The position numbers were made by a program, and so were the translations under genes. Below are positions 1 through 64,000 of a stretch of DNA of 64,000 nt, one piece after another. Source of the stretch: an archaeon (GTDB taxonomy: Archaea; Thermoproteota; Nitrososphaeria; Nitrososphaerales; Gagatemarchaeaceae); NCBI GenBank assembly GCA_021823325.1, contig JAKAOG010000003.1, positions 106,498 to 170,497 of the forward strand, in the 5' to 3' direction. The notes beneath the pieces were generated by a model, which was not told the DNA's origin, made no database searches, and saw only the letters and a program-made list of their open reading frames with translations. How positions within the stretch are numbered: the first letter of the stretch is position 1; every line of letters begins with the position of its first letter.

Positions 1-2
1 CG

Positions 3-1085
3 TTGAACCGGGACGTGACCGTGTCGGTCGCGGCCGCCTCCGGAGGCTCGAAGTTCTGCGACGCCATGGCGGGGGTCGGCGCGAGAGGGGTGCGCGTCGC
101 GAACGAGGTGGACGGGGTGTCCGAGGTGACCATGGTCGACTTCAACCACGAGGCTCTACGTCTCGCGAAACGCTCCGCGGCGGCGAACGGCGTGAGCGGT
201 AAATGCACGTTTGCAGAAGCTGAAACGACGTCTTTCCTCTTCTCGAGGTTCGGGAGAGACATGAGATACGGCTCCGTGGACCTCGACCCGTTCGGGACAC
301 CAATCAGGCAGATGCACGCCGCGCTGAGCGCGACGGCTGACGGAGGGATCCTCTCCCTGACGGCCACCGACACCGCGGTCCTCTGCGGCGTGCACCTTTC
401 CACATGCTCGCGGAGGTACGGCTCCGTTCCGTTGAACAACGACTTCCATCACGAGACCGGGCTGCGGATACTACTCGGCTCGCTCGCGAGGTACGCGGCC
501 GCGGTAGACGTCGGGATCGAGCCCCAGGCCGCCCACTCCACGAAGCACTATCTCAGGGTCTTCGTCAAGGTGATCCCCGGCGCGTCTGTCGCAGACGCCT
601 CGCTCCGCGAGCTTGGGAGCGTCGCGTGGTGCCCGGGATGCGGGGACGTCCGCATGTCGCTCGGGCATGAAGGGGCGTGCAGGGTCTGCCGCAGGAAGGT
701 CAAGGTGGCCGGACCGCTCTGGGCAGGGAGCATCGCCAAGGAGCCGCTCGTCGAGTCGGCGAAGAAGGCGGCCCTGGAAAGGGGGCTTGGCGGGGCGGCC
801 GAGGTGCTGGGGTCACTCGACGGGGTGAACGGGTTCCCTCCATGGAGCTTCGACATAGACAAAATCTGTTCGGCCCTGAAGGTCCCGACCGTATCTGAGC
901 TTTCTGTGTACAACGCGCTGACGAAAGGGGGTCACAGGGTGATGAGGACGCCCTTCGAAAAGACAGGGGTGAAGACAGACGCCACCCGGGCTGAGGTCGT
1001 CGAGGCAGTAAGGAGCGCCAGCGCTAACCCTGCTGGGGGGCCGCGGGTTTCAGCCCCTCGCAATAGTAGTAGAGCTCGGAGCTAG
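3..1085 (+). CDS. trm1: tRNA (guanine-N2-)-dimethyltransferase Trm1 (5' end truncated by window)
   Basis: Methyltransferase motif FCDAMAGVGARGVRVANE, VDLDPFGTP motif and C-terminal zinc-binding Cys cluster (CPGC...CRVC). Confidence 0.9.
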   Translation: MNRDVTVSVAAASGGSKFCDAMAGVGARGVRVANEVDGVSEVTMVDFNHEALRLAKRSAAANGVSGKCTFAEAETTSFLFSRFGRDMRYGSVDLDPFGTPIRQMHAALSATADGGILSLTATDTAVLCGVHLSTCSRRYGSVPLNNDFHHETGLRILLGSLARYAAAVDVGIEPQAAHSTKHYLRVFVKVIPGASVADASLRELGSVAWCPGCGDVRMSLGHEGACRVCRRKVKVAGPLWAGSIAKEPLVESAKKAALERGLGGAAEVLGSLDGVNGFPPWSFDIDKICSALKVPTVSELSVYNALTKGGHRVMRTPFEKTGVKTDATRAEVVEAVRSASANPAGGPRVSAPRNSSRARS

Positions 1086-1638
1086 CGTTCCTGCTCGCGG
1101 CGGGCTTGACAACGCGAACCGACCTGAACCTGCGCTTGAACTCGTCCCTGACCTCCTGAGAGCGCTCTGCTTCGAAGAGCTTGCAGAACACCGCGCCGTC
1201 CTCCTTGAGGAGAGACGCGGCCAGGTCGAGGACCCTGAGCGTGAGGTCGATCTGCTTCGTCTGGTCGAGCTCCCAGACGCCCGTCACAGATGGAGCGAGG
1301 TCGGAGAGGATGACGTCGGCCTTCCCCCCGATGGCCTTCCCGATCTTTTCGACGACGCTCGGGTCATGGACGTCCAGCTTCAGCGTCACCACGTTCTTCT
1401 CTTTGAGCCTTATCGTGCTGATGTCCAGCGCCACCACCAACCCTCCGGGCCCGGCGAGCTCAGCGGCAACCTGCGTCCACCCTCCGGGGGCTGCGCCGAA
1501 GTCGATGACCTTGTACCCGGGACGGATGATGTCATACCTTTCGTCGGCCTCGATGAGCTTGAACGCGGCCCTGCTCTTGTACCCCTGTTCCCTCGCAAGG
1601 CGCCGATAGAGGTCCCTGCGCGCCTCGCTGAGCCTCAT
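1024..1638 (-). CDS. rlmE: 23S rRNA 2'-O-ribose methyltransferase RlmE/FtsJ family
   Basis: MRLSEARRDLYRRLAREQGYKSRAAFKL...VIDFGAAPGGWTQVA...ILSDLAPSVTG; the longer ORF to 1914 is a spurious extension over the cytidine deaminase gene. Confidence 0.9.
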   Translation of the reverse strand: MRLSEARRDLYRRLAREQGYKSRAAFKLIEADERYDIIRPGYKVIDFGAAPGGWTQVAAELAGPGGLVVALDISTIRLKEKNVVTLKLDVHDPSVVEKIGKAIGGKADVILSDLAPSVTGVWELDQTKQIDLTLRVLDLAASLLKEDGAVFCKLFEAERSQEVRDEFKRRFRSVRVVKPAASRNASSELYYYCEGLKPAAPQQG

Positions 1639-2045
1639 TTCTGCGAAAGCTCTGCGGGGTTGAAAGCCCCTGGGAGCAACGAGTCTGCGGTGGTGTCCTC
1701 GGTGAACCCGTCGACTCCTCTCCTCAGGACCTTCATCCTTGGATTGAACTCTACCATGAACTGCCTGCACGCGCCGCATGGGGACGTGAACTCCTCCGAT
1801 TTCCCGACCACCGCCAGGGCGACGAGCTTCCTGGAGCCTTCGGAGACAGCCTTCAGGATCGCAGTCCGCTCTGCGCAGCAGGACAGGCCGTACGAGGCGT
1901 TCTCGACGTTGCACCCTGCGAATATCTTCCCGTCAGGAGTGAGGACGGCCGCGCCGATCTTGACCCCAGAGTACGGAGAATAGGCGTTCATCCTGACGCT
2001 CTTGGCCGCTTCCACCAGGCGGCGGTGATCCTCTTTCGTCGTCAA
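1635..2045 (-). CDS. cdd: cytidine deaminase
   Basis: AYSPYSGVKIGAAV, GCNVENASYGLSCCAERTAI and PCGACRQFM motifs; probable TTG start at 2045. Confidence 0.9.
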   Translation of the reverse strand: MTTKEDHRRLVEAAKSVRMNAYSPYSGVKIGAAVLTPDGKIFAGCNVENASYGLSCCAERTAILKAVSEGSRKLVALAVVGKSEEFTSPCGACRQFMVEFNPRMKVLRRGVDGFTEDTTADSLLPGAFNPAELSQK

Positions 2046-2056
2046 CTTCGGGCGCC

Positions 2057-2566
2057 CTATCTTGCCGCCGCAGCAGGCGCTTCGGCGGGCGGGTTGCGGA
2101 CGGTGATGAACTCCTGTATGACCCACGGGCCGATCCATGGGCAGACGTACGGGCTGATCTCCCCCTCGATGGAGCACTTCGGCTCGTACTGGCAGACTAT
2201 GCATGGAGCCTTCTCGATCGAGGTCATGTCAGTGGGGAACCTGAGGGGGGTGAGCTTGTAGGTCCACCTTCCTTCCTCTAGCACCTTCACCCTCCCGATG
2301 AGCCCCCTTCTTTCCAGCCTTATCGCGAGCCGCGAGCCGTCCCTGCTGGTGAGCCCGAGCTCCTTCCATATCTCGCTCTGGAGCACGCCGTCCCTCCCCC
2401 TCTCGACCACGAGCTTGTAGACCCTCGAAGTAAGGTCGACCAGCTCCTCCTCCGTCCTTTCCACAGGCTCGGTCGGCTCTTCCCTCTTCTTCGAAGCCCT
2501 GGGCTGGCGCTTCGACGGCTTCTCCTTCGCCGGCGCGGGCTTCGCCTTCTTCTCTGTCTTCTTCAT
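2057..2566 (-). CDS. TFE-beta/RPC34-like winged-helix transcription factor with C-terminal Cys cluster
   Basis: Winged-helix domain plus CIVCQYEPKCSIEGEISPYVC, consistent with the FeS domain of archaeal TFE-beta; adjacent to TFB. Confidence 0.7.
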   Translation of the reverse strand: MKKTEKKAKPAPAKEKPSKRQPRASKKREEPTEPVERTEEELVDLTSRVYKLVVERGRDGVLQSEIWKELGLTSRDGSRLAIRLERRGLIGRVKVLEEGRWTYKLTPLRFPTDMTSIEKAPCIVCQYEPKCSIEGEISPYVCPWIGPWVIQEFITVRNPPAEAPAAAAR

Positions 2567-3510
2567 CTTGCCGGCAGGAACTCCTGTCTTATCACAAAGT
2601 TGTCAAGTATCTCTCTGCATCTGTTCCTCACGGTCACCTCTGTGACCTCGGCGAACTCGGCGACCTCTCTCTGGGGAAGGTGCTCCCCCACCATGACGGA
2701 CGACAGGTAGACGTACGCCGCGGCGAGCCCCGCGGGCGCCTTTCCGCTGGAGATCTTCGAGTCGTTCGTCTTCCTTGAAAGAGTCAGCGCCATGTGCTCG
2801 ACTTTGGGGTCGATCTTTGCCATGTTGACGAGCTTCGAGATGTACTTCTCGACCGACGGCGGAGGGACGTACTCCTTCTCGACCTCCTTGAGGACGAGAC
2901 GGAAGTAACGGGCGACGCTCCCCTTCTCCATCCCGGCGGCCCTTGCGACCTCCTTCAGCGTCCTGGAGACCCCGCACTTCCTGCACGCCAGGTAGACCGT
3001 GGCGGCGGTCATCCCGAGTATCGACTTGCTCTTCGCGACCTTCATCTTCGCCGACGTCCTGTAGATCTGGGCAGCGGTCTCGGCGACGTTGTTCGGGAGG
3101 TTCAGCGCTTCGCAGAGCTCGCTTATCTTGGAGAGGACGTTGGACAGCCCCCTCTCCTCGCTGTTGATGGTCCTGGTCCGGCTCTGCCACTTCCTCATCT
3201 TCTCGACCGTCGCCCGCATCGCCGGGTCGAGGTACTTGCCGTGCGAGTCCCGCATCGTCCGGCTGATCTCCGTCGAAAGCCCGAAGTCGTGAAGCGCCAG
3301 AGTGGTGGGAGACCCTACCCTCACCCTCTTGTTCTTCTCTTCAAGGTCCATCGCCTTCCACTCGGGTCCGGAGTCAGCTGGGGCGACCGTGACGTAGCCG
3401 CAGGTGGGGCAGACCTGCTCTCCCTTCTCCGAGTCCCCGATCAGTCTGTTGCCGCAGACGGGGCACGAGGTCCTGTAACCGTCGTCTCTGCTTGTGTTCC
3501 AGAGGCTCAT
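2563..3510 (-). CDS. tfb: transcription initiation factor TFB
   Basis: N-terminal Zn ribbon CPVCGN...CPTCGYV and two cyclin-like repeats. Confidence 0.97.
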   Translation of the reverse strand: MSLWNTSRDDGYRTSCPVCGNRLIGDSEKGEQVCPTCGYVTVAPADSGPEWKAMDLEEKNKRVRVGSPTTLALHDFGLSTEISRTMRDSHGKYLDPAMRATVEKMRKWQSRTRTINSEERGLSNVLSKISELCEALNLPNNVAETAAQIYRTSAKMKVAKSKSILGMTAATVYLACRKCGVSRTLKEVARAAGMEKGSVARYFRLVLKEVEKEYVPPPSVEKYISKLVNMAKIDPKVEHMALTLSRKTNDSKISSGKAPAGLAAAYVYLSSVMVGEHLPQREVAEFAEVTEVTVRNRCREILDNFVIRQEFLPAR

Positions 3511-3514
3511 CGTT

Positions 3515-3736
3515 TCACCCCTCCAGGAAGACCGGGTCCCCTGACTTTCCGACCCTGCTGCTTACGACCGCCACCGACCCATAGGGGGACTTTACCGGGC
3601 CTATCAGTTCGACCACCTTTCCGAGCTTCTTCTTGCCGCCGTCGAAGACGAAGGAACCGGGTCTGACTTCCCTTGAAAGCTTGACGATGAGTCGGCCGCT
3701 CTTTGCTTGGTGAAGAATTGTGCCGACCTGAAACAA
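3515..3736 (-). CDS. gar1: H/ACA RNP protein Gar1
   Basis: Short beta-barrel protein with KLGKVVELIGPVKSPYGSV, typical of archaeal Gar1. Confidence 0.85.
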   Translation of the reverse strand: MFQVGTILHQAKSGRLIVKLSREVRPGSFVFDGGKKKLGKVVELIGPVKSPYGSVAVVSSRVGKSGDPVFLEG

Positions 3737-3833
3737 GAGAGGCGCACGCCCCTCGTCCTGCCTTTAAACCTTCAGCAAAACAATCCGGACGTCGACGTCC
3801 GACAGGTCCTGGAGAAAAGATCCCGCCGACGGG

Positions 3834-4151
3834 TCACTTCTTCTTTCCCTTCGCCTGCTGCCTCTGCGCTATCCCACGTACCGTGGACAGCTCCTTCGCG
3901 ACCTTCAGGAAGAGCGCGTGCTTCGGCGGCGCCTTCGCCAGAGACACGAAGCCCGACTCCTTCCCCGCCCTGGAGGGATATCTCGCCGCCTGAGGCTGAG
4001 GCTGCAGGTTCAGCCTTCGGCACGCTTCGCCGAGCTCTGCGAGCGTAGGAGCCCTGGTCGCGGCGCTGAGGGGGACCCGCCTCCCCTCGCTCCGCTTGAG
4101 CTCAGAGTCGAAGTAATCCAGCCAGAAGATGTACCTGTCGTAGTCTTTCAT
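3834..4151 (-). CDS. srp19: signal recognition particle 19 kDa protein
   Basis: MKDYDRYIFWLDYFDSELKRSEGRRVP N-terminus typical of SRP19. Confidence 0.88.
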   Translation of the reverse strand: MKDYDRYIFWLDYFDSELKRSEGRRVPLSAATRAPTLAELGEACRRLNLQPQPQAARYPSRAGKESGFVSLAKAPPKHALFLKVAKELSTVRGIAQRQQAKGKKK

Positions 4152-4534
4152 TTCTTGGTCGTCAGGACCGCGTTGACGACGCCGTCGGCCGTGGGCCTCG
4201 AGGTGACTACCGCCTCGCCCGCACCAGTCTCGATGACGGCCCCCTTCGTGATGACGCCCCTCCTCTCGTAATCCCTGTTGGCGGGGCTGTGCTTCACCCT
4301 TACGATCTTCGACTTCGTCGCCTTCCCTGAAACGTCCGAGACGTTGGCGAAGTCGGCGAATATCACCCCCGCCGTCACGTGCCCCCCCCTCCTGCTGATC
4401 GGCCTGCTCGACGCAGGTCCAACGAGTGGCTCGATGGCGTATCCGTCGGCCTCGAATGCCCTGCGTCCTCTCGACGGCCTGGACCTCCCTCCGGTCGGCC
4501 TGCGCTTGGTCAGGTTTTCGATTGGTCGGGTCAA
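4148..4534 (-). CDS. rps8e: 30S ribosomal protein eS8
   Basis: TGGRSRPSRGRRAFE... and NVSDVSGKATKSKIVRVKHSPANRDYERRGVITKGAVIET. Confidence 0.93.
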   Translation of the reverse strand: MTRPIENLTKRRPTGGRSRPSRGRRAFEADGYAIEPLVGPASSRPISRRGGHVTAGVIFADFANVSDVSGKATKSKIVRVKHSPANRDYERRGVITKGAVIETGAGEAVVTSRPTADGVVNAVLTTKK

Positions 4535-4582
4535 GCTCGAAATCTGAAAACCGCCCCTCCGCTCCCAGATGATAAGTCTTCG

Positions 4583-5122
4583 CTACTTCAGGGTCAGGGT
4601 CCGGCTCTCCAGCTGCCTCTTCAGCGTCGTGACTTCGGAGCTGAGCCCGAAGTACTCGGCGAACCTCGACGTCGTCTTGATCGCCTTCCCCCTCCCCTGC
4701 CTCTCGCTCGCGATGAACCCGACCTCCTCCAGCTCCTTCAGGTGCTGATAGACGGTAGACCCCCTCCTCAGGGCGAGCTCGGCCGAGGTTATCGGCTGGA
4801 AGAACGCTATGAAGGACAGGGTCCTCAGCGCCGCCTTGGTCAGGAGCGGCCTCGTGGCGAACTTTCGCGCCGTCTGGGTGTACTTCGCCTTCAGCTGCAT
4901 CGCGAACCTGGGCCCGGAATATTCTACGACCTCGACCGCCTGCATGCTGCCGTTGACCGCCTTAGCGACCTCCCTGGCCATTGCCGCGGCCTTCCGTTCT
5001 GAAGCCGTCCCCGCTGCCTTCGCGAGCTCTTCGACTGCGAGTGGGCGACCCGCAGCGTACAGCGCCGCCTCGACCTTCGCGAGCAGCTCCTTAGGGATTG
5101 GTTCCCCCGACGGCTCACTCAA
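4583..5122 (-). CDS. scpB: segregation and condensation protein ScpB
   Basis: Winged-helix ScpB-type sequence; overlaps scpA; smc-scpA-scpB order. Confidence 0.88.
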   Translation of the reverse strand: MSEPSGEPIPKELLAKVEAALYAAGRPLAVEELAKAAGTASERKAAAMAREVAKAVNGSMQAVEVVEYSGPRFAMQLKAKYTQTARKFATRPLLTKAALRTLSFIAFFQPITSAELALRRGSTVYQHLKELEEVGFIASERQGRGKAIKTTSRFAEYFGLSSEVTTLKRQLESRTLTLK

Positions 5123-5777
5123 GCGGACCCACCGACACCACCAGCGCGTCTGCGTCTGTCTCCTCCTGGTCGATGATCACCTCGCCGCTGTTGGCCGCGA
5201 AGAGAACGAGGAGGAAGACGCGTGCGGCGTCGACGGGTTTCAAGCCCCGGAGAAGCTCTGACAGAAGCGACTTGCCAGTGGCCCTGAGCCTTTCTACCAG
5301 TATCTTGCGGAACTCGGAGAGCATCACCTGCAGCGAGACGACGTAGTTGTCGAAGTCAGGGGGTGGAAGCTCGGCCAGGGCGAGCGGGTTCGTGTCTCCT
5401 CCCTCGTCCTGCGTGACTATGTCCTGGAGTATCCTTCCGAGCTCGTCGAAGAGCTCGTCTATGTTGGTGGAGTAGATCTCGTATCTGAACGGCATGACTA
5501 TGATCTGAGGAGGTTCGGAGGTGTTGAGGAGCTTGTGCTGCATCCTGAGCCTCTCGAATAGGAAGAGCGTCTCGACCTTCAGCCTGTAGATTGTTGCGGA
5601 AGAGAGCGCGGCGGTCCCGGCCGCCCTCATGTCGATGAACTCGGACTGGGATATCGCCTTGAGGAACATGTCGAGGAGCTCTGTCAGGTTGATCTCCCAT
5701 GGGCTCCTGCGCTTCGCAAGCGATGGGTCGATCAGCACGTTGAGCGGCGGCCGCGACAGCAGGCTGCCGCTAGGCAC
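5115..5777 (-). CDS. scpA: segregation and condensation protein ScpA (kleisin)
   Basis: Kleisin-type sequence between smc and scpB, with short overlaps. Confidence 0.87.
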   Translation of the reverse strand: MPSGSLLSRPPLNVLIDPSLAKRRSPWEINLTELLDMFLKAISQSEFIDMRAAGTAALSSATIYRLKVETLFLFERLRMQHKLLNTSEPPQIIVMPFRYEIYSTNIDELFDELGRILQDIVTQDEGGDTNPLALAELPPPDFDNYVVSLQVMLSEFRKILVERLRATGKSLLSELLRGLKPVDAARVFLLVLFAANSGEVIIDQEETDADALVVSVGPLE

Positions 5778-8700
5778 GAGCGGGCACCTCGGCAGGCTTG
5801 TAGTGGACCACCCTTGACATCCCTCCCGCCGAGTAGACCCCGTAAGTCACGTCGCTCGCCGAGACGAAGACGTCGCGGAGCGTGATCGCGATGATCTGCG
5901 CCTCCACCGATTTCTCCTTCAGGAACTTTGCGAGCCTGTCCGAGTTGACGGCGTCCAGCGGGGCGTCAATCTCGTCGAAGAGGTAGAACGGATGCCCCTG
6001 GACCGCCTGCATCGCCAGGATCATCGCCACCCCCGTCACCGCCCTCTGGCCTCCGCTGTGCTGGGACGATTCGCGGAGCCCGTTGCCGAAGTCTGCGCGC
6101 AGTATCACCCCTCCAGCGAACAGCTCGTCCGGGTTCTCCATCTCGAGGAGCGCCCTCCCTCCGGTGAGCTTCTCGAAGATCGCGCTGAACTCGGACCCGA
6201 CCCTGTCGAAGGCGGACAGGAAGACCTTCTTCTTCTCCGACTCGACGCTTTCGATGAACGTGATGATGGAGTTGCGCTCGTTCTCCAGGTCGTTGTGCCT
6301 CACGGAGAGGCTCTTGTAGCTCACGAACATCTCGGTGTACTGCCTGTCGGCTCCGCGGTTGACCGACCCGGACGCGGTCTGGTACTCCTGCTGGAGCTCG
6401 ACCAGCAGGGTCTCGCTGGTCGCGAAATACTCGAGCTCTTCGCTGAACCCGAGCATCCTGAGGCTCCCGAGCGCCTCCTCTATCTTTTCCTGGGCTGCGC
6501 TGGCCTGCCCTGAAAGCGCGAACAGGTCCTTCTGGTGCCCTGCCATCGACCTGGACACTCCGTCTCGCTCCTCCTTCAGCCTCTTCGCCTTCGCGTCGAA
6601 CTCGTCGAGGACCGGCTGGCTGCGCCTGGACGACTCCATGAGCTTCGAGATCTGCGATTCAAGCGCCCCCTTCTGCTCTGCGAGCTCCCTGATCCTGCGA
6701 GGAGCCTCCTTGACGAATTGCTTGTTGGACTGCAGGTCCTCGACCGCGTTCGCGAGGTCGAGCTGGTTCTCCTCAAGCGCCCTCAGGAGGACGTTCTCCA
6801 GGTTCGCCTTTTCGCGCGTGAGCGTCAGGTTGAGGTCCTGGATCCTGTTCCTGATCGTGTCTATCTCTGCCGACACCGTCTGCTTGGTCCCGTCGACCTC
6901 CGCGAGCAGCGCGTCCAGCCCGAGCGCCTGAGCGTCCGCGACGACCTGCTGGAGCGACCCGATCCCCTTCGAGATGGAGTCCTTCCTTTCGGTGCTCGTC
7001 TTCAGCTTCTCTTCGAGGCGGGCGACGGCGTTCACCTGCTTCTGGTACTCGGCGTTCATCGACCTGAATATGCTCTTGTACCTGTTCGCCATCCTCGTGA
7101 TGGTGGTCGCCTCGGCCTTCAGGCTCGTCGTGGTGACTATCTTCTTGACCCGCTCCTTCATCAGGGTCCTCGACTCCGTCTCGATGTGGTCCAGCTCCGA
7201 CCTCCTCCGGTCGATCGCCCCCTTCAGAGCCCCTACCGCGTCCTCCACCTCGCTGATCCCCTCGATGTTCTCCAGCCCCTCCATCAGGTTGACCATCAGC
7301 TCCTGGTAGCCGAAGCTGAACGCGCGTCCGCCCTGCTCGAAAGTCTCCCCGTCGAGGGTGACTGCACGGACGCCCTCGGAAGCCAGTATGTACCCGATAG
7401 CCTCCGTCTCCACGAGGACCGAGTCCCCTGCCAGGAAGTTCACCAGCCCCTGGAACTCCTCCTCGCACTTCAGCACGTCCGACACGGGGCCGATCACCCC
7501 GGCCGACTTCTCGACGTCAAGCGACTTCACGTCTTCCACCTCGCTCAGCGGGATGACGGAGAAGCTCTTCGCCTTCAGGGACTTCGCCGCTTTGATCAGC
7601 TGGGTCATCGACTTCAGGTCCTGGACCACGAACGCGCCCATCCACTTCCCCATGACCGCGGTCACCGCCTTCGTGTACTGCTGCGGATACCTCACGACCT
7701 GGCCGAGGCGCCCAACGTAGCCAGGGACCCCTCCCTGGTCGCATAGCTCCTGCAGCTTCAGTTGGCCGCTCCTCTCCCCTGCGAGGCTCTCGGACATGTG
7801 CCTGAACGCCTCCTCCCTCGACACCTCCGCCGAGGCCTTCTCTAGGATCTTGGACGCGCCCTGTATCGACGCGACGAGGCGCTCCCTCGTCTTCTCTGCC
7901 CCCGTCAGGTTCTCGTCCAGCGAGCTGAGCTCTTTGGTCGAGCTGTCATAGAGCTCGAAGAGCTGCTTCGTGCTCGCCTCCAGCTTCCCGAGCACCTCGG
8001 AATATCCGTCCACCCTGAGCTTGAGCTCGTCGAGGCGCTTCCTCTCCACGTTCAGGCTCGCGGTCGTCGCGTTAATCGCTAGGTCGACCTGGGTCTGCTT
8101 CTGGCCGAGGTCGGCGAGCCTCACCTGGACCTTCGCCGTCTGCTTCCCTTTCTTCTCGATTGTCGCCCTGAGCTCTTCTCCCGCGCGGAAGAACTCCTTG
8201 AGCCTCTGGGCCAGGTCCGCGTGCTTCGCGTCCAGCTTCTCGATCTCAGCGGTCAGCTGCCTGACAGTAGATGTCGCGGCGTTCGCCTCCTTCTGCTTCT
8301 CGGAGACCACCTGCTTCAGCTGGGGGACCGTCTCCCCTTCCAGCTCGGCCACGTTCGACTCCGCCGTCTTGAAGTCCGACTCGAGAGTCTCGAGCTCGTT
8401 CCTGAGGCCCGCGAGCTGGAACTGCAGCTCCACATGGCTCGCGCCTCCTCCCTGGATGACCTCCACGATGAACTTCGTCTTCTCGCTGTCGACCTGCCCG
8501 ATGCGGTTCTCCAGCTCCACGAGCCTCGCGCTCATGTCGCTCAGCTTCCCGTTGAGCTCCTGCTCCTGCGACCGGAGGTCGGCGAGCCTGGACTTCAGGT
8601 CGGAGATCTTCTTCGACGTTATGACCGCGTTGAGCCAGTTTATCTGCGACTCGAGCTGGTTGAACCTGACCATCTCCGTCCTCTGCGAGTCGAGCGACTC

Positions 8701-9330
8701 GAGCGTGCTCTTCATCTCGCCGATGCGCGCCATCGCCACCTCCAGCCTCTGGTCTGCCTGGCCGAGCTGTCGCTGCGCCTCTGCCTTCCTCTCGTCGAAC
8801 TTCGAGATGCCGACGACGCTCTCGATGACCTTCCTCTTTTCCTCCGGCGTCAGGTCCGCCATCTTCGTCGCCGCGCCCTGGGCGACGATGTTGAATCCGC
8901 CCGGGGAGAGCCCCGCTATGTCGATGATGTCTGCGAGCGCGCCCCTAGTCGACTTCCTTCCGTTGATGAAATATGAGTTGTCGCCGTCCTCCCTGAGCTC
9001 GCGCGTGAGCGTGACGAGGTCTGAATCGACGGGGATCGTCCTGTCGGAGTTGTCGAACTGCAGGGTGACGCGGCACGCGGTCGGCTTTCCGGACGAACCG
9101 CCGTCTTCGGTGCGCGGGTCGAAGATCAATCCCGAGAGCCTTCCGTTCGCAGCCCTCAGCGCCTTCGGTGAATTTTCTCCGATGGTGAACGCAATCGCAT
9201 CCGCAAGGTTCGACTTGCCGCTGCCGTTCGGACCGGTGATGACAGTGAAGCCTCGCTCGAAGTTTACGACGACTGTTCGAGGGCCAGACGACTTGAACCC
9301 GCGCATCTCCAGTCTTCGTATATACGTCAC
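5770..9330 (-). CDS. smc: chromosome segregation protein SMC
   Basis: Walker A GPNGSGKSNLADAI, long coiled coils, central hinge, C-terminal HSGGQRAVTGVAMILAMQ signature and FLFDEIDAPLD-type Walker B. Confidence 0.98.
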   Translation of the reverse strand: MTYIRRLEMRGFKSSGPRTVVVNFERGFTVITGPNGSGKSNLADAIAFTIGENSPKALRAANGRLSGLIFDPRTEDGGSSGKPTACRVTLQFDNSDRTIPVDSDLVTLTRELREDGDNSYFINGRKSTRGALADIIDIAGLSPGGFNIVAQGAATKMADLTPEEKRKVIESVVGISKFDERKAEAQRQLGQADQRLEVAMARIGEMKSTLESLDSQRTEMVRFNQLESQINWLNAVITSKKISDLKSRLADLRSQEQELNGKLSDMSARLVELENRIGQVDSEKTKFIVEVIQGGGASHVELQFQLAGLRNELETLESDFKTAESNVAELEGETVPQLKQVVSEKQKEANAATSTVRQLTAEIEKLDAKHADLAQRLKEFFRAGEELRATIEKKGKQTAKVQVRLADLGQKQTQVDLAINATTASLNVERKRLDELKLRVDGYSEVLGKLEASTKQLFELYDSSTKELSSLDENLTGAEKTRERLVASIQGASKILEKASAEVSREEAFRHMSESLAGERSGQLKLQELCDQGGVPGYVGRLGQVVRYPQQYTKAVTAVMGKWMGAFVVQDLKSMTQLIKAAKSLKAKSFSVIPLSEVEDVKSLDVEKSAGVIGPVSDVLKCEEEFQGLVNFLAGDSVLVETEAIGYILASEGVRAVTLDGETFEQGGRAFSFGYQELMVNLMEGLENIEGISEVEDAVGALKGAIDRRRSELDHIETESRTLMKERVKKIVTTTSLKAEATTITRMANRYKSIFRSMNAEYQKQVNAVARLEEKLKTSTERKDSISKGIGSLQQVVADAQALGLDALLAEVDGTKQTVSAEIDTIRNRIQDLNLTLTREKANLENVLLRALEENQLDLANAVEDLQSNKQFVKEAPRRIRELAEQKGALESQISKLMESSRRSQPVLDEFDAKAKRLKEERDGVSRSMAGHQKDLFALSGQASAAQEKIEEALGSLRMLGFSEELEYFATSETLLVELQQEYQTASGSVNRGADRQYTEMFVSYKSLSVRHNDLENERNSIITFIESVESEKKKVFLSAFDRVGSEFSAIFEKLTGGRALLEMENPDELFAGGVILRADFGNGLRESSQHSGGQRAVTGVAMILAMQAVQGHPFYLFDEIDAPLDAVNSDRLAKFLKEKSVEAQIIAITLRDVFVSASDVTYGVYSAGGMSRVVHYKPAEVPARA

Positions 9331-9619
9331 AGGAAGATTTGCCCCGTCTGCAGGACAGGTATGATACGGGATATAAGCGAATCGGAGTCAGATTCGTAGC
9401 CCAAAAACCGGCCCCAATCGCCGGCGCAGGGCGTTTTTTCGGTGCAAGCGCCCACTATTGTTGGGGGGGTTGCGGTCAGCCTGCTTTGGGCTTATTTTGA
9501 ACGTGTCGCTGCGAATATCCTCCCTCTCATCGAAAGACGCCTGAATCCAGCTATTTTCAAGGCACCAGCTCCCCATCCCCGAGGGTCACGCTCATGTCTT
9601 TTGGGCCGCCGAAGTTTCC

Positions 9620-10705
9620 GTGGCACAAGGTAGTAATAACGGAGTTTCGGTTCGGCCGCCGTTGTCAATCTATTCTCAGCGGAGAAAGAGGATCCTCGCA
9701 GCCGCGAAGGGGAGGCAGGTCGCGGTCTTCAGCGCGCCGAACCTGTTCTACCTGACCGACTTCCTCGGAGGCGGAGCGGGCATCGTCCTTCCAGACAAGA
9801 CGGTCGTGGTGACGAGCCCTCTGGAGGCCGACAGGTCGGGAGAGATGTGCAAAGAGGCCGAGATAGTCGTCGCGAAGAGGTGGAAGGACGTCGAGGAAGT
9901 GATCGGAAAGCACCTCGAGAAGGGGAAGGTGCTCGTAGACCACGCGTCGCCGCAGAGCGACAAGAGGTTCGAGGCGCACCCTGAGATGTTCGTCGAAGTA
10001 AGACGCACGAAGGACGAGCTCGAGATCCAGAGGATAAGGAAGGCGTGCGCTTTCACTGACAAGACATACGATGCGCTGGAGAGGGTATTGAAGCCGGGGA
10101 AGACGGAGTGGGAGCTGGCTGCCGAAGTCATGAAGACGGCCACTGAACTTGGGATGACGCCGTCCAATTCGGAGTCCTCGCTCGGGCCGATAATCATCGC
10201 CTCTGGGCCGCACGGCGCGTACGGGCACTCGGAGCTGTCGGACCGGAAGGTGAGGTCAGGGGACTTCGTGGTCGCGGACCTGTTCTTCAGGTACGAAGGG
10301 TACAACTCTGACGAGACGAGGACGTTCGGAGTCGGGTCGGTGACGTCCGAGATGAAGAAGCACTATTCCATCGTGAGAGAGGCCCAGGAAGCGGCGATGG
10401 CGGCGGCCCGGGAGGGCGTCTCCTGCGGGGCGGTGAACGACGCGGCGGTGGACGTCCTGAAGAGGAACAGGATGGACAAGTACCTGAACCACAGCGTCGG
10501 GCACGGAGTCGGGATAGACATCCACGAGATGCCGGGCATATTCCACGGGAACAAGGTCAAGCTGATGAGGAACGACGTGATAACCGATGAGCCCGGCGTC
10601 TACCTCGTGGGCAAGTACGGGATCAGGATCGAGGACACGCTGCTGATAGGGAAGAGAGTGGACACGTTCACGAAGTATACGAAAGACCTCGTCATCTGCG
10701 GGTAG
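9620..10705 (+). CDS. Xaa-Pro peptidase (M24 family)
   Basis: Metal-ligand motifs VADLFFRYEGYNSDETRTF, HSVGHGVGIDIHEMP, VITDEPGVY. Confidence 0.92.
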   Translation: MAQGSNNGVSVRPPLSIYSQRRKRILAAAKGRQVAVFSAPNLFYLTDFLGGGAGIVLPDKTVVVTSPLEADRSGEMCKEAEIVVAKRWKDVEEVIGKHLEKGKVLVDHASPQSDKRFEAHPEMFVEVRRTKDELEIQRIRKACAFTDKTYDALERVLKPGKTEWELAAEVMKTATELGMTPSNSESSLGPIIIASGPHGAYGHSELSDRKVRSGDFVVADLFFRYEGYNSDETRTFGVGSVTSEMKKHYSIVREAQEAAMAAAREGVSCGAVNDAAVDVLKRNRMDKYLNHSVGHGVGIDIHEMPGIFHGNKVKLMRNDVITDEPGVYLVGKYGIRIEDTLLIGKRVDTFTKYTKDLVICG

Positions 10706-11603
10706 GCCGCAGGACCCCCGCCTTCTCCCGTCCTACCTCGAACACGTCTACCCTCGCACCGCCTAGAGAAGCGAGGGCCCTCGAGACCTTCGGCGCCCTG
10801 TCTGCGTCGGTGATGCAGTGCACCGAGTAGCCGATCATGTTCTGGCTCGCGTGCGACGCCCCCGCCGAAGTTGCGGCCCCTATCGCCTTCTTCACCTCAG
10901 GGGACTCGAGCCCAAGGCCTCTCGAGAACGACGCCCCCTCCGCCGCGAGCGTGTCCAGACTGGGGTCGGCCAGGAACCCGGCGAGCGCCTCCCTCCCCAG
11001 CCTGTTTATCCTCGCCTTCATCTTCGGAGAGGACAGGGCGTCCTTCTTGTCGTAGGGAGCGAAGTACACCGTGACGATCCTGGTGTCCCTGGGCACCTTC
11101 ACCGCGACGAACTTCGCCGCTCCCGGCTCTCCCGCCGTCGTGATAGCCCCTGCCCCTGCGTGGCCGTAGACCACAGAGACGGTCCCAAGCCCGGTCTGCT
11201 CGAATATCTCCGCCCTGTGGGCGAACCTCGCCAGGAGCCGCTTGGGCCATCTTATCCCGAGGGACGCTGCCGCGGCGTAGACTGAGGATGTGGCGGCGGC
11301 CGCGCTCGCCCCGAAACCCGAGCCGATGGGCGTGTCGACGCGTTGGTCGATCGATACCCCGTCCTCCATGTGTCCGGAGGCGCTGAGGAGGAGCGAGACG
11401 GCCCTCCTGGTCGTCCTCGCGTCATAGCTAGGGTCCCCGTTGACCCTCGTCTTGACCCCCGCGACATTCAGCAGCTTCGCAGTCGAGGTCGTGCCCTTCG
11501 AAAGGATGTATCCGCCCCCCGTCGCGCCAATGGGACCGGGAGACCCGTCGTAGCTTATCTCGAAGAAGTTCGTTATGGCTGATGGCGCGAACGCCGCCGT
11601 CGT
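10692..11603 (-). CDS. pantoate kinase (GHMP family); apparent ACG start
   Basis: Reading frame TTAAFAPSAITNFFEISYDGSPGPIGATGGGYILSKG...DTPIGSGFGASAAAATS matches archaeal PoK; no ATG/GTG/TTG between the upstream in-frame TGA and this conserved N-terminus. Confidence 0.8.
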   Translation of the reverse strand, partial: TTAAFAPSAITNFFEISYDGSPGPIGATGGGYILSKGTTSTAKLLNVAGVKTRVNGDPSYDARTTRRAVSLLLSASGHMEDGVSIDQRVDTPIGSGFGASAAAATSSVYAAAASLGIRWPKRLLARFAHRAEIFEQTGLGTVSVVYGHAGAGAITTAGEPGAAKFVAVKVPRDTRIVTVYFAPYDKKDALSSPKMKARINRLGREALAGFLADPSLDTLAAEGASFSRGLGLESPEVKKAIGAATSAGASHASQNMIGYSVHCITDADRAPKVSRALASLGGARVDVFEVGREKAGVLRPTRR

Positions 11604-11604
11604 C

Positions 11605-12117
11605 CTAGGTCGCCCGCTTCAGCTTCTGTATGCTCACTATGTCGTGAGGAGAGATGACGGAGATGCAGGAGTAGTCTCCGAAGATCTCGAGGAGGACGAC
11701 CTTGTCAGGCGAGTTCAGGCTCACCTTCCGGTCGATGGCGTCGGCGAGGGCGTCTATCAGCTGCTTGTCCGTGTACGGCGAGTCCCTGGCCTCTATGGTG
11801 ATCCTGAACGTCTCTCCGGGGCCTATGGACGACGAGAGCTCCTTCACCGCTTTCACGATCTCCTCCACCTTGGTGTCGACGACCTTGTCGACGGGGATGA
11901 CCCTCAGGATGAACCTGACCCTGAAAGGCTCCGACCGGACGAAGTCGGTGATGAAAGAGAGGAGCGCCTTCGGGTCTTCCACGTTGACTTCTATGACCCC
12001 GTCGTACGCCGACCTGTCGATGACGACCTTCCGTATCCCCGAGAGCAGGGCGATCTCCTTGAACTCGGCGGAGGCCTTTGCCTCCAGCCCCTTCGCAGAA
12101 GTGACTACTAGGTTCGT
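11605..12117 (-). CDS. THUMP domain protein (Tan1-like); apparent ACG start
   Basis: (T)NLVVTSAKGLEAKASAEFKEI... and C-terminal SPHDIVSIQKLKRAT; the supplied ORF to 12771 runs antiphase over Sua5. Confidence 0.78.
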   Translation of the reverse strand, partial: TNLVVTSAKGLEAKASAEFKEIALLSGIRKVVIDRSAYDGVIEVNVEDPKALLSFITDFVRSEPFRVRFILRVIPVDKVVDTKVEEIVKAVKELSSSIGPGETFRITIEARDSPYTDKQLIDALADAIDRKVSLNSPDKVVLLEIFGDYSCISVISPHDIVSIQKLKRAT

Positions 12118-12722
12118 CCGCCCTTCACTTGGTTCCCGACCCCGATTGGACCAGTTCTTAAGATTGTGACCGAGTCGCCCTCCACCTGGACCACGGTCGA
12201 CTCCTTCCCCCCCAGGACCCCGCCGTCGAGTATGAGGTCGACCTTCTCCCCGAGCTGGGCGACGGCATCTGCGGCCGACCTCGAAGAGGGGCTCCCTGAG
12301 ACGTTCGCGCTCGTCCCCGTGAGCCATCCTCCGCAGGCGTCGATGAGCTCCATGCAGGAAGCGAGCCCCGGGACCCTGACCCCGAGGTTCCCTGTCCCGG
12401 AGTGCAGGAGGTCGGGGACCTTCCTCCTGAGCGGAGCTACTATGGTCAGGGGCCCCGGCCAGTGCTCCTTCGCGAGGGCGAGTGATTTCGGGTTCAGCTG
12501 CACTATCGCGGCGGCCTTCTCTGCCGACCCACAGAGGACTGGGACGGCCTTCGACCCCCTCCCTTTGGCGCCGAAGAGCCGCCCCACAGCGGCGTCGTCG
12601 AACGGGTCGCACCCAAGGCCGTAGACTGTGTCGGTCGGATACACCACCAGCCCGCCTCTCTTTACGATGGCGGCGGCGCTTGCGATCGACGTTGGCCCGA
12701 TCGGTAGGACGGTGGCGGCCAT
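12108..12722 (-). CDS. sua5: L-threonylcarbamoyladenylate synthase (Sua5/YrdC family)
   Basis: GGLVVYPTDTVYGLGCDPFD, WPGPLTIV, LTGTSANVSG motifs. Confidence 0.95.
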   Translation of the reverse strand: MAATVLPIGPTSIASAAAIVKRGGLVVYPTDTVYGLGCDPFDDAAVGRLFGAKGRGSKAVPVLCGSAEKAAAIVQLNPKSLALAKEHWPGPLTIVAPLRRKVPDLLHSGTGNLGVRVPGLASCMELIDACGGWLTGTSANVSGSPSSRSAADAVAQLGEKVDLILDGGVLGGKESTVVQVEGDSVTILRTGPIGVGNQVKGGRT

Positions 12723-12879
12723 TTCTTGCCTCCCGGCCGCGCAGCATCGCGCTATAACGGTTGAAGCCCACGGCTCTGTCGGGGGATGCCTAGAGGGGAC
12801 GCAGCAGGGGATCGCTTCTGCGAGTTCACGGACGACGCACCGTGAGATTTAATAGTTCATCACAAACCGCGGGGCGGAC

Positions 12880-12972
12880 ATGTCTGAAGAGGATCAGGAA
12901 CTCGACGAGGACCTTGACGAAGACCTGGACGAAGACGGATGGGAAGAGGACTCGGACGAGGACGGGCTCTAG
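12880..12972 (+). CDS. 30-aa hyper-acidic microprotein (candidate)
   Basis: ATG...TAG encodes MSEEDQELDEDLDEDLDEDGWEEDSDEDGL; TATA-like TTTAATA at 12848-12854 about 26 nt upstream and GGGGCGG just before ATG. Confidence 0.6.
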   Translation: MSEEDQELDEDLDEDLDEDGWEEDSDEDGL

Positions 12973-13050
12973 AGACCGTCCTGAACCGAGACCTGCCGTC
13001 CGCGCACGCGACACTTTAAGACACCTGGCTGCTTCTCCGGTCGTCGCCGC

Positions 13051-13710
13051 ATGAGGACCCTCATAGTCAACTGCAAGAACTATCCTGAGGTTCTTGGCGA
13101 AGGGGCGGTGAGCCTCGCGCGCGCCGTCTCCCGCGTCGCCGAAGACGGCGAAGTTAGGGCGATAATCGCGCCTCCTACCCCGTTCCTGGGCCTCGTCGCA
13201 TCCAAGACAGGGGCGACGGTCTACAGCCAGGACGTGGACGCCGTGGTGGGAGACAAGACGACAGGGGCGACCCTTCCTGACGCTGTCAGGGGAGCAGGGG
13301 CGACAGGGACGATACTCAACCATAGCGAGTCGAAGAAGGCGTTCGGCATACTGTCCGATCTGGTCCCGAGGCTCAGGGGACTGGAAGTCTGCCTGTGCGC
13401 GGGGACGAGCGCCGAAGCCGCCAAGCTCTCCAAGCTGGGACCGACTTACGTGGCCATCGAGCCGCCGGAGCTGATCGGCACGGGCGTGGCTGTGTCGAAG
13501 GCCAGGCCCTCCCTCGTCACGGACACGATAACCGCCGTGAGAGACGCGGGGTACAGGGGCCGCGTCCTCTGCGGAGCGGGAATCGTGACAGGCGCCGACG
13601 TGAAGAAGGCGGTGGAGCTCGGGGCTGAGGGGGTGCTGGTCGCTTCGAGCGTCGTGAAAGCTCCTGACTGGAACGCGAAGGTCAGGGAGCTGGCTGATTC
13701 TCTTATGTGA
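13051..13710 (+). CDS. tpiA: triosephosphate isomerase
   Basis: IVNCKNYPEV, LNHSESKK, YVAIEPPELIGTG, VLCGAGI, GVLVASSVVKA. Confidence 0.96.
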   Translation: MRTLIVNCKNYPEVLGEGAVSLARAVSRVAEDGEVRAIIAPPTPFLGLVASKTGATVYSQDVDAVVGDKTTGATLPDAVRGAGATGTILNHSESKKAFGILSDLVPRLRGLEVCLCAGTSAEAAKLSKLGPTYVAIEPPELIGTGVAVSKARPSLVTDTITAVRDAGYRGRVLCGAGIVTGADVKKAVELGAEGVLVASSVVKAPDWNAKVRELADSLM

Positions 13711-13756
13711 TAACGGAGCCCTTTCGTTATATACAATTGTTAAAAGGGCGACAATT

Positions 13757-15046
13757 ATGGCTCAAAAGTACGAAGTGAGACAGATGCAACAGACACAGCA
13801 AGTTAAACCAAACCCGTACGAAAACGCGCTCGAGCAGCTCAGGATCGCCGCAGGATACCTGAAGCTCGACGAAGGCGTCCACCAGATACTGGCGAACCCG
13901 AAGCGACAGCTGACCGTCTCCCTGCCTGTCAAGATGGACAGCGGCAAGACGAAGGTGTTCACAGGGTACAGGGTCCAGTACAACGACGCGAGAGGGCCGT
14001 TCAAGGGAGGCATCAGGTACCATCCCGGCGTGACTCTCGATGAGGTGAAGGCGCTGTCCGCATGGATGACATGGAAGTGCAGCGTCGCCAACATCCCGTT
14101 CGGAGGCGCCAAGGGGGGCATCATCTGCGACCCGAAGCAGATGTCGCAGGGAGAGCTCGAGAGGCTTACCCGACGGTTCGGGGCCGCTATCGCTCCGATA
14201 ATCGGGCCCTACAAGGACATCCCGGCTCCCGACGTCTACACCAATTCACAGACGATGGCATGGATCCTCGACACGTACAGCACCCTCGAGGGGGTCATGA
14301 CCCCCGCGGTCATCACAGGCAAGCCCATCTCGCTCGGGGGCTCGCTCGGAAGAGACAAGGCCACAGGTCGCGGAGCCGTCTACACGACCGTCGAAGCGGC
14401 AAAGGTGAACAAGGTCAACCTGAAGGGTGCGAAGTTCGCGGTCCAGGGGTTCGGCAACGCCGGATCCAACTTCGCCGAGATCCTCCAGACCTACGGCGCG
14501 AAGCTGATGGGCGCCAGCGACTCGAAGGGGTCCATCATGAGCAAGACGGGGATGGACGCCGACAAGCTCATCGCCCACAAGGAGAAGACAGGGTCGGTGG
14601 TCGGCTTCCCAGGGAGCCAGCAGATCAGCGAAAAGGAGCTGCTCCAGATGGACGTCGACATCCTGAGCCCGGCTGCCCTTGAGAACTCCATACTCCCGGA
14701 CATCGCGAAGGGCATAAAGGCGAAGATAGTCACGGAGTGCGCGAACGGCCCGACTACCCCGGAGGCGGACAAGATCCTCCACGGGAACAAGGTCTTCGTG
14801 ATCCCCGACATCCTAGCCAACTCGGGAGGGGTCATCGTCAGCTACCTCGAGTGGGTGCAGAACCTGGAGAGGAACTACTGGACCGTGGAGGAGGTCAACT
14901 CCATGCTGGAGAAGAAGATCACCTCTGCCTTCCACGACGTCCACGAAGCGAGCGTGAAGCACGACGTCGACATGAGGACGGGCGCCATGATAGTCGGAGT
15001 CGGCCGGGTAGCCGAAGCCGTCAAGACGCTCGGCGTATTCCCATAG
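13757..15046 (+). CDS. gdhA: glutamate dehydrogenase
   Basis: GPFKGGIRYHPGV, MTWKCSVANIPFGGAKGGI, VQGFGNAGSNFAEIL. Confidence 0.97.
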   Translation: MAQKYEVRQMQQTQQVKPNPYENALEQLRIAAGYLKLDEGVHQILANPKRQLTVSLPVKMDSGKTKVFTGYRVQYNDARGPFKGGIRYHPGVTLDEVKALSAWMTWKCSVANIPFGGAKGGIICDPKQMSQGELERLTRRFGAAIAPIIGPYKDIPAPDVYTNSQTMAWILDTYSTLEGVMTPAVITGKPISLGGSLGRDKATGRGAVYTTVEAAKVNKVNLKGAKFAVQGFGNAGSNFAEILQTYGAKLMGASDSKGSIMSKTGMDADKLIAHKEKTGSVVGFPGSQQISEKELLQMDVDILSPAALENSILPDIAKGIKAKIVTECANGPTTPEADKILHGNKVFVIPDILANSGGVIVSYLEWVQNLERNYWTVEEVNSMLEKKITSAFHDVHEASVKHDVDMRTGAMIVGVGRVAEAVKTLGVFP

Positions 15047-15117
15047 AAAGGACGAGCGGACGCCCCGGCGGAGAGCCGGCGGCGCCCACTTCCTGTTTTT
15101 TGGACCGCGGGTTTCTG

Positions 15118-16011
15118 CTATCTCTTTGAGACGGCGTTCTCGACTTCACGGACTAGGTCGGCGCTCCCTATGTAGAGGGGCGACGTCTCAGCCAACGCCC
15201 TTGGCTCGATGTCCAGTATGTTTCCAGAGCCGTCGCTCGCGTATCCCCCAGCCTGCTCGTTGATGAACGCCATCGGCGCGCATTCGAAAAGCACCCTGAG
15301 CTTTCCTCGGGGCTTCTTCACAAGCGCAGGATAGGAGAAGATCCCGCCTCTCGATAGGACCTGGTTGTAGTCTCCGACGAAGGTCCCGCAGTACCTGTTG
15401 CGGAGCCCCTTCCCCTCCAGCGAATGCCAGAATGCGGCTACCTCCGGCACCCACTCTCTTCGGGACCCTCCAAAGCCGTAGACCTCGGCCTTGTCAGGCA
15501 GACGGAGGTTCACTCCGAGGAGCTGGAAGGGCATGGCGCCCCCCTCCCTCACCGCGACGAACCTGTGCACCCCCTTTCCGAAGGAGAAGGTGAGGGTGAC
15601 CATCGTCCCGTAGGTGACATAGAGCGCCCCGACAAGGCGCCTCCCAGAAGCAGGTAGCTTCCGCGAGTAGAACCCGAAGATGCTCCCAAGCGGGTTGTTG
15701 GTCTCGACGTTGGAGCTCCCGTCGAGCGGGTCCATCGCCACGCTCACCGAGCCCTTGGACGACGCGGGCTCTTCCATCTCCTCCGACGCCACCTCGGCGA
15801 CAAGGCCCGTGGAAGTGAGCGCTTCGACGAACGCGTCGTTGGAATAGACGTCTATCGCCTTCTGGGTCTCCCCGGAAGGGTTAGTCTCCGTGAGGAGGCC
15901 GGACTTGAACGGGACGCTGTCCCAGACGTCGATGCTGGTCTTGGCGATGGCGGCTGTCAAAGCGGCGAGGTCTTCCGGGGCGTTCAGCCTGAGGAACTCG
16001 TCAAGCTTCAA
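15118..16011 (-). CDS. fbp: fructose-1,6-bisphosphatase, class I
   Basis: VAMDPLDGSSNVETNNPLGSIFGFY metal-binding motif. Confidence 0.93.
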   Translation of the reverse strand: MKLDEFLRLNAPEDLAALTAAIAKTSIDVWDSVPFKSGLLTETNPSGETQKAIDVYSNDAFVEALTSTGLVAEVASEEMEEPASSKGSVSVAMDPLDGSSNVETNNPLGSIFGFYSRKLPASGRRLVGALYVTYGTMVTLTFSFGKGVHRFVAVREGGAMPFQLLGVNLRLPDKAEVYGFGGSRREWVPEVAAFWHSLEGKGLRNRYCGTFVGDYNQVLSRGGIFSYPALVKKPRGKLRVLFECAPMAFINEQAGGYASDGSGNILDIEPRALAETSPLYIGSADLVREVENAVSKR

Positions 16012-16116
16012 ACGAGCCGTCCCCGACTTCCGTCCATTTAGGGGTATTCAAGGGGCGCTCTCTGAGATGCGGCCGCCGGTGAGACCGTTAAATAGAGAAG
16101 AAGGCAGCGGGCATCC

Positions 16117-16866
16117 ATGAAACGCGACAGGATGGCGCCGTTCCTCACCGAAGGGAGGAGCATGCTGCTTGCCTACGACCAGGGGCTCGAGCACGGGCCC
16201 TCTACCGACTTCGACGAGAAGAACGTGGACCCCGCCCTGATAATGGAGATCGCCTCCAAGGGGAGGTTCAACGGGGTCGTATTCCAGAAGGGGGTCGCCG
16301 AGAGGTTCTACGACGGCAAGGTGCCGCTCATCGTGAAGGTCAACGGCAAGACCAGCCTCCCCAAAGGCGAGCCGATATCCAGGCAGGTCTGCAGCGTCGA
16401 GCAGGCGGTGTCGCTGGGGGCGAAGGGGGTCGGGTACACGATCTATCTCGGGAGCGGGCTGGAGTCCGAGATGCTTTCGGAGTTTGGAAGGCTACAGGAG
16501 CAGGCGCACGAAAAGGGGCTCCCCGCGATAGCGTGGATCTATCCGCGCGGCGCGGCGGTACAGAACGACACTTCGAAAGAGATCGTGGCGTATGCGGCTA
16601 GGGCGGGGCTGGAACTCGGGGCGGACGCCGTGAAGATCAAGTACACCGGAGACGCGTCGTCCTTCTCATGGGCGGTGAAGTCTGCGGCGGGCGTAAGGGT
16701 GTTCATGAGCGGGGGGCCGAAGGCGCCGACCGACGACGACTTCCTGGACCAGGTGAAGGGCGTGGTCCAAGCGGGAGGGACGGGCGTGGCGGTGGGGCGC
16801 AACGTCTGGCAGAACAGCGACCCGGTCGCGATGGCGGAAAAGCTCAGGAAAGTAGTCTTCAGCTGA
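16117..16866 (+). CDS. fructose-bisphosphate aldolase, class I (DhnA type)
   Basis: LAYDQGLEHGP, DAVKIKYTGD, FMSGGPKAPTDDDFL, GVAVGRNVWQ. Confidence 0.92.
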   Translation: MKRDRMAPFLTEGRSMLLAYDQGLEHGPSTDFDEKNVDPALIMEIASKGRFNGVVFQKGVAERFYDGKVPLIVKVNGKTSLPKGEPISRQVCSVEQAVSLGAKGVGYTIYLGSGLESEMLSEFGRLQEQAHEKGLPAIAWIYPRGAAVQNDTSKEIVAYAARAGLELGADAVKIKYTGDASSFSWAVKSAAGVRVFMSGGPKAPTDDDFLDQVKGVVQAGGTGVAVGRNVWQNSDPVAMAEKLRKVVFS

Positions 16867-16869
16867 GCC

Positions 16870-17829
16870 CTACTTGGAGAGGAGTCTCCAGGACAGGACT
16901 ATCCCGAGCACCGAGAGGACCGCTGCGAACCCGATGAGCACGCTGAAGTCCACCCATAGCGGCGCCAGTATGCTGTAACCCGCTGCGGACGCAGCCGCCG
17001 AGCCCGAACCAAGGAGCATCTGCCTGACGCCGTCCACGGCATAGCTCACGGGGTTGAACCTGATGACCGACTGCAGCCACCCTGGCATGAGACCCACCGG
17101 GAGCATGGCGTTGCTCGCAAAGAGCAGCGGGAGGTTGAGGAGGTTGATTATCGCCATCTGCGTCTGCCAGTCGCTCGACCTCAGCGCCAGCATGACGAAT
17201 AGCGAAGAGAGGCCGAAGGTCATGAGGAACAGCATCACGAAGGTCCCGCTCAGGGTGATCACGCTGAAGTTGGACGTGTCCATCCCCAGGGCGACCGCGA
17301 TGAGCAGCACGATTGCCGCCTGGATGAGCGAACGGACGACGCTCTGGAGGACCTTCGCCGTCACTATGGCGCCGCGCCCGACGGGGGTGCTCATCGCCTT
17401 GTTCATGAAGCCGAAGCGCCTGTCCCAGACGACCGACATCCCCGAGAAGGCGGCAGTGAACAGTATGATGAACGCGAGCATCCCCGCGCCGAGATACGAG
17501 AAGTATGACGTGGTGCCGAACGTCTTGAGGTTCTCGAAGGCGATGGTCGCGGGGGACGCGCCCGGGATGCTCGAGAAGAGCCCGCCGAGGTTGAACGCCT
17601 TCCCGAAGAGAGCTAGCCAGACGACCGGCTGGACGAGAGATATGATGAGCTGGATCGGGTTCTTGTACCACTTTACGAGGTCTCTGTTGGTGAGAGCCCA
17701 GAGGCCGTGGATAGGGCTCTTGTTCAGCTTCGGCGCAGCCCTGAACTCCCTTTCTGCCTCCCTTTCGCGCTTCTCCTCGACCGCCTGCGCTTGAACCGTC
17801 ACCGTCGACCTCGAGATGTCCTCAGTCAT
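16870..17829 (-). CDS. ABC-2 type transporter permease
   Basis: Six-TM ABC-2 permease; overlaps the ATPase operon. Confidence 0.88.
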   Translation of the reverse strand: MTEDISRSTVTVQAQAVEEKREREAEREFRAAPKLNKSPIHGLWALTNRDLVKWYKNPIQLIISLVQPVVWLALFGKAFNLGGLFSSIPGASPATIAFENLKTFGTTSYFSYLGAGMLAFIILFTAAFSGMSVVWDRRFGFMNKAMSTPVGRGAIVTAKVLQSVVRSLIQAAIVLLIAVALGMDTSNFSVITLSGTFVMLFLMTFGLSSLFVMLALRSSDWQTQMAIINLLNLPLLFASNAMLPVGLMPGWLQSVIRFNPVSYAVDGVRQMLLGSGSAAASAAGYSILAPLWVDFSVLIGFAAVLSVLGIVLSWRLLSK

Positions 17830-17835
17830 CGTGCA

Positions 17836-18840
17836 TCACCGGCGGGCCCTCATCATGGTGACGCGCTGCTTGAAGGAGTCCATCTTGTTCGCCTCTTCTT
17901 CCCTGATGTTCTTCCCGGTGAACTCGAGGTACGCCTCGTCCAGCGTCGGCTTCGTGAGCGATATCTTGGTCACGTGCAGCCCCTTCGACCTTACGAGGTC
18001 GATGACCTTGATGGATGACTCCTCTCCGACCTCCGATTTTATCCTGTATTCGTGGTCGCTCTTCTTCACGTCCTTGACCAGAGGGAGCTTGGCGATGTCG
18101 GCAGAGATGTCGGGCCCCGACTCGGCGACGCCTACGGTGATGATGTCCCCGCCTATGCTCGACTTCAGCTCGCTGGGGCTCCCTATCTTGATTATGTGCC
18201 CGTGGTCGACGATGGCGATCCTGTCGCAGAGCAAGTCGGCCTCCTCGAGGTAGTGGGTCGTCAGGAAGAGGGTCATGCCGTAGTTCTCCTTGAGCATCCG
18301 GATGTAGTTCCAGACGGCGGTCCTGGTCTGGACGTCCAGCCCGAGCGTCGGCTCGTCCAGGAAGAGGAGCTTCGGGTAGTTGATCAGCCCAGAAGCGAGC
18401 TCGAGCCTCCTTCTCATCCCGCCTGAATATGTGCTGACCTTCCTGTCCGCGGCATCTTCAAGCTCGACCAGCTTCAGGAGCTCCAAGGCGTGGTCCTTCG
18501 AGTTGCTTCGGGGGATGCCGTAGAGGTCTGCGCAAAGGATGATGTTCTGGAGCCCGGTCAGGTCTTCGTCCGCCGTGTACTCCTGTGGGACCACCCCGAC
18601 CCTCCGCCTCACCTCGTTGGGGTGCTTGTGGATGTCGAGGCCGTCGATCTCCGCCTTGCCGGAGGTCGCTCTTAGCAGGGTGGTAAGCATGTTGATGGTC
18701 GTCGTCTTCCCTGCGCCGTTGGGACCCAGGAACCCGAAGATCTCTCCTTCCTTTATCTCGAAGGTCACTCCGTCGACCGCTTTGAGGTTCCCGAAAGACT
18801 TCGAGAGGCCCTCGACCTTGACGATGTCCCGGTCGCTCAT
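17836..18840 (-). CDS. ABC transporter ATP-binding protein (drug-efflux type)
   Basis: GPNGAGKTTTINML, YSGGMRRRLELASG, LLFLDEPTLGLD. Confidence 0.95.
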   Translation of the reverse strand: MSDRDIVKVEGLSKSFGNLKAVDGVTFEIKEGEIFGFLGPNGAGKTTTINMLTTLLRATSGKAEIDGLDIHKHPNEVRRRVGVVPQEYTADEDLTGLQNIILCADLYGIPRSNSKDHALELLKLVELEDAADRKVSTYSGGMRRRLELASGLINYPKLLFLDEPTLGLDVQTRTAVWNYIRMLKENYGMTLFLTTHYLEEADLLCDRIAIVDHGHIIKIGSPSELKSSIGGDIITVGVAESGPDISADIAKLPLVKDVKKSDHEYRIKSEVGEESSIKVIDLVRSKGLHVTKISLTKPTLDEAYLEFTGKNIREEEANKMDSFKQRVTMMRARR

Positions 18841-19274
18841 CAGCTCTTCCCCACCCTTGCGAGCCTGTCCGCCAGCTCGCGTATCTGGACGGCGCTCTTC
18901 GCGACGTCCTTGTCCTTCGACCGCGCCAGGTCCTCAAGATAGGACGTGTAGCTCGAGATCACTTCGACAGCCCCATCCACCGACCGGGGTTGCGGCGCTC
19001 CCGCTTCGGCCTGGAACCAGGGTTTCTCGATCTCTTCCCTGCCGGCGGCGGTGAGGGCATACTTGTCGTCGTCAGAGCGATCCAGCACCCCTTCGCCAAC
19101 CATGTTCTTCAGCATAGGATAGACAGAGCCGGGGGACGGCCTCCACCACCCCTGCAGGTTCGCTTCCATGGTATCCATTATCTCGACCCCCGACTTCGGG
19201 ACGTCCCGGACGATGTAGAGTATCCACTTGCGGAGGCCCTTGTGGGTGCGCTTGGTCCAGTCGAAGTTGAACAT
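18840..19274 (-). CDS. PadR-family transcriptional regulator
   Basis: PadR winged helix (WWRPSPGSVYPMLKNMVGEGVLDR) upstream of ABC efflux genes. Confidence 0.88.
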   Translation of the reverse strand: MFNFDWTKRTHKGLRKWILYIVRDVPKSGVEIMDTMEANLQGWWRPSPGSVYPMLKNMVGEGVLDRSDDDKYALTAAGREEIEKPWFQAEAGAPQPRSVDGAVEVISSYTSYLEDLARSKDKDVAKSAVQIRELADRLARVGKS

Positions 19275-19288
19275 CGCTTCACGTTTCC

Positions 19289-19310
19289 AATATCGGAATG
19301 ATATCGGAAC
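19289..19310. promoter_or_regulatory. candidate PadR operator (direct repeats ATATCGGAA, 11-bp period)
   Basis: ATATCGGAA at 19290-19298 and 19301-19309 immediately upstream of padR. Confidence 0.45.
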
Positions 19311-19314
19311 TATT

Positions 19315-20496
19315 TCAATCTTTTCCCGACGCCGTCGCCCCGCCCCAATACGCTAGCGACGCCCCGACTGCGCCGGCCGCAAGGAAGACGCCGACGAGGA
19401 AGACCCCCTGCACCCCTGCCAGTGGTATCAGCAGCACGGCCGCCAGTGGGGTAAGGAACTCTGCCGCGGCAGACGACGCTTGGAAGGCGTAGCTCCCGTT
19501 CATCACGTCTTCCCCTGCAGAGGTAAGGGCGTAGTAGTTGGCGACCGGGAAGACGTAAGCATGCGGGACGCTGAACAAGATCATCCCTACCACGAAGAGC
19601 TGCCAGTACGGGGCCGCGGCCACTGCCAGCATGCTAAGCAGAAGCGTGACCGAAGAGATGAGGAGGAGCTTCCCCAGCCCTGCTTCGAACTTCACAGCGA
19701 CCACTCTCATCCCCACGGAAAGCGCGAAGACGGACGTGTACAGCAGAAGGGCCTGCTCGGGAGTGAAACCGAACCTGCCTTCGGCGTAGATGGCGCCGTA
19801 AGAGAGGAACACCGGCAGCAGCAGCGAGTACAAGAAGTTGACGAGGACGGCTCTCCTGAAAGCGCCTCTTCGGAGCGCCGCGACCCAGGAGGACATGCGA
19901 GGCATCGGCGGTGCAGGCCTCCCTCTGGCGCTGCCGCGGCCCGCCGCCGCGCCCGCGACCCCGAGAAGACAGAAAGAAGCAAGGGCGAGGAACGCGCCTG
20001 GGAATCCTGAGAAAGGAAAGACGCCATAAGCCACCAGGGGCCCTATGACCAGGCCCAAGCCCAACGCGGTGGAGTAGAGCCCCAGCCCCGAGAACGGGGC
20101 GCCGGGCATGGAGTCCGCGTGCATGAAGGCGGAAAGAAAAGGCTGGGGGAGCCCCACGCCGAGGCCCGAGAGCAGCATGAAAAGCGGAGCCGTGTGAGCT
20201 CCGCCTAAAGAGAGCCCGCCCAACGAGACGGCGACAAAGCAGAAGCCGAGGACTGACGCGTACGACTGGTTCCTTACCACAAGGACCGCGGCCGCGACCC
20301 CCGCCGCGTTGCCGATCCAGAGCAGAAGGACGAAGAAGCCTGCCTGAGACGCCGTGGCGCCGAGCACGTCGACCGCGAACAGCGGGATCAGGATCGCGAG
20401 CGAGGAGGTCAGGAGCCTCACCGACAGGGCGAGGACAAACCCCGGGCGAAGGTAGCTCGCCCTGGTCCCGTGTGGGTTCGTTCCGCCGTTATGCAT
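19315..20496 (-). CDS. MFS transporter
   Basis: About 12 hydrophobic segments; MFS-type sequence. Confidence 0.85.
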   Translation of the reverse strand: MHNGGTNPHGTRASYLRPGFVLALSVRLLTSSLAILIPLFAVDVLGATASQAGFFVLLLWIGNAAGVAAAVLVVRNQSYASVLGFCFVAVSLGGLSLGGAHTAPLFMLLSGLGVGLPQPFLSAFMHADSMPGAPFSGLGLYSTALGLGLVIGPLVAYGVFPFSGFPGAFLALASFCLLGVAGAAAGRGSARGRPAPPMPRMSSWVAALRRGAFRRAVLVNFLYSLLLPVFLSYGAIYAEGRFGFTPEQALLLYTSVFALSVGMRVVAVKFEAGLGKLLLISSVTLLLSMLAVAAAPYWQLFVVGMILFSVPHAYVFPVANYYALTSAGEDVMNGSYAFQASSAAAEFLTPLAAVLLIPLAGVQGVFLVGVFLAAGAVGASLAYWGGATASGKD

Positions 20497-21547
20497 GGCG
20501 ATATACCTCCAGCACCTTCTCGGCGACGGCGGGCGGATTGAAGAGCTCCTTCGCCCTTGCCAAAGCCTCTCTTCCCATCCTCGCCCTCAGAGCCGGGTCC
20601 CCCGCAAGGCGCGACAGGCCCTCGGCGAATCCTGTCACGTCACCCCGAGGATATAGGAGACCAGACTTCCCATGTTCGACGATCTCCAGGATCGGCGGGA
20701 TGGAAGACGCGACCACGGGTATCCCGCGGCTCATCGCCTCGGCGACGGTCATCGCGAAAGCGTCAGCCCTGGTGGGGAGGACGAGGATGTCGACGTACGG
20801 CCAAACCTCCTCGGCCAGCTCCTTGTTCGTCGGCCGCTCCCGATAGTCGATGCGACGGTCGGCAGAGACGGCGCGCCTGGACTTCCCTTCGGCTCTGCCG
20901 ACATAGGTGAGCGTCGCGCCTGGCGCGTCCGCCCGGTTGAACGCCGCGAGCACCGTGTCTCCCCCCTTCCTCAGGAAGTCCCTGCCGAGGAAGAGCACGT
21001 TGCACCCCGAGTGGGGTTTCGCGTCGTAGACGGGATCGAACGGCGGAGGTATCACGGACACCTTCTCCGGGTCTATGCCGTCTTCCAAGAACCCCCTCCT
21101 CGCCCATTTCGTCCAGGTGATCACGCCTTTGCACCCCCTCGAGTTCAGGTAGGAGGCGTATCCTTCCGTCACCGGCTTCCTGACGAGCCCTCCTATGTTG
21201 TTGTATCCTCCGAGGAACTGCCCGAGCGACTGGTCGCTTTCATGGACCCAGGGCACGGTGAACTTCCTGATGTCCCAGAAGAAGGTATGCACCAGGGATG
21301 CGCCCCGATAGTCGAGCGGAAAGGCGTGCTCCAAGGCGAACTTCACCGCAGCGAGCCCGACGTTCAAGGGGGAGAAGCTGTACTGGCCGGTGCTGGTCGG
21401 GATGGCGACCCTGTCGGTGGCGTGCACGTAGCGCACCCCGGGGGGAGGGTTCCGGAACCTGCGAAGCGGCCCGGCGCGGGCCTTCCCTGTGATCGGGTCG
21501 GCGGGCGAGACGAGGAGGCACTTCAGCAGTCCGCCTGAAGAGGGCAT
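20489..21547 (-). CDS. glycosyltransferase family 1/4-like
   Basis: VLFLGRDFLRKGGDTVLAAF, PTRADAFAMTVAEAMSRGIPVVASSIPPILEIVEHGKSGLL. Confidence 0.9.
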   Translation of the reverse strand: MPSSGGLLKCLLVSPADPITGKARAGPLRRFRNPPPGVRYVHATDRVAIPTSTGQYSFSPLNVGLAAVKFALEHAFPLDYRGASLVHTFFWDIRKFTVPWVHESDQSLGQFLGGYNNIGGLVRKPVTEGYASYLNSRGCKGVITWTKWARRGFLEDGIDPEKVSVIPPPFDPVYDAKPHSGCNVLFLGRDFLRKGGDTVLAAFNRADAPGATLTYVGRAEGKSRRAVSADRRIDYRERPTNKELAEEVWPYVDILVLPTRADAFAMTVAEAMSRGIPVVASSIPPILEIVEHGKSGLLYPRGDVTGFAEGLSRLAGDPALRARMGREALARAKELFNPPAVAEKVLEVYRHA

Positions 21548-21563
21548 TGACCGCTTGTCTGTC

Positions 21564-23870
21564 CTAACTCGCCTTGGAGTGGGTTTCCCTGGCGTATCCG
21601 ACAGCTTCCTGCCACGGGGCCCACCCCGTGAGGTCTCGGGGGAGCGAGAAGCCTTCCGCGGTTATCCCTTTCTTCCCGGCCCAGGTCACTGAAGGAGCGA
21701 GCAGAGACCTCATCTTGAAGGCCCTCTCCCTGTTGGCTAGGACAGCGCTGAAGATCTCTCTCAGCACTTCGTCGATGTCTTTGGTCCGCGAGAATCCGAG
21801 CGCTGGGAGGATCTTGTGCTCGACCTTGTAGAAGTGCTCTTCTTTTTCGACCCTAGGGTTCTTGACCGGCTGCATCTCTGGGCGTATCCCGAACTCCTCG
21901 GCGACCTTTGACACCTTCGCGGCAAGCTGGAGCGTGTCGAAGGTCTCGTCTATCTGGTTCACGAGGCGATACTCCCCCGGGTCCGGAGGGTTGTCGATGA
22001 GCAGGCTGAGGCATTGGATGCTGTCATAGAGGGAGAGATACCCCCTCGACTGCTTCCCCTTTCCATAGATGAGTAGCTTGTTCAGGAGGACAGCCTGGAC
22101 CACATACTTGTTGATCACCGTCCCCCAGATCGAGTCGAAGTCGAACCTGGTCGCCAGCGAGTCGTCGACGATCTCGTCGGTGAGAGACCCGTACACGACC
22201 CCCTGCATGACGTCGGTCGACGTCAGTCCGTGTATCCGGTTGGCGAGGAGCACGTTGTGCGTGTCGAATATCTTGCTGAGGTGATACCAGCTCTGCCCCG
22301 TCCTCGGGAACATGAGCTTGTCCTTCCTTCCTTTGCGCGCGATGGCGATCGGGCCCTCGGTGACCTCGATGCCGGGAGTCCCGTATTCACCCATGGTGTT
22401 TCCACTGAAGCAGGATTTCCCGTTGCGCCTGACCATGATGACCCCTGTTGGTACCGTGCAACAATAGACGACCCCCTTGTAAGTTACCCACGATTGTCTT
22501 TTCCTGCGAGCCAAAGCGTTTGGGCGCCTCGAGATGCTGAGGTAATATTCACTCGGACCTTTACGGCGGTGCTCACATATTGTAGCACCGTATCCCAGTT
22601 TCATGGCTATCTCTTGAACGTCCGAGAGGAGGCGCAGTGATTTGCTGTAGTAGTACATCGATCCTGTCTTCTTCCAGACATGTCCGTCGCCCAACATCAA
22701 AGAATCGAAGAGGATCCTGAGCTGTCTTTTGCTTACGTTTTTGAGTTCCGATGGGATGAACTTCTCGGAGGAATCGCCAAACTGGGACAGATAACCTGCA
22801 AGCTGGTTGTTGGAGACCTCGAAGTTGAGCATGATTGTACTTCTCCGTTTGTCCCTTGACGCCCATTCAGCTATATTGAAACCCAGGCCCTTGACCGCAT
22901 CTCGAACTTCGTCTTCCTTCCCTGATCCCTTCCTTTGGCTTACCCTCACAGAAGTGGGCTCCCCAGTCCTCCTTCGAATGCATCCTTCTGCGATGTACCA
23001 TCCGAAGAATCTTAACCAGTCGTCCATGTGAAAGACCATGCTCAACATTTGCTTTCTGTGCTCGTAGAAACCTCTGACCTCCATCGCCGGTAGCTCAAAG
23101 CTCTCGACTTCGGCATGAACCCAAATCCCTGACTTCGGAACTGCGAAGTTCTTTCCCTGTACATCTTCAGCTGTCGAGATGTGGATTGGTCCTGCACGGT
23201 TGGGATATTGCCTGCCTACATAACGATACACGACCCGGTGATTCGGAGTCAACATGAGGTCGAGGTTCTGAGTTTCAACTTTGAACATTCGCCCGTTGTA
23301 GGGATAGGCTACGATATTGGTGGGCTTGTAGTATCTGATCTCTTCTGTAGTCGGATCGAGGCAACAGACCTCGTCGTCGTACTTCAATTCGTAGAAGTGT
23401 TTCCATCCTGTTCCTGTCAGCACTTCGGTTTCTTCGTCATAGCACCCCATCTTGACCAGGTGGGCGTCGGGGACGTGCCTGACCATCGAGAAGACGACGT
23501 TCAAGTTGGTGGCGACGTTGTTGAGCTGAGTGTACAGGGCGTGCTCCTGGTCGATCATGCTGAACGGCGCGCTCCTCTGCTGGGCAAGGTGAACCACGCT
23601 GCGTGGCTGGTGCTTGGCGATGATCGCATCTACGGCGGCTGGGTCCCTGGCGTCTGCCTCGACGAAGGTGATGTTGGACTTGCCAGAAGCTCTCTCGTAG
23701 GCCGAGATCCTCGTGGACGGCGAGCCGATCTTCACCAGGGAGTCAGAGCCTACTGAGGAAACGAGCCGGCGAGTGACCTGGCTGTCCACGATGACTACCT
23801 CTGAGTCTGACCGCCAGGCGAGGTGGAGGGCCAGCGGCCATCCGATATAGCCGTCTCCACCGAATATCAT
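21564..23870 (-). CDS. UDP-sulfoquinovose synthase-like NAD-dependent epimerase (SqdB/Agl3 family), intein-containing
   Basis: N-extein MIFGGDGYIGWPLALHL and C-extein TMGEYGTPGIEV...YHLSKIFDTHN reconstitute an SDR protein interrupted by an intein. Confidence 0.93.
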   Translation of the reverse strand: MIFGGDGYIGWPLALHLAWRSDSEVVIVDSQVTRRLVSSVGSDSLVKIGSPSTRISAYERASGKSNITFVEADARDPAAVDAIIAKHQPRSVVHLAQQRSAPFSMIDQEHALYTQLNNVATNLNVVFSMVRHVPDAHLVKMGCYDEETEVLTGTGWKHFYELKYDDEVCCLDPTTEEIRYYKPTNIVAYPYNGRMFKVETQNLDLMLTPNHRVVYRYVGRQYPNRAGPIHISTAEDVQGKNFAVPKSGIWVHAEVESFELPAMEVRGFYEHRKQMLSMVFHMDDWLRFFGWYIAEGCIRRRTGEPTSVRVSQRKGSGKEDEVRDAVKGLGFNIAEWASRDKRRSTIMLNFEVSNNQLAGYLSQFGDSSEKFIPSELKNVSKRQLRILFDSLMLGDGHVWKKTGSMYYYSKSLRLLSDVQEIAMKLGYGATICEHRRKGPSEYYLSISRRPNALARRKRQSWVTYKGVVYCCTVPTGVIMVRRNGKSCFSGNTMGEYGTPGIEVTEGPIAIARKGRKDKLMFPRTGQSWYHLSKIFDTHNVLLANRIHGLTSTDVMQGVVYGSLTDEIVDDSLATRFDFDSIWGTVINKYVVQAVLLNKLLIYGKGKQSRGYLSLYDSIQCLSLLIDNPPDPGEYRLVNQIDETFDTLQLAAKVSKVAEEFGIRPEMQPVKNPRVEKEEHFYKVEHKILPALGFSRTKDIDEVLREIFSAVLANRERAFKMRSLLAPSVTWAGKKGITAEGFSLPRDLTGWAPWQEAVGYARETHSKAS
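22398..23444 (-). mobile_element. intein, 349 aa, with LAGLIDADG/DOD homing endonuclease domain
   Basis: Block A CYDEETEVLTGTGWK, block B LMLTPNHRV, DOD motifs LRFFGWYIAEG and LFDSLMLGDGH, C-terminal splice VIMVRRNGKSCFSGN/T; insertion KMG^TMGEYG. Confidence 0.93.
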
Positions 23871-23984
23871 GACCGCGTCTTTCAGCGCTATTTCTGTTCC
23901 CGGCCGGTAACGGCCAACGGAATGCCTTCGTAGCGCCCCGTATTTATCGGCCGAGGACGGAGCGTATGAACGGTGCGTTCTGTG

Positions 23985-24278
23985 CTAGAGGCTGACGCCG
24001 AACGCTGAAAGGAACGACTCCGCCCGCCTGACTTCCTTCACGAAGTTCTGGCCCTTCGGGGTTATGACGTAGAACCTGCTCTCTCCGTTGTTCACTTCGT
24101 TGAGGAGCCCCCTCTTTATGAGCTCTGAGACGTGTCTCATCATCCTGTCGTGAGGAAGGTTCGCCTTCTGGAGGATCCTCGTCGGTTTCGCGTTTCCTTC
24201 TTCTTCTGCCGCCTTCAGTATGTCGAGGTAGATCCGGACCGTGCTCCTCTGCTTCTCAGTTCCTTCCATCTGGTCCAC
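23985..24278 (-). CDS. winged-helix DNA-binding protein
   Basis: Small wHTH with LPHDRMMRHVSELIKRGLLNEV...FYVITPKG. Confidence 0.75.
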   Translation of the reverse strand: MDQMEGTEKQRSTVRIYLDILKAAEEEGNAKPTRILQKANLPHDRMMRHVSELIKRGLLNEVNNGESRFYVITPKGQNFVKEVRRAESFLSAFGVSL

Positions 24279-24909
24279 TCCTCAGGACGAACAGGAGCAG
24301 GAGCCCGAACCCTCCCAGCTCGATTATCCCTCCTATGAGGTAGAGGAGCCCCGACGCGAGAACAGACGAGGATAGCTTGGCCAGGTGGGCCACCAGGATG
24401 GCAGAGAAGGCGCCCAGCACCATGAGCGACAGCCTGTTCTTGTTGTCCTCGTACACCAGAAGAGCCTGAAAGACGATCAGCGCGACCAGCGTGGCCAGGA
24501 CGAGCTCGCCGAACTCGAGCAGGTAGGTGTGGATGAGGAAAGGCGAGTTCTGAAGGAGCACGACCACCCCCGCGGTCGCTGCCGTGACGGCGCCGGTCTG
24601 CATCCTCCTGGCGTAGCTCACCGCGATCAGGAGGTATGCGATCGACTGTAGGACGAGGTAGATTATGGTCCCGCCGTAGACGAATACCCCTCTGTCTGAT
24701 ATCTTCCCCGCGTCCAGAAAGAAGAAGAGGAATGCCGACGCCTGCGCGATGAGGCCTATGCCGAGAAGCATGAACCCGAGGCTCAGAATCCTCAGGAAGC
24801 TGCCTCCTGCCACCCTCCCATAACGGTGGGCGAAGTAGCTCACGGCCAGGGCGACCAGCCCCCCGATGAGGCTCAGCAGCGAGTTGGGAAGGAAGAAAGC
24901 GTTCACCAT
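24256..24909 (-). CDS. hypothetical multi-TM membrane protein
   Basis: ORF with about 7 hydrophobic segments overlapping the downstream wHTH gene. Confidence 0.7.
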   Translation of the reverse strand: MVNAFFLPNSLLSLIGGLVALAVSYFAHRYGRVAGGSFLRILSLGFMLLGIGLIAQASAFLFFFLDAGKISDRGVFVYGGTIIYLVLQSIAYLLIAVSYARRMQTGAVTAATAGVVVLLQNSPFLIHTYLLEFGELVLATLVALIVFQALLVYEDNKNRLSLMVLGAFSAILVAHLAKLSSSVLASGLLYLIGGIIELGGFGLLLLFVLRSGPDGRN

Positions 24910-25152
24910 GGGGAACCGACCTCGCCTGCCGCGCCTTCACAGGAGCGGCGCCTTTGGGAGAAAAAGCGCATCGGACTGCCCTCTGTCGGAAGGGGCGATT
25001 TAGGCGTTGAGACAGGCTTGCGTGCGCAGGGTTTCCTCAAGGACACCGCACGGTCACGCGCCTCCTCCGATGGAGCGCCCTTCGATCTGCCGGGGCGCCG
25101 CGACGTCCTCTAGACGGGCTGAGAGAGGTTCATTTAGTGGTCGATTGCATCA

Positions 25153-25668
25153 GTGGGCCGCTTGAAGACAAGGACCGTGGCGATAGGCGTGGTGATACTG
25201 GCCCTAGGGGTGGCGCTGTTCGTCGGCGGCGCGCTAGGGGCCCTCGGCTCGGTCACCCTGAACCGCACCTTCACTCAGCCGTACCCGGGTGAATACGTCT
25301 CTGCAGAGATAGTTCTGAACTCGTCCTCCGGGCTCGTCGTGGCTTCGCCTGTTTCGACAGGAGGGTTGATCGAAGCCCAATACCTCGGCGTGGTGAATTC
25401 GACCAATGTCGGGACGTACTCCGTCTCTCCGAGCTCTACTGCCGCAGGGGACCAGGTATACAAGGCGCTGGCGGGCGACTTCTACTACGTAGCATTCTCT
25501 TCGACCCAGCCTGCGACGACCATAGTCGCGACTCCGGCCAAGGGATCGGTCGCCAGCTACGGGCTGCTTGTCCTGGGAGGGATAGTCTTCGTGGTAGCGG
25601 GCGTCGTGGTCATGATAATAGGCGCGCTCCAGAAGAAAAGGCAACCGGACCTTCAGGCGCACCCCTAG
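25153..25668 (+). CDS. hypothetical membrane protein with two TM segments
   Basis: N- and C-terminal hydrophobic helices flanking an extracellular-type domain; GTG start. Confidence 0.65.
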   Translation: MGRLKTRTVAIGVVILALGVALFVGGALGALGSVTLNRTFTQPYPGEYVSAEIVLNSSSGLVVASPVSTGGLIEAQYLGVVNSTNVGTYSVSPSSTAAGDQVYKALAGDFYYVAFSSTQPATTIVATPAKGSVASYGLLVLGGIVFVVAGVVVMIIGALQKKRQPDLQAHP

Positions 25669-25755
25669 ACCCGGGCGCCGCGCGGACCAGGCTCATCCTT
25701 CGGGGAGGCATGGCCCATCGTCGTGCCGAGGCGAAAAATGGGATAAGCGGCTCAG

Positions 25756-26031
25756 TCAGCTTGACCTGTACAGCCTGTCGAACTCCGACATGGTGTGCCG
25801 CGTCGGCGGGTTCACCGAAGCGATGAGCCCTTCCAGGGACCCTCTGCTCTCCGACTCCCACACGCAGCATGCCTTCGGAGCGTCCTTCGACAGCATCACC
25901 CCCACGAGTTTGAAACCCGCAGGGAGCGACCCTGACTGCGCATCTGCGATGATCTTTGAGACCACCGGGACCACCTCGTTCGACTTCGCGACGTCCCACT
26001 CGTGCTGGACTACGAAGGTTTTTGCGCACAT
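25756..26031 (-). CDS. hypothetical small protein
   Basis: 91-aa ORF divergent from the HTH_10 regulator; balanced soluble composition. Confidence 0.6.
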   Translation of the reverse strand: MCAKTFVVQHEWDVAKSNEVVPVVSKIIADAQSGSLPAGFKLVGVMLSKDAPKACCVWESESRGSLEGLIASVNPPTRHTMSEFDRLYRSS

Positions 26032-26111
26032 GGGTATCGCGGAGACCCGCGTGGGTATAGGAGTTATACCGGCGGGCGCCGGTGGACCTGCAAAGCCATT
26101 TAGCCGGCTCC

Positions 26112-26831
26112 ATGGGAGCGCACGGCGTGTTTGACGTCTCGCTGAAGCTCGAGCATTCGCTACCGTTCAGCAATCTCTCGAAGCTGTTTCCCCTGGTCGG
26201 CATCCAGAGGTGGTGCAACCTGCAGGTGGACATCTTGGAGTTCGAGTCGACTCGGGAGGAGGACATGGAGGGGCTGGAGCCAGCGCTGAGGAAGATGCTG
26301 AAGGAGCTCGGCGCCCGGCTCATCAGGTTCAACCGCTACTCGCCGAAGAACTTCGAAGCGGTGGTGGCGTGCAGGTGCGCTGTGGACAACTCGACGGTCG
26401 CAAGGATAGAGTGGGCGGAGTGCATCCCGGTGATGCCTGTGGAGTATCGCGGGGGGACCGAGTATTGCAGGTTCCTCGCGTTCACCAAAGAGACCCTGGA
26501 AAGGGCGATTTCGAGCCTGTCGAAGTTCGCAAGGCTGGAGATAGTGAGCAAGTCTGTGGTCACCAGAGAGTCGGCGAGGGGAGCGATCACTGTCCCTGTA
26601 GACGAGCTGCTGAGCTCGCTCACGGAGAAGCAGCTCGCCGCCTTCATCTCGGCGATGCAGCTGGGCTACTACGGGATGCCGAAGGAGACGACCATAGAGG
26701 AGATAGCGTCCAGGCAGGGGATGAAACGCTCGACGTATGAGGAGCACCTCAGGAAGGCGGAGCTGAAGATACTTCGCGCGGTCAGGCCCTACGCCAGGCT
26801 CGCCTATGTGACTTCAAAGAAAGACGGCTAG
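26112..26831 (+). CDS. bacterio-opsin activator-like (HTH_10) transcriptional regulator
   Basis: C-terminal LTEKQLAAFISAMQLGYYGMPKETTIEEIASRQGMKRSTYEEHLRKAELKIL. Confidence 0.85.
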   Translation: MGAHGVFDVSLKLEHSLPFSNLSKLFPLVGIQRWCNLQVDILEFESTREEDMEGLEPALRKMLKELGARLIRFNRYSPKNFEAVVACRCAVDNSTVARIEWAECIPVMPVEYRGGTEYCRFLAFTKETLERAISSLSKFARLEIVSKSVVTRESARGAITVPVDELLSSLTEKQLAAFISAMQLGYYGMPKETTIEEIASRQGMKRSTYEEHLRKAELKILRAVRPYARLAYVTSKKDG

Positions 26832-26833
26832 GC

Positions 26834-27274
26834 TCATCTGTACGGTGAGCCGTCTCCGGAGCCGAGGTGAGGCTTTATCCTCGCTTCGATCATCTGCTTC
26901 GGCGCCGCTCCGACGAGCCCGTCTACGGGTTCCCCGTCCTTGAATATCATGATGGTAGGGATGCTCTGGATGCCGAACTGCTGCGAAGTCACGGGGTTGT
27001 CGTCGACGTTGACCTTGACAAAGGTGGCCTTCCCTGTCATCTCCGAAGCGATCTCCTCGAGCACGGGAGATACCATTCTGCACGGGCCGCACCATGGCGC
27101 CCAGAAGTCTACCACGACCAGCGGGTTGCGAGAAAGGACGTCGCGGAAGCTGGCGTCGCTCACGTCGATCGGCTTTCCGGCCGCCGTGGGCTTCTCTCCC
27201 TTCGCCTTCTGCCTTCCAAGCATCTCCTCGTACTTCTTCTGATTTATCCTCTGGACCTCTTCGTCTGAACTCAT
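26834..27274 (-). CDS. trxA: thioredoxin
   Basis: VVVDFWAPWCGPCRMVSPVLEEIA. Confidence 0.95.
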   Translation of the reverse strand: MSSDEEVQRINQKKYEEMLGRQKAKGEKPTAAGKPIDVSDASFRDVLSRNPLVVVDFWAPWCGPCRMVSPVLEEIASEMTGKATFVKVNVDDNPVTSQQFGIQSIPTIMIFKDGEPVDGLVGAAPKQMIEARIKPHLGSGDGSPYR

Positions 27275-27365
27275 TCTGTTTCTATCCCCTCAGGGCGAGG
27301 GACGGTTATATGGATACAGCCGGCGTTTGCCGGCATCTTGCATGATTCTCGGTTCGACGGTGGTG

Positions 27366-28535
27366 CTAGCCGAGCATTTCTCTGGCCCTGGCGGCGCCTG
27401 AGCCCTTGACGCCATACCCCGATTCCTTCAGCGCGCTTCCCAGGGCGCTGAGCGCTTTCAGGGTAGGCGCCGGGCGAGCGTTATAGCCCATGTTCCCCAG
27501 TCTCAGGACCTTCCCGCTAAGCTTACCCCAAGACCCGGCTATCATGACCGCTTGCCTGTCCGTCATGATTCTCATCAGTCTGTCGGCGTCTACTCCGGCG
27601 GGTTTCGTCAGCGCGGTCACCGTCGGAGAGTGGTAGCTGTCGTCCTTTGGGTAGGGCTCCAGCCCCATCGCCCTGGTCCCGGCGAGGACCGCACGTGAGA
27701 TTCTTCGATGCCTGCTGAACGACCTGGAAAGGCCCTCTTCCAGGAGCATGTCCAGGGCTTCGTCCAGGGCGTTGATGTCAGATATGGAGGCAGTGTATGG
27801 GAACTGCCTGCGCTTCTTCCACCATTCGTTCCACTGCCACAGGCTCGCGTAATACGCGGGGATGCTCCCTCTCCTCGCCCGCACCCTCTCCCATGCCCTG
27901 TCGCTCACCGAGACTATCGCCAGGCCCGGCGGGGCGCTGAAGCACTTCTGGCTGGCCCCGAGCGCGACGTCCACCCCCCACTCGTCTACCTCGACCCGGA
28001 CGCCGCCAAGAGACGAGACGACGTCTGCGACAAGCATCACGCCCCTGTCACGGCAGACCCTGGCGACCTCCTTGAGCGGGTTCAGCACCCCGCTCGGAGT
28101 CTCACAGTGGACGAATGTCGCCACGCCGATTTCGCGGTCCGCATCCAGCGCTGCGCTGACCGCCTCTGGGCTCACCGGGCGGTCGTAGGGCCCCCCGACG
28201 AGCTTTGGGACGCCCCCGTATGTTTTGACCAGGTCTGCGAACCCGTCGCCGAAGACCCCGTTGGATATCGCCAGCACCTTCTCCCCTCTCTTCACCAACG
28301 ACGCCACCGCGGCCTCCAGCCCCAGGAACCCTTCGCCCGACATGACGAGGACGTCGTTCTTCGTCTTCATCACCTTCATCAGCTTCCCCTGCAGTTCCTC
28401 GTAGAACTTTGGGAAGTTGTAGTCCAGGTCGGGGTTGGTGATCCCCCTCGCCATCCTTCGGAGGACCCTCGGCGGGACCTCCGTCGGCCCCGGTGTGTAG
28501 ATCAGCATGCGCCCTTCTCTGGCTGACGACGGCAC
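27366..28535 (-). CDS. class V aminotransferase (alanine-glyoxylate/serine-pyruvate type)
   Basis: TPGPTEVPPRV, LVADVVSSLGGVRVEVDEWGVDVALGASQKCFSAPPGLA. Confidence 0.9.
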   Translation of the reverse strand: MPSSAREGRMLIYTPGPTEVPPRVLRRMARGITNPDLDYNFPKFYEELQGKLMKVMKTKNDVLVMSGEGFLGLEAAVASLVKRGEKVLAISNGVFGDGFADLVKTYGGVPKLVGGPYDRPVSPEAVSAALDADREIGVATFVHCETPSGVLNPLKEVARVCRDRGVMLVADVVSSLGGVRVEVDEWGVDVALGASQKCFSAPPGLAIVSVSDRAWERVRARRGSIPAYYASLWQWNEWWKKRRQFPYTASISDINALDEALDMLLEEGLSRSFSRHRRISRAVLAGTRAMGLEPYPKDDSYHSPTVTALTKPAGVDADRLMRIMTDRQAVMIAGSWGKLSGKVLRLGNMGYNARPAPTLKALSALGSALKESGYGVKGSGAARAREMLG

Positions 28536-28574
28536 TGAATCGTTTATAGATTCTCGTGACCGGTCTCCTCAGGG

Positions 28575-30236
28575 TTGGCCGAAAAGGACGTCTTCAGCAG
28601 GCAGGCCACCGGTCTCGTCAGGGAGATGGCTCCCCACCACGCGTTTCTCTACAACATGATGGCCGTGGGGCTGACCGGCTTCACCGAGGCTGTGCTTTTC
28701 GGCTACGGCCCGGCAGTCCTCCCAGGGGGGGACGTGGGGATAGCGCTCCTCAGCGTCGTCCTCGCGGCGGTCCCGTTCTACGCTGTCGTCTCGATGCTGG
28801 CCTCGTCCATGCCCAGGGCGGGCGGCGACTACGTCTGGCAGAGCAGGATCCTCAACCCTGCCGTCGGATTCGCGTCAGCGCTGACGGCATGGACGGTCTG
28901 GCAGTGGTTCTTCGGCGCCTTCCTGGGCTCGGTCATCGTCACTCTCGGGATCCACCCGCTGTTATCGGACCTGGCCGCCCTCACCGGGAACGGCACGTAC
29001 GCCTCGGTGGCGACGAGCCTGGGCTCGTCTGACGCCACGTTCGCGATAACCACCGCCATCCTCCTCCTGGGGCTCCTGATCGCGGTCAAAGGGATCAAGT
29101 TCTATGTCAAGCTGCAGTACGTCCTCTTCGGCGGGGCAGCGCTCTCTCTCCTCACGATGCTCGGGCTTCTGATTTCATCGTCCCATCAGGCATTCGTGTC
29201 TAGTTTCAACGCCGCGATGTCGGCGTCGATAGGTCCCAACGCGTACCAGACCGTGATGGCCGCCGCGGCCAGCTCAGGCATCTCGATTTCCCCCCAGTTC
29301 AGCGGCGCGCAGACGGTCACCCTGTGGGCGGTGGCGTGGCTGTCGTTGGGGTACGCCGGGTGGTCGATCTACAACCTCGGGGAGATAAAGCGGGCAGGGG
29401 TCCTGAAGCTCCAGTTCTTTCAGATCCTCGGCTCGTTCCTGGCGATAGGCGCGATCTGGGCGCTGACCTGGTACGTCTACTCGGACACCCTCGGCGCGGC
29501 TTTCATCCACGCCTTCAACGGGCTGATGTTCAGCGCCAACCCTGGCCCTCTGTCGGGCATTATCAGCGCGAACCCGACCAACTTCTTCCCTTACGCCGCG
29601 AGCTTCCCGTACCTGATCAGCCTGCTCACCACCAACCAGCTGCTGCTCGCCATAATCTTCCTCGGGATGGCAATGGGACTGTTCCAGGTGGTGCTCATCA
29701 TCTACTTCGCCAGCACCCGAATAATGCTTGCCGCCTCGATGGACAGGATACTCCCAAAGTCGCTTTCGGCGGTGTCGTCGGGCTCAGGCGCCCCTTGGGT
29801 AGCGCTTCTCGCGTCGTTCGTCGGGAGCGAGGTGTGGCTCTACTTCGTCATCTACAGGTTGAGCTCCATCGGCTCGTACGTCGCCTCCGCAGGGTTCGGC
29901 ACCGAGATCGCATACATACTCATCTGCGTGACGGCGATAGTGTTTCCATTCAGAAGCAGGAGCGTGTACGAGTCGTCCCCTGCGTCACGATACAGGGTCG
30001 GGAAGATGCCGCTCGTGTCGTTGCTGGGGGCCCTCGCGCTGGCGTTCAACCTGTTCCTGACATACGAATACGTCGCCGGCCCGAACCTCTTCCTGACATA
30101 CCCCCTGGCCCAGTCCGACGAGTTCGTCCTCGGCTTGTTCCTCGCATGCGTGCTGTTCTACTTCGCCGCCAGCTGGTTCAGGAAGAGACAGGGCGTAGAC
30201 CTGCGCCTGTCGTACAAGGAGATGCCTCCGGACTGA
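28575..30236 (+). CDS. APC-family amino acid permease
   Basis: About 12 TM segments, ASSMPRAGGDYVWQSR motif; TTG start. Confidence 0.85.
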   Translation: MAEKDVFSRQATGLVREMAPHHAFLYNMMAVGLTGFTEAVLFGYGPAVLPGGDVGIALLSVVLAAVPFYAVVSMLASSMPRAGGDYVWQSRILNPAVGFASALTAWTVWQWFFGAFLGSVIVTLGIHPLLSDLAALTGNGTYASVATSLGSSDATFAITTAILLLGLLIAVKGIKFYVKLQYVLFGGAALSLLTMLGLLISSSHQAFVSSFNAAMSASIGPNAYQTVMAAAASSGISISPQFSGAQTVTLWAVAWLSLGYAGWSIYNLGEIKRAGVLKLQFFQILGSFLAIGAIWALTWYVYSDTLGAAFIHAFNGLMFSANPGPLSGIISANPTNFFPYAASFPYLISLLTTNQLLLAIIFLGMAMGLFQVVLIIYFASTRIMLAASMDRILPKSLSAVSSGSGAPWVALLASFVGSEVWLYFVIYRLSSIGSYVASAGFGTEIAYILICVTAIVFPFRSRSVYESSPASRYRVGKMPLVSLLGALALAFNLFLTYEYVAGPNLFLTYPLAQSDEFVLGLFLACVLFYFAASWFRKRQGVDLRLSYKEMPPD

Positions 30237-30348
30237 CTTGCGTCTCATACGGCGCGGTCATGGCGGGGCGCAGACCCCTTTCAGCCACGCTGATCGTCTT
30301 GGCGTCACACATTCTATGACCGAACTCGAACAACTGTCGGCCCACTAG

Positions 30349-31395
30349 TCATGGTGCCGCCCGAGTATAAGTTCCGTTGAACACGTACGCCGCGGTAACG
30401 TTCAGAAGGTAGGAATATCCCTCTGCGCTGGTCCCGTCATAATGCGGTTCTATCGCCGACCTCTCGTGATACTCGTTCCACGAGTAGATCAGCACCAGTT
30501 TCACCTGAGAGCGATGGCTGATTACGAAACTCCATTCAGCCTGGTAGAGGCCAAGCTGCAGCGCGGGGTCGAATCTGAGGTACCCCTCTTGATTGCCTGA
30601 CCGGTTGTTGTAGTAGCTGTCGATCCTTGGGACGATCGTGACTTCGCCGTCGGAGGAGATGAGAGGGTTGCCGATGTCGTTGGCGGCGTCCACCCCTGGC
30701 TGGAGCTGCGACTGGAAGAAGCCCCCTGGAGCGCTCCAAAACAGCCAGTCGACCGGATTCGGGCGGTTGCCTATCGTCCTCACCGTGAAGCGGGTGTCGT
30801 TGGTCTGAGGGTAGATTGGATTGAAGAAGAGCAGGAGCGGATGTCCCTCCCAGGAGAAGTACCAGTCCGAATAGGTCGAAGCGAACTGCGAGTACACGTA
30901 GTTGTATACGGAGCTCAGAGTGGATTCGTTGAGGTTGTTCCCTCCGTCAAACGTATCGACCATGACCGCGGCCTTGAAGGTGGAATTTGTTCCCTTGAGG
31001 AACCTGAAGAAGTCGAGGGTCGCCTTGTCGATGGCTCCAGCCTCGCCTGTCCTTGACGGCCCCCACCACGAGATCACCGCGAACCCGATCCCCGCAGACT
31101 GCATCTCCTTGACCTGCCATTGGAAGGTGGCGTTGCTGTCCGACACATAGTAGCCGATGGCAGGAGTATCCACCACCGCCCCGCCTCCGGGGTATGTGCT
31201 GCTGTTCCAACCGGGTGATCCAAGTCCGCCTACCCCGGCCGTCGCGTTGCCGTACCAGAGGTATAGGAAGGTACCGACTGGAACATTCAGACCCTCCGTT
31301 CCTGGAACAGGTTCCACAGGGTAGAATGAGAGAAAGGCGGCGACCGATACGATGACGACCATGATCAGAATCAATGCCCAAAGCTTACGCCTCAA
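30349..31395 (-). CDS. secreted glycoside hydrolase-like protein (GH99-like)
   Basis: N-terminal TM/signal, FLYLWYGN, GFAVISWWGPS, LIYSWNEYHERSAIEPHYDGT. Confidence 0.65.
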   Translation of the reverse strand: MRRKLWALILIMVVIVSVAAFLSFYPVEPVPGTEGLNVPVGTFLYLWYGNATAGVGGLGSPGWNSSTYPGGGAVVDTPAIGYYVSDSNATFQWQVKEMQSAGIGFAVISWWGPSRTGEAGAIDKATLDFFRFLKGTNSTFKAAVMVDTFDGGNNLNESTLSSVYNYVYSQFASTYSDWYFSWEGHPLLLFFNPIYPQTNDTRFTVRTIGNRPNPVDWLFWSAPGGFFQSQLQPGVDAANDIGNPLISSDGEVTIVPRIDSYYNNRSGNQEGYLRFDPALQLGLYQAEWSFVISHRSQVKLVLIYSWNEYHERSAIEPHYDGTSAEGYSYLLNVTAAYVFNGTYTRAAP

Positions 31396-31625
31396 GGCCG
31401 CCCACGACTCGCCGACCCGACATATTTTGCTTGTGCTACCGAGTTGCTAATCAGAGCGTGATAACGAAGGCATTGCGGCGTCAATCTGTTACTCCGCTTG
31501 GCCAACAGGGGAAGAGGCAGACTCTTCGGGCCAACGCAGACTAGAGATGCCGACGCTTCAACTCAATTCGTAGTTCGCAGGTATAAGAGAACCCTTAATG
31601 TAGAGATAGCGTCTCTTACAGACGG

Positions 31626-31913
31626 TTGTCCAACACTAGAACCTTCTTTCGCCACTGCCCGTCTTGTGGTAAGAGATTTGAGATAAGGTTGGTCGACAAG
31701 GGACTAGAATCGGAGACGAAGGACAGAGTGGCGACTGATGTGCCCCGCGAGCATCTGCAAGGCGGAGGCAACTTTGGGCCGATTGCGGCAATGACCGTGT
31801 TGGATTCGACTGTGACAACCATGGTCGATACAAAGGAGTTCAAGTATACCTACCGATGCAAGCATTGTGGACACGAATGGATAGAGGTCCGCAAACAGAC
31901 AACCATGAGCTAG
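31626..31913 (+). CDS. small zinc-ribbon protein
   Basis: CPSCGKRFEI and CKHCGHEWIE pairs; TTG start. Confidence 0.6.
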   Translation: MSNTRTFFRHCPSCGKRFEIRLVDKGLESETKDRVATDVPREHLQGGGNFGPIAAMTVLDSTVTTMVDTKEFKYTYRCKHCGHEWIEVRKQTTMS

Positions 31914-31970
31914 GCGCTCCCAGTTGTCCGCATCGCAGCTCATCGTAGAGGGACTCGCCCATATCACATG

Positions 31971-31981
31971 GATAGCCCGAC
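31971..31981. repeat. weak tRNA-Gln 3'-end-like fragment (GATAGCCCGAC)
   Basis: 11-nt match to the fragment at 33041. Confidence 0.3.
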
Positions 31982-32033
31982 CGACTGTCGCAGAAGCTGT
32001 CAATCAAAATCAAAAGTGAGGATGGATTCACGC

Positions 32034-33029
32034 CTACTCGGCAAGTACAAACAAGGAAGTGGTCTCGCCATTCTCATATGTATTCGGTGGGATGACTACC
32101 TGACCGTTCACAAACAGATAGTTGGTGATCACGCCGCCCTCGCTCCCTTGCAACTGTGACATGATGCCCTGAACTTGGTTCAGGGTCGAGTTATACGAAA
32201 CGACGGATGCTTCGGTGTGCGAGTTGTTCATCAGGGCTTTGAACGCGATCAGGTCGAGGGCCAGCTTGTAGGATGTATATCCTTCCGATTGGTTGTAGGC
32301 CTGGTCTGCGAACCCCTGGCCGTTCCAGAAGCTGTTCGCGTGTTGGAAGGCCGCCACTGCGTCGGCGTAGTCTCCATAATGAAGCAGGTTGATGCAGTAG
32401 TACAGCTCAAGGTCTGCGTACTGGGTATAGCCGCTGCCCATGGGTCCACCCCATTCGGTCTCCTTCACCACGAACCCGCCGTTGTTGGGAAGCGGTGAAT
32501 AGTTCTGGCCAAGGGAGACGTCTTTGCCGCTGTACATGTTCCACTCCGAGCCTTGACAGGGGACGGGCATGTACGCCCCTAACACTACGTCTACGCCATT
32601 CCAATAACCGTAAGAACAACTGGTGGTGTTGAAACCGCCGTACAGGCCGCCGAGGACGGCTTCCATCGTCGCGTTGATCTTGCCCGCCAACGAAATGTCA
32701 CCAAGCTTTGTCAGGGCAGCCTGGTCCAACTGCTGGTCGTCCGAGAGGTATATCGTGTTGCTGCCAGGATACACTCGGAGGAGGCCGCTCGGCGTGCTCA
32801 GGCTTTCGAAGAAGGCGGTCGCGTTCCGGTCGCTAAATGAGAAGCTAGACTTCACAGCCGTCGCCTGACCTTCATTCAAAGCCGCCCCGCTGTCAAGCCA
32901 TGCAGAGAGTCCGATGACTACGACCAGCGTCAGTAACGCCACGGCCAACGCCTTCCGGCGAGCTCCATGTCCGCCTTTGCTCACGCTCTCGCTACGGCTC
33001 AACGCCCCGCCTCTACGTCGACCCAACAA
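32034..33029 (-). CDS. hypothetical secreted/membrane-anchored protein
   Basis: N-terminal TM (ALAVALLTLVVVIGLSAWL) and extracellular-type Ser/Asn/Tyr-rich domain. Confidence 0.65.
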   Translation of the reverse strand: MLGRRRGGALSRSESVSKGGHGARRKALAVALLTLVVVIGLSAWLDSGAALNEGQATAVKSSFSFSDRNATAFFESLSTPSGLLRVYPGSNTIYLSDDQQLDQAALTKLGDISLAGKINATMEAVLGGLYGGFNTTSCSYGYWNGVDVVLGAYMPVPCQGSEWNMYSGKDVSLGQNYSPLPNNGGFVVKETEWGGPMGSGYTQYADLELYYCINLLHYGDYADAVAAFQHANSFWNGQGFADQAYNQSEGYTSYKLALDLIAFKALMNNSHTEASVVSYNSTLNQVQGIMSQLQGSEGGVITNYLFVNGQVVIPPNTYENGETTSLFVLAE

Positions 33030-33031
33030 AA

Positions 33032-33064
33032 AAGCTCACAGATAGCCCGACTAGGATTTGCACC
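33032..33064 (-). repeat. displaced tRNA-Gln 3'-end fragment (att-like)
   Basis: aagctcacagatagcccgactaggatttgcacc matches 29/33 nt of 38413-38445 at the tRNA-Gln 3' end. Confidence 0.75.
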
Positions 33065-33099
33065 CATACAGGTTCGAATCGCATTGCCACAGGGAGACA

Positions 33100-35061
33100 C
33101 TAGGGTACTGCGTTCAACTTTCTCAGCTTTCCCAGGAGGAACTGATACCTCGGGTCCTCCCTGGCCTTGCCGAAGAGAGGGCAGTACAACACGTAGGCAT
33201 ACCTCAGTGTATGCTGGTCTGTGGCCCTGTCAATGTAGGCGAAGTAAGAGTCAAGGTCACCCAGAGCGTAGTGAATGAAGGCTATGTCATTGAGATTGGT
33301 GGCCCCGAGCCACCTCGCTTCGATCTCCTTGATGACCTCAAGCGCCCCCTTCTGGTCCCCTGTCAGAGCAGCCATGAAACCTCTCATCCACGTACACCAG
33401 CGGTTCGTGGGCTCCAGTTCCTCAGCCTTTGAATAGCACTCCCTGGCCTTTTCGATGTCCCCCTTGTAGAGGTAGTATTCTGTCATGTTTCTGAAGGTGT
33501 CAGCTGGAGCGAGCTGCAAGGTCTTCTCCCAATGCTGGAGTGCGTCTTTCTCTCTCCCGATGTAGAAATAGATTCGACCCAGTCGCCCTACAACCCGCGG
33601 CATTACCGGATCAAGACGGTAGGCAGCCTCCATAGTCCTGACTCCTTCATCAATGTCTTCCTTCATCAAGGCCACGTCACTCAAGAGATCATAGGTCTCC
33701 GGAAGGCTAGGATTCAGTTCGATCGCCCGTCGAGCCTCCGCCTCGCTTCCACGCAAGTCGTCCTCTAGAAAACGGACGTCCGCAAGGGTCGCGTGGGCTT
33801 CAGCCAACTCCGGGTTCAGGCTGAGCGCCTTCTTGGCGAAGAGCTCCGCCCTGGGAGCGGTCCGCTCGTAGGGGTCATACCCATCCATGGTCAGAGACAC
33901 GTAGGATGCAGCGACCCCGGCGTATGCCTTGGCGAAGGACGGGTCAAGGGCTATCGCCCTCTCGAAGAGCCCGAGAGCTTGCCTGAATGACGGTTCGGTT
34001 CTTTCTCCGACAAGCTGCCGCCCTCGCAAGTATAGTGTGTACGCCTCAGTGTTCTCGGTGGGCTTCGTCTCCAGGGTCTTCTTCTCGGAGTCCAACAGGT
34101 GGACCTTGAGCTCGGCGGCCACCTTCTCGGCTATCTCGCTCTGCACGGTGAAGATGTCATCCAAGTCCTTGTCATAGTGGGACGACCAGAGATGCTCTTC
34201 CGTTCCTGCGGTGATGAGCTGGACTGTGACTCGGACCCTGTTGCCGGCTTTCCTAACGCTTCCCTCGACGAGGGTCCCGACCTCAAGTTCCTTGGCGATC
34301 TGCGATGCTTTCTTCTTCTCTCCCTTGTAGCTCATCACCGATGTCCTAGCTATCACCTTCAGGCTCTTCACCTGGGCGAGCCTGTCCAGCAGCTCCTCGG
34401 TCATGCCATCGGCAAAATATTCGTCGTTGGGGTCAGGGCTCATATTGACGAAGGGGAGGACGGCGATCCGATTCGGGTCAAGGAGGGAAACAGTCGACTC
34501 GCTGTGCTGCGGCCTCGCCCATGGTAAAGTCAGCCTGTATACGTCGATTGGTTCGCTGACGTTCTTCAATCTCGGGTTTACAATCTTGTCCATGAGGTAA
34601 GGAACTTTGTTCTTGACCTGCTCGTAGACAGGCCCGGAGATGCACACTCCTCCTGGCTCGGCCAGCGGCTCGATTCTTGAGGCTACGTTCACCGCATCAC
34701 CGAGGATATCGCTCCCGCTTTCGATGACGTCCCCCATATGGACCCCAATTCTGAGGGAGATCGTCACTCCCGTCGCGACGCTCCTATCGTGTATGATATT
34801 CTGGATTGCAGTCGCACAGAGTACTGCGTCAAGGGCGCTCTCGAACTCAACCAGGAATGCGTCGCCGACCGTCTTGACCTCGCGTCCGCGATGGCTTGCG
34901 AAATAGGGCCGCAAGAGTCTCCTGTGCTCTTCTAGAGCCTGCATGGCGCCGGACTCGTCTTTCTGGGTGAGCGAGGTATAACCTACTATGTCGGTGAACA
35001 TGATAGCTGCGAGCCTGCGTTCCCCCTCTGACATTGGAGCCCCTGCATGCCGCATTCCCAT
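33100..35061 (-). CDS. class III adenylate/guanylate cyclase-TolB-like-TPR protein
   Basis: AAIMFTDIVGYTSLTQKDE, VKTVGDAFLVEF, ILGDAVNVASRIE; IAVLPFVNMSPDPNDEYFADGMTEELLDRL; C-terminal TPRs. Confidence 0.92.
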   Translation of the reverse strand: MGMRHAGAPMSEGERRLAAIMFTDIVGYTSLTQKDESGAMQALEEHRRLLRPYFASHRGREVKTVGDAFLVEFESALDAVLCATAIQNIIHDRSVATGVTISLRIGVHMGDVIESGSDILGDAVNVASRIEPLAEPGGVCISGPVYEQVKNKVPYLMDKIVNPRLKNVSEPIDVYRLTLPWARPQHSESTVSLLDPNRIAVLPFVNMSPDPNDEYFADGMTEELLDRLAQVKSLKVIARTSVMSYKGEKKKASQIAKELEVGTLVEGSVRKAGNRVRVTVQLITAGTEEHLWSSHYDKDLDDIFTVQSEIAEKVAAELKVHLLDSEKKTLETKPTENTEAYTLYLRGRQLVGERTEPSFRQALGLFERAIALDPSFAKAYAGVAASYVSLTMDGYDPYERTAPRAELFAKKALSLNPELAEAHATLADVRFLEDDLRGSEAEARRAIELNPSLPETYDLLSDVALMKEDIDEGVRTMEAAYRLDPVMPRVVGRLGRIYFYIGREKDALQHWEKTLQLAPADTFRNMTEYYLYKGDIEKARECYSKAEELEPTNRWCTWMRGFMAALTGDQKGALEVIKEIEARWLGATNLNDIAFIHYALGDLDSYFAYIDRATDQHTLRYAYVLYCPLFGKAREDPRYQFLLGKLRKLNAVP

Positions 35062-35084
35062 AGCGATAAAACGGTTTGCAGCGC

Positions 35085-35915
35085 TCAGGCCCGCATCCGG
35101 TGCTTCGACCTGGCTGCAAGATATGCGCCCGTGATCAGCAATCCAGTAACGATGGCCAAGGTCCCCTGGTACGGGAACTCTGGAATCCCGGGCACGATGC
35201 TGCCGGTGCCATGGGTGATGGTGACACTGACGTAGGTTGTGGAAGCGGTAGACCCCTGCGAGAGGTCAGAAATGGGAATCGTGTATCCTGACCCAGATCC
35301 GAAGGTTATGTTCTGCGAGGCGCCCACAGTTGGCGAAGGGGGCGAAAAAGTGCAGACGGCCCAGTCGGTGACGTTCAGGTTGAAGGTGAGTTCTTTCGTG
35401 CCCAGGATGCTAGCACCGGTATAGGCGACGTTGTACACCTTTGAAAGGGCGTACTCACTGTTGCAGGAGATGGTCCCCACCACGGTACAGTAGCCGGCAG
35501 CGCCGGCACAAGGCGCAGTTTCGTTGAAGGTCCCTTGGCCCACAACGTCGACAGTGCCGCTCCCCACCGCGATGCCCGACTGGCAGCTCACCCCGTCAAC
35601 CGTGCAAGGGGGGCCTCCCGACTGGGTCGCGACCCCGAAGTCGCCGCTCCAGGTGCCACTTTCGTTCTCCTTCAGGCACCTGTAGAAGTGGTATGTACAC
35701 AGCGTGCCCGGGAGGACGTACTGGGTCCCGTTGCCCTGGACGTGTATCTGGACGGTCCCCTGTACCGGGAAGTCGGCGGGGGAGGTTCCGTTGGACTGGG
35801 CCATGCCAATTGGGACGGATGCCAGCGACGACATGAGGAGGGCCAGGACGAAAACGACTGCTGCGGCGACCGGAGACACGCCGCCTCGGCCGTCTTTGAA
35901 GGACTGCACCGCCAT
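35085..35915 (-). CDS. secreted protein with pilin-like N-terminus and IPEFP-TM-basic C-terminus
   Basis: GGVSPVAAAVVFVLALLMSS N-terminus; IPEFPYQGTLAIVTGLLITGAYLAARSKHRMRA C-terminus. Confidence 0.7.
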   Translation of the reverse strand: MAVQSFKDGRGGVSPVAAAVVFVLALLMSSLASVPIGMAQSNGTSPADFPVQGTVQIHVQGNGTQYVLPGTLCTYHFYRCLKENESGTWSGDFGVATQSGGPPCTVDGVSCQSGIAVGSGTVDVVGQGTFNETAPCAGAAGYCTVVGTISCNSEYALSKVYNVAYTGASILGTKELTFNLNVTDWAVCTFSPPSPTVGASQNITFGSGSGYTIPISDLSQGSTASTTYVSVTITHGTGSIVPGIPEFPYQGTLAIVTGLLITGAYLAARSKHRMRA

Positions 35916-36103
35916 CCCCGCATAAATTTGGTCTGTTTTCGTACTTAAGCACGCACCGTCTTTTCCAGAAAGGCCTTCCGTTGACTCGCCGTGCTTGGAT
36001 ACGCGTAGTAGAAGGACGGGAGGGCGCGTATCCTGCAGGGCTGGTTTCGCCTCGCCGATGCTTCAAACCTGTTCCAGGGGGAGGATATGCTGCTTGAGCA
36101 AGG

Positions 36104-36117
36104 TAGCCCGGCTAGGA
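36104..36117 (-). repeat. displaced tRNA-Gln 3'-end fragment (att-like)
   Basis: TAGCCCGGCTAGGA identical to 38424-38437 at the tRNA-Gln 3' end. Confidence 0.65.
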
Positions 36118-36164
36118 ATATGTAAGGGTCAATCATATCCTGACCCTTGACGGGTTTGGTCTCG

Positions 36165-37928
36165 TCAAGTCTGTTCCGACTTGGAAAGCAGCTCGACCGC
36201 CCTGTTGTATGCTTTGATTACGTCAGTTCGAGTGATCATCCCGGCCAGTTCGCCAGACATTCTTGAAACAACGGGAAGACGACCGACACCGTGGGTGGTC
36301 ATCCTGTCAAGCGCAGCAAGCAATGATTCATCGGGGTAGGCTGTCAGCAGGTTCTGGGTCATTACCGACTTTATCGGGGTAGAAGCCATCTGCTCGCGCG
36401 GAACTCTGAGGAGATCGCTCATGGTTGCTATCCCTACCGCCTTCCCTGACTGTACGATAGGGACGCCGCGGAAGCCCCTGTCGAGCATGGCCTGGTAGGC
36501 ACTTTCAACGGCATCGTCCGGAGAGAACGTCAAGACGTTGTGGTTCATCGCGTCAGAGACAAAGATCTTCGTCAGTAATGGGACGTTGTATTCCCCTCTG
36601 TGAGCAGGGGAATCTGACCGCTTCGCAACTTGGCTACGGTAGATGGTGTATTTTGGACCTACTACGAAATATGAAATTACGACTGCTACCATTGATGGGG
36701 CTAGCAGGGACAGCGTTCCTGTCATTTCACTTACCATCAGGATCACCGCTATTGGGACTCGGCCTACCCCACCGAACAGGGCCACCATCCCGACTATGAC
36801 AAGCGGCGCGGGGACCGGGATCACGCCTGGTAGAACCCCATTCAGTGCTACCCAGAAGGCTGCGCCTACGAACCCCCCAATGACCAACGAGGGGGCGAAG
36901 ACACCGGCGCTGCCTCCTGAACCCACAGTAAGGGAGGTGGCGACGATTTTGAAGAACACGACCAGCAGAAGCACGACAAGTATGGGCGCCGTTACAAAGT
37001 TAATCCCGATCAGGTTGATCTGTCCGTTGATCAGATACTGGAGAAAGCCATACCCGAGGCCCAATACCTCCGGGAAGAAAATCCCGATTACCCCCGAGAT
37101 TGCCAGCCCGATGACCGGCTTCGCGAACCTCGGAATGTTGAACGCCGAGAAGATCCGCCTTATGGAGTAGAACGAGGTCGTGTATGCCCTTCCGACGATC
37201 CCGCATGCCACGCCCAGCAAGGCGTAGAACAACAGGTTGGCTGGATGATTGAAGGAATACGACACGGAGTTTCCAAAGATGGGAGAGAATCCGGCATAAG
37301 ATGCGAAGATGACGTATCCAATGGGCGAGGCGATGAACGAGGGAATCAGGGCTTCGGTCTCGAAGTCTCCTCCGCTGTAGAGGATTTCTCCACTCAGCAT
37401 GGCACCTCCGAAGGGCGACTTGAAGATCGAACCTATTCCCGCGCCGATTCCAACCGCGACTGCTATTCTTCGGTCCCTCACTGGTAACTTGAGTGCATCT
37501 CCCACGAAAGACCCGAACCCTGCCGCAATCTGGGCTGTGGGCCCCTCTCTCCCTCCGCTCCCGCCAGAGCCTATTGTGAGGGCTGACGCTATCGCTTTCA
37601 CGACTGGGATTCTCCGTCTTATCTTGCCATCCTTGCGATGAAAGGCTGCGATCGCTTCGTCGGTTCCATGGCCTTCTGCCTCAGGAGCGAACCTGTAGAC
37701 GATGAGCCCCGTAGCCAGCCCGCCCAGGGCTGTCGACAGTGGGACGAGCCAAAAGTTCGGGTTAATCGTTGTCGGAGAGATAGCTTCCCCGGCCGGATTG
37801 GGTGGATAGAACCCCGTAATCCCGCCGAGCATGAAGTTGGTTACAAACTGAATGAGAACGTAGAATATGATGGCGCCGACGCCGGCGATTATGCCGATGA
37901 ATAAGCCGATTACGGTCCACTTCGCCAA
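36165..37928 (-). CDS. CLC-type chloride channel/antiporter with C-terminal CBS pair
   Basis: GSGGSGGREGPTAQIAAGFGS, GSGGSAGVFAPSLVIGG and two CBS-like repeats. Confidence 0.93.
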   Translation of the reverse strand: MAKWTVIGLFIGIIAGVGAIIFYVLIQFVTNFMLGGITGFYPPNPAGEAISPTTINPNFWLVPLSTALGGLATGLIVYRFAPEAEGHGTDEAIAAFHRKDGKIRRRIPVVKAIASALTIGSGGSGGREGPTAQIAAGFGSFVGDALKLPVRDRRIAVAVGIGAGIGSIFKSPFGGAMLSGEILYSGGDFETEALIPSFIASPIGYVIFASYAGFSPIFGNSVSYSFNHPANLLFYALLGVACGIVGRAYTTSFYSIRRIFSAFNIPRFAKPVIGLAISGVIGIFFPEVLGLGYGFLQYLINGQINLIGINFVTAPILVVLLLVVFFKIVATSLTVGSGGSAGVFAPSLVIGGFVGAAFWVALNGVLPGVIPVPAPLVIVGMVALFGGVGRVPIAVILMVSEMTGTLSLLAPSMVAVVISYFVVGPKYTIYRSQVAKRSDSPAHRGEYNVPLLTKIFVSDAMNHNVLTFSPDDAVESAYQAMLDRGFRGVPIVQSGKAVGIATMSDLLRVPREQMASTPIKSVMTQNLLTAYPDESLLAALDRMTTHGVGRLPVVSRMSGELAGMITRTDVIKAYNRAVELLSKSEQT

Positions 37929-38040
37929 GTAGTTTCTTTGGATGATTCTGTTGATCCTGAATCGGGTATCTGACAGTCCTGCTCGACGCCTCGTGAGAAG
38001 AACTTCGAGCTCCCTAGGGTCTTAAACCTGCTTCGCTCTC

Positions 38041-38307
38041 TTGGGCATGATGGGACTCCCGGGTGCCGAGCTTTTTTTGGCTCGAATCTCCTCTTGTATT
38101 GCACTCTTCGATCGTCGAGTGACGGTGGATGCATTATTGCAGTTAGGAAAGGGCAGGTTCTTCAACGGGCCAACACGGACGGGAGGGAAGAAGTACGACA
38201 AGTTCTTCATCTACGTCCCCACTGATCTGGCGAAGGACTCCCTCTTCCCGTTCAAAGACGGCGACCTCCTGGAGTTCGATACCGAAGGCAAGACTCTTCA
38301 AGTCTAG
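38041..38307 (+). CDS. small AbrB-like-fold candidate protein
   Basis: C-terminal FFIYVPTDLAKDSLFPFKDGDLLEFDTEGKTLQV; start uncertain. Confidence 0.5.
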   Translation: MGMMGLPGAELFLARISSCIALFDRRVTVDALLQLGKGRFFNGPTRTGGKKYDKFFIYVPTDLAKDSLFPFKDGDLLEFDTEGKTLQV

Positions 38308-38423
38308 AAGGGCCGTGCGTCCTAGCCAAAGGGAACGAGCTCTCAGGTAGTAGGGACTGATTTGGGATGTCGGTAGCCTACAGAGCTTGAAATATGCTCT
38401 GTCCAATAAAAGAAGCTCAAAGA

Positions 38424-38496
38424 TAGCCCGGCTAGGATTCGAACCTAGGTCGAAGGCTCCAGAGGCCCCCATCCTTGACCACTAGACGACCGGGCT
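38424..38496 (-). tRNA. tRNA-Gln (anticodon CTG)
   Basis: Acceptor AGCCCGG/CCGGGCT, T-arm CTAGG-TTCGAAT-CCTAG, anticodon stem-loop GGGGC-CTCTGGA-GCCTT. Confidence 0.9.
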
Positions 38497-38533
38497 GCGA
38501 AATCCAAGCGAATTCGGTGGCGATAAAAGGGTT

Positions 38534-39670
38534 CTACCTTTTCTTCCGCTGGCTGGAGACCGTCACCCGGCCCGGCGTCAGCCCCATCCTTTCCATGATT
38601 TCGCCCATCGAGTCGAGCGCGCCCCTCAGAGTGCCGGGCTGAAGTATCCCGAAGTGACCGATCCTGATCATCCTGTCCTTGTCATCGTAGATCCCCCTCG
38701 ACACCATTACCTTGTGCTCCTCTTCCAACGTCTTCTGTATGGGGCCGGCTTTGCCGTCGGGGACCCAGAACGAGGTGACAGTATCCGCCCTGTGGCCCTC
38801 CTCAGCCACGAACTTCTGACCCCAGTCTTCCACCTTGCTCCTCGTGATTTCACCGAGCTTCCTGTGCCTTTCCCACCTGTTTTCAATCCCCTCCGCCTTT
38901 GCCTCGAGCATCGCCTCCCTGAGGGCGAGCAGCACCTGTGTCGCCGGGGTGGCGAGATACATCTTAGGGTCCTCCATGACAGGCTTCCACCTGAGGAGGT
39001 TCATGTAATATGACTCGATTGGGGCCCTGCGCTTCTCCATATGCTCGATGGCGCGGGCCGAGACCGCCAGGAGGACCGCTCCTGGGGCGCTCGCGATCGC
39101 CTTCTGGGAAGCGGTGAAGACGATGTCAGCCCCGAGCTTGTCGAAATCGAGAGGCATGCCGCCGATCGCACAGACTGAGTCCACCACCGAGAGGACCCCC
39201 GCCTTCGCGCACTCTTCCACCAGCGCGGAGACCGGGTTGGCGACAGAACTTGAAGTGTCTACGTGCGTTATGAACACGGCAGTGTACTTGTTCCTTCTGA
39301 GCCTCTTCCTCAGCGTGTCCGGGTCAGCGGCCATCCCCCCGTTGAACTCGATCTTGTCAGCCTTCGCGCCGTGAGTCTCGTTGAGCAGGAGCATCCTGTG
39401 CCCAAAGTAGCCGTTCATCAGAGTCAGCGTCCTGTCCCCGCGCGAGACCAGGCTGACAACGGATGACTCCATCCCGATGGTACCTGAGCCTGTGAAAACG
39501 AACTGGATCCCCTTTTCGTTCTTGAAAACGTACCTCGCCAGCTGCACCGTCTCCTTGAAGGTCGAATAGAACTCGGCGCCGACGTGTGGGAGCTGCGGCC
39601 CAGCCATGGCCTCCCTAACGCGCTTCGACAGGTTCGTCGGTCCCGGAATCAGCAGAAGGGTGTCGTCCAA
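38534..39670 (-). CDS. class V aminotransferase (alanine-glyoxylate type), second paralog
   Basis: LLIPGPTNLSKRV, VVDSVCAIGGMPLDFDKLGADIVFTASQKAIASAPGA. Confidence 0.9.
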   Translation of the reverse strand: MDDTLLLIPGPTNLSKRVREAMAGPQLPHVGAEFYSTFKETVQLARYVFKNEKGIQFVFTGSGTIGMESSVVSLVSRGDRTLTLMNGYFGHRMLLLNETHGAKADKIEFNGGMAADPDTLRKRLRRNKYTAVFITHVDTSSSVANPVSALVEECAKAGVLSVVDSVCAIGGMPLDFDKLGADIVFTASQKAIASAPGAVLLAVSARAIEHMEKRRAPIESYYMNLLRWKPVMEDPKMYLATPATQVLLALREAMLEAKAEGIENRWERHRKLGEITRSKVEDWGQKFVAEEGHRADTVTSFWVPDGKAGPIQKTLEEEHKVMVSRGIYDDKDRMIRIGHFGILQPGTLRGALDSMGEIMERMGLTPGRVTVSSQRKKR

Positions 39671-39717
39671 GAAAGAACCCTGCGTCTCCTCATTACTCGG
39701 TGTAAAAAAGCATGCCC

Positions 39718-40353
39718 CTATCTTACGTGGGCTGGTATCTCGTCTAGGCTGTCGATGTGGACTATCTGCGGGTCATCCACGCGGGTGGTGTGCGCGAGCA
39801 TGAAACCTATCCCGGCTGACTTCAGAAAAGCCAGGTCGTAGATGGTGTCCCCGACGGCGATGGTCCGCTCCGGGCTGACACCGACGCGCCTCAGAAGCTT
39901 GAGGTATGCCTGGTCTTTCCTGAAAGGATCGACCCTGCCTATCCCTGTCGGCTGGAGGAAGCCCTTCTTGTCAAACTTGAGCGCGTTCGCGAGCAGGTAG
40001 TCCATCCCCAGGTCCTTGGCGACCTGCTTTGCGAGGATGTCGATCCCTGAACTGACCAGAGCGGTCTTCATTCCCATGCGCTTCAGCTCTTCGATGGTCC
40101 CCGGCGCCTCCTTCCGTATCTTGTACGCCGAAAGTATCTCCTCTATCTCCCTCCGCGTGACCCCTTTAGGCCAGGAAGCGATGTCCCTCCGCATGAACTC
40201 CCGGTAGTCGATCTTCCCTTCTGTGTAGAGCTTCAGGGAAGCCGCGCCGAGATGCTCGGTCCCAAACGCCTTGTGGATCGCCACCCAGCTGCTGTTATGC
40301 TCCAGGACGGTGCCGTCGACGTCGAAGGCGGCGAGCGCAAAGCTGCGCCTCAT
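39718..40353 (-). CDS. HAD-family phosphatase (SerB-like)
   Basis: AAFDVDGTVLEHNSSW, ALVSSGIDILAKQVAKDLG, AVGDTIYDLAFLKSAGIGF. Confidence 0.87.
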   Translation of the reverse strand: MRRSFALAAFDVDGTVLEHNSSWVAIHKAFGTEHLGAASLKLYTEGKIDYREFMRRDIASWPKGVTRREIEEILSAYKIRKEAPGTIEELKRMGMKTALVSSGIDILAKQVAKDLGMDYLLANALKFDKKGFLQPTGIGRVDPFRKDQAYLKLLRRVGVSPERTIAVGDTIYDLAFLKSAGIGFMLAHTTRVDDPQIVHIDSLDEIPAHVR

Positions 40354-42245
40354 ATCCTGTCTCGTAGCGGCACACCCATCAGCCTCATGGACTCCGCCAG
40401 CACCCTGCTCGACGCGTCAACAAGCGCGAGCCTGGCGTCCCGAAGCTCGGCGTTCTCCTCCTTGTTGACCGGGACGCTCTCGTAGAAGTCGTTGAACGCC
40501 ATCGCAAGGTCGTGAGAGAACCTGGCGATCTCCTTCGGAGAGAGGAACTCCTCGGCCGTCTCCGCGCTGACGTCGAGCATCGACATCTTCTTGGCGAGCT
40601 TGAGCTCCTGTGGCCTGGTGAGCCTCCCCGCGGCTTTCTCGTCCATCTTCGGCTTCCCGTCGGTCTTGTCTAGTATCCTCCTGGCCCTGGCGTGGGTGTA
40701 GAGGAGGTACGGCCCGGTGTCCCCCTGAAAGCGCAAAGCCTCATCCATGTCGAAGACGATCATCTTGTCAGGGTCCTGCTTCAGGAGCTCGTAGCGCAGG
40801 GCGGCGACGGCGACCGCCTCGGCGACGTCATCGACCCATCCTTCGGGCTCTGAAAGGTTCCTTCGCCTGGTCTCTGACCGCGCCTTGTCCTTCAGCCGGT
40901 CGAGGACGGCGTCCGCGTTGACGTACAGTCCCTTTCTCCCGGACATGTGCGCGAAGTCACCCTCTATCTCGAACCCGAGCTGCGACGCTGTCCTCTTCGA
41001 CAGGGAGACCACCTCGTAGCTCCTGTGGAGGTATTTCCGCGAGGAACCTGGGTCGAGCTTGTCGAGCACCTTTGAGACTATCCTCTGGAGGTAGCTCTGC
41101 CGGGTGTCTATGACTGAAACGGCCAGGTCGGCACCCCCGAACCGGGCCTTTCCTTTTTTGCCGGTCAGCGAAGTCGAATACATCACGCTCCCCGGCTGCT
41201 GGACAGGATATTCCTCGTAACCGAACGGGTCCCCGATGATGCCGATCTTCCAGGCCGCGTAGGGGATATCCTTTGCGACGTAGACCGCCGTCCCGTCAGA
41301 CCTCACGACAACCTTCTCCTCCCCGGTCTCCGGGTCTGGGATGACCCAAGTCCCCTTGTTTTCACCTTCGGTCTGGAACTTCACATACCCGGTCTTCTTC
41401 AACGACTCGAATATCTCCTCCCACATCCCGGAGTGAACCAGTTGGGACTCCCAGTTCAGCAGGTCGTAGCTCGCCCCCAGCCTCCAGCATGTCGACAGCT
41501 GGGCTGCGAGGATCTTCTTCACTATCTCCCTTGCGTATTCGGCCACCTCTCCCGTCCCTTTCTCGATTTCCTTCAGGACGAAGGACTGCTTCTCCTTCAG
41601 GGCGGGGTCCGTCTGGTATTCCTTTGTCACCTTCGTGTAGACCTTGTCTCCGCAGTACGTGTCGTATTTCACCCCCTCTGGCGCCACGTCGGAGTACCCC
41701 AGGAAACGAAAGCCGACTATGATGTCAGCGACCTGGGCCCCGGAGTCGTCGACGTAATTCAGTGCCCGGACCTGGTGGCCCATATAGCGCATGACACGAA
41801 CGAGTGAGTCACCCAAGACCAGGTTGCGCGCGTGGCCGATGTGCAGCGCCTTGTTGGGGTTGACGTTCGTGTGCTCGATGGAGACCACCTCCCCTTTCTC
41901 CTTCACCGACCCCACGTCTCCTGCGGTGATGGCGGAGACAGAATCAGCGATGAAAGCCGCGCTGTTGACCGAGAAGTTGAGGTAACCTCCCAGGTGTGGG
42001 CTGACGGCCCCGATGTACCTCTTCTTCTTGGCGAACTCCATGGCCTTCGACCCCAGTTCGATCGCGACGTCGCCGGGCTTCTTCCCCGTGGCCTTCGCTA
42101 TGCGTATCGGGACCGCGCTCGCCAGATCCCCGTAAGTGTCGTTCGGCGGGAGGCTGACATCGATCTCTACGTTCTTGTAGCCAAGCGCCCGGCATGAGTC
42201 AGCCAGGACCTCCTCCACCTCGGCCTGGAAATCGAGGAACTTCAA
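40350..42245 (-). CDS. argS: arginyl-tRNA synthetase
   Basis: EHTNVNPNKALHIGHARNLVLGDSLVRVMRYMGH and C-terminal anticodon-binding region. Confidence 0.97.
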   Translation of the reverse strand: MKFLDFQAEVEEVLADSCRALGYKNVEIDVSLPPNDTYGDLASAVPIRIAKATGKKPGDVAIELGSKAMEFAKKKRYIGAVSPHLGGYLNFSVNSAAFIADSVSAITAGDVGSVKEKGEVVSIEHTNVNPNKALHIGHARNLVLGDSLVRVMRYMGHQVRALNYVDDSGAQVADIIVGFRFLGYSDVAPEGVKYDTYCGDKVYTKVTKEYQTDPALKEKQSFVLKEIEKGTGEVAEYAREIVKKILAAQLSTCWRLGASYDLLNWESQLVHSGMWEEIFESLKKTGYVKFQTEGENKGTWVIPDPETGEEKVVVRSDGTAVYVAKDIPYAAWKIGIIGDPFGYEEYPVQQPGSVMYSTSLTGKKGKARFGGADLAVSVIDTRQSYLQRIVSKVLDKLDPGSSRKYLHRSYEVVSLSKRTASQLGFEIEGDFAHMSGRKGLYVNADAVLDRLKDKARSETRRRNLSEPEGWVDDVAEAVAVAALRYELLKQDPDKMIVFDMDEALRFQGDTGPYLLYTHARARRILDKTDGKPKMDEKAAGRLTRPQELKLAKKMSMLDVSAETAEEFLSPKEIARFSHDLAMAFNDFYESVPVNKEENAELRDARLALVDASSRVLAESMRLMGVPLRDRI

Positions 42246-42296
42246 GGAAGGGTTCAGCGCCGTCGGCCGTTAAAAGCTCTCTTCGCCCGGATCGCG

Positions 42297-44078
42297 CTAC
42301 TCGTGCTTCGACTGGAGAGCGTACATCTCCGCGAACGCTCCTCCGGGGACGGACACGAGCTGGTCGAAGGTCCCTTCTTCGACGACCTTCCCGTGGTCGA
42401 GCACGACGATCCTGTCAGCGAGGCGGATTGTCGAGAGCCTGTGCGCCACGATGACCGTCGTCCTCCCGCCGATTATCTCTGCAAGCGACCTCTGGACCTT
42501 GAGCTCGGAGAAAGGGTCCAGCCCCGACGTCGCTTCGTCGAGCAGAAGCACCTTCGGGTCCCTGAGGAGCGCCCTGGCGAAGCAGATCAGCTGCTTCTGT
42601 CCCATCGAGAGGTTGGTCGCCCCTTCGGTGACCATGGTGTCGTACCCGTCAGGGAGAGAGGAGACGAAATCGTCCGCCCCCATCGCCTTCGAGACCCTCC
42701 TGACGTCCTCCGCGGAGGCGCCTGGGGTCCCGTACCTTATGTTGTCTGCAATGCTCGCTGAGAATAGGACGGGGTCCTGGGGGACGACGCTCATCCGTCC
42801 CCGGAAGTCCTTGAAGCCCAGCTTCCTTACGTCCACCCCTCCTATCAGGACTGAACCTGACTGCGGGTCGTAGAACCTCTGTATCAGGTTCACGATGCTC
42901 GACTTTCCCGCCCCGGTCGCCCCCACTATTGCGACAACTTCGCCAGGCGCGACCTTCAGGCTGACGTCTTTCAGGACAGGGACCCCGTCTGAGTAGCCGA
43001 AGGTCACCCCCCTGAGCTCCACCCCCCACCCGGCGCCCTGCGCGATGTGAGCCGGGACGGCGGGTTCCTTCACCTCGACCTCGGTGTTCATGAGCTGAGT
43101 CACCCTGTCCAACCCGGTGACCGCGGACTGGAAGGAGTTGTAGAACGTCGTCAGCTGTATGATCGGGTTGAAGAAGGCGTTGACGTAGAGCATGAAGGTG
43201 ACGAGCGTCCCCACGAGGACCTGCCCCGCGAGGACCTCCGTCGCCCCGTACCAGAGCACCAGGGCCAGGCCCCCCGCCTCGATCACCTGGACGAGCGAGT
43301 TGAAGGCAGAGGTGTAACGGTTCGCCCTCAGGTTGGCAAGCATGTTCTCGTTGTTCACGGCGTCGAAGTTCTCAGAGACCCTGTCTTCGCTCACGAACGC
43401 CTGGGTGACCCTGACCCCGCTGATCCCCTCCTGAAGCTTCGCCGTCACCACGGCTATCTTCTTCCTCGTCTCGACGAAGTTCCTCGAGATCCTGCCCTGG
43501 AAGACGAACGTCGTGAGGACCAGCGCGGGGATGACGGTGAACGATATGAGGCTGAGCCTGACGTTGAAGAACAGCATTATCACCACGATGGACGCTATCG
43601 TCAGGAACCCCGAGAGGACCTGTGGGAGCTGGAAGGTGACGAAGTCCTCGATGGCGTCCACGTCGTTCATTATGTATGACATTATCCGTCCCGTCTCCCT
43701 CGCTGAGAAGTAGGCGGGCGAGACCTGTTGGAGGCGGTCGAAGGCGTCCCTCCTTATGTCCCTAAGCGAGTTCTGACCCACGACCTGCATCGTGTACGTC
43801 CTCCTGTTGTCCGCGACGTAGTTCGCGAGATAGAGGAGAGCGTAGAATCCGGTGTAAGCCGCCAGACCCCTATAGTCCGTGGACAGCATGGCGTCCACCG
43901 AGAGCCCGAGGAGGATGGGTCCGATTATGCTCGCGGCCGAGGTGAACAGGAGGCCCCCGAGGGTGACGGCAAGGTCCCTCCGGTATCCGAGCACGTACCC
44001 CACCAGCCGTTGCAGGAGGTACCTGTCGCTGTACTTCCTGTCCTTGCGCGACTCTGGGTCGTCGTCGCTGATGTACAT
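42297..44078 (-). CDS. ABC exporter half-transporter (TM+ATPase)
   Basis: GATGAGKSSIVNLIQRFYDP, LSMGQKQLICFARALL, LLLDEATSGLD. Confidence 0.95.
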   Translation of the reverse strand: MYISDDDPESRKDRKYSDRYLLQRLVGYVLGYRRDLAVTLGGLLFTSAASIIGPILLGLSVDAMLSTDYRGLAAYTGFYALLYLANYVADNRRTYTMQVVGQNSLRDIRRDAFDRLQQVSPAYFSARETGRIMSYIMNDVDAIEDFVTFQLPQVLSGFLTIASIVVIMLFFNVRLSLISFTVIPALVLTTFVFQGRISRNFVETRKKIAVVTAKLQEGISGVRVTQAFVSEDRVSENFDAVNNENMLANLRANRYTSAFNSLVQVIEAGGLALVLWYGATEVLAGQVLVGTLVTFMLYVNAFFNPIIQLTTFYNSFQSAVTGLDRVTQLMNTEVEVKEPAVPAHIAQGAGWGVELRGVTFGYSDGVPVLKDVSLKVAPGEVVAIVGATGAGKSSIVNLIQRFYDPQSGSVLIGGVDVRKLGFKDFRGRMSVVPQDPVLFSASIADNIRYGTPGASAEDVRRVSKAMGADDFVSSLPDGYDTMVTEGATNLSMGQKQLICFARALLRDPKVLLLDEATSGLDPFSELKVQRSLAEIIGGRTTVIVAHRLSTIRLADRIVVLDHGKVVEEGTFDQLVSVPGGAFAEMYALQSKHE

Positions 44079-44092
44079 GCCCCGGAGCGTTT

Positions 44093-45847
44093 TCAGCTCC
44101 CTCCCTTCGCCCCGGACGTTTCCTGGGGCGCGTACTGCGACCGGTATAGCTTTGCGTACACTCCGTTCAAGGCGAGAAGCTCTTCGTGGGTCCCCTGTTC
44201 GGCCACCATGCCTCCGTCAAAGACGATTATCCGCTGGGCCAGCTTGAGCGTGGAGAGCCGCTGGGTTATGATTATGGTCGTCCTCCCTTTGACGACCTCT
44301 CTCAGGGCGTCCGCGATGGCGAACTCGGTCCCCGCGTCGACGCTTGAGAGGGAGTCGTCGAGGATCAGGATCCGCGGGTCAGTGAGGAGGGTCCTGGCTA
44401 TGGCGATCCTCTGCTTCTGTCCCCCGGAGAGGGTCACCCCTCTCTCTCCGACGCGCGTCTCGTACTTTTCCGGAAAGCGCTCGATGAACTCGTCGGCGCG
44501 CGAGAGCATGCATGCCTTCTCTATCTCCTGCCGAGTGGCGTCGGTCCTGCCGTAGGTGACGTTCTCCCTGATGGTCGCTGAGAAGAGGAATATGTCCTGG
44601 CTGACGAGGCCCACAGACTTCCTGAGGGACTTCAGGGTGACGTCCCTTACGTCCTTGCCGTCTATCCTAACCGAGCCTTCCTTGACGTCGTAGAAGCGAG
44701 GGATCAGGCTCGCCATCGTCGTCTTGCCCGAGCCAGAAAGGCCGACGAAGGCCACCGTCTGGCCAGCCGGGATGTCCAGGTCCACGCCTTTGAGAGCCGC
44801 GCGTCCTCTTCCGTATTCGAACTTCACCCCTTGGACGCTGACGTGGCCCCCCACATCCGAGATAGGGACGGCGCCTGGCCTGTCTTTCACCTCTGCCTCG
44901 GCGTCGACCACTTCGAGGATCCTGTCGAACCCGGCCATCCCGTTCTGGGCGATGAGGATGAGCTGTCCCAGGAACCTGCTCGGCCCTGCCAGGAGGGCCA
45001 GGAGGTTCGCAGCCGCCACGAGCTCGCCTAGTGAGATGGTCCCCGCGATCACGGGGCCGCCCCCAAGAAAATAGAGCGCCGCCAGGTCGAGGCTGATGAC
45101 CATGCTCAGGAGGGGGGTGTAGAGGGCGCGGACGGCCGACGAGCTCACGATGCCGTCTCTGTAGGCCTGGTTGGTGGCGGCGAAGCGGCTCCGCTCGGCG
45201 TCTTCCGCGGTGAACGACCTCACTATCCTGGCCCCGGCCACGTTCTGCTGAAGGACAGCGTTCATCGCCCCGTAGTTCATCCTCGTCTGTCGCCAGAAGG
45301 TCCCCTGGGACTGGCTGAACCGCCAGCTCAGATAGAGGACAGCCGGGAAGACGACAGAGACGATGGCGGAGAGATAGAGGTTCAGGAAGAAGAGGGAGAC
45401 GATGACGCCGCCCACGAGGAAGACGTTGGAGAGGAGCTGGCCCCAGCCGAATGCGACGAACCTCCGGACCGCCTCCACGTCTCCAGTAGCCCTGGACATC
45501 AGCTGCCCTGTCTCGTTGCGGTCGTGGAAGCTGAAGGACTGGGACTGGATCGATGTGAAGATCGTGTTCCGCATGTCATAGACCAGCTTCTGCCCTAGCG
45601 CCTGGCCGCCGTACGACAGGCCGAAGCTGAAGGCGGCCGCGACGGAACTGACGACGACTATCTCGGCCGCGAGGTAAAGGACGAGGCCGACAGGAGACTT
45701 CCCAACTATGTCGTTGATCGCCTGACCCATGAGGAACGGGACAAGGACTCTAAGGCCGGTCAGGGCGGTGACGCAGACTACCATCAGCGCCGCGACGGGC
45801 CAGTGCCTCTTCACCAGCGCGAACAACCTCAGATATCTCTCGAACAA
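44093..45847 (-). CDS. ABC exporter half-transporter (TM+ATPase)
   Basis: GLSGSGKTTMASLIPRFYD, LSGGQKQRIAIARTLL, LILDDSLSSVD. Confidence 0.95.
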   Translation of the reverse strand: MFERYLRLFALVKRHWPVAALMVVCVTALTGLRVLVPFLMGQAINDIVGKSPVGLVLYLAAEIVVVSSVAAAFSFGLSYGGQALGQKLVYDMRNTIFTSIQSQSFSFHDRNETGQLMSRATGDVEAVRRFVAFGWGQLLSNVFLVGGVIVSLFFLNLYLSAIVSVVFPAVLYLSWRFSQSQGTFWRQTRMNYGAMNAVLQQNVAGARIVRSFTAEDAERSRFAATNQAYRDGIVSSSAVRALYTPLLSMVISLDLAALYFLGGGPVIAGTISLGELVAAANLLALLAGPSRFLGQLILIAQNGMAGFDRILEVVDAEAEVKDRPGAVPISDVGGHVSVQGVKFEYGRGRAALKGVDLDIPAGQTVAFVGLSGSGKTTMASLIPRFYDVKEGSVRIDGKDVRDVTLKSLRKSVGLVSQDIFLFSATIRENVTYGRTDATRQEIEKACMLSRADEFIERFPEKYETRVGERGVTLSGGQKQRIAIARTLLTDPRILILDDSLSSVDAGTEFAIADALREVVKGRTTIIITQRLSTLKLAQRIIVFDGGMVAEQGTHEELLALNGVYAKLYRSQYAPQETSGAKGGS

Positions 45848-46035
45848 CCTTGAATCAGGACGACTTGTCTCCCCGTGCCGCTGCTCTTCTTAAAATCCAC
45901 GAACGGGTCGGGGACCGATGAACAAGGGGCTCGCCGCAGCGAGCCTGCGTGTCAGGGACCCTGGATCCGCGATACGAAATCCGCCGGTCTGGCACACCGG
46001 AACCATTCATATCCCAGAGCTAAGGGAGGCTGCTT

Positions 46036-46125
46036 GGGCCCGTAGCCCAGCACGGACAGGGCGTCAGCCTCCGAAGCTGAAGTGCGAAAGCTCAGAGACC
46101 GTGGGTTCGAATCCCACCGGGCCCG
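46036..46125 (+). tRNA. tRNA-Arg (anticodon CCG) with about 15-nt extra sequence between anticodon stem and T-stem
   Basis: Acceptor GGGCCCG/CGGGCCC, D stem GCCC/GGGC, anticodon arm TCAGC-CTCCGAA-GCTGA, T-arm GTGGG-TTCGAAT-CCCAC. Confidence 0.85.
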
Positions 46126-46261
46126 TTATGGAATAGCTCAGAATGAACCCTGTTGGTCAGACTGAGGCTGAGTCCAACGATTTGTAAAATGCTCTTAGGC
46201 GCAGCGCCAAGGCACTAGAGAAAGTGCGGTCGCAAACGGTTTTATCTGAAGTCCACTCGAC

Positions 46262-48187
46262 ATGCCGTGTAGCCAGTTGCCAAAACGCGAGCGGAGACTC
46301 GCAGCGATCATGTTTACCGACATGGTTGGTTACACCGCCCTGGGGCAGAGAAACGAGGCACTATCGCTCGAACTTGTCGAGGAACAGAAGCGTCTGATTA
46401 GGCTCGCTGTTCGTGCAGACAACGGCAGAGATGTAAAAACAATCGGAGACGCCTTCCTCATCGAGTTTCCTAGCGCACTCAACGCTGTCAGGTGCGCATA
46501 CGCCATCCAGAAAGCAGTAAGGGAATACAACATTTCTTCGTCCGAGGAACGAAGATTCCAAATCAGGATAGGCATTCACCTCGGGGACGTTGTCGACACC
46601 GACGGGGACATCTCTGGGGATGCAGTCAATGTCGCCTCGCGAATTGAGTCACTTGCGGAGCCTGGAGGGGTCTGTCTTACTCGCCAGGTATTCGACCATG
46701 TCCAGAACAAGTTCGAACTCTCGTTGGTGAGTGTCGGGGAAAAACAGCTGAAGAACGTCGCGTCGCAGATCGAGTTGTACAGGATGAAGATGCCCTGGGA
46801 GAAAGAGGACATGGAATCTCCTAACAAATCTGACACCAAGAGGATTGCTGTTCTTCCATTCGCTAACATGAGTCCCGACCCCAATGATGAATATTTTGCC
46901 GACGGCATGACAGAAGAACTGATTTCCGCCATGTCAAAGGTCATAGGGCTTGAAGTCACTTCCAGAACTTCTGTCATGCAATACAAGAAGAACCCTCGAA
47001 TGGTCAAAGACGTGTCCAGGGAATTGGGAGTTGGGAGCGTGCTTGAGGGGAGCGTCCGCAAGACCGGGGACAGACTGCGCATTACGGTCCAGTTGATAGA
47101 TTCAAGAAAGGATTTGCATCTCTGGTCGGAGACGTACGACAGAAAACTCGAAGACGTGTTTGCTACTCAAAGCGAAATTGCGGAACGGGTGGCGGGCGCC
47201 TTGAAAGTGAAGCTCCTGGCACAGGAAATGACACGCATTCAGGAAGAGCCTACGAAGAACATCGAAGCCTACACGAACTGTATCAAAGGAGTACAAACGA
47301 TTAGGAAAGGTTGGAGCGAAGAGGACACATGGAAGGCCATCGGATTCTTCGAGCGGGCGATTGAACTTGATCCAGAATACGCTACGCCCCACGCGTGGCT
47401 TGCTACCTGCTATCTGACCCCTTACGTGACGGCCACGGTCGGCAGCATCCTTCCGGCGAGCCAAGCCGTTCCCGTTGCTGAACGCGCAATCAAACGTTCC
47501 ATTGAGCTTGACCCTAGTCTGGCCGAGGCCCACCTAGCATCAGGTCAGTTGTGCAAGCTAAGACTCAACTGGAAAGAGGCTGAGAAGGAGATAAGAAGGG
47601 CAATCGAACTTGACCCAAGCGTTTCCGGAGGACAATCCACTTATGCCTGGACTCTTTTGTCGATGGGGCGGCATCAGGAGGCGCTGGCTGCGGCTACGAA
47701 AGCACTGAAGCTTGATCCTCTTTCCCCAGACACCCATGAAGCACTGGGCTTTGCTTACTACTGCATGAGGGCATACGACGATGCGATCAAGTGTATACAG
47801 AGAATGGAAGAATGGGGTGCTAATCCGATGCTTGTTTCAAGCAGGCTGGGTTGGCTCTATCTTGAAAAGGGATGGTACGACAAGGCTCTGAAAGAATGGG
47901 AAAAGGTCGGACTGGAGGCCGACCTTGCCGTTCTTTATGCGAAGATGGGGAGGACCGACGAGGCTCGTAAGATTCTGATGCAAGCGAAGAAAGAAGGGTA
48001 TCAAGGATGGGGGCTAATCGAGATTCATCTCGCACTGGGGGACACGGACGAAGCAATTCAACTTCTTGAGCGCGCTTACGAACTGCAGGACGCGTTCACA
48101 TTCAGTCTCATGTTCTCCCATCTTTGGGACGGTGTCCGATCTGACCCAAGAGTCGTCGCCCTCGAAAAGAAGACAGGGCTAGTTTGA
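46262..48187 (+). CDS. class III adenylate/guanylate cyclase-TolB-like-TPR protein (paralog of 33100-35061)
   Basis: AAIMFTDMVGYTALGQRNE, VKTIGDAFLIEF, ISGDAVNVASRIE; IAVLPFANMSPDPNDEYFADGMTEELISAM; TPRs. Confidence 0.93.
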   Translation: MPCSQLPKRERRLAAIMFTDMVGYTALGQRNEALSLELVEEQKRLIRLAVRADNGRDVKTIGDAFLIEFPSALNAVRCAYAIQKAVREYNISSSEERRFQIRIGIHLGDVVDTDGDISGDAVNVASRIESLAEPGGVCLTRQVFDHVQNKFELSLVSVGEKQLKNVASQIELYRMKMPWEKEDMESPNKSDTKRIAVLPFANMSPDPNDEYFADGMTEELISAMSKVIGLEVTSRTSVMQYKKNPRMVKDVSRELGVGSVLEGSVRKTGDRLRITVQLIDSRKDLHLWSETYDRKLEDVFATQSEIAERVAGALKVKLLAQEMTRIQEEPTKNIEAYTNCIKGVQTIRKGWSEEDTWKAIGFFERAIELDPEYATPHAWLATCYLTPYVTATVGSILPASQAVPVAERAIKRSIELDPSLAEAHLASGQLCKLRLNWKEAEKEIRRAIELDPSVSGGQSTYAWTLLSMGRHQEALAAATKALKLDPLSPDTHEALGFAYYCMRAYDDAIKCIQRMEEWGANPMLVSSRLGWLYLEKGWYDKALKEWEKVGLEADLAVLYAKMGRTDEARKILMQAKKEGYQGWGLIEIHLALGDTDEAIQLLERAYELQDAFTFSLMFSHLWDGVRSDPRVVALEKKTGLV

Positions 48188-48441
48188 GATACTTTCCAAC
48201 TTCTGATATGAATTCGTAGGACCTATCTCCGATCCATTTGCAAAGTATTCCAAACTGACGACCGTATGGCTGCAAACACGAGGGGAACAACTCGTCTGTT
48301 AGAGAAGGGGAAGCCCGCCGGGATGCAGTTTCTTGGGTGGTTCAGACTTTTTGGTCCTTTGCTTCAAGTGCCCGCGCAGACCTGACTTGCTCGCGTACGA
48401 ACCTCACAAGATCTAGATTTGAACCCATAATGGGTCCTGGC

Positions 48442-48475
48442 CCCACCGGGCCCGCTTATGAAATAGCTCAGAATG
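48442..48475 (+). repeat. displaced tRNA-Arg 3'-end plus downstream flank (att-like)
   Basis: CCCACCGGGCCCGcTTATGaAATAGCTCAGAATG nearly identical to 46113-46145. Confidence 0.85.
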
Positions 48476-48731
48476 GACTCTGAATGGTGAACGGAAGGTG
48501 AACCTAGGTATTCCAGCGTCGCTTCTAAATCGCCGCGGTTGTTTGCAGAATGATTTCTGCTGTTAACTGGGTAGCCCGGATTCGAAACGACGGTTTGCTG
48601 AATCGCTGCTAGAGCGGTGCGTGAAAGATTCGAACCCATAATGAATCCCGCACCCACCGGAGGTGAAGCAGGCATCGTGACGAATGCCAGAGTTGGAATC
48701 GGTGAGCCATCGCGATGAGACCTGCCCAAGC

Positions 48732-48983
48732 TCAATCGTACGCCTTAGAGCGGTGCCTTATCCTCAGGACTATGACGTCGCTGTCCGAGAGGGCATACAC
48801 CACTCTGTACTCGCCGATTCTGAGTTTGAGGAGGCCTTCGAAGTCGCCGTGGAGTCGCTCACCTGACTGGGGATTGTCGCCCAGAGTCGCCCTGACCTGC
48901 CTCAAGATTCGGTCGACCTCCTTCGAAGAAATCTTCCTGAGATCGCGACTTACGGAGGACTTGTAGAGTATCTTACTGGTCAA
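48732..48983 (-). CDS. RelE/ParE-family toxin
   Basis: MTSKILYKSSVSRDLRKISSKEVDRILRQV...LKLRIGEYRVVYALSDSDVIVLRIRHRSKAYD. Confidence 0.9.
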   Translation of the reverse strand: MTSKILYKSSVSRDLRKISSKEVDRILRQVRATLGDNPQSGERLHGDFEGLLKLRIGEYRVVYALSDSDVIVLRIRHRSKAYD

Positions 48984-49191
48984 GCTTGACCAGTTCTTTC
49001 TCCGACACCAGGCGGTCGTCCTTGTCGTTCAACCGGTGCAGGGCAATCAGGTAGTCCTCATACTCCTCCAAGTACTCTTTCAGCGCCTTGGTGACGATGT
49101 ACGTCTTGGGGCGGTCCAAAGACTTCGCGAGTTCCTCGAGGCGCTTAGCGACGTCCTCGGGGAGCCTGACCGATACCGCTTCGCTCATCAC
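48973..49191 (-). CDS. ribbon-helix-helix antitoxin
   Basis: MSEAVSVRLPEDVAKRLEELAKSLDRPKTYIVTKALKEYLEEYED; overlaps relE. Confidence 0.88.
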   Translation of the reverse strand: MMSEAVSVRLPEDVAKRLEELAKSLDRPKTYIVTKALKEYLEEYEDYLIALHRLNDKDDRLVSEKELVKLDQ

Positions 49192-49260
49192 ATGTAAGAC
49201 AGCGATGACTTGTATTTATGATTTGCACGAAGAGGACTCGAACCCATTACTGGTCCGGAA

Positions 49261-49290
49261 CCCACAGGTCCCGTTACGAAACAGTTCAGA
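49261..49290 (+). repeat. second displaced, degenerate tRNA-Arg 3'-end plus flank
   Basis: cccacaggtcccgttacgaaacagttcaga, about 24/30 identical to 46113-46142. Confidence 0.65.
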
Positions 49291-49401
49291 GCTAGCTCTG
49301 TCAGGCAGAAGGGGCTTGGCGGCTTCGGGGACCCACCGAGCGGGACTTGGAAGACACCCTTCCCATGCCAATCCGTCGCACGTGAAAGCAGGACATTGTG
49401 C

Positions 49402-49809
49402 CTATCTTTGTGGCGCCCACAGCTCCATGATGTTGCCTGCCGGGTCTGAAAAGTATGTGCTCCACGAGCGTCGAGAGCCGTGCCATCCTCTCGAGTTCTC
49501 GATCTTGGGGCTGCACTTTACACCCTTGCGCCGCAGGAATCTGACGCAGTCTTCCAATTGGCCATGTTCGACTTCAAAGGCTATGTGCACTGGGACTTTG
49601 ACCATTTCATCTCCATAGCCGGTCATGAACCCTCTGTCTTCATGGGCAAAGCCGAAGTACTGTTCGCCAACGTCGGCGAAGTGGATGCGTTTCTTGTCCG
49701 GACGAACAGGAAATTCGAGCCCGATTTTTCGATAGAATCTGGCACACTCGTCAGTCTTTGCGGTGAGGAAGGCGACTTCGGCGACCCGCACGAGCGGTAG
49801 TTTCTTCAT
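49402..49809 (-). CDS. glyoxalase/VOC-family protein
   Basis: VAEVAFLTAKTDECARFYRKIGLEF...YFSDPAGNIMELWAPQR. Confidence 0.88.
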   Translation of the reverse strand: MKKLPLVRVAEVAFLTAKTDECARFYRKIGLEFPVRPDKKRIHFADVGEQYFGFAHEDRGFMTGYGDEMVKVPVHIAFEVEHGQLEDCVRFLRRKGVKCSPKIENSRGWHGSRRSWSTYFSDPAGNIMELWAPQR

Positions 49810-49862
49810 CAGGTGAAATTAGCCTGCGGCTTTGGCTTAAGAGCCTTGTCCGCCTAGATATC

Positions 49863-50564
49863 TCACTGACCGCGCGCTGATTTGAAGCCGTTCGTGACGA
49901 AGTCTCTGAGCTTCTTCGAGGCTCCCTCCTGAATCGGCAGCCCATGGCCAGGCAGGAGCTGTTGGAATTCTAGCTTCGAAATCTTCTCCACCGAACGCTT
50001 GACCTCCTCCATGTCCCTGCTCATGTTCGCTGACGCCAGTTTCAACTTACCTGAGCCGTCTGTCCTGAGGAGATCCCCAACGAAAATTGCAGTTCCCGGC
50101 AGATAGAGGGAGACGCTGCCGTCGGTGTGCCCAGGGGTGCCGATGACGGTCAGGGGGCCGACGGACGCCCCGTCCTCGAGTTCCAGGTCAGCTTTGACTC
50201 TCTCGACCTTCATCATCGAACCGAAGACGCCGAGCATCAGCCTTCCGAAGCCCCTGGCCTCCTTGAGCTTCTTCTCCCCCGAGAGCCTCGGCGCGTCCAG
50301 CTCACCTATGGCCAGCCTCGCCCCTGTCAGCCTCTTCAGGGCAGCGACGCTTCCCGAGTGGTCCGCGTCCGGGTGGGTCAGGACGATGAAGGATACGTCA
50401 GCCGGCTTCCGCCCCAGAGAGGCGACATATTCGAGGATCTTCTTCTCCTTCCCGGAGGTCCCCGTGTCGATGACGGCCAATCCCTGGCCGTCGAGCTCTA
50501 CAACGAACGCGTTCGAGAAGCCCATGCCAGGAATCTGGTGGACTCGGGTCTGAGGGATGTTCAA
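49863..50564 (-). CDS. MBL-fold metallohydrolase
   Basis: VLTHPDADHSGSVAAL, GTPGHTDGSVSLYL, LLPGHGLPI; TTG start proposed at 50564. Confidence 0.85.
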   Translation of the reverse strand: MNIPQTRVHQIPGMGFSNAFVVELDGQGLAVIDTGTSGKEKKILEYVASLGRKPADVSFIVLTHPDADHSGSVAALKRLTGARLAIGELDAPRLSGEKKLKEARGFGRLMLGVFGSMMKVERVKADLELEDGASVGPLTVIGTPGHTDGSVSLYLPGTAIFVGDLLRTDGSGKLKLASANMSRDMEEVKRSVEKISKLEFQQLLPGHGLPIQEGASKKLRDFVTNGFKSARGQ

Positions 50565-50673
50565 CTTTGGTGTCGCGGCCGGACCTGGTGTTCCGTTCCT
50601 TATAACCCGCCCGCGGCATTGACTCGACGGCCCTTGAAGGTTAATTAGCGCTCCACTGAAAGAAGAATTCGGC

Positions 50674-51312
50674 TTGTATATTCCGAAGTGGTTCAAGGAA
50701 GACAACGTAGAGGTACTTCAAGCGGAAGTCAACAGGATAAGCTTCGGGACCATAATCACCACCGGCCCTGCCGGGATAATGGCCAGCCGTGTGCCAATGC
50801 TCATCGACCCATCAAAGGGGCGGCTCGGGACATTATTCGGCCACATGGCCAGAGGGAATCCGCAGTGGAGGGAGTCTTCGGCAGGCGAGGGCCTGGCGAC
50901 GTTCATGGGACCCGACGCCTATGTCACTCCCAACTGGTATCCGACGAAGGAGGAAGATGGCAAGACGGTCCCTACCTGGAACTACATCGAGGTCCAAGTC
51001 CGTGGGCCCGTCTCATTCTTCGAGGACCCGAAGAGGCTCCTGGAGGTCGTAACCGACTTGACCGATCACCATGAATCAGGGTCAGAGAAGCCCTGGAGCG
51101 TGTCCGACGCGCCTGCCGACTACATCAGCAGAGAGTTGAGATCAATAGTGGGTTTTGAGATGCCGGTTTCAACAATCGAAGGCAAATGGAAGCTCAGCCA
51201 GAACAGGGTCAAAGAAGACCGGGAGGGCGTCAGGCTAGGCCTGGTCAAGCGCAATCGGCCCGAAGACGCGTCTGTCTCAAGGGAGATGCAAGCCCGCGAA
51301 CCGCGCGCATAG
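50674..51312 (+). CDS. FMN-binding protein (PaiB-like)
   Basis: MYIPKWFKEDNVEVLQAEVNRISFGTIIT...FGHMARGNPQWRE...AYVTPNWYPTKEEDGKTVPTWNYIEVQVRG. Confidence 0.9.
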   Translation: MYIPKWFKEDNVEVLQAEVNRISFGTIITTGPAGIMASRVPMLIDPSKGRLGTLFGHMARGNPQWRESSAGEGLATFMGPDAYVTPNWYPTKEEDGKTVPTWNYIEVQVRGPVSFFEDPKRLLEVVTDLTDHHESGSEKPWSVSDAPADYISRELRSIVGFEMPVSTIEGKWKLSQNRVKEDREGVRLGLVKRNRPEDASVSREMQAREPRA

Positions 51313-51368
51313 GGTGCGGGCAGGGGCTTGAACGCGCCCCTCTCCCAGAAAAACCACCAAGGGTGACA

Positions 51369-52079
51369 TTGCCATTGAAGTTCAGTATCTCGGACGAGAT
51401 ATTCCAGAGGTTCCCCGACTTCGTCTGCGGAGTGGTCATCTGCAAAGAAGTAGACAACTCCGGCGAAAGCGGCGATCTAGCCAGCCGGCTAAGAGCGGCC
51501 GAGTCTGACATCAGGAGGCAATTGACCGTCGAAACGTTGTCCACCGAGCCGCACTTCCTTTCCTGGCGCAGGGCCTATTCCTCCTTCGGAACAGACCCTA
51601 CCAAGTCCAAGTGCTCAAGCGAAGCGCTGGTTAGGCGAGTGTTGAAGGGGAACGACCTTCGGCACATAAGCAAGCTGGTTGACGCGTACAACTATGTGTC
51701 CTTGAGGTACGTTACTCCTGTCGGCGGCGAGGACCTGGGCTCAGTAGGCGGAGAGGGCATTGCGCTGAAAATCGCCTCAGGTCAAGAGCGCTTCGTGCCG
51801 CTGGGGGAGGCTGAAAGCGAGAGGGTGGACGCAGGGGAGGTCGTGTACGCGGCAGGAAACGAGATCCTTTGTCGAAGGTGGAACTGGAGGGAATCTGACG
51901 TCACCAAACTGACGGAAGCAACCAGAGACGCGTTCCTAGTCGTCGACGCGCTGCCGCCGCTCACCAAAAACGACGTCAGCAGGGCCACCAACGACCTGGC
52001 CGAGCTGGTCACTGGCGAATGTGGCGGGACGGCGAGGATTTTCCTGCTTGACGCAGAGAACGCCAACATAGATTGGTGA
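51369..52079 (+). CDS. B3/B4 tRNA-binding-domain protein
   Basis: LKFSISDEIFQRFPDFVCGVVICKEVDN...RRAYSSFGTDPTKSKCSSEALVRRVLKG; TTG start at 51369 or 51375. Confidence 0.75.
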   Translation: MPLKFSISDEIFQRFPDFVCGVVICKEVDNSGESGDLASRLRAAESDIRRQLTVETLSTEPHFLSWRRAYSSFGTDPTKSKCSSEALVRRVLKGNDLRHISKLVDAYNYVSLRYVTPVGGEDLGSVGGEGIALKIASGQERFVPLGEAESERVDAGEVVYAAGNEILCRRWNWRESDVTKLTEATRDAFLVVDALPPLTKNDVSRATNDLAELVTGECGGTARIFLLDAENANIDW

Positions 52080-52247
52080 TGGAACTCTGTTGAAAGAGTT
52101 CATTGTATGCTGGCCTTAGCCCTAGACGAGGGTCTACCTGCACCCTAGAATGACGCGGTGAGCGCCCCATGGAACCAATCCGGGGCCGGCGAGATCTGTC
52201 CGCCTTTGTCAAAAAGACAGGGGCGGGAGACTGGACGGCAGAGCCGC

Positions 52248-53027
52248 TCAGATCCTTACCGCTTCTATGACGAGGTGCAGCGGGACCTCCTGAAAGCCAG
52301 CCCCGTCCATGTCCCCAGGCTTCTCCTGTACATTCTTGGTGAACTCTGGGGTCGGCCCCGGCTCTTCGAGCGCCGTTATCGCGAGGCCGTTCGAGCTGAG
52401 AGCCCTGGCATACCAGTTCAGGGGACGGTGGTAGCACATGGTGAGAGGCTTGGATCCATCTTCCTTGTCCCAGGGGACTCGTTCGGCGAACGGGGTCCTG
52501 TAGCCCCTCACCTTCCTGTGGACTACCGGCTTGTTCCCCATGGTCTTCTCCGCCGTCCAGCTGGAGTTGGAGAGGATGTTGAAGCATGGGTGCGAGATGC
52601 TGGCGACGAACCTCCCGCCCTTGCGGAGGACCCTGGCCACCTCCCCTATCGCTGCTTCGGCGTCCTCCACGTCCATAAGGCTCATGTTCGCGAATACGAC
52701 GTCGAAGCTGGCGCTTCCGACGCCTCTCATCATCGTCGCGCTAGCGCGCAGGTACCTGACCCCCGACCCATCGTCCCGCGACTTTGCGTTCCTGATCATC
52801 CGCGGAGACGCGTCGACGGCCGTCACCGTTGCTCCAAGGCGGGCGATCCGGCGCGCTAGGTAGCCGTTCCCACACCCCAGATCCAACACCCGCTTGCCCC
52901 TGCACTGACCCAAGACCCTGAGGAGAACAGGGTCGATTAGCGCCCTGTGCCACAGGTCCCCCGTCTCTCCTTCCTTCTGGTCATACCAATCGGCGAGCTC
53001 TTCCCAGCCGTCACTGCTTGGTTTCAA
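52248..53027 (-). CDS. SAM-dependent methyltransferase
   Basis: RVLDLGCGNGYLARRIARLGATVTAVDASPRMI. Confidence 0.9.
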   Translation of the reverse strand: MKPSSDGWEELADWYDQKEGETGDLWHRALIDPVLLRVLGQCRGKRVLDLGCGNGYLARRIARLGATVTAVDASPRMIRNAKSRDDGSGVRYLRASATMMRGVGSASFDVVFANMSLMDVEDAEAAIGEVARVLRKGGRFVASISHPCFNILSNSSWTAEKTMGNKPVVHRKVRGYRTPFAERVPWDKEDGSKPLTMCYHRPLNWYARALSSNGLAITALEEPGPTPEFTKNVQEKPGDMDGAGFQEVPLHLVIEAVRI

Positions 53028-53144
53028 GCTTGGTCTGCCCTCAAATGCGTTGGTCTAAAAGCAGTCTACGCCTGCCGAAGGACGTGGAGTATGCCCACTT
53101 CGCCGTGCGAGAGAGGTCGAGAAGGCGGCCCACTTCTTCGAGGT

Positions 53145-53798
53145 TCACGCCTCGCGAGCCCTGCCCGTAGGTTTACGGGCCCGGGGTTTACGAGGTTCAG
53201 CCGCTCCGGCCAGCTTCTCAGTCCCTCCGTACCGAGGGATATCCTGTGCCACCACCCACCTGTGCATCGCTATCTTGCGTGCCCTCGTAAAGCCGGCCTT
53301 TTCGAACATACCCAGCGTCCCACTGCAAAGGAAGGAAGACGAGACCCTCTGGCCCGTGTAGTCTTCCGGGTACGCTTCTACAGTCCCGCCGCCAAGCTGC
53401 GCGATCATATTCAGGGCCTCACGGAGAGCGACGGTAGCGATCCCGTCCCCCCTCCGCTCCCTGTCGACGAAGAAGCAGGTGATGCGCCAGTCAGGGAGTT
53501 CCTCCAGCCCCGCTTCGTAGGCCTTGCGGCTCCTGATGTTCGGAAGCTCTGCGGCGGGACCGAACTGGCACCAGCCGACGGCCTCCTTGCCGTCGAAGAC
53601 CAGGGCCGCATGGGCGCGGCCTTCTCGGACGCGCTCTTCTTTCATCTTGCGGTAGAGCTTCGAAGGCACCCTTCCTCCTTCCGGGTCGAGATGGAAGGAT
53701 ATGCACCAGCATCCTCCGAATATCCCGTTGTGCTTTTCCACCAGCCGCGCGAACGCGGGCCATGTCCGCGAGTCCAGGGGCTTTGACGTTAGCGTCAT
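53145..53798 (-). CDS. GNAT-family acetyltransferase
   Basis: GWCQFGP, ITCFFVDRERRGDGIATVALREAL. Confidence 0.82.
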   Translation of the reverse strand: MTLTSKPLDSRTWPAFARLVEKHNGIFGGCWCISFHLDPEGGRVPSKLYRKMKEERVREGRAHAALVFDGKEAVGWCQFGPAAELPNIRSRKAYEAGLEELPDWRITCFFVDRERRGDGIATVALREALNMIAQLGGGTVEAYPEDYTGQRVSSSFLCSGTLGMFEKAGFTRARKIAMHRWVVAQDIPRYGGTEKLAGAAEPRKPRARKPTGRAREA

Positions 53799-53935
53799 GA
53801 AGCTGCGCGGAGGCCGTCCTTGACCCGATTCGCAAAAGGCTTTCGGCGTGCTCGGCGGCCCACTGGAGCCGCGGAGCAGGGGCCAGAGCCCGCGACACTA
53901 CGGAGAAATAGCCGAGACTAGCGAAGCCAGGTCGG

Positions 53936-55060
53936 GTGGGCAGGGCGGCAATCTCGAAGAAGGAAAGGGGCGTGATCGACATGTGGGTCGCGGACCCGGC
54001 CTTCAAGACAGACCCGAAGATAGTCGAGGCGTTCAGGTACGCCGTGCGCCATGGCTGCACCCACTATTTCCCCGCTCCCGGTTTCGACCCGAACGTGTTC
54101 CAAAAGGCGGTAGCGAAGCACTACCGACGGGCGCGCGGCTGTACGATCGACCCGCTGACCGAAATCGTCCCGACCCACGGAGCGCAGGAGGCGCTTTCCC
54201 TCTCAGTCCAAGCGGCAGCCAGGCCAGGGGACGAGGTGTTAATCCCTGAGCCGACATACAACGTGTTCATCGAGAAGCTCGAGGGGTTCGGGGTCAAGCC
54301 AGTCCTAGTCCCCCTTCTGGAGAAAGAGCGTTGGAGAATCGACTTCGACTCGGTGAAGTCCGCCATCACCGGCAAGACGAGGCTGATCTTCATCTGCAAC
54401 CCCAACAATCCGACGGGGACGCTGTGCGGCAGTAAGGACATGGAGGAACTGTCAGACATACTGACGGAGAACAGAAACGTCTCCGTCATCCTGGACGAAT
54501 GCTATTCGCGGATGCTGTACGGCGGAGCCGAGCACCACAGCCTGCTCGGAGAGAGGGAGCTGATGGACCAGGTGTACGTCGTCAACAGCTTCTCCAAGAC
54601 GTACGCTATGACAGGCTGGAGGCTCGGCTATGTGGTCGCCGCCAGGAAGAATGCTGACAGGATCAAGCAGATCTCTTTCGAGTACAACGGAGGAGTCGCC
54701 TATTCGGTACAGTACGCGGGGGCGGTCGCCCTGGAGAAGTGCTCCGGGTCCGTCAGGAAGATGCACGCTGAGCTGCGCATGAGGAGGGACGCCATGCTGG
54801 CGGGGCTCCGCGAGCTGAAAGACGTAGCTTTCGTGACGCCTGACGGGGGGTTTGAAGTGTTCGCAGACTTCTCGTCGTACACCAGTGACTCGGAGAGCTT
54901 CGTGAGGGCCCTCGAAGACGAAGCCCGAGTCAAGACCATGCCCGGACGAAAATACGGCCCCAGCGGCGAAGGACACGTGCGCTTCGTGTTCTGTTCGAAC
55001 ACCGCGGAAAGGATACGCGAAGGGACATCCAGGGTCGGCGCGTGGCTGGAAGACCAGTGA
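53936..55060 (+). CDS. class I/II aminotransferase
   Basis: HYFPAPGF, PTHGAQEAL, FICNPNNPTGTL, VNSFSKTYAMTGWRLGY. Confidence 0.93.
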   Translation: MGRAAISKKERGVIDMWVADPAFKTDPKIVEAFRYAVRHGCTHYFPAPGFDPNVFQKAVAKHYRRARGCTIDPLTEIVPTHGAQEALSLSVQAAARPGDEVLIPEPTYNVFIEKLEGFGVKPVLVPLLEKERWRIDFDSVKSAITGKTRLIFICNPNNPTGTLCGSKDMEELSDILTENRNVSVILDECYSRMLYGGAEHHSLLGERELMDQVYVVNSFSKTYAMTGWRLGYVVAARKNADRIKQISFEYNGGVAYSVQYAGAVALEKCSGSVRKMHAELRMRRDAMLAGLRELKDVAFVTPDGGFEVFADFSSYTSDSESFVRALEDEARVKTMPGRKYGPSGEGHVRFVFCSNTAERIREGTSRVGAWLEDQ

Positions 55061-55098
55061 AAGCGGGCCCGGCCGCCCCGACTGGAGCGGGCTCCCCG

Positions 55099-55700
55099 CT
55101 ATGCCTCGGGAGGGGATCCTCTCGTCACACTGTGATGCAAGAAGCAGGCGACCTCTCTCTTCCCCACGACCGCCAGGGCAGGTTCCTTCTCCCTGCACAG
55201 GTCGAAGGCCGACTTGCATCTGCTGGCGTAGCGGCACCTCTTGGGCATGTTCGTGAAGCTCGGCGGGTCTCCGGCGATCTTGACGTCGGTCACCTTCTTC
55301 GTCAGGTCGAAGGTAAGGACGCAGCTCAGGAGGTCCTGGGTGTACGGGTGCATGGGTTCCCCGACGACGTCCCCGGAGGCGCCCCTTTCCACCACCTCCG
55401 GGCGCGCATGACGGCTATGCTGTCCGATGCGTACTGCGCGACGACCATGTCGTGGGCGACGAAGAGGTGCGGGGTACCTGTCTTCGCGTGTAGGTCCATC
55501 AGGAGTCTGAGCATCTGGGCCTGGACGGAGACGTCAAGGTTCGAAGTGGGCTCGTCAAGGACGAGGAACTGAGAGTCTTCGACGGTCGCCCCGGCGACCC
55601 CTATCCTCTGCCCGCCAAGCACTCGTTGACGTACTTCGTCCTCGCGGAAGGGTCCATCCCCGCCCTGGCGGAAGGTTTCGAGAGAGGCCCGACTCGAGCG
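55099..55700 (-). pseudogene. degraded oligopeptide ABC transporter ATPase (Opp/Dpp-like)
   Basis: FLVLDEPTSNLDVSVQAQMLRLLMDL in one frame and HPYTQDLLSCVLTFD...GDPPSFTNMPKRCRYASRC in another; no Walker A. Confidence 0.8.
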
Positions 55701-55733
55701 TCGTCAGGGTGAAGACGCTCTAGGATCGTGCAG

Positions 55734-56003
55734 CTATGCCGTCATCATGAGGTTGGAGACCAGCAGCACGATGATCGCAAGATACCCGACAGAGAGCCAG
55801 GCCGCACTGGGTTCCCTCCCGACCGACCTCGTCCTATAGATGTAGGATATCAGCACGAAAGCGAGCAGGTCCAAGCTGAGATACAGGGCGAAGGTGTCTG
55901 TCGCGACCTGGGCGACCGGGTTCATGAGCCACAGCACGGGGAGGGTCACGACCTGCAGCGTGATGAGGAAGATGATCTGGATGGACTTCAGGTCTGCTCG
56001 CAA
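55734..56003 (-). CDS. small membrane protein associated with the cytochrome b locus
   Basis: 89-aa ORF with about 3 TM segments immediately downstream of cytochrome b. Confidence 0.65.
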   Translation of the reverse strand: MRADLKSIQIIFLITLQVVTLPVLWLMNPVAQVATDTFALYLSLDLLAFVLISYIYRTRSVGREPSAAWLSVGYLAIIVLLVSNLMMTA

Positions 56004-56004
56004 C

Positions 56005-57474
56005 CTATTCTCTCCACCCTATCTCCAGCGCCTTCACACGCCTGCGGATCGTCCCCGTCCTGAGGTCGAGCCTGTAGATCAGGAACATCGTGGAGATCAG
56101 GTCCCCAAGCAGGAGGACAGATGAGCCCGCGACAGTTCCGACGATGGCCACCGAGTAGTTGCCGAGCGCGACCCCCACGACGCCGTTGACAAGGACCCCG
56201 ATGGCGAATGCGCCCAATGCAAGCAGCACCGCGAACGCCAGCCCGGTCTTCAGCTCAGAATAGGGGATCTGCTTCGAGGAGGTCGTGGCCAGGGAACCCT
56301 TCGCGCGAGAGTACATTGCCCTATAGATGACCATCGAACCGACGGCCACGAGCAGAGCGATCCCGCCGATCACCAAGACCGCCTGTTCCACGGGTATGAT
56401 CTCTCCCGGAGTGATGAGCCCCCAATATGAAAGCGCCACGACTTCAGCGACGAATATCGCGCCCAGCGTGATGTAGAAGGGCCTCCGTGAGATCCTGCGC
56501 TCCTTGCTCCTGTCGATGAAGGGGAGCACCGTGAGGGCGACGAAGATCACGGTCACGACCGACAGCGCCGCCGCGAGTCCTTGGGGACCTTCGAAGACGT
56601 TTATCTTCAGCACCTGGTAGATCCACAAGAAGTACCAGTCGGGCTGGGGGACGTATTGGGCTGCGGCCGCCGGCGAGTATTCGGGTGGGAGGTTGAGCGG
56701 GAAGATCGCGGATATCAGGAGCATCCCTGCCCCGAAGAGCATCGACAGTTCGAACAGGTACATGGTCACGTCCGGGAAGACGGGAAACGTCTTCGGCTTG
56801 GCAGCCTGCTTTCCGCTTTCAGGGTCTGCGACCCCGTGAGACTCGAGCATGTACATCTTCACGACCAGAAGTATGAGAAGGACCGCGGGCAGGACGACCA
56901 CGTGGAGGTCGAAGAAACGCAGGATCTCCGCCGAGTCGCCCCCGGACCCGACGATCAGGAAAGTTAGCAGTGAAGAGACAGGCTGCGGCAGGGCGCTGAC
57001 CATCCCCACCCCGACGTCGGTCGCCGACTTTGACACGACCGTCCACGGGAGCAGGTAGCCGGTGAACCCGAATCCGAGGGTGACGAACCCCATCGCCATT
57101 CCGATCACCCACATGACCTCCCGTGGCTTCTTGTGCACGGAGACGAAATACCCCCTCATCATGTGCATGAAGGCGAGCATGATCATGGCATAGGCCGTGT
57201 AGAGGTGGATGGTCTCGAGGAAGCGGCCGTTGTACACGTTCTGGAAGATGTAGAGGGTCGAGGAGTAGGCCTGGGTAGGGCTGGGGACATAGTAGAGCAT
57301 CATTATCATCCCGGTGACCCCCTGTATGACGAACGCCACCACGGCGAGGGCGCCCAGCCAGTAGAAGGGGTTCAGTGCGTATTCAGGCACAGGCCTCAGC
57401 ATCGGGTAGCTCAGCCCGAGCCTCGAGTCGAACCATCCTGCGAGCCGCCCGAGGAGGCCTTGTTTCTCTTCCAT
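56005..57474 (-). CDS. cytochrome b (bc/b6f-type)
   Basis: Heme-ligand helices ETIHLYTAYAMIMLAFMHMMRG and FDLHVVVLPAVLLILLVVKMYMLESHG. Confidence 0.93.
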   Translation of the reverse strand: MEEKQGLLGRLAGWFDSRLGLSYPMLRPVPEYALNPFYWLGALAVVAFVIQGVTGMIMMLYYVPSPTQAYSSTLYIFQNVYNGRFLETIHLYTAYAMIMLAFMHMMRGYFVSVHKKPREVMWVIGMAMGFVTLGFGFTGYLLPWTVVSKSATDVGVGMVSALPQPVSSLLTFLIVGSGGDSAEILRFFDLHVVVLPAVLLILLVVKMYMLESHGVADPESGKQAAKPKTFPVFPDVTMYLFELSMLFGAGMLLISAIFPLNLPPEYSPAAAAQYVPQPDWYFLWIYQVLKINVFEGPQGLAAALSVVTVIFVALTVLPFIDRSKERRISRRPFYITLGAIFVAEVVALSYWGLITPGEIIPVEQAVLVIGGIALLVAVGSMVIYRAMYSRAKGSLATTSSKQIPYSELKTGLAFAVLLALGAFAIGVLVNGVVGVALGNYSVAIVGTVAGSSVLLLGDLISTMFLIYRLDLRTGTIRRRVKALEIGWRE

Positions 57475-57486
57475 GCGCCCACGTCC

Positions 57487-58119
57487 CTAGACGATTGTCC
57501 CGCCCTGGAGGTCGTTGCTCACGTCGTTAGACCCTGTGTCATGGCCGAACACTGAAGGGGGCCCCATACCGGTGGCGTAGACGTCCCCCGACGCGTCAAC
57601 TTCGAGCGTGACCTGAGGCTCGGGCCTCGGGGCGGGTCCTCCGATGACCTTGGCTGCCTGGGTGAGGTCGTAGACGCTGCCGTGGCAGGGGCAGTACCCC
57701 ACCGGGCCCGTCGCGACGTAACTCGGGTTGGCCGTGGGGGATTTGCCTGGGGCCACGTACCCCCAGATGCATCCGAGGTGCTGGCAGACCTGGCTGAACG
57801 CGACGATATCCTCGTCTGGCCCCACGCCTCCCTCCGCCTTCTGTCCCAGTTTCACGAGGATGTTTGGTTCGTTGCCCAGCGGATAGTTGAATATCACGAC
57901 GGTCCCTGTCGACAGTTCGTCCAGGCTCGAGACCTTCACCCTCGGGAACGTCTGCTGGGTCTGGGTGGGCACCGACGGGATGACGACGGACTTCATGACT
58001 GATGCGATGCCCGCGACGGCTAGAACTCCGGATATCGCGGCCGCGGCCTTCAGGAACTCCCTGCGCGACCCTTCTTCACCCTCGGACGCGCCCCTTCCCT
58101 CTCCCTGTTCTGACGTCAA
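57487..58119 (-). CDS. Rieske iron-sulfur protein with Tat signal
   Basis: SRREFLKAAAA Tat motif; CQHLGCIW...CPCHGSVYD. Confidence 0.95.
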   Translation of the reverse strand: MTSEQGEGRGASEGEEGSRREFLKAAAAISGVLAVAGIASVMKSVVIPSVPTQTQQTFPRVKVSSLDELSTGTVVIFNYPLGNEPNILVKLGQKAEGGVGPDEDIVAFSQVCQHLGCIWGYVAPGKSPTANPSYVATGPVGYCPCHGSVYDLTQAAKVIGGPAPRPEPQVTLEVDASGDVYATGMGPPSVFGHDTGSNDVSNDLQGGTIV

Positions 58120-58158
58120 GCACCGGCCCCCTCCCCGGCGGTATGGCGCCTCAGTTTA

Positions 58159-58839
58159 TCAGCTCGCCACCAGTGAGCCTGTCATCCAGCCGGCCGTCGA
58201 CATGGCGCCTGCGGTCCCAGCGGTGCCGAACCCGCAGGTCGTCTCACAGAACCAGATGAAGGTCCCCGCCTTTGTTATCGTGAAGTATGCGACGACGGTA
58301 GAGCTCAACGGGACGGGGACGTTCAGGTTGAGCGCCGGGACGGTGAAAGTGTGCGCCAAGTCGGCGGACGGGACAGAAGTGACCGACTGGCCCCCGACGA
58401 TGTTGATCCCGTTCGTCCCCTGGCTCGAGTTGACGTTAGTGTTGGACGCGACGAAGACCGTCCCTCCGTTGGTGCCTGAGACGACGTTGTCGTTGGGGAT
58501 CACAAGGGAAGCGTTTCCGTCGTCATAGTTCATTATCACGAGCTTGATCGTCTGGTTCACCGGGAGCGAGATGTTGGCGGACGACTCGAGACCGTTCGGT
58601 CCCAGGACATAGTACGCTGGCTGCTCGCCCACGGTCGAATTGAAAGTGTTCCCGGTGGTGAGCACCAGGGTCAGGGTGTAGGGGGCGGCGGTAGCGTTGG
58701 TGCCGGTAACGGTGGTCGTCGTCGCCGGTTTCTGTCCGATCCCTCCGACAGCGACCGCTGCGCCGAACCCGGAAAGTACCAGGGCGGCCGCGAGGACGGC
58801 TATGACGAACCCGCCTGTTAGGGAGGTCTTCGTAGACAT
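58159..58839 (-). CDS. membrane-anchored cupredoxin/CuA-like protein
   Basis: N-terminal TM; SADLAHTFTVP...GTFIWFCETTCGFGTAGTAGAM resembles the CuA loop but lacks the usual His. Confidence 0.75.
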   Translation of the reverse strand: MSTKTSLTGGFVIAVLAAALVLSGFGAAVAVGGIGQKPATTTTVTGTNATAAPYTLTLVLTTGNTFNSTVGEQPAYYVLGPNGLESSANISLPVNQTIKLVIMNYDDGNASLVIPNDNVVSGTNGGTVFVASNTNVNSSQGTNGINIVGGQSVTSVPSADLAHTFTVPALNLNVPVPLSSTVVAYFTITKAGTFIWFCETTCGFGTAGTAGAMSTAGWMTGSLVAS

Positions 58840-59164
58840 TCGCCTAAAACCCCGGAGGTGGCGATTTAAGCCACGATGACGATTCTCATCTGTGATAACA
58901 TCGGGCCTCGGCCCGCGCGTCTCCGCATACGTTTTGACGAGGACGCGAATCCATCTGCCACGATCTGGCAAAACAGTTGGACTACAGAGGCTACAGCGAG
59001 ATTCGAATCCATGCTCCGTGTTTCGCTTTGGCAATCAGGTTCTGATTACTAGATGGCTGATGATTTGATCTCTGAGCCTTCTTGGACGAGCTTCTGGTCC
59101 AGGCTCGCGCATAATCTACTTCACCAACAGATATTAACAGGCAAGAAATTTTTGTTGACGTCGG

Positions 59165-60436
59165 ATGAAATTTCTGTTCGTGACAAACGAAAGCCTGTCT
59201 GCTGACCTTGCCTGGCAGCTCAAGAAAGAGGGGCACGACGTCAAGATGTACTGCCACAGCCAGGGAGAGAAGGACGTCGGGCTGGGTTTCTTCGAAAAGA
59301 TCGAAGAGTGGGAGCCGCTGAAAGACTGGGCGGACGTCATCATATTCGACGACGTGGGGTTCGGCAACAAGGCGGAGCAACTGAGGAACGAGGGGAAGCA
59401 CGTGATGGGAGGGAGCCCTTACACCGACAAACTGGAGATAGACAGGGAGTTCGGGCAGGCGGAGCTGAAAGCGGCCGGCGTCGACGTCCTGCCGAGCTGG
59501 GACTTCACGTCGTTCGACGAAGCGATCGAATTCGTGAAGAAGAACCCGGACAGATACGTCCTGAAGCCGAGCGGCAAGGCCCAGAACGAGAAGGAGTTGC
59601 TCTTCGTCGGCCAGGAGGCCGACGGAAAGGACATCCTGCAGATCCTGGAGCACTACAAGGTGAACTGGTCGAAGAAGATCAAGGAGTTCCAGATGCAGAA
59701 GTACGCGGAAGGGGTCGAGATCGCGGTCGGGACGTTCTTCAACGGGAAGGACTTCGTCCTCCCGATATGTGTCAACTTCGAGCATAAGCGGCTCTTCCCG
59801 GAAGAGCTTGGCCCGAGCACCGGCGAGATGGGGACGCTTGTCTACTGGGCGAAGGAGAACCCCATCTTCGAAAGGACATTGCTGAAGATGAAGGACAAGC
59901 TCGCCGCCAGCAGATACGTGGGGTACATAGACATCAACTGCATCGTCAACGGCAAGGGGATCTGGCCGCTGGAATGGACTTCGCGGATGGGCTATCCCAC
60001 GATAAGCATCCAGATGGAGGGGATAACAAGCGAGTGGGGGCCGTTCATTTCGGACATCGCCCGGGGTAACGAGGCGCAGCTGAAGACCAGGAAGGGATAC
60101 CAGATCGGCGTCGTGATAGCGATACCGCCCTGGCCTTTCGAAGACGAGAAGGCGTTCCGAAGGTATTCAGAAGGGGCGACGATCCTGTTCCGGAGGCAGG
60201 GGCTCGACGGGATACACATCGGAGAGGTGAAGCTCGAGGAGGGAGACTGGCACATAGCGGGGAACTCTGGCTACGCGCTCGTGGTCACCGGGTCGGGGGC
60301 CACGGTCACTGACGCGATCAACAAAGCGTACCAGAACGTGAGCAACGTCATGATCCCCAACATGTTCTACAGGAGCGACATCGGCAAGCGCTGGACCCAC
60401 GACAGCGATATGCTGATCAGCTGGGGCTACATCTAG
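59165..60436 (+). CDS. PurD-like ATP-grasp protein
   Basis: MKFLFVTNESLSADLAWQLKKEGH; YVLKPSGKAQNEKELLFVGQE; CVNFEHKRLFPEELGPSTGEMGT. Confidence 0.75.
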   Translation: MKFLFVTNESLSADLAWQLKKEGHDVKMYCHSQGEKDVGLGFFEKIEEWEPLKDWADVIIFDDVGFGNKAEQLRNEGKHVMGGSPYTDKLEIDREFGQAELKAAGVDVLPSWDFTSFDEAIEFVKKNPDRYVLKPSGKAQNEKELLFVGQEADGKDILQILEHYKVNWSKKIKEFQMQKYAEGVEIAVGTFFNGKDFVLPICVNFEHKRLFPEELGPSTGEMGTLVYWAKENPIFERTLLKMKDKLAASRYVGYIDINCIVNGKGIWPLEWTSRMGYPTISIQMEGITSEWGPFISDIARGNEAQLKTRKGYQIGVVIAIPPWPFEDEKAFRRYSEGATILFRRQGLDGIHIGEVKLEEGDWHIAGNSGYALVVTGSGATVTDAINKAYQNVSNVMIPNMFYRSDIGKRWTHDSDMLISWGYI

Positions 60437-60597
60437 GCGAGTACCGGTCGCTTCTCCTTGTCTGCCATCGTTCTCCGGCACCTGGAAGGAGTGAAAATGG
60501 CTACCGAAACAGAGAAGACCGGTCTACCTTCCCTGCTTTGTCGCGCGACTTCGTCCCCGGACGCTTCCGTCTGTAAAAGTGACTCCACAGGGTTCTG

Positions 60598-61020
60598 ATG
60601 GTGAGAATGACCCCTCAAGGACAAAACGACGAGAAAGCGCTCGGTCGCGGGTATCACATCAGGAATCTGTTAGCTTTGACCACCTTGACCATAGGCGGGG
60701 CAGAAGCCGCAGCCTACTATCTCGGAGCCCTGCAGATCTGGGAGTCCTATCTTCTTACGCCTTCAATCCCTATTCTTGTTACAATCGCCGCGTTGATCTC
60801 CGATGAGTTGGGACATGAGGAGTCCCCATGGAAAGGGGAGTCGACAAGCGGACTCAGAAGGTCACTTCTGATGTTTCTGGGGGCGCTGACAGTAGCCGTT
60901 GGCCTCGGAATTTTTCGGGTTGCTTTGGTCGGCGGCTTGTTCCAAGTTACCACTGGGTTGGGAATAGCCGTTGGTTTCATGTGCTTCGGCGTCTACATCA
61001 TCTGGCGCTTCAGCAGATAA
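60598..61020 (+). CDS. hypothetical membrane protein
   Basis: 140-aa ORF with about 4 TM segments. Confidence 0.55.
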   Translation: MVRMTPQGQNDEKALGRGYHIRNLLALTTLTIGGAEAAAYYLGALQIWESYLLTPSIPILVTIAALISDELGHEESPWKGESTSGLRRSLLMFLGALTVAVGLGIFRVALVGGLFQVTTGLGIAVGFMCFGVYIIWRFSR

Positions 61021-61118
61021 GAAAGCGTCGTGCGAGAACTTCGAACCTGCCTGTTGCCACCCCTTGCGCTCTGATTATCGGTGAACGGCAGACAGAGCTG
61101 ACTGGCCCACGGCTGTGT

Positions 61119-61514
61119 CTATGGTCCGGGCTTCGCAGAAAGCGCCCAGGGGTCCTTCTTCCGCTCGGTAAGGACGAAGACCAGCACCAGCGCCATCAGT
61201 AGGAGCTCGACCGCCAAGCCGATGATTATCGTCAGCGTGGCGGGGACGTCGCCGCTCGCTATCAGCGCATAGTGCTGCGGCTGCGAGACGGTCGCCCCGA
61301 ACGCCGCGAGGGAAAGGACGAACGCGAGATAGTAAGATGCCTTCGGCCTGACAAAGCTCAACCCGCTGTCGACCACGAAGAGGACCCAACCGAAGGCGAC
61401 AGAGTCGAACACGAACGACGGCAAGACGGGGTAGACCTCGTAGAGGAACGCCACGCCGAAGAGGGTGGAGAACAGTATCAGCGCCTGGATGAGACGAGTG
61501 AGCCTGCTCATCAC
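61119..61514 (-). CDS. hypothetical membrane protein
   Basis: 131-aa ORF with about 4 TM segments. Confidence 0.6.
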   Translation of the reverse strand: MMSRLTRLIQALILFSTLFGVAFLYEVYPVLPSFVFDSVAFGWVLFVVDSGLSFVRPKASYYLAFVLSLAAFGATVSQPQHYALIASGDVPATLTIIIGLAVELLLMALVLVFVLTERKKDPWALSAKPGP

Positions 61515-61593
61515 TGCGGTCGCGTCAGGGTCGATATTTCAATCCTGCCGTGGTCGCGAGTCTTTATGTGGCGCACTTCGGGGACGAAAGGCG

Positions 61594-64000
61594 ATGGCGG
61601 ACAGCCCGCTTTCTTTCCATCTTCCGGAGTCCAGAGTCAGGTACGCCCCTCCGCTCGAGTTCCACACCGTCCACACCAAGGTCGAACTCGTCGTGGACTT
61701 CCAGAAGAAGCGCATCTCCGGGACATGCACCCAGGTGATCGAGCCTGTCAAGCCCGGGCTGGAGGTCGCCAGGTTCGACGCGCATGGTTTCGACATATCA
61801 GGGGTAACGGTCGATGGCGCCGGAGCCGGGTTCGAATATGACGGCAAAGAGCTCGCCGTGAAGATCGGCAGAGGGAAAGGGAAGCGTTCTGTCGCGGTGT
61901 CTTACAGTGCCTCGCCCAAGATGGGCCTCTACTTCCCGGTCCCCGACGCAGAGCACCCTGAGAAGGAGACCCAGGCGTGGACCCACACCGAGGCGGAAGA
62001 GTCGCGTTACTGGATCCCGTGCCACGACCACTGCGGCGACAAGTCGAGCAGCGAACTGATCCTCACCGTCCCCAAGGAATACAGGGTGATATCCAACGGG
62101 AAGCTCCTCTCGACCAAGGTGGAAGGAGACGCAGCGACGTTCCACTGGCTCGAAGAGATCCCCCATTCATGCTACCTGACCTCTTTCATCGCGGGGAAGT
62201 TCGGCGTCGTGACCCAGGAGTCCCGCGGCGTCAAGCTGAACTACAACTTCCCGGAGTCGAAGAGAGAGGACGTACTGAGATACTTCGGAGAGACGCCGAA
62301 GATGATTGAGGTGTTCGAGGACCTGACAGGGGTGAAGTACCCCTATCTGAAGTACGACCAGACCACCGTCCAGGACTTCGTAGCTGGCGGAGAGGAGAAC
62401 CTCAACGCGACCACCCTCGCCACTAACTTCTATCCTGACGCCGCGTCGGAGGAGGACTTCTCCACGACCTACTCTCTCCCCGGGTCAAGGCCGATGGACC
62501 TCGTGTCCCACGAGCTGGCGCACCAATGGTTCGGAGATTACGTCACGTGCTCCGACTGGGCCCACGCGTGGCTGAACGAAGGGTTCGCGTCTTACTTCCA
62601 GGAGCTTTACCTTGAGAAGACAAGAGGGGAGGACGAGATGATATGGCACCTTGACAACCGGGTCGAGGACTACTTCGATGAGGCGGAGACCGAGTACAGG
62701 CGCCCGATAGTGGAAAGGGACTACGTCTGGCCCGACGACCTCTTCGACAGCCATCTCTATCCCAAGGGGGCGTCGATGCTCCACCAGCTCAGGTTCCTGG
62801 TCGGCGACGAAGCTTTCTTCGCCGGGATCAACAGGTATCTGAAAGCGCACGCCCTCTCCACTGCCGACACGCACGACTTCCGGAAGGCAGTGGAAGCAGC
62901 GAGCGGAGCGTCACTTGAGGAGTTCTTCGAGCAGTCGTTCTACAAGCCTGGGCACCCTGAATTCGAGATATCATATTCGTGGGACGACCCGCAGAAGCTG
63001 GCGACGCTAAGAGTCAAGCAGACCCAGAGGACAGACGACGGTACGCCTGTCTACAAGCTCCCATGCGAGCTCGTCTTCTATGTCGACGGGAAGAGGGTCA
63101 GCCGCAGGGTCTCCATAGAAGGGGCCGACCAGTCTTTCACCTTCGCGCTTCCAAACAGACCTATGATCGTGGAGTTCGACCCCAGGAGATGGCTCCTGAG
63201 GAGGGCGAAGTTCGACAAAGGGGCGGCGCTGCTCGTCAACCAGCTCGAGGGGAGCCAGGACGCCTACAGCAGGGCCGAGGCAGCGAAGGAACTAGGCAAG
63301 CTGAAGGCCGAGTCCGCAGTCGCGGCGCTCTCGCGTGCGGCTTCGAAGGAACAGTTCTGGCACGTGAGGGCGTGCGCTTTCAAGGCGCTCGACGCTTACC
63401 TCGGGGTCCAGGTCCCCAAGGACAGGAAATCGAGGAGGGGGTATGCCGCTGGGTTGAGCGGGTTCAAGGACCAGCGGGGTGTGGAGATATTGGCGAGGCT
63501 GTTGGAAGGAGACGAGAGCCCGTTCGTCAGGTGCGAGGCTGCCCTGAGCCTCGCCAAGGCGTCCCCCGACGGCGCGCTCCCCTACCTGAAGAAGGCCATG
63601 CGGTCGCACACGGTCAACGAGATCCTGGCTGAGGCATGCGTCGCCGCCATGGGGAAGCTCAAAGACCCCGAAGCGAACCGCGTCATACTCGACTCGCTCG
63701 CTTACGGCAAGCCTACCAGGCAGCGCATCGGCGCGCTGAAGGCGATAAAGGAGAGAGGGACGGTGCTCGACGAAGAGCTCCCCGTCCTGAAGGACATCCT
63801 CACCCATGACAAGGAGTACAGGGTCAAAATATCGCTGCTCGACATCGTCGTGATGAGGCTCCAAGACACCAGGTTCGTCGACGCCCTGAAGGAAGCGTCG
63901 AAGTCAGACCCCCAGCTCACCATCAGGAGGGCAGCGCTGCAGCTCTACCACAGCCTCTCCTCCTCAAAGGAGACGAACGACAGCCTGGCAAGGCTGAGAG
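61594..64000 (+). CDS. M1-family aminopeptidase (tricorn-interacting-factor type), 3' truncated by window
   Basis: Frame open to window end; GGEENLNATTL, HELAHQWFGDYVT, WLNEGFASYFQELY; absent from the ORF track because no stop is reached. Confidence 0.94.
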   Translation, partial: MADSPLSFHLPESRVRYAPPLEFHTVHTKVELVVDFQKKRISGTCTQVIEPVKPGLEVARFDAHGFDISGVTVDGAGAGFEYDGKELAVKIGRGKGKRSVAVSYSASPKMGLYFPVPDAEHPEKETQAWTHTEAEESRYWIPCHDHCGDKSSSELILTVPKEYRVISNGKLLSTKVEGDAATFHWLEEIPHSCYLTSFIAGKFGVVTQESRGVKLNYNFPESKREDVLRYFGETPKMIEVFEDLTGVKYPYLKYDQTTVQDFVAGGEENLNATTLATNFYPDAASEEDFSTTYSLPGSRPMDLVSHELAHQWFGDYVTCSDWAHAWLNEGFASYFQELYLEKTRGEDEMIWHLDNRVEDYFDEAETEYRRPIVERDYVWPDDLFDSHLYPKGASMLHQLRFLVGDEAFFAGINRYLKAHALSTADTHDFRKAVEAASGASLEEFFEQSFYKPGHPEFEISYSWDDPQKLATLRVKQTQRTDDGTPVYKLPCELVFYVDGKRVSRRVSIEGADQSFTFALPNRPMIVEFDPRRWLLRRAKFDKGAALLVNQLEGSQDAYSRAEAAKELGKLKAESAVAALSRAASKEQFWHVRACAFKALDAYLGVQVPKDRKSRRGYAAGLSGFKDQRGVEILARLLEGDESPFVRCEAALSLAKASPDGALPYLKKAMRSHTVNEILAEACVAAMGKLKDPEANRVILDSLAYGKPTRQRIGALKAIKERGTVLDEELPVLKDILTHDKEYRVKISLLDIVVMRLQDTRFVDALKEASKSDPQLTIRRAALQLYHSLSSSKETNDSLARLR

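Follow-up and report, generated by a model that had tools for sequence, protein, structure and literature searches.

In the usual view, CIMEs are ICEs or IMEs that have decayed and reside at one site, and tycheposons, which like the cassettes described below are tRNA-linked islands with varied cargo, are known from bacteria and carry a recombinase of their own. Among the islands integrated at the ssrA gene of Dehalococcoides, some have no integration genes and have been proposed to be cis-mobilizable elements (PMC3146451). In a survey of thaumarchaeal integrated elements, 39 of the 68 mapped elements occupy tRNA genes, the 3' end being the site in every case but one (PMC6563490). In this work we have analyzed a stretch of 64,000 nt (the window) from contig C4 of a 921 kb archaeal metagenome-assembled genome (MAG; 85.65% complete) by setting it against 30 further species of its genus, which may fall within the group I.1c family Gagatemarchaeaceae; the species are referred to by G numbers, and every comparison is between species and MAG-based. 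The tRNA-Gln array of the window exemplifies a system found at many tRNAs throughout the genus, in which cassettes of one or two genes (for toxin-antitoxin pairs and for signalling, secreted and defence-like proteins) are stacked behind tRNA genes in an integron-like form of gene collecting, without a recombinase gene in the cassettes.

A first-pass annotation of the window had placed a tRNA-Gln(CUG) gene on the minus strand, which ARAGORN confirmed (Table 1), and had read the recurrence of its 3' end as the layout to be expected of serial integrations into one tRNA 3' end. Copies were scored (+1/-1.5, ungapped) in the 6.5 kb downstream of tRNA-Gln against 600 first-order Markov shuffles. The copy at 36.1 kb scored 15.5, attained by the best match in 0.17% of the shuffles; the copy at 33.0 kb, announced as 33032-33064 and slightly longer here, scored 24.5, attained in none, and the reverse strand of the same DNA reached 11.0. 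This 33.0 kb copy is 86% identical to 38409-38445 over a length of 37 nt, of which about 15 lie outside the tRNA. A third copy claimed at 31971-31981 had to be rejected as independent evidence, because its score lies below the mean best shuffle score (9.25); it is not supported by sequence alone. The right-end sequence at the 36104-36117 core, ACCCTTACATATTCCTAGCC, is nearly identical at an array junction of G014, and the right-end motif GATTCGAACCTGTATGGGTGCAAATCC at the 33028-33064 core continues towards 33089, where right-end model R2 matches 33043-33089 (E 4e-9, training member).

Table 1. Coordinates of the features of the two tRNA-linked arrays in the window.
Feature	Position	Strand	Basis or remark
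tRNA-Gln(CUG), attachment site of array	38424-38496	-	ARAGORN
Cassette Q1 (CLC channel, small ORF)	36118-38423	-	Between tRNA 3' end and 36104-36117 core
Small ORF in Q1, adjoining tRNA-Gln	38041-38307	+	
CLC channel gene in Q1	36165-37928	-	Voltage_CLC, CBS (Pfam)
tRNA-Gln 3' core	36104-36117	-	Repeat search; 14/14 match
Cassette Q2 (276-aa protein, cyclase-TPR)	33065-36103	-	
276-aa protein in Q2	35085-35915		No Pfam family
Cyclase-TPR gene in Q2	33100-35061		Guanylate_cyc, TPR (Pfam)
tRNA-Gln 3' core with flank	33028-33064	-	Repeat search
Possible cassette Q3	31982-33027	-	Distal boundary weak
331-aa protein in possible Q3	32034-33029		No Pfam family
Weak third core, GTCGGGCTATC	31971-31981	-	Score 9.0, chance level
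tRNA-Arg(CCG), attachment site of second array	46035-46126	+	ARAGORN
Conserved left end directly behind tRNA-Arg	46126-46176	+	Model R1, E 3e-8 (training member)
Cassette R1 (second cyclase-TPR gene)	46127-48455	+	Gene 46262-48187 (+)
Right end of cassette R1	48408-48452	+	Core CCCACCGGGCCCG
Cassette R2 (~200 bp)	48456-48660	+	Left end 48456-48507, right end 48618-48660
Cassette R3 (ParE/RHH pair)	48661-49274	+	Right end 49226-49271
ParE-type toxin in R3	48732-48983	-	Pfam PF05016, 2e-11
Ribbon-helix-helix antitoxin in R3	48973-49191	-	Pfam PF01402, 1e-7
Left end behind last tRNA-Arg core	49275-49319	+	Model R1, E 4e-5 (training member)

Pfam searches agreed with the module content described earlier, namely a CLC channel with a small ORF, a cyclase-TPR gene with a second protein, and one further protein. 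The CLC gene was discarded as a cassette marker since it is located elsewhere in other species; its closest copy (82%) lies in G023, about 0.75 kb past the point where the cores of a tRNA-Arg(UCG) array end. The small-ORF region next to tRNA-Gln also occurs in G014 and G008, and some insertions in the window may therefore have happened away from the tRNA. Part of the gene order may stem from another route, and a strict order with the newest cassette next to the tRNA is not fully consistent with the small ORF adjoining tRNA-Gln. A 348-aa secreted-type protein encoded at 30349-31395 has marginal similarity to GH99 endo-alpha-1,2-mannosidase (E 0.089). Positions 31527-31546 and 38166-38185 form an imperfect repeat with the block of modules between its copies; in G014 the regions around both copies are directly joined and the small ORF adjoins the GH99-like gene, which in the window is located beyond the array. 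The repeat could not be accepted as a remnant of the small ORF, the match at the protein level being not significant (E 0.22).

On the 5' side of tRNA-Gln, genes for an aminotransferase, a HAD protein and ArgRS adjoin the tRNA in nearly every relative examined, and the interval between the tRNA and the conserved flank on its other side ranges from 0.6 to more than 13 kb across species. An APC-permease flank is found 585 nt from tRNA-Gln, without any fragment, in G022 and G024 (92.9% identical to each other), at 1.8 kb in G009, 3.5 kb in G008, 8.2 kb in the window and 10.6 kb in G014; a PadR/ABC-transporter block lies at distances from 1.8 kb (G023) to 13.6 kb (G017). In the sister species G021 the flank is 1.1 kb from the tRNA and in the window the same flank is 13.5 kb away. 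An ArgRS tree places the window together with G021, G001/G011 and G022/G024 (99/99); behind tRNA-Gln(CUG), the search of G021, G001, G022 and G024 gave no core repeat, and the corresponding region of G011 is lost at a contig end. Same-orientation 3' fragments follow tRNA-Gln in G014 (three), G017 (three), G016, G012, G005 and G043, and tRNA-Gln(UUG) in G022 and G041, and shuffles yield 0-0.15 such fragments per array. Extra cores in 23 array regions are on the same strand in 36 cases vs two on the opposite strand; as the search patterns had been adjusted to cores already seen and the regions picked for having them, this ratio is descriptive and not a blind test.

Fragments were also seen behind tRNA-Arg(CCG) in G017 (L041, about 780 nt away) and tRNA-Glu(CUC) in G016 (L119, about 1705 nt away). 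In G041 (C78 and C68) and G024 (C71), contigs end no more than about 100 nt from a tRNA-Gln core, as expected if repeated cores disturb assembly, and arrays in MAGs may be under-counted. No strain pair differing by a single cassette at otherwise identical sites was found, and no circular form or excision product was seen in the MAG data. Serial integration itself is well supported by the 30-species comparison, as the first-pass annotation had anticipated: relatives, in which it had asked for empty sites, do have shorter ones, and neither a conserved gene order free of repeats nor chance-level matches, which would have refuted it, emerged.

The precise junctions that it had also called for are seen in a cassette of about 740 bp, located behind tRNA-Gln(UUG) in G022 and aligning with copies in G014 (behind tRNA-Gln(CUG)), G044 and G013. 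Similarity ends at the tRNA core on both sides and the flanking DNA differs among species. Its genes, on the other strand, are those of a ParE-type toxin (PF05016, 9e-9) and of a DUF2683-like partner, whose match (2e-5) narrowly misses the family cut-off. Because its size and both ends are kept in several species and behind two tRNAs, this cassette most likely moved as a 740-bp unit. Core-delimited cassettes (n=36) have a median size of 2 kb, 30 being no longer than 3.1 kb, and the cargo of the arrays comprises toxin-antitoxin genes (ParE, HicA, PIN, Fic), GmrSD- and FRG-domain proteins, a DNA methylase, O-methyltransferases, beta-helix secreted proteins, peptidase A4 and cyclase-TPR proteins. 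The latter are encoded in both arrays of the window and in arrays of G043 (two genes) and G012, and G023 has one immediately beyond a core; relatives of the Q2 cyclase-TPR gene sit in the tRNA-Gln arrays of G043 and G012.

The absence of an integrase from the window, already noted in the first reading, was upheld, and tblastn of the array loci with about 30 integrases of the genus detected none in the 36 core-delimited cassettes, its matches at array loci falling solely outside delimited cassettes, in G023 and G005. Pfam scans of array ORFs revealed no serine recombinase and, among the selected ORFs scanned, no viral or conjugative genes. The own genome contains one sub-threshold tyrosine-recombinase match, on another contig, and at 85.65% completeness an integrase could be missing from the assembly. 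Set against tRNA-targeting integrative elements of the tyrosine type, the cassettes have the same-orientation tRNA 3' repeat at the far boundary and shorter sites in relatives (G022, G024 and G021, between species), and an integrase inside the element was not detected in the 36 cassettes. As CIMEs they are att-flanked with no integrase or transfer genes found, the transfer genes being judged by Pfam of selected ORFs only.

The arrays might instead be remnants of tandem autonomous elements (proviruses, ICEs or cryptic integrated elements) whose integrases were lost by deletion. Tandem integration and integrase loss are documented in archaea (PMC8371274, PMC6563490), and an integrase-bearing element does occupy tRNA-Gln in G003, where a 427-aa tyrosine integrase (L050:1395-2678) starts 41 nt behind the tRNA. 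We nevertheless judge this reading improbable, though it survives better than the others: decay of larger elements does not readily account for a 740-bp cassette that keeps its size and both ends in several species and at two tRNAs, nor for the preponderance of cassettes of at most 3.1 kb and the lack of viral or conjugative genes among those scanned. Relatives of the G003 integrase adjoin tRNA-Glu (G043), tRNA-Leu (G010) and tRNA-His (G011).

When the flanks of the cores were aligned, the cassettes were found to share a left end of about 50 bp and a right end with inverted T-loop arms. Right ends at both Gln and Arg sites share GATTYGAACCCATAWTGGGT, which corresponds to an inverted T-loop arm separated by a short spacer from the beginning of a T-loop arm, a layout that may be interpreted as that expected of a symmetric core site of a tyrosine recombinase. 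A left-end model built from 14 Gln/Arg-site sequences gave 59 matches at E <= 1e-3 in 21 of 31 genomes. Among the non-training matches checked, 37 of 42 abut a known tRNA 3' end or fragment (score at least 10, attained by 0.7% of 2040 random control positions), and most of the remainder look like ends of tRNAs outside the list used. The targets include Asn(GUU), Ser(GCU), Ala(UGC), Arg(GCG) and Arg(UCG). Across the order the left end was found in 25 of 400 genomes, 23 of them within the family, and in the other two it does not abut a tRNA. The left end behind the tRNA-Gln of the window is of a different type from this main family.

Its position directly behind tRNA 3' ends would also suit a conserved 3' trailer or terminator, the fragments then being duplications of tRNA plus trailer through homologous recombination or gene conversion. 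Such an origin appears very unlikely, as the left end follows only a minority of the own-genome tRNAs and many of its matches follow a 3' fragment where there is no tRNA gene. Moreover, the right ends are conserved too and are distinct from tRNA 5' sequence, cassette boundaries are exact and the cargo varies between copies.

The second array of the window, behind tRNA-Arg(CCG), combines these ends in three cassettes. Cassette R2 has a partial core (CCCACCGG) and no supported ORF. The ParE/RHH cassette R3 is 82% identical to a sequence of G011 from the module through the right end, core and left end, and the gene pair is found again in G023, within a tRNA-Arg array, and in G005, where it follows the core of a different tRNA. 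When 15 own-genome tRNAs were scanned for 3' repeats, tRNA-Arg(CCG) gave three matches, one other tRNA a single weak match and the remaining 13 none. One of the three tRNA-Arg(CCG) matches, at about 57.7 kb (14/14), lies inside a Rieske gene and has been treated as a chance match.

Of the integrases found near arrays, that of G005 lies just ahead of the first core of an array, and the location of the G003 and G005 enzymes beside such sites only suggests that cassettes are mobilised by the recombinase of a related element. The tyrosine recombinase of G023 (L277:6282-7355) is 87-94% identical in G004, G009 and G045, and in three of these four genomes it lies within several kb of tRNA-Thr. It was excluded as an array gene (G023:C88), being located past the last of the Asn cores, and no Asn core lies near its relatives in G004, G009 and G045. 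It thus looks like a resident gene and possibly a trans-acting enzyme. Integrases that could act in trans therefore do exist in the genus, and the actual mover of the cassettes has not been demonstrated.

The explanation that we favour, and regard as likely, is that small cassettes reside at the T-loop/3' ends of tRNA genes and that a tyrosine recombinase encoded elsewhere moves them in trans. It builds on observed repeats, variable occupancy, core-exact boundaries shared between species, shared ends, several tRNA targets and delimited cassettes in which no integrase was detected; the enzyme, its trans action and any current activity are inferred. Cassettes, mostly of about 0.5-4 kb and usually with few genes, none for a recombinase, would integrate site-specifically at the tRNA T-loop/3' end, the incoming copy of the 3' end rebuilding the tRNA and the previous one being shifted to the far side, and repeated insertion would yield a tandem array of tRNA fragments in the same orientation. 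The right end, with an inverted T-loop arm (GATTCGAACCC) separated from a T-loop arm by a short spacer, would form a symmetric site whose arms are presumably bound by a recombinase acting in trans, supplied by integrase-bearing elements that use the same sites or resident in the chromosome. All tRNAs having almost the same T-loop, several tRNA genes are open to a single cassette lineage. A bolder proposal, archaeal integron-like capture with the almost universal T-loop as the attachment site in common, in which one resident or helper tyrosine recombinase recognises the symmetric T-loop arms and gathers, moves and swaps small cassettes among many tRNA genes within one genome, remains tentative and at present rather doubtful. 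Capture by a true integron (IntI acting at attI/attC) seems very unlikely, for despite toxin-antitoxin cargo in cassette arrays that are recombinase-free as in CALINs, and the occurrence of integrons in archaeal MAGs (PMC9668308), the shared sites are tRNA 3' ends and not attC, and of two integrases tested one scored 27.5 bits with TIGR02249 (cut-off 265) and the other gave no match.

If the favoured explanation is true, it would account for the way in which accessory genes (for toxin-antitoxin pairs, restriction-like and secreted proteins, and cyclases) accumulate as species-specific arrays in a family of uncultured archaea. The signature of left end, T-loop-arm right end and tRNA core lets cassettes be delimited in MAGs. 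The explanation also makes a testable claim, namely that cassettes lacking a recombinase pass from one tRNA gene to another by virtue of the T-loop that these genes have in common.

The closest published layout that we found in the open-licence literature is that of the Dehalococcoides ssrA islands, followed by CIMEs and integron CALINs; an earlier description is not excluded. Thaumarchaeal integrated elements belong to the same phylum as the cassettes but are larger, complex and multigenic (proviruses, ICEs, cryptic elements), and arrays of small integrase-free cassettes with shared ends were not found in the accessible part of that survey (PMC6563490). Integron arrays and CALINs, including archaeal ones (PMC9668308), likewise consist of small tandem cassettes and often lack a recombinase, whereas the cassettes described here use the tRNA 3' end instead of attI/attC, and no IntI was identified among the two integrases tested. 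CIMEs formed by accretion resemble them in keeping attL/attR and lacking an integrase, and are mobilised by a relative, as is only suggested for the cassettes; unlike CIMEs, the cassettes have ends conserved across targets and species. The ssrA islands of Dehalococcoides share with the cassettes the tandem arrangement marked by repeats of an RNA-gene 3' end, the conserved motif beside the repeat and the insertion in the T-loop, but have the single target ssrA and, in 16 islands, a serine recombinase module (PMC3146451), whereas the archaeal cassettes, in the delimited ones of which no recombinase has been detected, use many tRNA targets, measure about 2 kb and are bounded by symmetric T-loop arms.
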